A stretch of DNA of 34,828 bases from a virus: the IMG/VR virus record IMGVR_UViG_3300010373_000032, positions 1 to 34,828 of that record. One strand, 5' to 3'. Position 1 is the stretch's first letter. Each line of letters begins with the position of its first letter. Below the pieces are notes generated by a model. The model was not told where the DNA came from, searched no databases, and saw nothing but the letters and a program-made list of their open reading frames with translations. Positions 1 to 34,828 of the stretch are shown here, piece after piece. The translations under genes and the position numbers were made by a program.

Positions 1-123
1 TCTATTCATACGCAGCAGGAACCACCACTCCTCAGGTGACGTATTCGAATTCGACTGGAACAACGAACACTAATCCAGTTGTGCTTGATTCAAGCGGATA
101 TGCCGATGTTTGGCTCGATCCAA
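1..123. repeat. 123-bp terminal direct repeat, left copy
   Basis: Bases 1-123 are identical to 34706-34828. The repeat lies inside the tail-fibre gene and keeps its reading frame across the join, so it marks closure of a circular or circularly permuted genome of about 34,705 bp. An assembler overlap is the simplest explanation. A true short terminal repeat cannot be excluded from sequence alone. Confidence 0.97.
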
Positions 124-992
124 CTCTAGCCTATAAGTTCGTTCTCGAAGACTCGAGCAACAACGTTCAATTCACTGTCGATAATGTCAATTATCTTTAT
201 GGTCTTACAACGTGGAGTGCAAACACAACGTATTCTCAGGGCGCTATAGTTGAAGACAGCTCTGGCTACGGTCTTCTCTATGTTTCTCTCGTCAACAACA
301 ATCAGAACAACGCATTAACTGACGTATCGGCATGGCGAATCTTCGACGGCAATGTCAGGTCTATCAGCACGAGCTCTTCTGCATTAGTTACTGACAACCT
401 CATTAGATCAAACAGCACAAGTGGAAACATAACCGTCACATTGCCGGCTTGCTCCACCACTCCTGTAGGAAAGAAAATAGTCATTAAGGACGTTGGATCT
501 GGCGGAAACTCTACAACCATCTCAGGAAATGGTTCAGATACAATTGACGGAAACAACACCTATTCCACATCTCTGACTCAATATGCTTCTGCGGCGTTTA
601 CCAACAACGGAACGTCATGGGATGTAAGCGGAGTTATCCCGAATAACGTAGCGCTCCCAGGAAAAAATGTAACAGTCTCAGGAAATCTAATAGCCACAAC
701 TGTAGAGGCTTCCCCATTGGTTGTCATTCGCGGGACAGTAAAAAGCGATGGAACGGTTGTTGTCGGAACAGGATTTACCCCATCTACATCTGGCACCGGG
801 CTATATCTTCTCACTTGGTCAACAGCCTTTGCATTTCCGCCAACCGTTGTGGTCTGCGCTTATCATGATTCGGCGGCAAACGTTGCGGTTGTAACTGGAG
901 AATCAACTACCACAGCAAATATTAATACATTTACATCTGGAACATTGGCCAATTGCTGGTTTTCTTTTGTCGCGATTGGGCCCAGAGCCTAA
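1..992 (+). CDS. Tail fibre / receptor-binding protein (3' part; starts at 34636)
   Basis: Joined across the circle (34636-34705 then 1-992) the gene encodes 353 residues. The N-terminus reads FFDANGLPLAGGLLYSYAAG and continues to NTNPVVLDSSGYADVWL and VDNV. This is the conserved head-binding/anchor domain found at the start of many podoviral tail fibres and tailspikes. A Ser/Thr/Gly/Asn-rich beta-type region follows (LITVTLP-like and TISGNGSDTI stretches, about residues 150-235), then a C-terminal domain ending FVAIGPRA that probably contacts the receptor. No catalytic motif or chaperone domain is visible. It directly follows the ejection-protein genes, the P22 tailspike position. The stop at 990-992 is 15 nt before a tRNA-like gene. 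Confidence 0.88.
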   Translation, partial: YSYAAGTTTPQVTYSNSTGTTNTNPVVLDSSGYADVWLDPTLAYKFVLEDSSNNVQFTVDNVNYLYGLTTWSANTTYSQGAIVEDSSGYGLLYVSLVNNNQNNALTDVSAWRIFDGNVRSISTSSSALVTDNLIRSNSTSGNITVTLPACSTTPVGKKIVIKDVGSGGNSTTISGNGSDTIDGNNTYSTSLTQYASAAFTNNGTSWDVSGVIPNNVALPGKNVTVSGNLIATTVEASPLVVIRGTVKSDGTVVVGTGFTPSTSGTGLYLLTWSTAFAFPPTVVVCAYHDSAANVAVVTGESTTTANINTFTSGTLANCWFSFVAIGPRA

Positions 993-1007
993 TGTGATTT
1001 TGTAAGA

Positions 1008-1091
1008 GGCCCCGTAGCTCAATGGAAGAGCACCGCGCGAGGACCGTGCCCGCGTAGGAGGTCGCAGATTCGAAATCTGCCGGGGCCGCCA
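1008..1091 (+). tRNA. tRNA-like gene with abnormal anticodon arm
   Basis: The acceptor stem is perfect (GGCCCCG 1008-1014 with CGGGGCC 1081-1087), followed by a discriminator G and encoded CCA. The D arm (GCTC/GAGC) and the T arm (GCAGA-TTCGAAA-TCTGC) are canonical. Between D and T arms, where one expects a 5-bp stem, a 7-nt loop with T33 and a short variable region, the sequence runs CCGCG, about 13 nt, CGCG, then TAGGAGGTC. I find no 17-nt anticodon arm with T33, so no amino acid can be assigned. At 84 nt it is about 8 nt longer than a class I tRNA. It may be a decayed gene, a gene with an insertion in the anticodon arm, or a tRNA mimic. Confidence 0.6.
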
Positions 1092-1105
1092 AGTTTTGGA
1101 TAACG

Positions 1106-1117
1106 ATACGATCGTAT
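1106..1117. terminator. Palindromic hairpin between convergent tRNA genes
   Basis: ATACGATCGTAT is a perfect 12-bp palindrome, slightly extendable by flanking C/G. It sits in the 41-nt gap between the rightward tRNA-like gene and the leftward tRNA-Asn. It could act as a bidirectional terminator or a processing signal. It lacks a clear U-run, so it is weak as an intrinsic terminator. Confidence 0.3.
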
Positions 1118-1132
1118 TGCTTAGACATACAA

Positions 1133-1208
1133 TGGCTCAGGAGGAGGGATTCGAACCCCCGACCGATCGGTTAACAGCCGATTGCTCTACCAACTGAGCT
1201 ACTCCTGA
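1133..1208 (-). tRNA. tRNA-Asn (anticodon GTT)
   Basis: On the minus strand a 76-nt cloverleaf is complete. It has acceptor TCAGGAG with CTCCTGA, D arm GCTC-AGTTGGTA-GAGC, anticodon arm ATCGG-CTGTTAA-CCGAT with T33 and anticodon GTT, T arm GGGGG-TTCGAAT-CCCTC (one wobble-type pair), discriminator G and encoded CCA. It lies at the distal end of the leftward early operon, downstream of a hairpin at 1220-1254. All canonical features are present. Confidence 0.95.
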
Positions 1209-1219
1209 ACATAAAATAA

Positions 1220-1254
1220 GCGGCGAGATAAACCGAACAGTCAAACCTCGCCGC
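1220..1254 (-). terminator. Rho-independent-like terminator of the leftward operon
   Basis: Read leftward, GCGGCGAG (1254-1247) and CTCGCCGC (1227-1220) form a perfect 8-bp stem around a 19-nt loop, followed by a T-rich tail TTATTTTAT. It lies 28 nt past the last small ORF (stop at 1282) and just before tRNA-Asn. It may end or attenuate early transcription. The long loop makes it less than ideal. Confidence 0.5.
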
Positions 1255-1281
1255 CATCTCTCGACACCATGTCGAAAATCT

Positions 1282-1362
1282 TCAGCGCCTTCGAAAAATA
1301 TCCCATGTGATGAACGCTAAAATCGGAATTACAAATCCAAGAGCAAACATAACCTGGTTCAT
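1282..1362 (-). CDS. 26-residue membrane peptide
   Basis: ATG at 1362 is preceded by GGAAAG at good spacing, and the ORF ends with TGA at 1284-1282. The peptide MNQVMFALGFVIPILAFITW is one hydrophobic span followed by the positive tail DIFRRR, a typical N-out/C-in single-pass topology. It is the last protein gene of the leftward operon and sits just past the structured stretch at 1381-1586. It resembles no family I can name. A small toxin-like or lysis-modulating peptide is possible but not shown. Confidence 0.5.
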   Translation of the reverse strand: MNQVMFALGFVIPILAFITWDIFRRR

Positions 1363-1380
1363 ATCTTTCCTTTCATCGTC

Positions 1381-1586
1381 GCGGCAGGACCGGTGGAAGA
1401 AATTTTCATGCCCTTCCGCTACAAGGGTATGTCCACCGACTTGAGTGCCTTGCGAGGCAACCTGCCGCTCCGATTATCCTGAGTGCCGGGCTTGAGTACC
1501 GGCTTCTGGCTATTCAATGCCCGCCGAATTTACGGCGACGCTATCCAGACCGTTGACCGTGCGTGTCCTTCCACGCCGACTCAGGA
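1381..1586. ncRNA. Candidate structured RNA: 3-way then 4-way junction
   Basis: This non-coding stretch between two tiny genes folds into two closed domains. Domain 1: 1381-1388 pairs with 1461-1468 (8 bp, GCGGCAGG/CCTGCCGC) around two arms. One is 1391-1397 with 1432-1438 plus 1407-1415 with 1423-1431. The other is 1446-1450 with 1455-1459. Domain 2: 1477-1484 pairs with 1579-1586 (8 bp, TCCTGAGT/ACTCAGGA) around 1485-1489 with 1499-1503, 1505-1512 with 1542-1549, 1522-1526 with 1533-1537, and 1561-1565 with 1572-1576. Strand is uncertain. One G.U pair (1410/1428) and a UGCG tetraloop (1451-1454) favour the plus strand, yet the neighbouring genes are leftward. No family was recognised. Confidence 0.5.
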
Positions 1587-1621
1587 AACTTTGTTGATAG
1601 TTGATAATTTACTTTAAACCC

Positions 1622-1714
1622 TCAATTAAATAAACGCATGGTGACCATGACAATGCCACTAAAACCAATTCCGGCGACAAAGCCATAGAGCCATGCTGTG
1701 CAGTGAGAATTCAT
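1622..1714 (-). CDS. 30-residue membrane peptide
   Basis: The ATG at 1714 overlaps the TGA of the upstream gene (ATGA, 1714-1711) and is preceded by AAGGAAAA. The product starts MNSHCTAWLYGFVAGIGFSG and continues IVMVTMRLFN, a single hydrophobic span with a short basic end. Translational coupling plus a good ribosome site make it a likely real gene although it is below usual gene-finder limits. Function is unknown. Confidence 0.5.
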   Translation of the reverse strand: MNSHCTAWLYGFVAGIGFSGIVMVTMRLFN

Positions 1715-2079
1715 TTTTCCTTCTTCATATCGGCGATATGGGCGAGGGCTTCGCGAGCCTTGTAGTTACCTTGCTCATGAATATCGCCGACTAGGTGATA
1801 CGTTCCTGGTTGAGCGCAGACTTTCAACGCCTCTTCCGCCACGTCGAGCATCGCCTGAAGTCGTTTCTTCGATTCGATTAACTGTTCAATTACAACACTC
1901 TTATCTTCAGAGACTTCTCGGATTGAATTGATCTCCGCCTGGCGTGCGTCGTATTCTCGAGCCAGCAATAAAACCTCGCCGCAGCTTAATGGTGACCGTT
2001 CTTCGGGACCTAAAGCCATTCGGTGCATTTCGGCTTGTTTTGTCATGTGCGCCAACCTATCTCGCAGTTCGTCGGTCAT
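1711..2079 (-). CDS. Hypothetical coiled-coil protein (122 aa)
   Basis: The protein is charged and almost entirely helical, with a likely coiled coil over residues 45-90 (DARQAEINSIREVSEDK onwards). Its C-terminus, AREALAHIADMKKEK, is of the kind seen in many small phage early proteins. Its start overlaps the upstream stop by ATGA (2079-2076) and its stop overlaps the next start, so it sits in a tightly coupled string of genes. No catalytic motif is visible and no function can be given. Confidence 0.75.
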   Translation of the reverse strand: MTDELRDRLAHMTKQAEMHRMALGPEERSPLSCGEVLLLAREYDARQAEINSIREVSEDKSVVIEQLIESKKRLQAMLDVAEEALKVCAQPGTYHLVGDIHEQGNYKAREALAHIADMKKEK

Positions 2080-2243
2080 TGTATAGGAACCAGTTTTTCT
2101 GTTTTTTCGTCATACCGATGACATTTGTTGCATTGGTAAAATCCGCCATCAGGATGTTGATTACACGAACTCCATTCCGTTGATCCGCAGCTTTTGCACG
2201 CAGATACTTCATAACTGGGTAAATGGTTTAGTTCATCACTCAT
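2076..2243 (-). CDS. Small zinc-ribbon protein (55 aa)
   Basis: Starting at ATG 2243 (MSDELNHLPSYEVSACKSCG), the protein has CKSCGS near residues 16-21 and CNKC near residues 40-43, with an extra Cys between them, consistent with one treble-clef or ribbon zinc site. A TTG at 2276 would extend it by 11 residues but overlaps the upstream gene more and looks less likely. It is coupled to the next gene by ATGA. Such mini zinc fingers are frequent in phage early regions. Its target is unknown. Confidence 0.65.
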   Translation of the reverse strand: MSDELNHLPSYEVSACKSCGSTEWSSCNQHPDGGFYQCNKCHRYDEKTEKLVPIQ

Positions 2244-2269
2244 GCTCACGTCGCTTTCGCGGGGGTTGG

Positions 2270-2527
2270 TCAGCAAATTACCACCATAGGATCTATCGGC
2301 GGAGATAGCGGCCAGTTTTTAATGCCAGTACCAATAGGTGGGTTTGGCGGAGTTGGATCAGATGGAATTACAACTTTATGCGTAAACACTAGCGCCAAAT
2401 GTTCCTTGATCAGCTTCACCTGTTTTTCGGTGAGAGAGTCAGCATCTGTCATTTCGAAAAATCCTTGCAGCCAGTAGCAAAACTTGTCCGACGCCAATCT
2501 GTAATCCGGCTCATTTGTTTGAATCAT
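2270..2527 (-). CDS. Conserved phage small protein (85 aa)
   Basis: The N-terminal half contains FCYWLQGFFEMTDADSLTEK followed by QVKLIKEHLALVF. This is the recognisable core of a small protein found in many tailed-phage early regions (aromatic YWLQGFFE block, then a helix ending HLALVF). The tail is proline-rich (PTPPNPPIGTG) and probably disordered. ATG at 2527 has GAAGGGA upstream. Function is unknown in the family as far as I know. It follows the structured stretch at 2552-2629 in the transcript. Confidence 0.75.
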   Translation of the reverse strand: MIQTNEPDYRLASDKFCYWLQGFFEMTDADSLTEKQVKLIKEHLALVFTHKVVIPSDPTPPNPPIGTGIKNWPLSPPIDPMVVIC

Positions 2528-2551
2528 TCATTCCCTTCCTTCCAAACTTGT

Positions 2552-2629
2552 CGTGCGGGCCGTGGAACACTGCTTTACGTTTACTGTCTTTAGGATTCCG
2601 CCCATACGCTGGCAGACAGCACCCGCACG
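2552..2629. ncRNA. Candidate structured RNA in the early operon
   Basis: A 130-nt gap between genes contains a perfect 8-bp long-range helix, CGTGCGGG (2552-2559) with CCCGCACG (2622-2629). Inside, CTGTCT (2584-2589) can pair with AGACAG (2614-2619), or alternatively GCTG (2608-2611) with CAGC (2617-2620), giving two mutually exclusive folds. The lower strand would place it in the 5' region of the gene starting at 2527. No known riboswitch or ribozyme core was recognised. Confidence 0.35.
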
Positions 2630-2657
2630 CGCCCTATGCCTAAGCACGGGGAAAACT

Positions 2658-2843
2658 CTATCCGCGAATTCTAGCAAGCTCCGATTCAATACGACGCTTT
2701 TCTCTCAGCAATCTAGATTTAGCGGCTGTATTCGAAAGCCATTTCGCAGCTGCCCATCTGGTTACCGCGACACCGTGCTTGCTCGCAATTTTCTGAACTT
2801 CCTTCAAAACAGTTTTTCCATTATCAAATTTTGGTTTCTTCAT
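2658..2843 (-). CDS. Small basic protein (61 aa)
   Basis: The start at ATG 2843 is chosen because AGGAAG lies just upstream; a longer frame to 2864 would overlap the preceding gene. The protein is strongly basic (MKKPKFDNGKTVLKEVQKIA, later RLLREKRRIESELARIRG) and helical, with a possible HTH-like middle (HGVAVTRWAAAKWLSNTAA). Nucleic-acid binding is plausible from charge alone. Its 3' end is followed by CCCCGTGCTTAGG, a 13-base motif that also ends the upstream gene at about 2857. Confidence 0.6.
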   Translation of the reverse strand: MKKPKFDNGKTVLKEVQKIASKHGVAVTRWAAAKWLSNTAAKSRLLREKRRIESELARIRG

Positions 2844-2856
2844 TTTTCTTCCTTTC

Positions 2857-3105
2857 CTAAGCACGGGGCGAAATTAATTCTTCTAGCGAACGGAGAGTGT
2901 TTGTTTCAGTGTCCCATCGCTTAAGAATTTCATTGTATCTGAGTTGAGCCGAAGCATGTTCTTGAGCTGCAATGTCCGCCTCTTCAGTCCAAAGCTTTTT
3001 CTGATCGACTGACTTTTGATAACGTTTCGCCGCCTTCGATGCATTCGTCATTGCCTCTTTAAATTCATCTGGAAGCTTGCTTATATCGACACCTAAAAAA
3101 TTCAT
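2857..3105 (-). CDS. Hypothetical helical protein (82 aa)
   Basis: ATG 3105 has AAAGGA upstream. The protein opens MNFLGVDISKLPDEFKEAM and continues as a charged amphipathic helix bundle or coiled coil (KAAKRYQKSVDQKKLWTEEA). It ends LEELISPRA. No family, signal or metal site is apparent. It is part of the leftward operon between two small helical proteins. Confidence 0.6.
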   Translation of the reverse strand: MNFLGVDISKLPDEFKEAMTNASKAAKRYQKSVDQKKLWTEEADIAAQEHASAQLRYNEILKRWDTETNTLRSLEELISPRA

Positions 3106-3118
3106 TCTTTTGTTCCTT

Positions 3119-3379
3119 TCATTCTTCTTTAAAGCACTCGGACAGCGCTTGGCGTGCCTCATGCGAATAATGTTCAACTAGCGAGACTTCTGGCGAAGTG
3201 CATCCGACACATTTAGGGCGAGCGCTTGCAATATGTTCCAACGCACTCTTCATCCTCTCAATCGTGGTGAGAAGTTCTTGAACTACTTCGGGCTTAAGAT
3301 GCATTATCCAATGTCCGGCTTCTTTGTTTTGATGCTCGATAAATTCCCTGAGCTTTTTAAGTTTGGATTCTTTGATCAT
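3119..3379 (-). CDS. Hypothetical protein with Cys pair (86 aa)
   Basis: The start at 3379 overlaps the upstream stop by ATGA, so it is preferred over in-frame starts further upstream. The product (MIKESKLKKLREFIEHQNKE...) is helical and has CVGC around residues 57-60. Its C-terminal half (EHYSHEARQALSECFKEE) resembles the helical tail EARxAL common in small phage early proteins. The single CxxC pair makes zinc binding possible only if shared in a dimer. Function is unknown. Confidence 0.6.
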   Translation of the reverse strand: MIKESKLKKLREFIEHQNKEAGHWIMHLKPEVVQELLTTIERMKSALEHIASARPKCVGCTSPEVSLVEHYSHEARQALSECFKEE

Positions 3380-3729
3380 GGCATCACCTTCAGGTTTACA
3401 TTCATTGACTGCACAGAACTCTGCGGCCAATACACTCGGTTAGAAAAGTCACTCTCATTGCCAGCAGCATCGAACGCCGTCACGGCGAATTCGTATTGAG
3501 TGTTTGGAGCTAACCCCGAAACGGTCGCAGTTGTTGTATTCCCATCGACTTCTAGATTGTCTGTGAAGTCGTCGCTTCCCAATCCCCAATGCAGTCTGTA
3601 ACCCGCGACAGGTACAGACTCAGCATCCCATGCGAGCGTCACCGAAGTGGGTGCGGGCGTAGGTGTGGGAGTTGGGGATGCCATCTGGCAGGCGGACGCG
3701 AAAATAAGCAAAGGAAGGATGCGTTTCAT
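3376..3729 (-). CDS. Fibronectin type III lipoprotein
   Basis: A short lipoprotein signal MKRILPLLIFASAC has a Cys at position 14 in a usable lipobox. A Pro/Thr linker (PTPTPTPAPTS) follows, then one fibronectin-III domain (about residues 30-102) with the hallmarks VTLAWDAESVPVAGYRLHWG, LAPNTQYEFAVTAFDAAGNE and SDFSNRVYW. The 117-residue protein should be anchored in a host membrane, probably facing the periplasm or the surface. It is unusual inside a phage early operon. Roles in adhesion, lysogenic conversion or receptor masking are possible inferences. Overlaps with both neighbours (ATGA) show it is a true operon member. Confidence 0.85.
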   Translation of the reverse strand: MKRILPLLIFASACQMASPTPTPTPAPTSVTLAWDAESVPVAGYRLHWGLGSDDFTDNLEVDGNTTTATVSGLAPNTQYEFAVTAFDAAGNESDFSNRVYWPQSSVQSMNVNLKVMP

Positions 3730-3965
3730 TCTTCAGCCTTCTTATCGAGCTCGGCGATCAGGGCGTCGGCATAGTACAAGGCTCTTTGTGGCAATTTTGT
3801 TTCTTCGTTTACCGGTGAAAGGTCTGGCCAGGGGTAGGATAACAACCCATGCATCGCCATCGCAGCGAAGAGTTCGCGCTTGGTGAGCCCGCCTACAGGC
3901 TGAAGCGAAGTCCATTCACCTTCCTTTTTAAAGCTAGGAAATGCCGGTTCGTTACCCTTACTCAT
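3726..3965 (-). CDS. Conserved phage early protein (79 aa)
   Basis: The product contains GGLTKRELFAAMAMHGLLS and a C-terminal LYYADALIAELDKKAEE. This pairing (GLTKRExFAAxAMQGLL ... YADALIAEL) belongs to a very widespread small phage protein of unknown function. The start at 3965 has GGAG upstream and overlaps the stop of the preceding 34-residue ORF by ATGA. No enzymatic motif is visible. Confidence 0.8.
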   Translation of the reverse strand: MSKGNEPAFPSFKKEGEWTSLQPVGGLTKRELFAAMAMHGLLSYPWPDLSPVNEETKLPQRALYYADALIAELDKKAEE

Positions 3966-4066
3966 TCTTCCATCTCCGGCGCGTTTTTGCATGCACGACA
4001 AAAGCCGATTAGCCCACAAGCCATGTATCCAAGGCCTATAAATGCGCAGATTAGGCAGGCGCTCAC
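3962..4066 (-). CDS. 34-residue cysteine-rich membrane peptide (GTG start)
   Basis: A GTG at 4066 overlaps the upstream stop (GTGA), and GGAGGGG lies about 7 nt before it. Read as Met, the product is MSACLICAFIGLGYMACGLI followed by GFCRACKNAPEMEE. It has one membrane span and five Cys, two of them as CRAC. The stop overlaps the next start by ATGA. It is too short for ordinary gene callers, but it exactly fills the gap between two coupled genes, which strongly suggests it is translated. Confidence 0.55.
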   Translation of the reverse strand: MSACLICAFIGLGYMACGLIGFCRACKNAPEMEE

Positions 4067-4284
4067 TCCGACCCCTCCACTAAATACTCGTACCGCTCGA
4101 ATTGCCGAATGGGCTTACCTCGATGCTCAAAGCAATACTCACTTGGCCTCATGTTAAAGGTGAATCGCTTTCCGCATGTTTTGCATTTGAGTGTTCTACA
4201 ATTCATGCAAAGACCGGTGTGATGATTAGTTTGTTTGTAGCAATCATCCTCTGCGCACTTAACCATTTCTGATCTATGGCTCAT
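4063..4284 (-). CDS. Double zinc-site mini-protein (73 aa)
   Basis: Cysteine pairs recur along the chain: C10, C15, C26 and C29 (CMNC), then C34 and C37 (CKTC), and YCFEHRG near residue 50, giving enough ligands for two zinc sites. The middle KCKTCGKRFTFNMRPSEYC looks like a classic phage zinc ribbon. Both ends are coupled to neighbours (ATGA at 4284, GTGA at 4066). It likely binds nucleic acid or a host protein. No specific function is recognised. Confidence 0.7.
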   Translation of the reverse strand: MSHRSEMVKCAEDDCYKQTNHHTGLCMNCRTLKCKTCGKRFTFNMRPSEYCFEHRGKPIRQFERYEYLVEGSE

Positions 4285-4496
4285 TGGATAAGCCCTTCTT
4301 CATAGCAGTCGAGTATGTCTTTGATTGGAATTATCTTGTGCGCTTTACTCCCCTGAACACAGACCATTCCATTATCCCATTGAACAACCACTCGGATTGG
4401 TAATCCCAATTCTTCTTCGGCTGATTTTCTAATGCTTGGAGTTGCCAAGAAGTCTTCAACCTTGGCTTTGTTGCTTTCGCTGAACTTAACTTTCAT
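4281..4496 (-). CDS. Hypothetical protein (71 aa)
   Basis: GGAGAG precedes ATG 4496, and the stop overlaps the next start by ATGA. The product MKVKFSESNKAKVEDFLATP... is mixed alpha/beta with a charged N-terminus and a beta-rich centre (IRVVVQWDNGMVCVQG). No family was recognised. The ribosome-site segment before it (TGATTGTGAAGGAGAG) closely resembles the one before the ORF at 4689-4516 (TGATCGTGAAGGAGAG), hinting at local duplication. Confidence 0.6.
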   Translation of the reverse strand: MKVKFSESNKAKVEDFLATPSIRKSAEEELGLPIRVVVQWDNGMVCVQGSKAHKIIPIKDILDCYEEGLIQ

Positions 4497-4515
4497 TCCA
4501 CTCTCTCCTTCACAA

Positions 4516-4689
4516 TCACATGAATCCGTTGTCTATTCCGAGATCAACTCCGCGTTTCTTCATAGACTCCAGAATCGCAAGCATTGCACACCCACCCTCG
4601 ATCTGAGGTATGTCGTGTTCGATCATGGCTTCAGTGATAATATTTATCGCCATGGCGATTACGTCTTGGTCGGCAACAATTTTTTTCAT
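4516..4689 (-). CDS. Hypothetical small helical protein (57 aa)
   Basis: The ORF starts at ATG 4689 (TAATG overlap with the upstream stop) with AAGGAGAGG upstream. It encodes MKKIVADQDVIAMAINIITE followed by a second helix with AMLAILESMKKRGVDLGI. It is acidic/helical with no motif I recognise. It lies in a stretch that would otherwise appear empty, and the strong ribosome site supports translation. Confidence 0.55.
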   Translation of the reverse strand: MKKIVADQDVIAMAINIITEAMIEHDIPQIEGGCAMLAILESMKKRGVDLGIDNGFM

Positions 4690-4802
4690 TATTCGGTCCT
4701 CTCCTTCACGATCACTTGAATCTTTCCCTGCTTAGGTTTGCATTTCACCCACCTGCAGTCCCATGCACCGGTTACTTCGAGTGTGTCGTTTTCGAGGATC
4801 AT
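4689..4802 (-). CDS. Hypothetical 37-residue protein
   Basis: ATG 4802 overlaps the stop of the homing-nuclease gene (ATGA). The product MILENDTLEVTGAWDCRWVK ends KQGKIQVIVKERTE. It looks like a small beta-hairpin protein and has two Cys. Coupled overlaps at both ends (ATGA upstream, TAATG downstream) are the main support. Confidence 0.5.
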   Translation of the reverse strand: MILENDTLEVTGAWDCRWVKCKPKQGKIQVIVKERTE

Positions 4803-5707
4803 GATTCCCATCCGGGCAGAAGCCACGAGACTTTCTTTTTAATTTCTCGATACTCTTTTGGACCTACGATATCGATTCTTACATCTGGGTAATATCTCTT
4901 CATGCGATCGAGCTTCGTTTTGCTCTTTGGGTCCATCCATCCCTTAACTTCGACATAGTATGGAGGAAGGGCTTCTGAGTCCCAGATCTTAAAATCCGGA
5001 GTATAAAAACGGCACCCGCGTTTGATTTTTTCGAACCAAAACGTGTCAGCCTCGAATTCCCACCTATGAACTTCTCCGTGTTTAATTAGAAAATTAAGAT
5101 AACGGGCATAATTGGCTTCCCATGCGGATCTAAAATAAACTCCGCCCAAGTCTTCTCGCTTGCCCTTTTTGGATCGTGAATATCTCGGATGAAGCCTTTT
5201 CTCGAATTGATATCTTGCAGAGTTGTCACTTTTAAGCTGAAGCATCTGTTCGGAATTAAAAATATGGTTCGGGTCGGACCATGCCGCCTTGCACTTATCC
5301 GACATTTTCTTAAGTGATTGTTCAGAATGCTTCTGCCCGGTAAATCCTTTTGGGTGTTTGAACCTGGACCATTTACCGACGTGACCGGAATGAATCCCGT
5401 GTTTAGAAAACCAACCCTCCACGGCTCGAGCAGAAACATTAAATTTCTCTGCCACCGTCATTGTAGAAACTGGGTGATTAGCCTTTACCCAATCTTGAAT
5501 CTCTTGAGTAAATCCACTAGTAAAACCCTTGTATGGTGGTACTTTCTTGTACCCCATGTCTTTCCTCATTCGGTTGAGAGTAACTTCAGAAACTCCAAGC
5601 ATAATAGAAATCTGAGAATCAATCGGAGCCGGTTTTCTATTGTCGATTGCTCTAAGCATTTCCATTTTCTCTAATCTTCTTTTTTTTTGAGTTTCACTCC
5701 TTGGCAT
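4799..5707 (-). CDS. PD-(D/E)XK nuclease with HTH and NUMOD3-like modules (homing endonuclease)
   Basis: The protein has 302 residues. Two HTH-like segments come first: about 28-52 (DSQISIMLGVSEVTLNRMRK) and about 78-104 (STMTVAEKFNVSARAVEGWF). Then comes a NUMOD3-like segment (GFTGQKHSEQSLKKMSDKCK, about 121-140), a DNA-binding repeat typical of homing endonucleases. The C-terminal half is a PD-(D/E)XK nuclease with RSAWE (E197), FYTPDF (D238) and YVEVKG (E253, K255), a full metal-dependent active-site set. A likely role is a free-standing mobile endonuclease. Acting as exonuclease partner of the annealing protein at 7800-8573 is a weaker alternative. The gene is preceded by a long non-coding structured region, and its stop couples to the next gene. 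Confidence 0.8.
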   Translation of the reverse strand: MPRSETQKKRRLEKMEMLRAIDNRKPAPIDSQISIMLGVSEVTLNRMRKDMGYKKVPPYKGFTSGFTQEIQDWVKANHPVSTMTVAEKFNVSARAVEGWFSKHGIHSGHVGKWSRFKHPKGFTGQKHSEQSLKKMSDKCKAAWSDPNHIFNSEQMLQLKSDNSARYQFEKRLHPRYSRSKKGKREDLGGVYFRSAWEANYARYLNFLIKHGEVHRWEFEADTFWFEKIKRGCRFYTPDFKIWDSEALPPYYVEVKGWMDPKSKTKLDRMKRYYPDVRIDIVGPKEYREIKKKVSWLLPGWES

Positions 5708-5742
5708 ATATCCTTCTCTCTCTAAATATGTGTTCGCTTAAC

Positions 5743-6008
5743 CCTCTCAAACATTCTGACCCAGAGGCCCGAGCTGAGCACAAAGCAATACCAACGTAGC
5801 GATTACTCGCCGTACTGCCTTGATGCGTAAAGCACTTCTGACCCTTCGGCCGTCGCCTTCACACACACCTAAGCGATGACACACGCTTTCGGCGGATGGC
5901 TTCACTTCCGGGTGTATGCATCACCCAGCGGTTACAGCGCAGATCCAATCCCAGTCTCTCAACCGGCAATACCCTGCTCTTGGTCCCTAGAACTCTCCGA
6001 TAGGACCA
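5743..6008 (-). ncRNA. Candidate structured RNA upstream of the homing nuclease
   Basis: About 300 nt lie between the nuclease start (5707) and attP without a plausible gene. Read leftward they contain TGGTCC plus TA (6008-6001) pairing with 5989-5981 with one bulged base, CGGTT/AACCG (5961-5965 with 5929-5933), GGGTG/CACCC (5922-5926 with 5910-5914), and an extended hairpin. The hairpin has CAAGGCA (5822-5816) paired with TGCTTTG (5787-5781), continuing into GCGA-GTAA-TCGC with a GUAA (GNRA) tetraloop. Further down is CCTCT/AGAGG (5767-5763 with 5747-5743). The G.U pair and GNRA loop exist only on the minus strand. No group I P7 (GACUA/UAGUC) or group II domain V was found. Confidence 0.5.
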
Positions 6009-6163
6009 CTACTCACTCAGCGTCCGTTGTTTGAATCTCCAACACTGAATGCACTACCCACTTCGATTGTCTTGGTTTCCATTCCGAACGCACGACCGCG
6101 ACCATGGTCGATAGAAAATGCAATTCGCCCGTTGGGCTCTTTCGCATGAAATTTGGATATTTT

Positions 6164-6183
6164 TGGGTGACACCTGGGTGACA
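6164..6183. promoter_or_regulatory. Left pair of arm-type integrase sites
   Basis: TGGGTGACA occurs at 6164-6172 and 6175-6183, 11 bp apart (one helical turn), within a 25-bp block (6161-6185) that recurs with one mismatch at 6416-6440 on the other side of the attP core. Repeats of this kind, in the same orientation and flanking a core, are the expected layout of arm-type binding sites for a tyrosine integrase N-terminal domain. Confidence 0.6.
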
Positions 6184-6297
6184 GAGAGGGGAAAAGAGGC
6201 CTAAAACACCGTAATTCGTGAAAACGAAAAAACGGGCTTACGCACAGGTAATCACTACGGAATGATATGAATTCAGTGACTTGTGAAAGAGAGTGGT

Positions 6298-6360
6298 TAG
6301 GACTTAAAATCCTGGGCCCCGATAAGGGGCGTGCCGGTTCGATTCCGGCCCTAGGCACCA
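6298..6360 (+). other. attP core: 3' part of tRNA-Leu(UAA)
   Basis: The segment carries the anticodon arm TAGGA-CTTAAAA-TCCTG (anticodon TAA at 6305-6307), a long variable arm closed by GCCCC/GGGGC, a T arm GCCGG-TTCGATT-CCGGC, the 3' acceptor strand CCTAGGC, discriminator A and CCA ending at 6360. No matching 5' acceptor strand GCCTAGG or D arm is present upstream, so it is not a complete gene. It sits 14 bp from the integrase stop. Phages that integrate into tRNA genes carry exactly such a 3' segment to rebuild the host gene, so this is the probable attP identity block, and the host attB should be tRNA-Leu(UAA). Confidence 0.88.
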
Positions 6361-6374
6361 ATATCATTAAGGAA

Positions 6375-7523
6375 TTAGCCACGATCACCCCCTCTAGATC
6401 CTGTGGATTTAGATTTTTTGGGTGACACTTGGGTGACAGAACCAAAGCCTAAGCGCTTACCTTTTTCAGTGAGATGCTCAATATCCTTCAAATCGTAAAG
6501 AGCGGTGACGGCTTCACTTGAATGTCCAAGTAGCTCCCTGATTTCTGCACGCGTAAAGCCGCCGCGCTTGGCGTTTGTTGCGAAAAACTTTCGAATGGCG
6601 TGCGGAGTGAACCTTTCGACTTTTGATCGTCTCAGGGCGTTCTCGTGCACCGTACGGTATTCTTCATAGGTGATGAAGGATCCATCTGGCTTTGCTGCGA
6701 TGAAGTCTGTCGGACGCGTGTACTCGGTATTGCTGCGACGCGCGTTAATAGCGTGTTTCAGAGTCGGGAATAAAGGAACGACATTCTCACCCTCTTCGCC
6801 TTCACCCTTCGCTCGGTCTACAACCGCATTCCTATTGTGCCTATCGATCAACCTACCGATTCGAGCTGTGTTGGTTTTGAAGTCAAAGTCCAGGTACTGA
6901 AAGGCCGCCGCGGCCATGATGCGAGCCCCGGTCCACGCCATAAGCTCCGCTAGAATTCCAAAGTGAGATCCCTGAGCATATACCTCGGCAAGGTATTTAT
7001 TCCAGTCTTCGGTCGAGTTTACTTTGCCAAACTTAACCCTCTTTTTCTTCTCTTTAACTAGAGGGATTCTTGTAACCGGATTGTGCTCTATCTTTCCATC
7101 CATGTAGGCGTCTTGGAAAAACGCATTCATGAGTGCGCGATGACGGTTCCTATCAGCTGGGGCGTGACCTAACTCAAACTCAATGTAATCAAGCTTCTCT
7201 TTGATCTCGCTGGTAGTAATTTCAGCCATTGGTCGATTGCCAAAATCTTTAAGCCAGTAATTTCTAAATCTTCCTTCATCCTGGTCGGCCGAGACATTCT
7301 TCTTATAAACCTTTTTCAGGTAGGCCTTCGCTCGATCGATGAAAAGGATTTCTTCTTTAGGAAGAGCAAGCCCCCTCTTTTGAAGCTGCTTCTTTCGCAC
7401 CTCTTTTTGTTCGAAAGCTATCGCGTCTTCTTTCTTAGCAAATGACGCCGAGACAACCTTTCCGCTCGCATTTCGGAGCTGTACTTTCCATTTGGATTTA
7501 CGTCCCTTTAGAAATTGAACCAT
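6375..7523 (-). CDS. int: Tyrosine-family integrase
   Basis: The protein has 382 residues: an N-terminal arm-binding beta region (SKWKVQLRNASGKVVSASFA), a SAM-like core-binding helical domain (about 60-165) and a catalytic domain. Box I has WTGARIMA (Arg), box II HAIRKFFATN (His-x-x-Arg), then LLGHSSEAVTALYD with the third His and the nucleophilic Tyr. All expected catalytic groups are present. It should recombine attP with the host tRNA-Leu. ATG 7523 abuts the stop of the upstream excisionase-like gene (TAAATG). The last codons (SVTQVSPKKSK) lie in the right arm-type repeat pair, so coding and attachment functions overlap. Confidence 0.95.
   Translation of the reverse strand: MVQFLKGRKSKWKVQLRNASGKVVSASFAKKEDAIAFEQKEVRKKQLQKRGLALPKEEILFIDRAKAYLKKVYKKNVSADQDEGRFRNYWLKDFGNRPMAEITTSEIKEKLDYIEFELGHAPADRNRHRALMNAFFQDAYMDGKIEHNPVTRIPLVKEKKKRVKFGKVNSTEDWNKYLAEVYAQGSHFGILAELMAWTGARIMAAAAFQYLDFDFKTNTARIGRLIDRHNRNAVVDRAKGEGEEGENVVPLFPTLKHAINARRSNTEYTRPTDFIAAKPDGSFITYEEYRTVHENALRRSKVERFTPHAIRKFFATNAKRGGFTRAEIRELLGHSSEAVTALYDLKDIEHLTEKGKRLGFGSVTQVSPKKSKSTGSRGGDRG
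6419..6438. promoter_or_regulatory. Right pair of arm-type integrase sites
   Basis: TGGGTGACA at 6419-6427 and 6430-6438, spaced 11 bp, mirrors the pair at 6164-6183. The shared 25-bp block differs at one base. It lies inside the 3' end of the integrase gene and encodes part of SVTQVSPK there. Its symmetry about the tRNA-Leu segment supports an attP arm role. Confidence 0.6.
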
Positions 7524-7799
7524 TTAGCCGAGTTTCCTTTTTGCTTCGTTATTGAGATAAGTCTCAAGGTCACTACGGCTAATTCTATAGGTTCGACCAA
7601 GCGGCTGTACGGGCAATTTTCCAGAAGCGATGGCTGCGTAAATGATTCCAATGCTGCAGTCGAGTATGGCCGCCACAGTCTTGACGGTGTAATACTTGTC
7701 TTCAACCTTGCGCTTAGTGGTGATAATGATTTTTTCGGAAGGCTCACGCTCTTCCTTCCACCATTCACGTTTCTTTAGAACGATGACATCGGCTTTCAT
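7524..7799 (-). CDS. Excisionase-type HTH protein
   Basis: The protein has 91 residues. Its C-terminal 50 residues carry the MerR-like winged-helix pattern of HTH_17/excisionase proteins: YYTVKTVAAILDCSIGIIYA, then GKLPVQPLGRTYRISRSDLE and a final helix TYLNN. The N-terminus is a charged extension. It lies immediately upstream of the integrase in the same operon, the usual place for a recombination directionality factor. A regulator of integrase transcription is the alternative. Confidence 0.8.
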   Translation of the reverse strand: MKADVIVLKKREWWKEEREPSEKIIITTKRKVEDKYYTVKTVAAILDCSIGIIYAAIASGKLPVQPLGRTYRISRSDLETYLNNEAKRKLG

Positions 7800-8573
7800 C
7801 TACTCTCTCGGTTGGCCCATCTGTTTGGCCATTTCGATTTCGTATTGAGCGATAATAGGCTCGGCAGCTTTAACCATTTCTCTTGCCCAGAATGGCGGCT
7901 CAGAAAGTCCCCTTTTTTTCCATTTCTCCCATTCCGATAAGATGTAGGCCCTAAGCTGACCAGGATCCGATTCGTGAACATATTGTTTGGCAAGAGGGCC
8001 GTATTTAATTTCAATGGCATGCGGGTCGATAACACCATCTGATCCATCTTCGGGTGGCTGCTCTGGACCAACTCTTCGGGCTTCTGCTTTGATCGACTCG
8101 ACTTCTGTTTCATCGAGCATATTAAGGCCACACACCGAAAGCGTGACTCGGCGCTTAGCCTTCGTTTCCGCTTTCATCATGGCGTTGGCGCGTTGATCGC
8201 CTTTTAGTCCTGCAACAGAAACAGCGCCCGTCGCTGAATCTTTACGCCCGTCAGGTAACGTTGCCTCGGCGGTAACCACGTAAACATCTTCAATCAGTTC
8301 GCGGCTTGGGATGGTGATCGATACGGATTTGTTAGCCCGAAGCTGTTCCGCACACCCCTTGGTCGCGTAAAGCACGAGTTTATTGTTTAGGGTTATGTAC
8401 TCAAACGGCTTTGTGAGCGGATTCAGGCCGAGCGTGCTGCACATTTTTTCGAAATAAACCAATCGCTCAACAGGGCTGAGCTTTCCCAAGTCACCGTTTA
8501 CAAGTGCTGCCTCTATGGCCTTCATCGAAGCTTCACGAGAAACGTCATTAAAAGAACGCGCTACTTGGTTCAT
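7800..8573 (-). CDS. Single-strand annealing protein, RecT/Red-beta type
   Basis: The protein has 257 residues. The segment LGLNPLTKPFEYITLNNKLV followed by LYATKGCAEQLRAN matches the Red-beta/RecT signature (YGLNPFTKEI... then a G...R helix). KAETKAKRRVTLSVCGLNML corresponds to the conserved basic helix after it. The C-terminus is acidic and helical. The protein would coat and anneal ssDNA during phage recombination and genome circularisation or repair. No classical exonuclease partner is adjacent. It starts at an ATGA overlap with the gene above. Assignment to the superfamily is fairly sure, the subfamily is not. Confidence 0.75.
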   Translation of the reverse strand: MNQVARSFNDVSREASMKAIEAALVNGDLGKLSPVERLVYFEKMCSTLGLNPLTKPFEYITLNNKLVLYATKGCAEQLRANKSVSITIPSRELIEDVYVVTAEATLPDGRKDSATGAVSVAGLKGDQRANAMMKAETKAKRRVTLSVCGLNMLDETEVESIKAEARRVGPEQPPEDGSDGVIDPHAIEIKYGPLAKQYVHESDPGQLRAYILSEWEKWKKRGLSEPPFWAREMVKAAEPIIAQYEIEMAKQMGQPRE

Positions 8574-8752
8574 AGGGCACTAGTCCTTGCGACTTCTACG
8601 GCATCAATCAAGAGTGCCTGTATTTCTAAGAGAAACATGTTGCAGCACTTCTCTTTTCCCATTCGGATCTCTTCAATCCTTTTGCACGCAGTAATTATTT
8701 TCGAAGAAACATATTTTAAATCTTCTTTTGAAATCGTGGTTTCTAGGCTCAT
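8570..8752 (-). CDS. Hypothetical helical protein (60 aa)
   Basis: The product MSLETTISKEDLKYVSSKII... is amphipathic helical with a CC pair and a hydrophobic end (FLLEIQALLIDAVEVARTSAL). Its stop overlaps the annealing-protein start by ATGA, so the two are translationally coupled. This could indicate a small accessory factor for recombination. No family was recognised. Confidence 0.6.
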   Translation of the reverse strand: MSLETTISKEDLKYVSSKIITACKRIEEIRMGKEKCCNMFLLEIQALLIDAVEVARTSAL

Positions 8753-8761
8753 ACAGACACC

Positions 8762-8959
8762 TCAGACGGCTCCGCAGCCGAGTGTTTCAGCGTGAGGGTC
8801 CTCTTCAGTGAGAACCTTCAAACCTATTTGTTTATGTCCATCTTTGATTAGTTCTAATTTGTTGAGAAAGTCATGACGCTCGATCTTGTTTGAAGTCCAG
8901 TCGTCAAAGAGATCTACTGTTCGATAATCCGAGAAGATGTGAAATGTGAGGTCGTTCAT
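8762..8959 (-). CDS. Hypothetical protein (65 aa)
   Basis: An acidic mixed alpha/beta protein beginning MNDLTFHIFSDYRTVDLFDD. Its start overlaps the upstream HNH-fusion stop (ATGA, 8959-8956). No motif was recognised beyond a C-terminal Cys. It is held in place only by operon context. Confidence 0.6.
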   Translation of the reverse strand: MNDLTFHIFSDYRTVDLFDDWTSNKIERHDFLNKLELIKDGHKQIGLKVLTEEDPHAETLGCGAV

Positions 8960-9522
8960 TCTCGTCCCTCCGCTTTGGCGATGGCTAAATTTGCCTTACG
9001 AAGTGCTGATGAGCACGCACCCTGAAATTCTGTGTCTAGGCGATACATTTCGGCCGGGTCTCCCTGAATCGCTTGGAATAAATCCTTCAGCGCCTCAAGC
9101 ATCTCCGGCGCAGCAGTGATGAGTCGAGCGTTGATTTTAGATAGTTCAATCGCCTTTTTGATTTGAGTTCTGTGTTGTCTGCCTCGGCACGTACGACCAT
9201 GAATCTCTCGATCGTTGGCGTTTTCTTTTGCTGTGCCCCATTTTAAATTTTCGATTCGATTGTCTGCACGATCACCATTAAGATGTCGGATTTGAAAACC
9301 GAGCCCAGGCTTTGCGCCGAGGAAAAGTTCGGCCATAAGTGAATGCACAAGCCATTTTTTTCGCTTTCCATTTAAAACAAGCCGCACAAAATGATAGCCG
9401 TCTTCATTTGGAAATGTGGTTAGAAACCGCGTTTCAGTCCCTCGCCACGCAGACTTAGACTCAATTCGTGCATCTGGATAAATCGTGTAGCACCCTATTT
9501 CTTTGGGCGTATGCTTACTCAT
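8956..9522 (-). CDS. HNH homing endonuclease fused to a phage ARLI/APELLEAL-type domain
   Basis: The protein has 188 residues from ATG 9522 (ATGA overlap upstream). Residues about 8-110 form an HNH homing endonuclease: a NUMOD4-like start (CYTIYPDARIESKSA), VHSLMAELFLGAKPG with H60, then IRHLNGDRADNRIENLKWGT with H80, N82, D84, N88 and N92. After a short basic linker the chain becomes NARLITAAPEMLEALKDLFQ and ends ALRKANLAIAKAEGRE. That is the C-terminal helical unit of a very common phage early protein (ARLIAAAPELLEAL...AIAKAEG). The fusion suggests an endonuclease gene landed in, and replaced the start of, that resident gene. The HNH C-terminal DNA-binding part looks shortened. Confidence 0.82.
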   Translation of the reverse strand: MSKHTPKEIGCYTIYPDARIESKSAWRGTETRFLTTFPNEDGYHFVRLVLNGKRKKWLVHSLMAELFLGAKPGLGFQIRHLNGDRADNRIENLKWGTAKENANDREIHGRTCRGRQHRTQIKKAIELSKINARLITAAPEMLEALKDLFQAIQGDPAEMYRLDTEFQGACSSALRKANLAIAKAEGRE

Positions 9523-9719
9523 GCGAGCTGCCTCTCGAAGAACTCTTCGATATTGACTTGATTGCCGTCCGCATCTCGCCAAATTGTGAAGTACTTTACC
9601 TCCCCACAGCACGAGGCTTGAGTGGTGCTCCATTCGTTCTGGCAGAACGGGCAGACTTCGATTGAGTCGAAATTCTGATCTAAAATGTCGCGGAGATCGT
9701 ATGAATTGGGATGGCTCAT
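9519..9719 (-). CDS. Zinc-finger mini-protein (66 aa)
   Basis: The protein carries VCPFCQNEW (residues 22-30) and a distal CC pair (about 37-38) followed by GEVKYFTIWRDADGNQV. This resembles small phage zinc proteins that begin CPFCG. Both ends overlap neighbours by ATGA. Nucleic-acid or host-protein binding is likely. No direct similarity to a defined anti-restriction protein can be claimed. Confidence 0.65.
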   Translation of the reverse strand: MSHPNSYDLRDILDQNFDSIEVCPFCQNEWSTTQASCCGEVKYFTIWRDADGNQVNIEEFFERQLA

Positions 9720-9955
9720 GATGCCTCCCCGTGAAGCTGGGCATCAACAAGTGAATCAACGTCCTCTTCCCTTCCCCGATCCAGGTAGCGGTCATAGGCA
9801 TTATCAAGAAGGATTTCGATGTGGAGTCCGAGCTGATCGCGATCGATCACTCCACCGCCGAACAATGTGAGAATATTTGTGAGCTCTTCGCTGAGGGCCT
9901 TAGAGTTATCAATCTCTTCTAGAGCTAATTGACATTGTGATTTACTCAGGTACAT
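9716..9955 (-). CDS. First gene of the leftward operon, hypothetical (79 aa)
   Basis: ATG 9955 has AAGGAG six nt upstream. The product MYLSKSQCQLALEEIDNSKA... is acidic and helical with a central GGGVIDRDQLGLHIEILLD. Its position, just below the Cro-like gene with about 50 nt between, makes it the first gene of the main early string. No family was recognised. Confidence 0.65.
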   Translation of the reverse strand: MYLSKSQCQLALEEIDNSKALSEELTNILTLFGGGVIDRDQLGLHIEILLDNAYDRYLDRGREEDVDSLVDAQLHGEAS

Positions 9956-10002
9956 TAGCAACTCCTTAATACTTGAGTTGAGGAAACAATTGACTTAATC
10001 TG

Positions 10003-10221
10003 TTATGCAGCTTCTGGCCCCGACCCGTCCGAAGTTGCGTCGATTAGATCGTCTTCGGAAACGTCCATTAATTTGGCCATGGCTTTAATGGTGTTCGGAT
10101 GAGGATTTTTGCCAGTCATCATCGTTCTCACCGTTGGATAGGAGATACCGAGTTTTGAGGCCACGTCCTCTGCTCTCAGTTTGTTTTCACGCATCCATTT
10201 CTTCATCAGCTCACCGTTCAT
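10003..10221 (-). CDS. Cro-like XRE-family HTH regulator
   Basis: The protein has 72 residues with a five-helix XRE HTH: MKKWMRENKLRAEDVASKLG, recognition helix YPTVRTMMTG, then NTIKAMAKLMDVSEDDLI. Size, leftward orientation and divergence from a cI-like gene fit a Cro role. The ATG at 10221 has no Shine-Dalgarno. A TTGAAA-N17-TATAAA promoter (10256-10228) would start transcription at about the ATG itself, so the mRNA may be leaderless. The downstream early genes are probably on the same transcript. Confidence 0.85.
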   Translation of the reverse strand: MNGELMKKWMRENKLRAEDVASKLGISYPTVRTMMTGKNPHPNTIKAMAKLMDVSEDDLIDATSDGSGPEAA

Positions 10222-10224
10222 ACA

Positions 10225-10269
10225 AAATTTATAACAAATTTATGTGTCACTTTCAATATAAATTTATAT
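10225..10269. promoter_or_regulatory. Switch operators: three AAATTTAT sites
   Basis: AAATTTAT occurs at 10225-10232, 10236-10243 (11 bp apart) and 10260-10267. The third is the centre of a perfect 14-bp palindrome, ATATAAATTTATAT (10256-10269), which runs into the cI-like start codon. The sites overlap both divergent promoters, as expected for Cro/repressor operators. Confidence 0.65.
10228..10256 (-). promoter_or_regulatory. Early leftward sigma70 promoter
   Basis: On the minus strand TTGAAA (10256-10251), a 17-bp spacer and TATAAA (10233-10228) make a near-consensus sigma70 promoter. The predicted start is about 10221, the first base of the Cro-like gene. Confidence 0.7.
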
Positions 10270-10614
10270 GAGCAAGGCATTGATATCATTCAAGAAAAAT
10301 TTATCTCGCTTAATGGATGCCAATAATATGTCTCAGGGCGATGTCGCGAGACTGAGTGGAATGAAACAGCCGGTAATAAGCAGGCTTCTTAGTGCGGATA
10401 ACGAACCAGGTCTGGATACAGTAGAAAAAATAGCCGAACTTTTGGGATTGAGGCGTCGGACCTCATCAAGACTAAAGAGCCAAAAGTGGCATCATTCACT
10501 GTCATCCAAAGGGAGATTATCCGAATCGTCAGTTCGCTTCCCGATGATGAGCTCAAACCGGTGCTTCCCGTCATCAGACTTCTCGAGACTAGAAAGCAGA
10601 AAAAGCAGGCGTAA
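10268..10614 (+). pseudogene. cI-like XRE repressor, frameshifted
   Basis: Residues 1-58 are a clean XRE HTH (NLSRLMDANNMSQGDVARLS, then KQPVISRLLSADNEPGLDTV, EKIAEL). After CTTTTGGG (10439-10446) the reading frame leaves the homologous path. Moving to the frame GGG at 10444 restores GIEASDLIKTKEPKVASFTV ... LLETRKQKKQA with stop 10612-10614, a sensible repressor of about 115 residues. As read, the zero frame instead runs on to 10654 with low-complexity residues. The simplest explanation is loss of one T from the run at 10440-10443, giving ELFGIEASD when restored. A sequencing error, a true clear mutation or ribosomal slippage cannot be distinguished. The start has no Shine-Dalgarno and overlaps an operator. 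Confidence 0.75.
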
Positions 10615-10653
10615 TACCTGTTCATTGATGCTGTCGATGCACTCCCTGATTTG

Positions 10654-10668
10654 ATGAAGTTTCTTCAT
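10654..10668 (+). terminator. Weak hairpin after the repressor gene
   Basis: ATGAAG-TTT-CTTCAT forms a 6-bp stem followed by AAATTCTTA. It lies between the repressor end and the next rightward gene. The stem is short and the tail only partly T-rich, so it is at best a weak terminator. Confidence 0.3.
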
Positions 10669-10723
10669 AAATTCTTATCGGAATATTATTAAAGAAATCT
10701 AGATGTATTCCGAGAAGACGGAC

Positions 10724-11098
10724 ATGAGAAAATTACTCATCGCTATTGCTATAGCTATCCCATCTTTTTCGTTCGCTGGACCCGGTCGTTATCAGCTAGT
10801 CCAACTCGGCGTCGCTCGTGCTGATCAATTTTTACTAGACACTGAAACCGGAAAAATATGGCGCTCTATGTGTGGCCATCAAAGTGGAACTAATAATTGC
10901 GATTATGAATACTGGGAGCCAATGGATGTAATGGGAGTATCCGCAACGCAGGATGAAGTGTTTCAAAAAATTAAAGCTAAATCGTTTGACCCTCAGAAAT
11001 ACGTTCAGGAAAACTCTAAACAACCCTCAATAGACGACTTGACTCCTCACCCAAATCAGCACGGGCCATGGGAAAAATATCAAAAAGGGAAGCAATGA
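10724..11098 (+). CDS. Secreted protein of unknown function (124 aa)
   Basis: Starting at ATG 10724 (an in-frame ATG at 10703 would add seven polar residues before the signal), the product opens with a Sec signal MRKLLIAIAIAIPSFSFA and probable cleavage before GPG. The mature part has YQLVQLGVARADQFLLDTET followed by GKIWRSMCG, a short beta motif (FLLDTxTGxxW) common to many bacterial exported or cytoplasmic small proteins, and two Cys that could pair. Its place between the immunity switch and the lysis cassette, read with the repressor, fits a lysogenic-conversion gene. Function is unknown. Confidence 0.7.
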   Translation: MRKLLIAIAIAIPSFSFAGPGRYQLVQLGVARADQFLLDTETGKIWRSMCGHQSGTNNCDYEYWEPMDVMGVSATQDEVFQKIKAKSFDPQKYVQENSKQPSIDDLTPHPNQHGPWEKYQKGKQ

Positions 11099-11292
11099 AA
11101 ACCGGAGATGGTTATAAATTCATTCAGGTAATACTTGTTTTGATTGGATCATTTTTACTTGCCAGTGGCGCCAATCCTCAAGCGGGTCTCGCGGTATTCC
11201 TATTGGTTATCTCTACACTTTTAATAGATATTCGCGCATCAATTCTCGCGAAAGAAAAAGCATCACAAGAACTTGGAATCTCCGACCATTAA
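11095..11292 (+). CDS. Two-span membrane protein (65 aa)
   Basis: ATG 11095 overlaps the upstream TGA (ATGA). An ATG at 11068 would overlap more and add a basic stretch. The product has hydrophobic spans FIQVILVLIGSFLLASG (about 9-25) and AGLAVFLLVISTLLIDI (about 30-46) and a charged cytosolic end. It is coupled to the secreted protein above, so the pair may act together at the envelope, for example in superinfection exclusion (inference). It ends one base before the oppositely oriented endolysin gene ends. Confidence 0.65.
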   Translation: MKTGDGYKFIQVILVLIGSFLLASGANPQAGLAVFLLVISTLLIDIRASILAKEKASQELGISDH

Positions 11293-11793
11293 TTATACTT
11301 CCGGTGTCGCGTGATGTTGCGAGATAAGATCTTTGTTTAAAAGATATCTGCGCCAATACTCATCGGCGTGACCAGACGACAATCCAACTCTCTCTCGATT
11401 GGCCGCGCCCTGGCCTTCGTTCCAAGATTTTATTACGAACTCCTCGACGCCTCCCTCGGCCTTATAGAGTCGTCTCAAAAGCTTTGCCCCGATTCTAATC
11501 GTATAGTCCGGGTTATTCAGCTTCTGAGCATTTGCGATGATGTCGAAATCCCTGGCGGTCTCGGGCCGAAGCTGGAGAAGTCCCCAACTCTTTCCATCCT
11601 CGGACACCGAGCCCTCAACGTCGTCGGGTTGGATAAGACCGCGGGCGACGCGCGGATTTAGGCCTAAAGATGACTCGTCGATCATGATGGCCTTCATCCA
11701 TAGCCAAGGGACCTCAAATTCATCGCATTGCGATTTCATGAGGACATCCCACTTTGACCAATTCTCTCCAAAATCAGAGGGTTTCATCCGCAT
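11293..11793 (-). CDS. Endolysin: SLT-type lytic transglycosylase
   Basis: The protein has 166 residues from ATG 11793 (a GTG at 11796 is also in frame). The catalytic Glu is E40 in AIMIDESSLGLNPRV. SWGLLQLRPETARDF matches the GLxQ...P.TA motif, NPDYTIRIGAKLLRRL the helix after it, and KSWNEGQGAAN the usual AYNxG position. This is the soluble lytic transglycosylase fold, cleaving the MurNAc-GlcNAc bond. No signal peptide is present, so export should depend on a holin. The start overlaps the upstream membrane-protein stop (TGATG), fitting a lysis operon. Confidence 0.9.
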   Translation of the reverse strand: MRMKPSDFGENWSKWDVLMKSQCDEFEVPWLWMKAIMIDESSLGLNPRVARGLIQPDDVEGSVSEDGKSWGLLQLRPETARDFDIIANAQKLNNPDYTIRIGAKLLRRLYKAEGGVEEFVIKSWNEGQGAANRERVGLSSGHADEYWRRYLLNKDLISQHHATPEV

Positions 11794-12077
11794 CACCCCT
11801 GTTTGTTAAAAATGTCGTTCACCTGGTTGTTGATGTTTTGGTTTTCGGTTGTAACGGTTTGATTCGTACTTTGAACTTGAGTGGAGTTAATGACGTTCTG
11901 GCCTGCTTGCATCCATTTCTTAACGAATCCCCAGAGAAAGAATCCACCCACACCTAAGACAACTGTCGCTGCAATAACGAGAATCGGGCTTCCCGTGACA
12001 CCGCCAATTGCGGTTTGAATGAATCCCGGAATGCTAGAGCTAATCAGGCTCGAGAGCCAGTTCGCAGCGGTGCTCAT
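11793..12077 (-). CDS. Single-span membrane protein, holin candidate (94 aa)
   Basis: ATG 12077 overlaps the stop of the lipoprotein gene (ATGA). The product has an N-terminal helix (MSTAANWLSSLISSSIPGFI) and a transmembrane span PILVIAATVVLGVGGFFLWG. The long polar C-terminus is rich in Asn, Gln and Thr (VQSTNQTVTTENQNINNQ), probably periplasmic or coiled coil. It is placed directly before the endolysin and coupled to it. Holin is the best guess from position and topology; an inner-membrane spanin is the alternative, paired with the lipoprotein above. Confidence 0.65.
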   Translation of the reverse strand: MSTAANWLSSLISSSIPGFIQTAIGGVTGSPILVIAATVVLGVGGFFLWGFVKKWMQAGQNVINSTQVQSTNQTVTTENQNINNQVNDIFNKQG

Positions 12078-12625
12078 TTGCAACTCACTGCACTTCGTCC
12101 AGACGAGGAGTATTGCACTATGCATACTCCTTCCCAGCTTTGATAGCCGGAATCTATGGGCATAGATTGATATTTAGGATCTAGCGTCCTGACAAAGACC
12201 TGGCCCTCGACCTGAAGTATTGTTTGGATTCCAGTTGGCGGCATGACTTTCATCGTCGCTGTCGCATTCATGATGACGTTGTCGCCTATCTGCCAAGTAG
12301 GTCCGAAGAAATCGACGAGAGGAACGTCAACGACAGAGCCCGTAATGCCGTAAGTCTTTGTGATGCCATTAGCCTGAACGGAAAGTTGACCGTCGTAAAT
12401 AATTCCGGGAGCATTGGGAAGAATGGCTTGCCAGGATGCATTGACAGCCGTTCCTGCAGTGGGTCTACAGATACCAATCCCTGAAGAGATAGGTCCATCG
12501 CATCCGCGAATAACAAGTGTTAGATCGTTTGAACCGATGGCACTTGGAAATGGGTCTGCGACGTAATGTGCGCAGGATGCCATCGCGAGTACCACTGCGG
12601 CTCCGAGCCAATATTTAGGCTTCAA
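12074..12625 (-). CDS. Lipoprotein in the lysis cassette (183 aa)
   Basis: The signal MKPKYWLGAAVVLAMASC ends in a lipobox with Cys18. The mature region is beta-rich (LTLVIRGCDGPISSGIGICR, then GIIYDGQLSVQANGITKTYG and TATMKVMPPTG) with several Cys that may form disulfides. It should be lipid-anchored facing the periplasm or outer leaflet. It is much larger and more globular than known outer-membrane spanin subunits, so a host-envelope modification or exclusion role is equally possible. ATGA overlaps link it to the ribbon-helix-helix gene and to the membrane protein. Confidence 0.75.
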   Translation of the reverse strand: MKPKYWLGAAVVLAMASCAHYVADPFPSAIGSNDLTLVIRGCDGPISSGIGICRPTAGTAVNASWQAILPNAPGIIYDGQLSVQANGITKTYGITGSVVDVPLVDFFGPTWQIGDNVIMNATATMKVMPPTGIQTILQVEGQVFVRTLDPKYQSMPIDSGYQSWEGVCIVQYSSSGRSAVSCK

Positions 12626-12843
12626 GCAATCAACTCCTCAGCGCCATCGATCAGTTCCATAAGAACTTCTCTGGCCTTCTTGCCGAAGAGCTTTCCGCTT
12701 CTTTCCTGAAGTCGGTCGTACCTGGCTTTCGCATCTGCGGGCAGCCAAATAGTCACAGCTCTTCCACCCTTTAGACTCTTTTTATCTGGCGCCTTAGCCG
12801 GACCAAAATCACCTAAAATTTCCCTAATCGTCTTCTCACTCAT
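12622..12843 (-). CDS. Ribbon-helix-helix DNA-binding protein
   Basis: The protein has 73 residues. After a basic linker comes a beta strand RAVTIWLPADAKARYDRLQE and a second helix KLFGKKAREVLMELIDGAEE, the strand-helix-helix layout of CopG/Arc-type repressors. It heads the leftward lipoprotein/holin/endolysin cassette. Repeats in its own promoter (12862-12875 and 12888-12900) are likely operators, so it probably represses the cassette. The start codon is about 7 nt after a -10 box, suggesting a leaderless transcript. Confidence 0.75.
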   Translation of the reverse strand: MSEKTIREILGDFGPAKAPDKKSLKGGRAVTIWLPADAKARYDRLQERSGKLFGKKAREVLMELIDGAEELIA

Positions 12844-12850
12844 AAACCCA

Positions 12851-12878
12851 ACTATAATTAAAAGTTATTAGTTGTGAA
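12851..12878 (-). promoter_or_regulatory. Promoter of the leftward lysis cassette
   Basis: On the minus strand TTCACA (12878-12873), 16 bp and TATAGT (12856-12851) resemble the sigma70 consensus at five of six bases each. The predicted start lies at or next to the ATG (12843), leaving almost no leader. Confidence 0.55.
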
Positions 12879-12900
12879 TATAAATATAAGTTTTAGTTAT
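12862..12900. promoter_or_regulatory. Direct repeats, probable RHH operator
   Basis: AAGTTATTAGTTGT (12862-12875) and AAGTTTTAGTTAT (12888-12900) are near-identical direct repeats in the very AT-rich divergent region, overlapping the leftward -35/-10 spacer and a rightward -10-like TATACT (12898-12903). Such tandem sites are typical of ribbon-helix-helix dimers binding cooperatively. Confidence 0.45.
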
Positions 12901-12931
12901 ACTAAAGAAATGACCTGAGTAGGCTTGGTTT

Positions 12932-13135
12932 ATGGGGTCATTTAGCGCTGACGGCAAAGAACCGCAAATCAATGCGCTTGCGCAGGTTCCGGTAACGGGC
13001 GCTGATTGCCCCAACAAATCCAAAGTCATCGACGAGATCCTAAAGCGTGAAGAGCTAAACGAACTAATGTTCGAAGCCCTCTGTGGCGACAAGCGCAGGC
13101 CTCTGGAAAAGGCAAAGGATCGCGCTAATGGCTGA
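12932..13135 (+). CDS. Hypothetical protein, first gene of the packaging operon (67 aa)
   Basis: The product MGSFSADGKEPQINALAQVP ... has a disordered N-terminus, one acidic helix (SKVIDEILKREELNELMFEA) and a basic end (KRRPLEKAKDRANG). It overlaps the ParB-like gene by 8 nt. Ribosome binding is weak (GAGTAGG eight nt upstream). No family was recognised. Its place before the ParB-like and terminase genes suggests a packaging-related or regulatory role, without proof. Confidence 0.6.
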   Translation: MGSFSADGKEPQINALAQVPVTGADCPNKSKVIDEILKREELNELMFEALCGDKRRPLEKAKDRANG

Positions 13136-13631
13136 GCTCAACATTCATTGCCGCTACGACAGCATGGTGATGATTCCTCAACTGAGACCGCATCCCAAGA
13201 ATCGTAATATCCACCCCGCCGCTCAAATCGACCGCCTGGCAAAGATTATCGCCTACCAAGGAATCAGGGCTCCAATTGTAGTCAGTAAGCGCTCAGGCTT
13301 CATTGTGAAAGGCCATGGAACTTTAGAGGCAATCAAGCAAAACGGCTGCGAACACGCGCCTGTCGTCTACCAGGATTTCGACACAGAGGATCAGGAATAT
13401 GCATTCGTACAAAGTGACAACAGTATTGCGTCGTGGGCTGATCTCGATCTTTCGGGAATTAATGCTGATCTGGCCGATTTGGGTCCTGATTTTAATATTG
13501 AGCATCTGGGAATTGAGAGCTTCACCCTAGACGCTTCTGAAAAAGATTCAAAAGGAATGATGGTCACCTGCCCTCATTGCCAAAAGCAATTCGCAGCCAA
13601 GGGTCAGATCAAGCGAGGCTCTAATGCCTAG
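13128..13631 (+). CDS. ParB/Srx-type nuclease-domain protein
   Basis: The protein has 167 residues. PHPKNRNIHPAAQIDRLAKI followed by GIRAPIVVSKRSGFIVKGHG and TLEAIKQNGCEHAPVVYQDF is the ParB N-terminal (ParB/Srx) fold with the GHxxxxA-type loop (here GHGTLEAIK). An acidic region follows and a C-terminal CPHCQK pair that could bind zinc. Phage ParB-like proteins next to terminases are common; NTP binding or DNA nicking has been described for some members. This one's activity is unknown. The start at 13128 is favoured over an upstream ATG because it gives only an 8-nt overlap. Confidence 0.8.
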   Translation: MAELNIHCRYDSMVMIPQLRPHPKNRNIHPAAQIDRLAKIIAYQGIRAPIVVSKRSGFIVKGHGTLEAIKQNGCEHAPVVYQDFDTEDQEYAFVQSDNSIASWADLDLSGINADLADLGPDFNIEHLGIESFTLDASEKDSKGMMVTCPHCQKQFAAKGQIKRGSNA

Positions 13632-14040
13632 AGCTAAGATCGAACTCTCCGAAGAAGAATTATCAAAAATTACAACGATGGCAGGCCTTGGTCTCACCGT
13701 CGTTCAAATGGCAGCAATCCTCGGAATGAGTAAAGCCACCTTTGATCGAAGGATGAGCGACACAGAAGGCGCAAGTGAGGCGTTAGAAAAAGGAAGAGCA
13801 ACGGCAGCTCAGAACGTCATGGCCACAGCCTACAAAATGGCCATCAGCGGAAACGTTCCTGCAATGACGATGTTTTGGCTCAAGTGTCGTCAGAGATGGA
13901 AAGAGACCAATGTGCACGAGGTCTCAGGTGTCGACGGGGGGCCAATCGATACACGTAACACCTCCGAAATGTCAGATGAGCAAATCTTGGCCAGGATCGA
14001 AGAGCTTAGGAAAAAGAGAGAGGCAAATGTCGGAACTTAG
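13624..14040 (+). CDS. terS: Terminase small subunit
   Basis: The protein has 138 residues. An N-terminal HTH (SKITTMAGLGLTVVQMAAIL, then GMSKATFDRRM) is followed by AYKMAISGNVPAMTMFWLKC, a block typical of small terminases of podovirus type, and a C-terminal oligomerisation/TerL-contact helix (DEQILARIEELRKKREANVG). It recognises phage DNA at the start of packaging. It overlaps the ParB-like stop by 8 nt and precedes TerL by three small genes. Confidence 0.88.
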   Translation: MPRAKIELSEEELSKITTMAGLGLTVVQMAAILGMSKATFDRRMSDTEGASEALEKGRATAAQNVMATAYKMAISGNVPAMTMFWLKCRQRWKETNVHEVSGVDGGPIDTRNTSEMSDEQILARIEELRKKREANVGT

Positions 14041-14221
14041 AGTTCTAAAAGCAGGTTGGGAATGGAACCCACTCTCTAAGCATAGAAACATGCCATGCAT
14101 TTGTGGAAGCGGGAAAAAAACCAAACGCTGCCATGGAATGCTTGATGCTGTTCCGACTGATGTCGCTGAGAAACTTAAAAAGGCAATCGCGTATGAGGGA
14201 TTCCTCAAGGAGGACAAATGA
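14027..14221 (+). CDS. SEC-C zinc-motif protein (64 aa)
   Basis: The ATG at 14027 has AGAGAGG upstream and lies inside the 3' end of terS in another frame. The product carries PCICGSGKKTKRCHG (residues about 24-38), the SEC-C motif CxCGSGxKxKxCHG known from the SecA C-terminus, here as a stand-alone mini-protein. The rest is one helix. Zinc binding is very likely. Its role between terminase subunits is unknown. Confidence 0.8.
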   Translation: MSELRVLKAGWEWNPLSKHRNMPCICGSGKKTKRCHGMLDAVPTDVAEKLKKAIAYEGFLKEDK

Positions 14222-14442
14222 GCATCCCAACTATTGGAATGAAAAATCCTGCCGCTGTCATTCGCGATGTGAAAGCAAGACTTCCTGAGATCAAATCTCT
14301 CACTGTGGTTGTGATTTACGATGATGACAGTTCAGACGTTTTTGCCTCTCAAGACCCCTGCGAGATTGAGCGCTCAGCGATTGTACTCATGAGAACCGCC
14401 ATTGATTTTCAGGGCGAGGGTGATTTCAATGAAGTTTCTTAA
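14218..14442 (+). CDS. Hypothetical protein (74 aa)
   Basis: It starts in an ATGA overlap with the SEC-C gene. A compact alpha/beta protein: VIRDVKARLPEIKSLTVVVI, then YDDDSSDVFASQDPCEIERS and a last helix. Similar small proteins accompany terminases in some podoviruses, but I recognise no named family. Confidence 0.65.
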   Translation: MSIPTIGMKNPAAVIRDVKARLPEIKSLTVVVIYDDDSSDVFASQDPCEIERSAIVLMRTAIDFQGEGDFNEVS

Positions 14443-14674
14443 GAAGCCCATCATGGTCGACGCTTTCCGTTACAACGTAGATTCAACTCCTGATTGGTTC
14501 AAGGATGAAAAGGCGGTTGTTCACGCGCTTAAGATCGATAGCGATACGGTTTTTTACACTCGAGAGGGTCAAGTCGTCGCTCACAACGGTGATTGGATCG
14601 TCAGAGATTACGCTGGCGATATCCGTTCGCATACTCCAGAAGCTTTTGAGCAAAACTACGAAAAGATCCAATGA
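14429..14674 (+). CDS. Conserved phage protein (81 aa)
   Basis: The product MKFLKKPIMVDAFRYNVDST ... ends NGDWIVRDYAGDIRSHTPEA followed by FEQNYEKIQ. This GDWIVR...P..FE..YE pattern is shared by a common small phage protein of unknown function. GGGTGA precedes ATG 14429. The stop overlaps the terminase start by ATGA. Confidence 0.75.
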   Translation: MKFLKKPIMVDAFRYNVDSTPDWFKDEKAVVHALKIDSDTVFYTREGQVVAHNGDWIVRDYAGDIRSHTPEAFEQNYEKIQ

Positions 14675-16257
14675 ACCAGGCGGAGATTCTAGAAGAGCTT
14701 CACCTGAGCGAAGAGATCGACAGACGCAGGGTCGCGCGTACTGTGGATTGCTCAAAACTCACTAAGCAAGAAGCGCACGAGGTTTACGTAAGGATTATCG
14801 ACTCTCGAAACATCGATGCCGAAAGAAAACTATGTAAAACGGATTTGTTCTTTCTCATCGTATACGCAATGAACAGACGGGATGTCGATCACGATTGGCT
14901 CTATGCGAGATGCAGAGAGGTTAACGCTAATCCTGATGGGTTTTTGGATCTTTGGGCTCGTGACCATTACAAATCCACGATTATCACATTCGCTAAAACC
15001 ATTCAGGACATCTTAAACGATCCTGAAGTTACGGTTGGCATATTCAGTCACACGCGTCCCATCGCGAAAGCCTTCTTAGATCAAATCAAGCGTGAGTTTG
15101 AATCAAACGAAAGATTGAAAGAGCTCTTCCCTGAAATCCTCTACGCAAAACCAGAGACCGAATCACCCAAGTGGTCTTTAGATGGCGGCATCATCGTTAA
15201 GCGAAAGACAAACCCAAAAGAAGCGACAGTTGAAGCTTGGGGACTAGTCGATGGTCAACCGACCTCGCGACACTTTAGTCATCAAGTTTACGACGATGTT
15301 GTGACGTTAGAATCAGTTTCAACTCCTGATCAGATTGCAAAGACCACTCGCGCTTGGGAATTGTCACTAAACCTTGGATCAGGTGAACGAACGAAGCGGA
15401 GATACATCGGCACTCGCTATCACGTGAACGATACTTATCGCGCAATGATGGACCGAGAATCAGTTATCCCTAGAATCAAGCCCGCAACGGATAATGGGAA
15501 ATCCCCGCCTGAAGGAAAGCCGGTCTTTCTTTCTGAGGAAGTCTTACTCAAGAAACGCCGCGATCAAGGTCCCTATATCTTTGGCACGCAGCAATTACAG
15601 AATCCTGTCGCCGATAACGCGATGTCGTTTAAGCGCGAATGGCTAAAATATTACAAGACTCTGGGCGACACATCACGCTGGAATAAATATCTGATCGTTG
15701 ATCCCGCGAATTCTAAGAAGAGAACAAGCGATTACACAGTCATGGTCGTGATTGGGCTATCACCTGATCAGAACTACTACAGGCTTTACGGATTTAGAGA
15801 TCGTCTTAACCTCACTCAGCGAGCCGATAAACTCATGGAGCTTCACCGTGAGTGGCAGCCAAAACAAGTGGGTTACGAGAAGTACGGCATGCAGTCAGAC
15901 ATCGAGCATATCAAGTATGTGATGGAGCAAAAGAACTACCGCTTCAATATCGTAGAGCTTGGCGGATCTATCTCAAAAGAAGACCGAATCAAGAAACTTA
16001 TCCCAGTCTACGAGCAGGGTCGCTACTACTCGGCCGAGCGACAGTCGTTTGTCGATTATGAGGGAATCACCCGAGATTACGTCCAACTCTTCTTAGACAA
16101 CGAGTATCTCGCGTTTCCGGTTTGTGTGCATGACGACATGCTTGATTGCGAGTCGCGTATCATGGATCCAGATCTAAATGCAGAGTTTCCGAAAGAGGCA
16201 CCTAAGAAAACACAACGATCACAATCATACTCCGGCACCGGAAGCTGGATGGGATGA
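14671..16257 (+). CDS. terL: Terminase large subunit
   Basis: The protein has 528 residues. The ATPase half has a Walker-A-like WARDHYKST (about 95-103) and Walker B VYDDVVT (about 207-213). The nuclease half starts LIVDPANSKKRTSDYTV with D344 and ends with VHDDMLD near residue 490, the RNase H-like metal ligands. It powers DNA translocation into the procapsid and cuts the DNA. The deviant Walker A (no GKT) is usual for this terminase branch. It follows terS and precedes a short virion-protein gene. Confidence 0.95.
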   Translation: MNQAEILEELHLSEEIDRRRVARTVDCSKLTKQEAHEVYVRIIDSRNIDAERKLCKTDLFFLIVYAMNRRDVDHDWLYARCREVNANPDGFLDLWARDHYKSTIITFAKTIQDILNDPEVTVGIFSHTRPIAKAFLDQIKREFESNERLKELFPEILYAKPETESPKWSLDGGIIVKRKTNPKEATVEAWGLVDGQPTSRHFSHQVYDDVVTLESVSTPDQIAKTTRAWELSLNLGSGERTKRRYIGTRYHVNDTYRAMMDRESVIPRIKPATDNGKSPPEGKPVFLSEEVLLKKRRDQGPYIFGTQQLQNPVADNAMSFKREWLKYYKTLGDTSRWNKYLIVDPANSKKRTSDYTVMVVIGLSPDQNYYRLYGFRDRLNLTQRADKLMELHREWQPKQVGYEKYGMQSDIEHIKYVMEQKNYRFNIVELGGSISKEDRIKKLIPVYEQGRYYSAERQSFVDYEGITRDYVQLFLDNEYLAFPVCVHDDMLDCESRIMDPDLNAEFPKEAPKKTQRSQSYSGTGSWMG

Positions 16258-16273
16258 CAACAAGGGGGAATCT

Positions 16274-16624
16274 ATGTGGGGATATGCAAATCAGATCATC
16301 GTAAACGGAAATATGGCCTCAGATGTTTATTCAACTCCGTTTCCACTTCTAGGAACTATTGGATTTAGCATTCATCTCATTTGGTCTGGATCTCCAACCG
16401 GAACCTTTACGATCGAAGCCAGTAACGACGTACTTGATGACTCGCAAGCACAAGCTGTTCAGAACTGGAGTGTTGTTGGAAATACTTCTCAAGCCATCAG
16501 TGGGGCCGGGAAGCTCATGTACAACTTAGACGCTCAATATTTTAGATGGGGCCGAATTCATTACGCGGCAGGGTCTGGGGGGAACGCAAGCCTTATGGGA
16601 AACCTAACCAGGAAGGGATTTTAA
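16274..16624 (+). CDS. Putative virion beta-sandwich protein (116 aa)
   Basis: AGGGGGA lies just before ATG 16274. The product MWGYANQIIVNGNMASDVYS ... contains IGFSIHLIWSGSPTGTFTIE, ASNDVL, NWSVVGN and a closing YFRWGRIHYAAGSGGNASLM. This pattern (FSIQ...SPTGTFxIxAS..W...G...YRWVRVxY) is found in a small protein next to podoviral structural genes. A decoration or fibre-associated role is an inference. Confidence 0.7.
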   Translation: MWGYANQIIVNGNMASDVYSTPFPLLGTIGFSIHLIWSGSPTGTFTIEASNDVLDDSQAQAVQNWSVVGNTSQAISGAGKLMYNLDAQYFRWGRIHYAAGSGGNASLMGNLTRKGF

Positions 16625-16625
16625 T

Positions 16626-16781
16626 ATGAATATTATCATACCGGTATTGAGTTGCACTATTGGAGCAGTCGTTGGGGCAGCCTTGTATGCCTTGGGACAT
16701 AAGCATGGCGCGAAAACTGTTGCTCCAAAAATACATCATCCTAGAGTCGAAATTCACTATGAAAAGACGGAGAGTCAATGA
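16626..16781 (+). CDS. 51-residue membrane protein
   Basis: GAAGGGA precedes ATG 16626, and the stop overlaps the next start by ATGA (16778-16781). The product MNIIIPVLSCTIGAVVGAAL YALGHKHG... has one hydrophobic N-terminal span and a basic His-rich tail (KIHHPRVEIHYEK). It looks like a small anchored protein with a cytosolic tail. No function was recognised. Confidence 0.65.
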   Translation: MNIIIPVLSCTIGAVVGAALYALGHKHGAKTVAPKIHHPRVEIHYEKTESQ

Positions 16782-17947
16782 AAGCCTTCATTGTATTTCT
16801 TCTCATTGCTTCAAATGCATTTGCTGCTGATAATTGGGTAAACATCCCTACGTCTCTCACAGCTAATTCCTGTTCGGTTGGACAGTTTGCAAGCGGAATC
16901 AGTTCGACTGGAACTTTGACTTGCTCTGCTCCAAGTGTAACTGGTTCGGCTGGAGGAGATCTAACAGGCACTTATCCGAATCCTTCTGTTGCGACAGTCG
17001 GTGGTCAGGCAGCGAGCTCCATCGCAAGCTTAGTAAGTGGTGGCCCTTATCTTCCACTCTCAGGCGGAAGCATGGCTGGAAACATAGATCTGCAGGATAA
17101 CTCAATTGTCAATGCCGGCGGCATCACTTATTTCAACGGCGGTCAATTGACCGATGACTTGACGGGTGGAGTTTCGATCAACGGTGGGGCAGCCGACATT
17201 GATTCAAGCGGAGATTATACGACATCTACAGGAAACATTGGCACTTCGTCTGGAAGCGTTTCTGGATCGGTCGGAAACTTTGATACAGTCCAGGTTGGAT
17301 CTTATATTACAGGCACTGGATTCAGTCTTGATGCGAGCGATGGGCAGCTTATCACGAACGGCGGTAGTGGAATTAATGCCGATGCTGCGACAATAGACAT
17401 TGGATCTACGGCCATTGCAATGTCAGCATTGGGTGAAGTCGATATCGGAAATTGCTCGAGCTTTACTGATCCATCTCCCGGAGTGGCATACGACATCAAG
17501 GCCGGCGGAGGATGCACAGGTGGTATCTCAGCCATCGGCGGATTCAACTCAAATTCATTCTATGCGATCAATAACTCAACAGTCATTGATAGTTCTAAGA
17601 ACGTGAGTGCGGCCTCTGTCTCAGGAACTACTGCGAATTATACCGTCTCCGACACAGCTCCGGCGTTCAACTCGAATGCCACTCAAACCACAAAGACTTG
17701 TTCTACTGCTGGAAACGTCGTCTTCTCGCAGCCTTTTCAGGGAGCAAATTATAAAAAAGTCGTCGTATATCTAAATGGATGTAATGGGTCCACTTCATCT
17801 TATACGTTTCCTGTCGCTTTCTCACATCTGCCTAACTGCCCAAATATGTCGAACGGGACATGCACAGTGATGACGCCAACAACGAGCAGCGTCACTGTAT
17901 CCACCGTCGGGGTAACAACTGCACTCTTAATTTTGGAAGGATACTAA
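16778..17947 (+). CDS. Exported fibre-like protein with Sec signal
   Basis: The protein has 389 residues. A signal peptide MKAFIVFLLIASNAFA (cleavage before ADNW) precedes a Gly/Ser/Thr-rich beta region with fibre motifs: GGDLTGTYPNPSVATVGG (about 59-76) and LPLSGGSMAGNIDLQ (about 92-106). Long GTSSGSVSGSVGNF-type repeats follow, and then a C-terminal beta domain (VFSQPFQGANYKKVVVYLNG) ending TALLILEGY. The motifs are those of tail fibres, but virion proteins do not normally carry Sec signals. It may be displayed on the lysogen or infected cell, or be exported for another purpose. It is coupled to the 51-residue membrane protein and followed two bases later by another secreted protein. Confidence 0.8.
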   Translation: MKAFIVFLLIASNAFAADNWVNIPTSLTANSCSVGQFASGISSTGTLTCSAPSVTGSAGGDLTGTYPNPSVATVGGQAASSIASLVSGGPYLPLSGGSMAGNIDLQDNSIVNAGGITYFNGGQLTDDLTGGVSINGGAADIDSSGDYTTSTGNIGTSSGSVSGSVGNFDTVQVGSYITGTGFSLDASDGQLITNGGSGINADAATIDIGSTAIAMSALGEVDIGNCSSFTDPSPGVAYDIKAGGGCTGGISAIGGFNSNSFYAINNSTVIDSSKNVSAASVSGTTANYTVSDTAPAFNSNATQTTKTCSTAGNVVFSQPFQGANYKKVVVYLNGCNGSTSSYTFPVAFSHLPNCPNMSNGTCTVMTPTTSSVTVSTVGVTTALLILEGY

Positions 17948-17948
17948 T

Positions 17949-18341
17949 ATGAAAAAAGAACTCATTTTGGCACTCATTCTTATGTCTCTATCGGCCAATG
18001 CGGATGTATTTACACTCACACCCGCTCAGAAGCTTCACGAGGCTTTTGAATCTGCAATTAACACACGATTTAACCTACTTGCGATCACAGGTGTTAAACT
18101 TTACGGCGCAATATGGAAGAATCCCGATCAAGTGAATCTCTCGCCTTGCCAGGCCTGGTCTGCACTTTCTACTGATGCAGTCACTGTTCGTCACTCGTTT
18201 GGGTTTATGGGAACATTTCTAAATTCGGTTAAGCCCGGTGCATTTACTCTAGCTGAACCTCAAGGATATACGCTTACCGAAAATAGTGATGGAACTGTCA
18301 CTTGTGTTGCTCCGAGCCCAAGCCCTTCGCCCACTCCTTAA
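17949..18341 (+). CDS. Secreted protein (130 aa)
   Basis: The start at 17949 has GGAAGGATA upstream. A Sec signal MKKELILALILMSLSANA precedes DVFTLTPAQKLHEAFESAIN. The mature domain is mixed, has two Cys, and the C-terminus is a PSPSPSPTP tail. It lies two bases after the fibre-like gene, so both are probably made and exported together. No family was recognised. It converges with the metallophosphoesterase gene, overlapping it by 4 nt. Confidence 0.7.
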   Translation: MKKELILALILMSLSANADVFTLTPAQKLHEAFESAINTRFNLLAITGVKLYGAIWKNPDQVNLSPCQAWSALSTDAVTVRHSFGFMGTFLNSVKPGAFTLAEPQGYTLTENSDGTVTCVAPSPSPSPTP

Positions 18342-19000
18342 AGCGGAACAAACGTCGGAACGCCATTATCGACAATGCCGTAGCCTGTAGACCATTTATT
18401 TATTTTGCTTGCAGTATATTGAAGAGGAATCTGTGTGTCGTCTGCCAGATAGCCCGATGTGAATTCAAAGAGCTGGCGATTATGGATTTTTTCAAAATGA
18501 ATCCATGCTGAGTGGGTGTGGCCAAAGACGCATGACTTTAAAAAGTATCGCATGTGTTTGAAAGCGCCAGTCATAAAACCATGCAGATAAAGAACATCAT
18601 CAATTTCGATTTGGTCTTCTGTCACGGTATGAACGCCGTCGAAGTTGACCAAATCTTCCACACGAAATAGGCTTTCTGCCTCAGGCAGACGCTCAAGAAC
18701 GCGCTTCGGAAGACGCTCCATATGATTGCCAAGGAGCTGATATTTTCTAGAGTCAGGCGAGATTCGGTTAATCAGTCTCCACATTTCCTTCAATAACCCA
18801 ATTCCCTCTTCTAACTCCTGCTTTGGGGTCATGACGTTGTGAGAACGAGGGAATTTTGAGAACGCGTAAAGATCTAACTGATCGCCTAGCTGGATGATGT
18901 GAGTGGGATTTACTTTCTCGATGTGTGCGTAAAGAAGAGTGAGCGCCTCTAGATTTGTATATGGCGCATGCAGGTCAGGGATGCAAAGCACTTTTGCCAT
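18338..19000 (-). CDS. Calcineurin-like metallophosphoesterase
   Basis: The protein has 220 residues and all metal-binding blocks are present: IPDLH (D9, H11), LGDQLD (D40), LLGNHM (N92, H93), YLHG (H140) and FGHTH (H161, H163). It could cleave phosphodiesters or phosphomonoesters. The substrate is unknown. No signal peptide is seen, so it acts in the cytoplasm. It lies leftward in the middle of the rightward virion operon, with two small leftward genes upstream, suggesting an inserted cargo block. A role against nucleotide-based host defence signals is conceivable but not supported by a specific motif. Confidence 0.9.
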   Translation of the reverse strand: MAKVLCIPDLHAPYTNLEALTLLYAHIEKVNPTHIIQLGDQLDLYAFSKFPRSHNVMTPKQELEEGIGLLKEMWRLINRISPDSRKYQLLGNHMERLPKRVLERLPEAESLFRVEDLVNFDGVHTVTEDQIEIDDVLYLHGFMTGAFKHMRYFLKSCVFGHTHSAWIHFEKIHNRQLFEFTSGYLADDTQIPLQYTASKINKWSTGYGIVDNGVPTFVPL

Positions 19001-19032
19001 TCCCTAAATTGTGAACGGGTATTAGCGAAACG

Positions 19033-19062
19033 AAAGAACTATAGGATTAAGTTTAGTTCTTT
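19033..19062. terminator. Hairpin AAAGAACTA/TAGTTCTTT
   Basis: A perfect 9-bp inverted repeat (19033-19041 with 19054-19062) surrounds a 12-nt loop and is followed rightward by ATTTT. It lies between two leftward genes, so it may trim their transcript or stop rightward read-through. An operator role is also possible given the AT-rich arms. Confidence 0.45.
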
Positions 19063-19110
19063 ATTTTCCGAGGGGCGTCACAGAGAATAAATGGCGGATC
19101 GATGGGCTGA

Positions 19111-19410
19111 TCAATCTCCGTAATATAAATCTTCGAATTGTTTATCTATTAATTCTAATTTTTCTTGGATTACTTCGACTAAAGGAAACTTATTTTCAAA
19201 CCATTCCCGAATTTGACTTTCAATTGAATCACATACTCCTACAGCTTTAGATGCAATAAGCTGTTGAGCATCATCAGCAATATTCGAGTCAACTCCATTT
19301 TCAATAAGAAATTCAAAAATATTTGGTTCTAATTCAGAAAAATATTTATCTATCTCTTTACTAAGATCTTTAGAAATTTTCTGAACTCTATATATCTTAT
19401 TTTTTGGCAT
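19111..19410 (-). CDS. AT-rich cargo gene, acidic protein (99 aa)
   Basis: The product MPKNKIYRVQKISKDLSKEI ... is helical and acidic (YFSELEPNIFEFLIENGVDS, later KLELIDKQFEDLYYGD), without a signal or metal site. The gene is markedly richer in A/T than the genes around it, including third positions, which marks recent acquisition. It overlaps the upstream gene by 14 nt. No family was recognised. A cargo (moron) function is the likely class. Confidence 0.65.
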   Translation of the reverse strand: MPKNKIYRVQKISKDLSKEIDKYFSELEPNIFEFLIENGVDSNIADDAQQLIASKAVGVCDSIESQIREWFENKFPLVEVIQEKLELIDKQFEDLYYGD

Positions 19411-19591
19411 TCTCTTCCTCCAACACCTTCTTCAACCGCTCGATCTCGGCATTAACGCCTTGAGGCTCTGCCGTCACTGCAAAGCGAGTGAACTTCTCGC
19501 CTGTCACGTCTTCCACCCAAATCATTACGAGACCTTTTCTTGTTTCGGTCAAAATGACGTACCTTCTGTGGCCGATATCGATGGGATTCAT
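19397..19591 (-). CDS. Hypothetical protein (64 aa)
   Basis: AGGGAG precedes ATG 19591. A short beta-sheet half (IGHRRYVILTETRKGLVMIW) is followed by a helix AEIERLKKVLEEENAKK that could form a coiled coil. It is the first gene of the leftward block 19591-18338 and is divergent from the portal gene. Function is unknown. Confidence 0.6.
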   Translation of the reverse strand: MNPIDIGHRRYVILTETRKGLVMIWVEDVTGEKFTRFAVTAEPQGVNAEIERLKKVLEEENAKK

Positions 19592-19664
19592 CGGTTCTCC
19601 CTAAACATTATCTAAAGCTTTCCTTTAACTATCCTAAAGATCCTGCCAGCTCAACATAGATTAT

Positions 19665-21917
19665 GTGGCGGAAATCGACGGAAAAGATGTCGAGTCTAGC
19701 GCAGAGGATTCTCTAATCCCTGGCCTAGACGAGGCACAGGGCTACTCTGAACCAACAGACGACGACATTCTAGAAGACGCCCAAGCGAGACTCGCTCTCG
19801 CAATTGAAGCCGAAGAAGAAATCAGAAAAGAAGCCTTAGACGATCTTACTTTCATCAAAGGTGATCAATGGCCTTTAGACATCAAAAACCAACGCAACAT
19901 TGAAGCGCGTCCATGCCTTGTCATCAATCGCCTTCCGCAATTCGTTCAACAAGTCACAAACGATCAGCGCCAAAACCGCGCCTCGATCAAAGTTAATCCT
20001 GTTTCAAGTGGTGCAGATGAGGAAACAGCCGACGTCATTCAAGGCTTAATCCGCCACATTGAATACAATTCAAACGCTGAAGCTGCATATGACACGGCTT
20101 TTGAAGCAGCCGCTCGATCCAGCTTTGGATTCTGGCGGATCACTACTGACTTCGTAGGCCCAGACTCCTTTGAACAAGAAATCTTACTCAAGAGAGTGAG
20201 AGATCATTTCTCTGTCTATTTAGATCCATATCATCAGGAGCCCGACGGGTCGGACGCCAACTGGGCATTTGTGATCTCCGACATGCCTCCAGAGGAATAC
20301 AAGGCTCAGTATCCAAACTCAAAACTTGCAAGTAACTGGGTTTCTTACGAAGCGATCGGAAACAACAAGCCCATTTGGATTAAGTCCGATGGATGCAGGG
20401 TTGTTGAATACTTCTACAAGGTTTTTAAGAACGACAAGCTTCACCAGTTAAGCACTGGCGAGACTGTTTTAAACGGCAAACTTCCAGAGCGAATGCTCGC
20501 GGCTCATACCGCAGGCGTACAGGTTCAGATCCTCGATAGCCGAGACGTAAAAATTCCAGTCGTTAAATGGTGCAAACTAAACGGCGCTGAAATCTTAGAG
20601 CGTGGCGAATGGGCTGGGAAATATATCCCGATTGTTCCCGTTTACGGCAACGAGCTCTATGTCGATGGCAAGCGCACGCTAGAGAGCGTCATTCGTCATG
20701 CCAAAGACCCGCAGCGAATGCTGAACTATTGGAAGTCAGCTGAAACTGAGGCCATCGCTCTTGCTCCTCGAGCTCCTTACATCGGAGCTGAAGGCCAGTT
20801 TGAAGGCCACGAAGAAGAGTGGAAGAATGCTAACCGCAGAAATCACCCCTATCTCGAATTTAAGCAAAAAGACCTGGACGGTGCTCCTGCAGGACCTCCA
20901 CAGCGTCAGGTCGCGGAACCTGCCGTACAAGCAATCACCCAAGCTTCAGCTCTAGCTGCAGATGATTTGAAAGCAACGACTGGCATCTATGATCCAGCCT
21001 TAGGTGCAGGCCCTCCTGATCCAAGCGGCATCGCAATATCTCGCCGGCAAAACCAGGCGCAAACTGCAACTTTTCATTTCTCTGACAATCTTAAGCGCTC
21101 TCTTAAGCACACGGGTCGAATTCTAATAGATCTCATTCCAAAAGTTTACGATACCGCACGCGCTGCACGCATTGTGAAAGAAGACGGCACTCAACAAGTC
21201 GTTCAACTCAATCACAAACATAACGATGAAAGCGGAAAAGAAGTTCTCTATGACGTGACAGTCGGCCGCTACGACGTAGTTGTCGATACAGGTCCAAGCT
21301 TTGCTTCTAAGCGCCAAGAAGCCGCGGCATCTATGATGCAGTTCTCACAAGCTGTTCCTCAGATCGCGTCCATTTGCGCGGACATCATCGTCAGAAACAT
21401 GGATTGGCCAGGAGCTCAAGAGCTCTCTGATCGTCTGAAAAAAGCCCTTCCGCCACAACTCCAAGACGATCCGAAGCAGCAAGAGATTCCACCCATGGTC
21501 GCAGCCCGCATGCAGCAGATGCAGGCTCTTCTACAGGATCTTACTCAGCGTCTTAACGAAACGACAAAAATCATTGAGACCAAGAAGCTTGATCTCGAAC
21601 ACAAAGAGAGGGTCGAGGCTTGGAACATTCAGCTTGAACGCGAAAAGTTACAGGCCCAGATCGAAACCGATCTAGCAAAACTTGGCACACAATCTTCAAT
21701 CGAGCTTCTTAAGCAAGAAGTCGGTGCGATTAAGCATGAGAACGAGCTTCTCAATGATCGCCTGAGACTTCTCAACGTCAATCAACCAATCGACGCATCT
21801 CCAGATTTCAACCCACAAGAGGCAGATGGCGGAACTTTCGCTGGTTTCGGTCACGTGGGTTCAGGGCCTACCGGCGGGCCAAACGCACCGGGAACACCCG
21901 TGGGGAGTAATCCATGA
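19665..21917 (+). CDS. Portal protein, P22 type
   Basis: The protein has 750 residues, close to P22 gp1 (725). It starts with GTG at 19665, since the nearest ATG is out of frame and the next in-frame Met is far inside. ALDDLTFIKGDQWPLDIKNQ followed by RPCLVINRLPQFVQQVTNDQ and RQNRASIKVNPV is the diagnostic N-terminal block of P22-like portals. The C-terminal part is a long Gln/Glu-rich coiled coil (about 620-700), as in the barrel region. It forms the dodecameric DNA gate. The stop overlaps the scaffold start by ATGA. No clear Shine-Dalgarno is seen before GTG. Confidence 0.95.
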   Translation: MAEIDGKDVESSAEDSLIPGLDEAQGYSEPTDDDILEDAQARLALAIEAEEEIRKEALDDLTFIKGDQWPLDIKNQRNIEARPCLVINRLPQFVQQVTNDQRQNRASIKVNPVSSGADEETADVIQGLIRHIEYNSNAEAAYDTAFEAAARSSFGFWRITTDFVGPDSFEQEILLKRVRDHFSVYLDPYHQEPDGSDANWAFVISDMPPEEYKAQYPNSKLASNWVSYEAIGNNKPIWIKSDGCRVVEYFYKVFKNDKLHQLSTGETVLNGKLPERMLAAHTAGVQVQILDSRDVKIPVVKWCKLNGAEILERGEWAGKYIPIVPVYGNELYVDGKRTLESVIRHAKDPQRMLNYWKSAETEAIALAPRAPYIGAEGQFEGHEEEWKNANRRNHPYLEFKQKDLDGAPAGPPQRQVAEPAVQAITQASALAADDLKATTGIYDPALGAGPPDPSGIAISRRQNQAQTATFHFSDNLKRSLKHTGRILIDLIPKVYDTARAARIVKEDGTQQVVQLNHKHNDESGKEVLYDVTVGRYDVVVDTGPSFASKRQEAAASMMQFSQAVPQIASICADIIVRNMDWPGAQELSDRLKKALPPQLQDDPKQQEIPPMVAARMQQMQALLQDLTQRLNETTKIIETKKLDLEHKERVEAWNIQLEREKLQAQIETDLAKLGTQSSIELLKQEVGAIKHENELLNDRLRLLNVNQPIDASPDFNPQEADGGTFAGFGHVGSGPTGGPNAPGTPVGSNP

Positions 21918-22894
21918 CGATCCAAGTGCAGTCTAATGAACCGAAAGTTGAAACTCCTGCAGCTCAAACTGCAGAAGCGAAAGCTGATGTCTCAAAAGAC
22001 GCATCTCTATCCGCGCTAGGAAGTGAAACTTCCGAGCAGAAAGAAGTCGCATCAGACTCGGAAACTGAAGCACCTGAGGCAAAGGAAAGCGAATCAGAAG
22101 TTTCAGAATCATCTGAGGAAGAATCAAATGAATCTGAAGCAAAAGACGAAGCGAAGGAAAGGAAACCTGGAAAGAAGAAATCCGGGTTTGAGCGCCGAAT
22201 CGGCAAGCTCAATGCACAGAAAGCCGAGCTTGAGCGGGAGAAGGATTACTGGAAACAAGAGGCGTTAAAAAACGCTACTTCCAAGCCTGAAACCAAAGTC
22301 GAAACGAAGCCAGTCACGCCTGACAAAGAACCACAGCCTGACGATTTCGATACGCATGCAGCGTATGTGAAAGCGGTAGCGAAATGGGAAGCAAAACAGG
22401 CGATTCAAGAGAGCCGTAAAGAGGATGAACAGAAATCCAAACTGACGGAACAAAAATCGCAGTTTGACTCTCATCAGTCGCGTCTCTCTTCCTTCAAAGA
22501 GTCTCACGATGATTTTGACGAAGTAATGGAGAACTTGGTCACAGTGCCAAGGAACGCCATGCTCGAGCAGATCATTGTGTCGTCAAAAGATGGCCCTGAA
22601 CTTCTCTATGAGCTTGCAAAGAATCCAGACGAAGCAATGCGAATCGCAAAGCTTCCTCCGGTTCAAGCGGCTTTAGAGATGGGCAAGCTGTCTTACAAAA
22701 TCGCGTCCGTTGCCTCCGAAAAAGAAAAACCAACTGAAACAAAAACAATCACTTCTGCACCGAAGCCAATTGCACCGGTTGGAGGAGGCGGCAAAGCGAA
22801 CGTTCCAAAGAACCTCGATGAAGCCGCAAAAAACTCTTTCGCTGACTACAAAAAACTTCGTGAGCAGGGGCTAAAAAAACGGAGGCAGGCATAA
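21914..22894 (+). CDS. Scaffolding protein
   Basis: The protein has 326 residues. The N-terminal 85 are very acidic and low in complexity (SESSEEESNESEAKDEAKER), then come basic/coiled-coil segments (FERRIGKLNAQKAELEREKD, later DDFDTHAAYVKAVAKWEAKQ). The basic end KKLREQGLKKRRQA matches the coat-binding C-terminus of podoviral scaffolds. Position between portal and coat agrees with P22 gp8 (303 residues). It should guide procapsid assembly and leave before packaging. Confidence 0.9.
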   Translation: MTIQVQSNEPKVETPAAQTAEAKADVSKDASLSALGSETSEQKEVASDSETEAPEAKESESEVSESSEEESNESEAKDEAKERKPGKKKSGFERRIGKLNAQKAELEREKDYWKQEALKNATSKPETKVETKPVTPDKEPQPDDFDTHAAYVKAVAKWEAKQAIQESRKEDEQKSKLTEQKSQFDSHQSRLSSFKESHDDFDEVMENLVTVPRNAMLEQIIVSSKDGPELLYELAKNPDEAMRIAKLPPVQAALEMGKLSYKIASVASEKEKPTETKTITSAPKPIAPVGGGGKANVPKNLDEAAKNSFADYKKLREQGLKKRRQA

Positions 22895-22912
22895 AACGTG
22901 CCTGAATAGAAT

Positions 22913-24142
22913 ATGAGTAACTCATTACTCACCCCGAGCATCATCGCAGCAGAAGCTCTGCGTATGTTCGAAAACCAATTAGGCTTCACTCGCAAAATCG
23001 ACAAGCAGTACAGCAAAGAATTCGCTCGCACGGGTGCAAAGATCGGTAACACGATCACCGTTCGTAAACCATGGAGACCGACCGTCCGTACGGGTACTGC
23101 GATTCAAATCCAGAACGTATCTGAAGAAAGCGTCCCGCTGGTTCTCAATAACCAGAAGGGTGTGGACTTCACGTTCTCGATGCAGGATCTGACCCTCACG
23201 ATCGATCGCTTTGCTGAACGATACATTAAGCCTGCTGTTGTCGCTGTTGCCAACCAAGTGGACATTGACACTCAGACGATGGCTTATCAGAACACCTACA
23301 ACGCTGTGGGTACGCCTGGTACGACACCTAGCGGTTCCGGCGCATCGGGTGCAATCCTCACCTATCTGCAAGCTCAACAGAAGTTGAACGAACTTGCTGC
23401 TCCTTCGGATGGCGATCGTAGCTTCCACATCAATCCAGCTGCTGAAGCGCAAGCGGTTGCTGCGTTCTCTGGTTTGTTCCAGAGCTCGAGTAAAATTGCT
23501 GAACAATATGAAAAAGGCATGATGGGCGAAGGCCTGGGCGGCGAATGGTACATGAGCCAGAACGTCCAGAACTATACGTCAGGCCAGCTGGGTGGTTCGC
23601 CTGCTGTTCATAACGGAGGACAGACTGGATCTAGCCTCGTAACGAACGGTTGGACTTCGTCTGCTGCTGCTCGCGTGCAAGTTGGCGACGTGTTTACGAT
23701 CGCTGGCGTTCATAAAGTGAACCCGATCACGAAACAATCGACCGGCATTCTGCAACAGTTCGTCGCAACGGCTGTCGGTTCTTCGGATGGTTCGGGCAAC
23801 ATGACTTTGTCGATTAGCCCTCCGATCATCACCTCGGGATCGACTCAGACTGTGGACTCTTCGCCGATTGACACTGCGGCTTTGACGTTTGCAGCATCCG
23901 CTTCGACGCTCACTGCGAACAACCTGCTTATTCACAAGAATGCGTTCACGCTCGGATGCGCTGACTTGGAATTGCCGGAAGGAGTCCATTTCGCTGCTCG
24001 CGCACAAGACGAAGAATCGGGTCTATCGATTCGAATTGTACGTGCGTACGACATCAACTCCGATCAAATCCCGTGCCGTCTAGACATCCTGTACGGCTCG
24101 GCTGCGTTCAGACCTGAATGGGCCTGCCGCATCTTCGGTTGA
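22913..24142 (+). CDS. Major capsid (coat) protein, P22 type
   Basis: The protein has 409 residues (P22 gp5 is 430). MSNSLLTPSIIAAEALRMFE followed by KIDKQYSKEFARTGAKIGNT and TITVRKPWRP is the conserved N-arm and first strand of P22-like coat proteins with the HK97 fold. VDFTFSMQDLTLTIDRFAER corresponds to the E-loop/spine region. The centre (about 225-310) should hold the inserted domain. Codon use here is more GC-rich than in neighbours, as expected for the most highly expressed gene. It stands 18 nt after the scaffold stop. Confidence 0.95.
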   Translation: MSNSLLTPSIIAAEALRMFENQLGFTRKIDKQYSKEFARTGAKIGNTITVRKPWRPTVRTGTAIQIQNVSEESVPLVLNNQKGVDFTFSMQDLTLTIDRFAERYIKPAVVAVANQVDIDTQTMAYQNTYNAVGTPGTTPSGSGASGAILTYLQAQQKLNELAAPSDGDRSFHINPAAEAQAVAAFSGLFQSSSKIAEQYEKGMMGEGLGGEWYMSQNVQNYTSGQLGGSPAVHNGGQTGSSLVTNGWTSSAAARVQVGDVFTIAGVHKVNPITKQSTGILQQFVATAVGSSDGSGNMTLSISPPIITSGSTQTVDSSPIDTAALTFAASASTLTANNLLIHKNAFTLGCADLELPEGVHFAARAQDEESGLSIRIVRAYDINSDQIPCRLDILYGSAAFRPEWACRIFG

Positions 24143-24165
24143 TCCTAAGGAAAGGGGAATAAAAC

Positions 24166-24450
24166 ATGCCACAAGCAAGTCTTGTCTCTACAGTAAACAT
24201 GAGCCAGGTCCCGAACAATCAGGGGGATGGCACACAGGTCGGTGCTTCTGCGCTTGATCTCGTGGGCTTTTATGGCGCAACACCGGTTGTTCAGCCGACT
24301 AGCGCAAATGAAGCAGCGGTAACTACGACTGCTGCTACGACGACGAGCCCATGGGGCTTCTCGACGTCGACGCAAGCCAATGCGATCGTCACCCTCGTAA
24401 ATCAGCTCCGGGCAGACCTTGTGTCTCTCGGCCTGATCAAAGGGGCTTAA
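24166..24450 (+). CDS. Head-fibre-like protein (94 aa)
   Basis: AAGGAAAGGGG precedes ATG 24166. The product has LDLVGFYGATPVVQPTSANE and a C-terminal TLVNQLRADLVSLGLIKGA. This short protein (GFYGATPVxQ ... LVNxLRxxLxxLGLIK) frequently follows the coat gene in tailed phages and resembles the trimerising part of head fibres. A capsid decoration role is probable, though unproven here. Confidence 0.72.
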   Translation: MPQASLVSTVNMSQVPNNQGDGTQVGASALDLVGFYGATPVVQPTSANEAAVTTTAATTTSPWGFSTSTQANAIVTLVNQLRADLVSLGLIKGA

Positions 24451-24455
24451 GCGTT

Positions 24456-25139
24456 ATGAGGATCTCGGTTGGATTGCCGCTTTACGACGGAAAGATGGAT
24501 TATCGCGTCGCAGGGTGCCTTCTAACCGAGATCCCTATCGCAATTCAAAATGGAGATGAACTTTCAATCAACATTTTGAATGGATGTTCAGATCTCGCTC
24601 GAGGCAGAAACCAAATCTGCCATGAGTTTATGAATTCGGATTTCGACAGGCTTATCTTTCTTGATTCCGACGTTACTTTTGAACCTGGAAACCTAGTCAG
24701 AATGGCTCACTATCCAGAAGATGTTGTTGGCGGAGCATATAGAATCAAAGAAGAAGTCCAAGAAAAATATCCGGTGGCATTTCTACAAGACAAAAAAGAA
24801 CTCTGGGCAAACGAACATGGATTACTTGAGGTCCAGATGGTTCCAACTGGATTTCTATCTCTATCAAAGAACGCATTAAAGAGGTTTAGCGAAGCCTATC
24901 CGGGTCGTACATATAACAGCCGCGGAGAGATTCAGTATTGCTATTTTCAGATCATTTATAAAGACGGCGCACTCTATACCGAGGACTCATTTTTTTGCAG
25001 GGAATGGCGAGAAGCCGGCGGACAAATATTTTTAAATCCGGAGCTCACTTTGACTCATTGGAACGGAAACGTTCCATATCGGGGACATATCGGTAACTGG
25101 CTTAAGAAGCAAAATGGTTTGCCGCTAAAGGCGGCTTGA
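24456..25139 (+). CDS. GT-A glycosyltransferase
   Basis: The protein has 227 residues from ATG 24456 with AAAGGGG upstream. ISVGLPLYDGKMDYRVAGCL, then RGRNQICHEFMNSDFDRLIF and LDSDVTFEPGNL give the nucleotide-binding beta strands and the DxD metal motif (D70-D72). VGGAYRIKEEVQEKYPVAFL and EDSFFCREWREAGGQIFLNP follow the family-2-like order. There is no membrane segment. It sits among head genes, so glycosylation of a capsid or fibre protein is a reasonable idea, while modification of host surface glycans or phage DNA are alternatives. Confidence 0.85.
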   Translation: MRISVGLPLYDGKMDYRVAGCLLTEIPIAIQNGDELSINILNGCSDLARGRNQICHEFMNSDFDRLIFLDSDVTFEPGNLVRMAHYPEDVVGGAYRIKEEVQEKYPVAFLQDKKELWANEHGLLEVQMVPTGFLSLSKNALKRFSEAYPGRTYNSRGEIQYCYFQIIYKDGALYTEDSFFCREWREAGGQIFLNPELTLTHWNGNVPYRGHIGNWLKKQNGLPLKAA

Positions 25140-25152
25140 GCGGGGGGTCAGG

Positions 25153-25875
25153 ATGACCGGAAAAGATCTCATAAACGGAGCTCTAAGGCTGATCGGAGTA
25201 CTCGCAGAAGGCGAAACTCCTTCTGCTCAGATGGCTTCTGATGCGCTTCTTTCTCTCAATGATCTGATCGATAGCTGGAGCAATGAGAGTCTCCTTACGA
25301 CTCCAATTGTGAGAGATGTGCTCGCTCTTTCGAGCGCTGGTCTTAAACAAACTTATACTTGGGGAACGGGTGGCGATCTAAACACCTCGCGTCCTATGCG
25401 GGTACAAACCGCTATCATCCAGCTGACTGGATCGAATCCTCCGATTGAGCTTCCAATGAAGATACTCAATCAAGACGAGTATGCTTCTGAAACTCTAAAG
25501 ACGCTTACCTCTAATTTTCCTCTCTATTGTTATATTGATGAGGCCTATCCGACCAGGAACGTGAGCGTTTGGCCCGTTCCAACTGACTCGACAAATGCCC
25601 TCATATTTTACAGCCAGAAGCCTCTCACTCTCGCTTCACTGTCAGGCACCTTTAGTTTACCTCCCGGGTATTTACGGGCACTCAGATTTAATCTCTCGCT
25701 TGATCTCGCGCCTGAATACGGCAAGGTGCCAACTCCTGAGCTCATGGAGCTTGCGATCCAATCAAAAGCCGCAATCAAACGAAACAACAAGAAGCCTTAT
25801 TACTTACAAGTCGATCCGGCCATTCGTGCAAGCCAGGGCACCTACAACTGGAGAACGGATGGTTACGAGAAATGA
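25153..25875 (+). CDS. Head-to-tail connector, P22 gp4-like
   Basis: The protein has 240 residues. The N-terminus LINGALRLIGVLAEGETPSA followed by QMASDALLSLNDLIDSWSNE is the signature of P22 gp4-like tail accessory factors (packaged-DNA stabilisation). The rest is longer than P22 gp4 (166) and includes a beta region around residues 70-140. It docks to the portal after packaging. GGGGTCAGG precedes ATG 25153. Its stop overlaps the next start by ATGA. Confidence 0.88.
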   Translation: MTGKDLINGALRLIGVLAEGETPSAQMASDALLSLNDLIDSWSNESLLTTPIVRDVLALSSAGLKQTYTWGTGGDLNTSRPMRVQTAIIQLTGSNPPIELPMKILNQDEYASETLKTLTSNFPLYCYIDEAYPTRNVSVWPVPTDSTNALIFYSQKPLTLASLSGTFSLPPGYLRALRFNLSLDLAPEYGKVPTPELMELAIQSKAAIKRNNKKPYYLQVDPAIRASQGTYNWRTDGYEK

Positions 25876-27917
25876 GGTTTCCCGGGTTCATAGGGCCTAG
25901 CTACACGCTTCAGTCTGTGAATGTGGATTCGCAGCGATGTGTGAACCTATACCCAGAACTCAATGAAACTGGATTTGGAGACGAAGGTGAAGTCGCGTCT
26001 CTCGTCGGAACTCCTGGACTTAAACCTCTCGTTACCCTTCCAACTGGACCGATCAGGGGCGAATATACAGATACACAAGGCCAGCTTTGGGCTGTCGCAG
26101 GGAACGTACTTTATCAGATCTCAAGCATCTGGACCTATACAGCTATAGGAACGCTTAATACCGATTCAGGTCCCGTGTCATTCAAAGACAACGGCAGTAG
26201 GCTTGTGGTTGTTGACGGTCCTTATGGATATCAGTGCTCGCTCACTCAGGGCGGAGCAATTAACTACATCTCTTCTGTTACTACTGATAACGGCACTAAT
26301 AACGGAAACGGAAACTTCGAAACAGGGGACACGACCGGTTGGTCTCTTGCTAATTCTGTATTACAGGATGGAATTCCGACTACCGTTGCTGCATTTCGAG
26401 GGGCCTATAGCCAATCCTCCACCGGAAAGACTCCGTCGGTTAATCTTTCTCTGTCAGTAACCTCATCAAGCCCGATCTCTGGAACGTATTCCGGACTTCT
26501 TTCAAGTTCGTCTGGGTCCACTGCCGGAGACATGCTCATTTCGAATGTCTTCAATATTAATTCCGTAAATAAATCATCAACAGCCGACATTAGCTTTCAA
26601 TATCGCGTGACAGCCGGATCGACGAATATGGATCTATCCGGAACTTCATCGAGCAGTTTCGCTGTTTTTGTTTATGACGTGTCTAACGCAGAATGGATTA
26701 TTCCTGTTGGTCTTTACAATATCACGACAGCAAGTGGAATTGGTACTGCAACTGCAACATTCTCAACGTCAAACAGCGCTCAATACCAGCTTGCTCTCAT
26801 AAATATCAATGCAACGATAGGCGCCTATACTCTTGAGGTCGATAACTTCTATGCGGGTACAGAGACAGTAAACTTTAATCAGATCACATCTCCGGCCTTT
26901 TTAGGGTCCAATCAGGTAGAATTCATGGATGGCTATCTGATTTTTATAAAACCAAACTCTCAGCAGTTTTACCTTTCAGGGCTAAACTCAACGACTTTCG
27001 ATGCATTAGATATTGGATCGGCGGAAGCAAATCCAGACAACTTGGTCGGTCAGATGGCTACGCAGGAAAATCTATATCTTTTCGGAACTCGGTCTTTAGA
27101 GGTCTTTTATGACAGTGGATCCACTTTTCCGTTCCAAAGAATTCAAGGAGCTGTCATTGAAATCGGATGTGCCGCTGCCTTTTCAATCTCCAAACTCCAA
27201 AACACAATTTACTGGCTCGGACAAGACGAAGAGGGCCGAGGGGTCGTCTATAGAATTCAGGGATTCGAGCCGCAAAGAATAAGCACACATGCTCTCGAGT
27301 ACGTTATCTCGCAGCTCGGGGACGTTTCATCGGCTCGCTCCTGGACTTATCAGCAGAACGGTCACTTTTTTTATTGCCTCAATCTTCCGGGCGCAGAAAC
27401 CACCTGGGTATTTGATGCAACAACAAGCCTCTGGCATGAAAGAGCCTTTTTGGCTCATGGAAAATTCTCACGACACTTAGCCGATTGCCATGCATATGCC
27501 TATAACACAGACGTTGTTGGGGATTATTCCTCTGGAACTCTTTACGCACTAGACCCCGGAACCTTTACCGATAACGGAAATACTCTCGTTCGCGAGAGGC
27601 GTTCACCCCATATCGCTAAAAATAAAAAGAGGATGTTTCACGAGAGCTTTCAGCTCGACATGGAAACAGGGGTAGGAACTGACGGAACGAACCAAGGAAA
27701 CTATCCGCAAGCGATGCTTCAGTGGTCAGATGACGCTGGACATTCTTGGTCAAATGAACATTGGGCCGCGATCGGTCCAATTGGATCGCGCCTCACACGT
27801 GTGATTTGGAGAAGGCTTGGACAAGCAAGAGACCGTGTCTATCGAGTCCGTATCTCTGATCCAGTAAAGGTTACATTCATCGGTGCCGAAATTGATGTCA
27901 CTGAAGGTGCGGCGTGA
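25872..27917 (+). CDS. Tail hub / DNA stabilisation protein, P22 gp10-like, with an insert
   Basis: The protein has 681 residues (P22 gp10 is 472). The start RFPGFIGPSYTLQSVNVDSQ followed by RCVNLYPELNETG, and later GTRSLEVFYDSGSTFPFQRI and IYWLGQDEEGRGVVYRIQGF, are typical of gp10-like hubs. Between about residues 148 and 335 lies an extra Ser/Thr/Asn-rich beta domain (NFETGDTTGWSLANSVL ... TLEVDNFYAGTETVNF), resembling a carbohydrate-binding jelly roll. The core resumes at ITSPAFLGSNQVEFMDGYLI. The insert may touch host glycans. It overlaps both neighbours. Confidence 0.87.
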   Translation: MRFPGFIGPSYTLQSVNVDSQRCVNLYPELNETGFGDEGEVASLVGTPGLKPLVTLPTGPIRGEYTDTQGQLWAVAGNVLYQISSIWTYTAIGTLNTDSGPVSFKDNGSRLVVVDGPYGYQCSLTQGGAINYISSVTTDNGTNNGNGNFETGDTTGWSLANSVLQDGIPTTVAAFRGAYSQSSTGKTPSVNLSLSVTSSSPISGTYSGLLSSSSGSTAGDMLISNVFNINSVNKSSTADISFQYRVTAGSTNMDLSGTSSSSFAVFVYDVSNAEWIIPVGLYNITTASGIGTATATFSTSNSAQYQLALININATIGAYTLEVDNFYAGTETVNFNQITSPAFLGSNQVEFMDGYLIFIKPNSQQFYLSGLNSTTFDALDIGSAEANPDNLVGQMATQENLYLFGTRSLEVFYDSGSTFPFQRIQGAVIEIGCAAAFSISKLQNTIYWLGQDEEGRGVVYRIQGFEPQRISTHALEYVISQLGDVSSARSWTYQQNGHFFYCLNLPGAETTWVFDATTSLWHERAFLAHGKFSRHLADCHAYAYNTDVVGDYSSGTLYALDPGTFTDNGNTLVRERRSPHIAKNKKRMFHESFQLDMETGVGTDGTNQGNYPQAMLQWSDDAGHSWSNEHWAAIGPIGSRLTRVIWRRLGQARDRVYRVRISDPVKVTFIGAEIDVTEGAA

Positions 27918-29416
27918 TGAGCCAACAGGATCTACCACCGGTTCCATATAAGACTAAAGTTCTAACAGATGGTGGCGTTTTATCTCCGCCTTGGATGGCA
28001 TGGTTTCGATCTCTATTTTTTAGAGTTGGCGGAAACATTGCTCCGACAAACTCAGAGATTAGCTCACCGATGTCGGCAGTTGGCGACACTATCTATGGCG
28101 GAGTCGATGGAGCCGAAACTCGCCTTCCCGGAAATTCTTTAAACACTAAACTGTTTTATACCCAAACCGGTACTGGATCGGTTTCGTCGGCACCGAGCTG
28201 GGAACCAATCATTGGATCTGACCTTCCACATCCGTCAACGTCAACACTCGGGGGAGTTAAATCTCTATCCGCCGTTTCGCATGAGTTTCTAACCCAAATC
28301 GGAACTGATGGTTCGGTTTCTCAAGCACAGCCGGGGTTCTCAGATCTATCTGGAAATATCTCTGTCTCTCAGATGGCGGGTGGATCAGGCGCAAGTTCGA
28401 GCACATTCTGGAGAGGAGATGGAACATGGGGGACGCCATCTGGCGGAGGAACTGGTGTTGTAGAGCTCATCGGGTTGGAAACATCTGTCAGCACAAACGC
28501 ACTTACTGTAGCATTAAAACAAACAGATGGATCAACTGATCCATCATCTGGAAGTCCTGTCTACGTCGGATTTAGAAGCGCAACGGCAACGAGCGGTGCA
28601 TATAGCCAGATTTCCGTCACATCTGCTCTTTCGATTACAGTTCCGTCCGGAACTACGCTTGGAACAACAAACGGAAATTCAGCATTAATTTACGTGTATG
28701 GCATTAATAACTCGGGAACAGTTGAGCTTGCACTTAGCCTAATGCCAACGTTTGACAACGGAAGCGTTCAGAATACGACAGCAATATCCGGCGGACTAAA
28801 CTCAAAGGTTCTTTATTCGACGAGCGCCAGAACGAATGTACCCGTCAGGCTCTTAGGCAGGATAAACATCACCGAAACAACGGCAGGAACTTGGTCTTCA
28901 AATTCCACAGAAGTTTCAGTTAAGCCGTTTTATATTCCAAAAACCTATTCCTGTATTTCATTAACTGGAACCGGAGGGGGTTGGTCTACCACATCTGCAA
29001 CCTACACCGATTTTTCTGTCGCTACCACGTCGACTTCAACCACAGCTATTGGATCTCTAAATAATATTGCCTGCGTTCCTGAATCAACAAAGCTTCCAGG
29101 AATTACAGCCACTCTTCCAAATCCAGGAAATTATCTCGTCAGCGCAAGCCTTGCAGTAGTCAACCTCAGTAATGGTGCATCTTCCTTAGCTCGACTCATC
29201 GGTGGAACAACCGTCATTAACGGTGGATCTGGGTATGCTACAGCTGGATCAAACGGCGCCAATAATCAAAGCTCTGTCACGCTTATCGGTGTCTATACTG
29301 CTTTTTCCTCTGGCTCAGTAACATTTAAAATTCAGGGTCGAAGCAGCGGATCAACCACCTGTCAAATAGTTCAATCTGTGGACATGCCGATAACTTTTAC
29401 AATTGTTGAGCTGTAA
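27917..29416 (+). CDS. Tail fibre/needle-type structural protein (499 aa)
   Basis: ATG 27917 shares a base with the upstream TGA (TGATG). The N-terminus has LPPVPYKTKVLTDGGVLSPP followed by WMAWFRSLFFRVGG, a block seen in podoviral tail proteins just after gp10-like hubs. It continues with the fibre motifs LPHPSTSTLGGVKSL and SSSTFWRGDGTWGTPSGGGT and then a long beta region ending SVDMPITFTIVEL. It occupies the P22 gp26 (needle) position but is not coiled-coil, so a fibre or plug of different fold is more likely. Confidence 0.7.
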   Translation: MSQQDLPPVPYKTKVLTDGGVLSPPWMAWFRSLFFRVGGNIAPTNSEISSPMSAVGDTIYGGVDGAETRLPGNSLNTKLFYTQTGTGSVSSAPSWEPIIGSDLPHPSTSTLGGVKSLSAVSHEFLTQIGTDGSVSQAQPGFSDLSGNISVSQMAGGSGASSSTFWRGDGTWGTPSGGGTGVVELIGLETSVSTNALTVALKQTDGSTDPSSGSPVYVGFRSATATSGAYSQISVTSALSITVPSGTTLGTTNGNSALIYVYGINNSGTVELALSLMPTFDNGSVQNTTAISGGLNSKVLYSTSARTNVPVRLLGRINITETTAGTWSSNSTEVSVKPFYIPKTYSCISLTGTGGGWSTTSATYTDFSVATTSTSTTAIGSLNNIACVPESTKLPGITATLPNPGNYLVSASLAVVNLSNGASSLARLIGGTTVINGGSGYATAGSNGANNQSSVTLIGVYTAFSSGSVTFKIQGRSSGSTTCQIVQSVDMPITFTIVEL

Positions 29417-29442
29417 TGAATTTCACCATGGAAGGTAACGAA

Positions 29443-29664
29443 ATGGATCTAAATAGAGAAGTTGGGGAAATCAAGGAAGCGATGAAATTTCTGATCCGCG
29501 ACGTTCACGAAATCAAAAAAGACACGAAAACCCTTCTCGGATTCAAGGAACGAATGACTGGGAAAATGATCGCATGGTCGGCGTTATCTGCCTTCGCTGG
29601 CCTAGTTGTAGTCGAAGCGGGAAAGATTCTCTTCGACTTGGTTTCAAAGGCAATTGTGAATTGA
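29443..29664 (+). CDS. XhlA-like coiled-coil membrane protein (73 aa)
   Basis: ATG 29443 is preferred over 29416 because GAAGG lies seven nt upstream. MDLNREVGEIKEAMKFLIRD VHEIKK... is an N-terminal coiled coil, followed by a single span WSALSAFAGLVVVEAGKILF. This layout matches haemolysin XhlA-type and some holin-associated proteins. It may assist lysis alongside the leftward cassette or act as a virion membrane component. Confidence 0.65.
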   Translation: MDLNREVGEIKEAMKFLIRDVHEIKKDTKTLLGFKERMTGKMIAWSALSAFAGLVVVEAGKILFDLVSKAIVN

Positions 29665-29676
29665 AAGGAAAATAAA

Positions 29677-29946
29677 ATGGCAAATAAAAGTGTTAGCGTA
29701 AACGTTCAGGATTCGGCTTACGACCTAATGGAAGGTCTGGCAGCTGTTGCTATGGCAGTGAAAGCTGCAAAAGCAAGCGGCGTGGCCGCTGAAGTTGAGG
29801 CTGGTGTGGTGGCTGCAATTTCTGCTTTCTCGTCGAAAGTATCTGAACTCCAAAACTTGAAATCGGATCTCTTGGCAGATCATTCCGGCTTCTATCGCGG
29901 AATTGTTCTCGGCGCTCAGGACTTGATTCAGGACCTTCTCGCCTAA
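29677..29946 (+). CDS. Hypothetical helical protein (89 aa)
   Basis: AAAGGAAAA precedes ATG 29677. The product is alanine/valine-rich and helical (AYDLMEGLAAVAMAVKAAKA, then GVAAEVEAGVVAAISAFSSK) and ends GIVLGAQDLIQDLLA. Hydrophobicity is moderate rather than clearly transmembrane. It may be a virion internal protein, but no family was recognised. Confidence 0.65.
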   Translation: MANKSVSVNVQDSAYDLMEGLAAVAMAVKAAKASGVAAEVEAGVVAAISAFSSKVSELQNLKSDLLADHSGFYRGIVLGAQDLIQDLLA

Positions 29947-29950
29947 TTCC

Positions 29951-30112
29951 ATGACAAGCCGGCAAGAGTTTATTTTGAAGCTCATGAAGGAGGGCCGAGA
30001 GTGGGTGAAACTCATCCATCCGGCTCTCCTCACCGGCATAGTTGGATGGCATTTGAAAACTCCACCTTGGTCAGACTGGATCGCGTCTAAATTCCGAAAG
30101 ACAAATCCATGA
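29951..30112 (+). CDS. Small protein (53 aa), possible membrane-associated
   Basis: The ORF starts at ATG 29951 and ends in an ATGA overlap with the cupin gene. The product is MTSRQEFILKLMKEGREWVK LIHPALLTGIVGWHL..., amphipathic with a short hydrophobic stretch, then a basic tail (WIASKFRKTNP). It fills the gap exactly and is coupled to the next gene, which is the main support. No Shine-Dalgarno is obvious. Confidence 0.5.
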   Translation: MTSRQEFILKLMKEGREWVKLIHPALLTGIVGWHLKTPPWSDWIASKFRKTNP

Positions 30113-30564
30113 GTGCGATTGAGCTAAAGAAGAGCTTCGAAGAGGCTCGCAATGACATCATTAAGCTTGAGCAAGTAATGATGGCTATGCCGGAACGGCG
30201 TATTCACATCGAGCCAAAGCACTACTTCGCTCCAGGAATTTACATGCGTGAAATCTTTATTCCTAAAGGCGTCACTTTAACCGGAAAAATTCATAAGACC
30301 GAACACATGTGTGTTCTGAGTCAAGGCAAGGTCAGAGTTTGGAATGGGGACGGAACTAAAACTCTTATTGCATCAAGTGTCGTTCCTTCGTCGCCCGGAG
30401 TTAAACGCGCGATTCATGCGATCGAAGATTCTGTCTGGATCAACGTTCACCACAATCCAGAAAACATAAGAGATCTAGAACAGATCGAAAAATATTACGT
30501 CTCAAATTCATTGCCTGAATTTTTAGAGTTCACGGAACAGAATAAATTAGAGGGAGTAAAATAA
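30109..30564 (+). CDS. Cupin-fold protein
   Basis: The protein has 151 residues. After an N-terminal helix the segment YMREIFIPKGVTLTGKIHKT EHMCVLSQGKVRVWNGDGTK, then KRAIHAIEDSVWINVHHN has the strand pattern and His/Glu residues (GKIHKTEH, then AIHAIED) of the cupin/RmlC family. Small cupins of this type are found between tail and ejection genes in podoviruses. They may bind a metal or sugar. Whether it is in the virion is unknown. Confidence 0.8.
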   Translation: MSAIELKKSFEEARNDIIKLEQVMMAMPERRIHIEPKHYFAPGIYMREIFIPKGVTLTGKIHKTEHMCVLSQGKVRVWNGDGTKTLIASSVVPSSPGVKRAIHAIEDSVWINVHHNPENIRDLEQIEKYYVSNSLPEFLEFTEQNKLEGVK

Positions 30565-30565
30565 T

Positions 30566-31330
30566 ATGTCATTTGTCGGAGTTGCCATTGCAACCGGAGT
30601 TGCTGGATTAGGCGGAGCACTGATTGAGTCAAACGCGACTAGCAATGCGGCAGATACTCAAGCGGCTGCGGCAAATAATGCAAGCCAGCTTCAATACGAC
30701 ATGTATCAACAGCAGTTCAATGCTCAGGCGCCGTGGCGTCAAGCTGGTGAAACTGCTCTTGGTCAGATGCAGAATCCGTATTTCCAGCAGAAGTTCAACA
30801 TGTCGGACTTCCAACAGGACCCCGCCTACCAGTTTGATCTTCAGCAGGGTCAACAAGCCATTCAAAGATCAGCTGCTGCGACTGGAGGACTTCAGAGCGG
30901 TGGAACGATGAAGGCGCTCGCTAATTATTCTCAGGGAATGGCATCAAACGAATATCAAAATGCATATAACCGTTTCACTAACGATCAGACTAACAGCTTC
31001 AATCGCCTAGCTTCTCTTGCTCAGCTTGGACAGACATCTAATGGTCAGATGGGTCAGGTTGGGATGAACACCGCTAACCAGATTGGAAGCAATATGACAG
31101 GAGCCGCCAATGCTGCAGCGGCTTCATCTATCGCTCAAGGTAATATTTGGGGAGGATCTCTAAGCGGATTAACCAGCGGAATTGGAAATAATTGGGTTCA
31201 ATATCAGCAACAACAAAACTATCAGAACATGATGAATTACATGATGATGCAGCCGGGAACAATAAATCCAAACGCAGCTCCGGCATCACAATCACAATGG
31301 CAAGAGGGATTTACTCCGCTGGCTAACTAG
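30566..31330 (+). CDS. DNA ejection / internal virion protein 1
   Basis: The protein has 254 residues. A hydrophobic Gly/Ala N-terminus (VGVAIATGVAGLGGALIESN) is followed by AADTQAAAANNASQLQYDMY and QQQFNAQAPWRQAGETALGQ, a common start for podoviral ejection proteins (APWRQAG). The rest is Gln/Asn/Ser-rich. It occupies the P22 gp7 position at the head of three similar genes. It should leave the capsid with the DNA and act at the host envelope. GGGAG precedes ATG 30566. Confidence 0.8.
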   Translation: MSFVGVAIATGVAGLGGALIESNATSNAADTQAAAANNASQLQYDMYQQQFNAQAPWRQAGETALGQMQNPYFQQKFNMSDFQQDPAYQFDLQQGQQAIQRSAAATGGLQSGGTMKALANYSQGMASNEYQNAYNRFTNDQTNSFNRLASLAQLGQTSNGQMGQVGMNTANQIGSNMTGAANAAAASSIAQGNIWGGSLSGLTSGIGNNWVQYQQQQNYQNMMNYMMMQPGTINPNAAPASQSQWQEGFTPLAN

Positions 31331-31364
31331 AGAGAAAATATTACGTCACAAAGGAATATAACCT

Positions 31365-32762
31365 ATGGCAATCGACACAAGTATGTATGGAGCTGTTCAG
31401 GCTCCCCAAATTAATATCCCGTCTCCGCTTAGCATCGCTCAACAACAACAGAGCCTAGCAAGCCTTGGTCTTCAGAATATGCAGACGATGCAGGCTATTC
31501 GCACTCAGGGGGCTATGAGACAGGCGTTTGCAAACAATGTTGATGAGAACGGAAATCTGAATCAACAAGGATTTCTAGCCGATCTCGGCCGCGTGAACCC
31601 AATGGCTGCGATGGAGTACGGAAAGCAATTTAATGAGATGGCAAAGTCTCAGGCTGATCTTCAGAACGCAAGACTTGAGGCTGCAAACAAAACTCTTTCG
31701 ATCACTGGACCTACCTTTGAAAACCTAAACACAATGACTCCTGATCAGAGAGCGCAGGCATGGCCCCAGACTCTGAAAAACCTACAGTCTCAGGGTGTCG
31801 ATATTTCAAGAATGAATCACCCATATGACGAAAACATGTTTCAGCAATACTACAATACCTGGAGACAGAGTAAGCCATCACTCGAGAATCAGGCCGCGCA
31901 AGCGAATATTATCAACACACAGACAAATACTCAAAAATCACAAGGTGAGATTGCTCAGCAGCCGCAACAGCTTAAGAATCTACAGCTACAGGGGCAAAAG
32001 CTCGCTGCGGAAAACGCCCAGATGCCTCTCGAAGCCAAGCTGAAGCAGAGCGAGATCAACAAAAACAACAACGAGAACATGAAGACCGGCGCAGAGGAGC
32101 TCGGCAAGTTCAACGAAGACATTAACAATGCGAGCAGCAGAAAATCTACTGGCTCACTCATCGATTCCAGAAACAGAGCTGACAGAATTCTTTCTCTCTT
32201 AAAACCATTGCCCGGAGAAACTCCTCAGCAGACAACCGCCAGGCTCAACAGCTATATGCCTCAAGTAGGGACCGAAATCGGTACATCTTTAGCGGCAATT
32301 ATGCAGGGTGGTGTTCCAAACGAAGAGCTTCAGAAAGAACTTTCACCCGACACGATTCAATCAAAGATTGCTTCGTTGAGACAGAAGTTTAGTTCTGAAC
32401 CTACCGGAGCTAATCAGGCTGAGCTTTTAAAAGGCTATGGTGACATCGCTCAGAAGCTCCGTGACTTCTCGCAGTCGCGACTTCAGGAAGTAACGACTCG
32501 TGCTCGCGCAGCATATCCATATGCAAATAAGTATTACTCAAAGCAGATGGATCAGATCTCTGCTCCGATCACTTCCCCTGGAGCAACATCGACTTATTCA
32601 GGCGCTCCAAGCGGAACAACTCAGGGGGGCAATCAGGCGCCTGGTGCGCCTAGTTCGACCAGCTCTTCAATTTCTCCGCCTAAGCCAGGAGACGTTAGGC
32701 GCGGCTATGTCTTTAATGGTGGAGATCCAACTAACAAAAACAATTGGAAGCTGGTGAAATGA
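31365..32762 (+). CDS. DNA ejection / internal virion protein 2
   Basis: The protein has 465 residues, rich in Gln, Asn and Ala with long helices (QQQSLASLGLQNMQTMQAIR, later NLQLQGQKLAAENAQMPLEA). It ends with a Ser/Gly/Pro linker and a small domain (PGDVRRGYVFNGGDPTNKNN followed by WKLVK). This composition and position agree with P22 gp20-type ejection proteins, although length and sequence vary. The stop overlaps the next start (ATGATG). Confidence 0.78.
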   Translation: MAIDTSMYGAVQAPQINIPSPLSIAQQQQSLASLGLQNMQTMQAIRTQGAMRQAFANNVDENGNLNQQGFLADLGRVNPMAAMEYGKQFNEMAKSQADLQNARLEAANKTLSITGPTFENLNTMTPDQRAQAWPQTLKNLQSQGVDISRMNHPYDENMFQQYYNTWRQSKPSLENQAAQANIINTQTNTQKSQGEIAQQPQQLKNLQLQGQKLAAENAQMPLEAKLKQSEINKNNNENMKTGAEELGKFNEDINNASSRKSTGSLIDSRNRADRILSLLKPLPGETPQQTTARLNSYMPQVGTEIGTSLAAIMQGGVPNEELQKELSPDTIQSKIASLRQKFSSEPTGANQAELLKGYGDIAQKLRDFSQSRLQEVTTRARAAYPYANKYYSKQMDQISAPITSPGATSTYSGAPSGTTQGGNQAPGAPSSTSSSISPPKPGDVRRGYVFNGGDPTNKNNWKLVK

Positions 32763-34639
32763 TGTCTGCTGGACCATGGGAAGATTATGCAACTCCTGCT
32801 CCGAGTGCCGCTCCAATGGCGCCCACTGCAGACGACAATGGCCCATGGAATGATTTTCACCCCCAGGAATCATCATGGTCCGGATATGGTAGGTCCGCTT
32901 GGCAGGCTCTTCAGACAGGACTTAATAAACTAGATTCTTATACAGGGGCGCCAGCTAGAGCAGCAATCTATGCTGCACAGAACGCGCCATCTATTAGTCA
33001 AATTCCATCGGCCGCATTTTTAGCAGCCGAGAAGCAGTTCGGTGTCGATCCATCAACCGCTCCAACGGGACAAGCTATTGTAGAGAATGCGGGCATTCCA
33101 AAAGGATCAACTGCCGCAAAACTCGCTGGGTTTGGTATGGACATGGCTTCAAACCCACTCACCTATGTCCCGGTTGGCGAGATCGCAGGTGCTGGAGCAA
33201 AATATTTGGGCGGAGCAATCGGTGCAGGCGCAGAAGTGGCGCAAGAAGCAGCCTCCACAGTCGCTGCATCCAAACCAGGGTTATTAGCTAAAGCTACTGG
33301 AACCGTAGGACAGGTTTTTACCGGTGCAGATAAAAATCTGGCCGCAAACTATGCCGCTAACACTGATCGCATCAATCAGATCATCTCTCGTTATAGTGGT
33401 CCGGAAGGATACGCAGCAGCGGAACATGCGGCTGATATTCGTTCGAACTGGAACGATGTGATTCAAGGCACCAGAAAGGAGATGAATGAAAACATCTCTT
33501 CGGCCTTGAACACACCCGCCGCGAAGCAGCCCACAATTGCGGTTAAGCCGATTCAAGAATCTCTGCAGAACGCTATCGATAATGCGCATCCAGTTACTCA
33601 GGCCGATTCTATTCCAGAGATCAAATCACTGCAAACTGTTCTTAATAAAATGACAGATGCAAATGGAAACATGTCCCTATATGACCTACACGCATTTAAG
33701 AAATATGCTCAGGGAATTGCATCTCCGACTTACGATATAGCCGGTAATTCAATTTTCAAAGGTGGAGAGTACGCCGCCAATGCAGCAAATAAAGCGGCGG
33801 GATCGGCACGAAACATCCTTATTGCAAACGGTCCTACCGATATATCTGAATCTGAAGCCGTGCTTTCGAAACTTCATAATGTCGAAGACACGATGAATAA
33901 AAGCCTCCTTAAGCCAGACGGGTCCTACGCGGCCCTAGGTCGCGCCGGAACAAACTCTGGAAGCACCGAGGCTAGAACCCTTCAGAAGCTAAGCGATATC
34001 ACTGGATACAATTTCGCAAACGATGCCAAAGATTTCGCGACCTCAAGGCAATTCGCAAACCCAACATTCTCTCCACTTGATACGACCGGAAAGTCTGTTT
34101 GGAGAACTGGTCTTGGAATGGGAACCGGTGCCGTTGCAGGCAGTCTCCTTGGCGTAGACCCGAAGGTGGCTGGATTCGTCGGAGGCGTTATGAGCTCTCC
34201 TGCAATGCTTAAGGCAGGAATTAATACTGCCAACGTGGCCGGAAAGGCCGTTGCGCTGCCGTTTGAAGCTGCGGCCGCAATGCCTCAGGCTGCGTATTCT
34301 GCTCTCAGCTCGCCTGTCGGACGAAATGCGTTTGATGTTGGAGCTAAAGCGATAATGACAAAGAGCGCTCCTCAGATGGCGGAACAACCTTCGTCTACTC
34401 CACAAGGAGTTGCTCAATCTAATGTAAATCGAGGACCCTCTTCTCCAACTAAAGGTCCAGACGCTTGGGTGCAGCAAGGCATTCAGAAACTGAACCTTAA
34501 CGACTTCAATCTCATCAACCGAGTGCTTTCAGATCCAAAAGGAAAACAGCTTCTCATTCAGGCATCGGATCTTGCGCCAAATAGCGCTGCCATGAAAGCG
34601 ATCATGAATAAAATTCAGAAAGGCTGGGGACAAAAATGA
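32759..34639 (+). CDS. DNA ejection / internal virion protein 3
   Basis: The protein has 626 residues from ATG 32759 (ATGA overlap with the previous stop; a TTG 15 nt earlier is less likely). An N-terminal Pro/Ala region (GPWEDYATPAPSAAPMAPTA) is followed by Ala/Gly-rich segments, a possible membrane-active stretch (TGLGMGTGAVAGSLLGVDPK VAGFVGGVMSS) and a helical C-terminus. It matches the P22 gp16-like place in the ejection set. No lysozyme motif is seen. It overlaps the tail-fibre start by ATGA (34636-34639). Confidence 0.78.
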   Translation: MMSAGPWEDYATPAPSAAPMAPTADDNGPWNDFHPQESSWSGYGRSAWQALQTGLNKLDSYTGAPARAAIYAAQNAPSISQIPSAAFLAAEKQFGVDPSTAPTGQAIVENAGIPKGSTAAKLAGFGMDMASNPLTYVPVGEIAGAGAKYLGGAIGAGAEVAQEAASTVAASKPGLLAKATGTVGQVFTGADKNLAANYAANTDRINQIISRYSGPEGYAAAEHAADIRSNWNDVIQGTRKEMNENISSALNTPAAKQPTIAVKPIQESLQNAIDNAHPVTQADSIPEIKSLQTVLNKMTDANGNMSLYDLHAFKKYAQGIASPTYDIAGNSIFKGGEYAANAANKAAGSARNILIANGPTDISESEAVLSKLHNVEDTMNKSLLKPDGSYAALGRAGTNSGSTEARTLQKLSDITGYNFANDAKDFATSRQFANPTFSPLDTTGKSVWRTGLGMGTGAVAGSLLGVDPKVAGFVGGVMSSPAMLKAGINTANVAGKAVALPFEAAAAMPQAAYSALSSPVGRNAFDVGAKAIMTKSAPQMAEQPSSTPQGVAQSNVNRGPSSPTKGPDAWVQQGIQKLNLNDFNLINRVLSDPKGKQLLIQASDLAPNSAAMKAIMNKIQKGWGQK

Positions 34640-34828
34640 ATCTATCACCACTTCTAAAACAGAGGTTCTTTGATGCAAACGGGCTTCCGCTCGCAGGAGG
34701 CCTTCTCTATTCATACGCAGCAGGAACCACCACTCCTCAGGTGACGTATTCGAATTCGACTGGAACAACGAACACTAATCCAGTTGTGCTTGATTCAAGC
34801 GGATATGCCGATGTTTGGCTCGATCCAA
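34636..34828 (+). CDS. Tail fibre, 5' part (continues at base 1)
   Basis: ATG 34636 overlaps the preceding stop (ATGA). The first 35 residues, MNLSPLLKQRFFDANGLPLA GGLLYSYAAGTTTPQ, belong to the anchor domain described for the fibre gene. Bases 34706-34828 duplicate bases 1-123, so the full gene is read by joining 34636-34705 to 1-992. Confidence 0.9.
   Translation, partial: MNLSPLLKQRFFDANGLPLAGGLLYSYAAGTTTPQVTYSNSTGTTNTNPVVLDSSGYADVWLDP
34706..34828. repeat. 123-bp terminal direct repeat, right copy
   Basis: Identical to bases 1-123 and in frame with them, it marks where the linear sequence closes into a circle. Confidence 0.97.

Follow-up and report, generated by a model that had tools for sequence, protein, structure and literature searches.

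An unclassified phage RNA family with two conserved hairpins and a hypervariable insert

The window analysed here is the whole of the IMG/VR record IMGVR_UViG_3300010373_000032, 34,828 nt in length. Positions 1–123 are identical to 34706–34828, and given this 123-nt terminal repeat the genome is probably complete, either circular or terminally redundant, though IMG/VR calls the record linear; a tail-fibre gene spans the record ends. Proteins of the phage include a P22-like portal, a terminase and a tyrosine integrase. A partial tRNA-Leu(UAA)-like 3′ segment on the plus strand (6277–6358) adjoins the integrase gene and is the probable attP, and the terminase (14671–16257), 53–55 per cent identical to those of MAGs from Micavibrio and other alphaproteobacteria, hints at an alphaproteobacterial host.

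The structured stretch considered here lies beyond the tail-fibre gene as well as two tRNA genes, and ahead of a terminator-like hairpin, between leftward ORFs of 30 and 26 aa (1622–1714 and 1282–1362, both minus strand). These tiny flanking ORFs are hydrophobic, and their products look like type I toxins or holin-like small membrane peptides. In the same part of the record, a tRNA-like gene with a CCA (1008–1088, plus strand) scores 46.7 bits against the Rfam tRNA model; its anticodon region is abnormal and enlarged, and ARAGORN makes no call. A check of the window sequence and its folding found all of the stems that had been named at 1381–1586 in an earlier note, and these stems are two unequal things, domain 1 and domain 2, which together with their immediate neighbours comprise the following features.

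1579–1586, minus strand: 5′ strand of the closing stem P1 of domain 2 (UCCUGAGU), pairing exactly with 1477–1484 and covarying in the family
1577–1578, minus strand: two-nucleotide linker CG between P1 and hairpin A
1561–1576, minus strand: hairpin A (GCGUG-GAAGGA-CACGC), D-arm-like, with a GAxGGA loop; all five pairs covary
1504–1560, minus strand: hypervariable insert, 57 nt here
1545–1549/1505–1509 and 1533–1537/1522–1526, minus strand: inner helices of the insert, from folding
1485–1503, minus strand: hairpin B (GCCGG-UACUCAAGC-CCGGC), T-arm-like, stacked directly on P1, its stem covarying in two family members
1477–1484, minus strand: 3′ strand of P1 (ACUCAGGA), from pairing and family comparison
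1375–1474, tentatively placed on the minus strand and in the element: domain 1, a separate three-way junction that folds well, its closing stem 1381–1388/1461–1468 extending through a symmetric internal loop to 1375–1388/1461–1474
1282–1362, minus strand: program-called ORF for the 26-aa hydrophobic peptide, with the Shine–Dalgarno sequence AAAGGAAAG, directly downstream of domain 1
1217–1256, minus strand: intrinsic-terminator-like hairpin (GCGGCGAG/CUCGCCGC, then U-rich), from folding

The last of these was missed by a pattern scan because its loop is long, and as modelled it would terminate a leftward transcript.

On each strand the structured stretch folds with lower energy than any of 200 dinucleotide-shuffled versions (z of −6.0 on the plus strand and −3.9 on the minus strand). 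However, some other scanning windows of the same phage reach z values of −5 to −6.5 (genome-wide scan, 25 shuffles each), and a stretch at 29720–30109, considered as a third structured RNA and rejected as coding, reaches −4.0. Folding energy alone is thus weak evidence in this phage, and homology was needed. The stems had earlier been read as a three-way followed by a four-way junction; the pairings themselves stand, but the four-way junction is retained only in the minimum free energy structure of the minus strand, while that of the plus strand has one long hairpin in its place. Elsewhere in the record, a second non-coding, multi-branched structured stretch (5706–6020, minus strand, −112.6 kcal/mol, z about −2.8 on the minus and −1.1 on the plus strand) lies just upstream of a 302-aa endonuclease/resolvase-like gene, and no relative of it was found by Rfam, blastn or nhmmer.

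Several routes to homologues gave nothing. Direct blastn of 231 nt against phage records, nhmmer over the fetched loci and a long exact pattern of the inter-domain segment had no match to the structured stretch, and the neighbouring proteins as bait brought in no relatives. Rfam, at gathering as well as loose thresholds, has nothing on the element, which bears out the earlier claim of a structured non-coding RNA matching no Rfam family. The motif YTGAGTRCC does occur three times in the stretch, as had been counted, but the triple TGAGTRCC pattern was rejected as a family marker, its matches elsewhere being 9-nt-phased, coding-looking repeats that do not accompany this RNA. Such long phased DNA repeats with TGAGTRCC are present in many phage contigs (L002–L121) and probably encode repetitive virion proteins.

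A covariance model, R1, was built from the minus strand of this one sequence and applied to genomes in which related portal genes occur; its one strong match (32.1 bits, E 1.4e-4), designated L323, lies on a contig of Rhizorhabdus histidinilytica that bears a prophage with a P22-like portal. The alignment spans domain 2 and retains GGCGUGGAxGGACACGC and AAGCCGGUAnUCAAGCCCGGC, while the closing stem UCCUGAGU/ACUCAGGA of the window becomes UGAUGCGG/CUGCAUCA; read by eye, P1 differs by four two-sided compensations and one change from G-C to G.U, in the minus-strand sense. Run on 398 genomes of the order to which the Rhizorhabdus homologue belongs, under stricter filters that missed L323 itself, R1 gave no convincing match.

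The family came into view on scanning IMG/VR with the pattern AGCCGGTN{2,4}CAAGCCCGGC, which matched at least 120 stretches with the same architecture around them, apart from a minority of chance coding matches. At least about 100 phage contigs in IMG/VR carry members, so that domain 2 is not the orphan that had been offered as one option. Among the 104 distinct listed matches with a family-type loop, hairpin A with its GAxGGA lies upstream in 93 and a P1 of at least 6 bp is present in 79, in 77 of which the linker is exactly 2 nt. A further model, R3, from which both the window and L323 were left out, recovers the window at 1476–1587 on the minus strand with 31.7 bits and E 3.2e-5, the E-values of such short-calibrated models being rough. 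Weak matches of a model R2 in large genome sets (L462–L464, L466 and L467) came from a first-pass screen that scored too few candidates and are not claimed. Of 398 Pseudomonadota species genomes, six have hairpin A, and three of the six (G531, G576 and G589) have the family element; no member was found in the E. coli genomes searched.

The family layout consists of P1 (variable, mostly 7–10 bp), the two-nucleotide linker, hairpin A, the insert, and hairpin B in the form GCCGG-U[A]UCAAGC-CCGGC set directly on P1. The window element has each of these parts, including the GAxGGA loop of hairpin A, the U[N]YCAAGC loop of hairpin B and the absence of any gap before the 3′ strand of P1. In the 40-member core alignment, whose seed was selected by pattern, 96.4 per cent of pair cells are paired, as against 30–38 per cent with the partners slid; there are 193 two-sided changes where shuffling gives 55, and the covariation score is 0.663, compared with 0.155 for shuffled and 0.04–0.12 for slid controls. 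Two-sided changes occur at every pair of P1 and hairpin A. Covariation in homologues, which the earlier note had proposed as a check, is thereby seen for the domain 2 family. The search pattern prescribed the sequence of hairpin B, and since most members were recovered through it, the apparent conservation of this hairpin is biased; its compensated pairs come from L465 (GCCAG/CUGGC), from an Acidobacteriota-centred search, and L468 (GCAGG/CCUGC), found without the hairpin B pattern.

Homology thus settles the point that domain 2, judged on these sequence comparisons, is a conserved structured RNA, and it is a member of a previously unclassified phage RNA family absent from Rfam 15 (4227 families). 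In Rfam searches of 13 loci with pattern matches or homologues, no family reached its gathering score over the element, and the locus L422 gave only weak matches at a loose threshold, among them c-di-GMP-II-GCG at 22.1 bits. No description of the RNA family was found in the open-access literature, and a published or supplementary mention elsewhere is possible. There is very little doubt about the family, structure and strand of domain 2.

The inserts are between 45 and 280 nt long and nearly all unrelated to one another, sequence being shared only within a few related groups; for the insert of the window itself (1504–1560) no homologue was found in the 4.6 Mb of fetched loci. One insert is common to L421, L433 and L436 and another to L338 and L422, while the closing stems differ, as if insert modules were inherited or swapped separately from the closing stem. 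Three inserts (L323, L403 and L431) contain tRNA-like sequences, and the short insert of L361, from its sequence read by eye, can form an H-type pseudoknot. In L385, an insertion lies within the loop of hairpin A itself.

Homologues exist for domain 2 only; domain 1 has none in the same 4.6 Mb, and the single two-domain RNA that had been proposed is thus unsupported. On the minus strand a tandem GA/GA mismatch, a motif common in RNA, forms the internal loop of domain 1, and about 12 nt separate the end of the domain from the start of the small ORF 1282–1362. Domain 1 may be a leader in its own right for that 26-aa ORF, or an extension specific to this phage.

Phages and prophages from several bacterial phyla share the layout, and members are also present in bacterial genomes; every annotated record leaves the element unannotated. 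In Caulobacter phage DMCA and Pseudanabaena phage Pan3 it occupies a gap between convergent genes, in Komagataeibacter phages phiKX1 and phiKX2 a gap adjoining tRNA-Met, and in a Roseomonas plasmid a gap near a lysis-type hydrolase. A tyrosine integrase is encoded on 20 of 38 longer contigs among the pattern matches listed, which suggests that many element-bearing hosts are temperate. The RNA was not found in any of 48 relatives by portal or head protein, many of which are fragmentary, and this absence together with the sparse occurrence indicates that the element acts as accessory cargo that moves horizontally. What appear to be tandem copies of the RNA, identified by flanking sequence and model matches, are present in single phage contigs at L368, L434 and L442, and at L357 a Burkholderiales-2 RNA (RF02917, 1542–1615) shares a phage contig with a family member.

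The setting of the window might suggest a cis-regulatory leader, a riboswitch or an attenuator, that serves the gene for the small membrane peptide at 1282–1362, given that the structured stretch ends just upstream of a Shine–Dalgarno sequence and start codon, and in about 10 of 85 members GGAG...ATG likewise follows within 20 nt. However, the flanking genes of the family occur in all four orientations with no preference (16/13/11/10), the DMCA and Pan3 copies lie between convergent genes, and no conserved downstream gene was seen among the family loci. A leader role is therefore possible in a minority of members and unlikely as the explanation of the element. The extended −10 motif TGnTA has 13 matches at −17 to −12 from P1, as against 1.2 ± 0.9 per window elsewhere, an enrichment of about tenfold, and its position would put the start of transcription near the base of P1; in the window itself there is no good −10 motif at the expected place. 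T-runs are enriched within 80 nt downstream of the RNA. The promoter motif in a subset of members and the random orientation of neighbours together argue that the RNA is an independent transcript rather than a leader, and on these motifs that is the likely state of affairs.

The family motif, the −10 motif, the G.U excess and the four-way junction all indicate the minus strand, which for domain 2 is the direction of the early operon. The plus-strand preference expressed earlier had been based on a single G.U pair and a UGCG loop, both in domain 1, and is reversed by these results. In the modelled orientation G.U outnumbers A.C mismatches by about 17 to 2, which is partly a selection effect, and by 4 to 0 in the unselected pairs 6–7. 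It might still be supposed that the long near-perfect closing repeats and the sporadic, mobile distribution reflect a DNA-level inverted repeat that works as a folded single strand, whether as a recombination site or as a packaging or replication signal; however, the G.U excess argues against this, as do a promoter motif and T-runs that both lie on the modelled strand, and such a DNA element is highly improbable.

Among known RNAs a close likeness is to tmRNA, in which an acceptor-like stem and D-like and T-like arms are likewise combined with a long insert replacing the anticodon arm. The D-arm comparison draws on the GG in the loop of hairpin A, the T-arm comparison on the 5-bp, G-C-closed stem of hairpin B and its U..YCAAGC loop. 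The linker and stacking geometry fit tRNA, and tRNA genes lie within 1 kb of the element in 10 of 88 cases, and it could thus be argued that the RNA is a genuine relative of tRNA or tmRNA that has degenerated yet is still aminoacylated or takes part in trans-translation. Yet P1 length peaks at 8 bp rather than the 7 bp of an acceptor, no clear CCA enrichment follows P1, and the T-like loop is of 8 nt or more, with 1–3 extra nucleotides in all members found, and these departures weaken the tRNA reading. The element differs from tmRNA further in its 5-bp hairpin A, its hypervariable insert without shared sequence and the lack of a known tag frame; neither ARAGORN, the RF00005 tRNA cut-off nor the Rfam tmRNA families make a call on it. 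By CCA, acceptor length, T-loop and database criteria, as read from sequence, the element is not a tRNA or tmRNA, and descent of this kind with retained function is quite improbable.

HDV-like theta ribozymes have the nested double pseudoknot of HDV, and no such core is apparent in the element. The likeness is that both are small structured phage RNAs linked to tRNAs, theta ribozymes lying beside phage tRNAs (PMC10879173). Hairpin B (GCCGGU..CAAGCCCGG), with its U..CAAGC loop on a CCGG stem, recalls the P4 hairpin of type-P5 twister (RF02684), to which two members have weak matches (15.6 bits for the window and 16.1 for L422), so that a twister-related self-cleaving ribozyme might be considered. 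These scores fall far under the gathering value of 37.6 with much of the model skipped, the rest of the catalytic core is absent, the family core has no conserved UAA cleavage-site segment, and the closing stem comes directly after hairpin B; a ribozyme of this type would seem very improbable. GOLLD and ROOL are likewise structured RNAs of phages and prophages, with unknown function and often located close to tRNAs, and GOLLD sometimes carries tRNAs in its linker region (PMC12286853). With many members above 800 nt (PMC12286853), GOLLD is much larger than this element, and no covariance-model match to either was obtained. Membership of a known large-RNA class, another of the earlier options, is not borne out, there being no Rfam match to HEARO, GOLLD, ROOL or group I or II introns.

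The best overall explanation, to which a probability of about 0.55 is attached, is that of a phage-borne, tRNA-like clamp RNA that would present a payload in trans. In many members the RNA would be transcribed as a separate unit from the foot of P1 onwards, and with such a start the 5′ end would be sealed in a helix. Hairpins A and B might then dock in the manner of a tRNA elbow, the GG of GAxGGA with the YC of U[A]YCAAGC; covariation is silent on this elbow because the docking residues are nearly invariant, and the odds on it are about even. Docking would give a nuclease-resistant tRNA-like clamp in which a different payload sits in place of the anticodon arm, and the RNA would work in trans, either in lysogens or in the course of infection. 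Its role could be the delivery of a stable antisense, aptamer or decoy payload or the engagement of tRNA-handling host or defence proteins, and a payload or decoy role is offered tentatively. More speculative still is a widespread natural tRNA-scaffold, in which an autonomous tRNA-mimicking clamp with a swappable payload would work against tRNA-handling host or defence factors or serve as a trans-acting platform.

The conservation of the hairpins across unrelated phages implies a strong, shared function, and a clamp that is conserved while its insert is hypervariable points to either a natural scaffold for displaying RNA or a decoy in the phage–host arms race. Since isolated phages (Caulobacter DMCA, Komagataeibacter phiKX1 and Pseudanabaena Pan3) carry the RNA, it is experimentally accessible.
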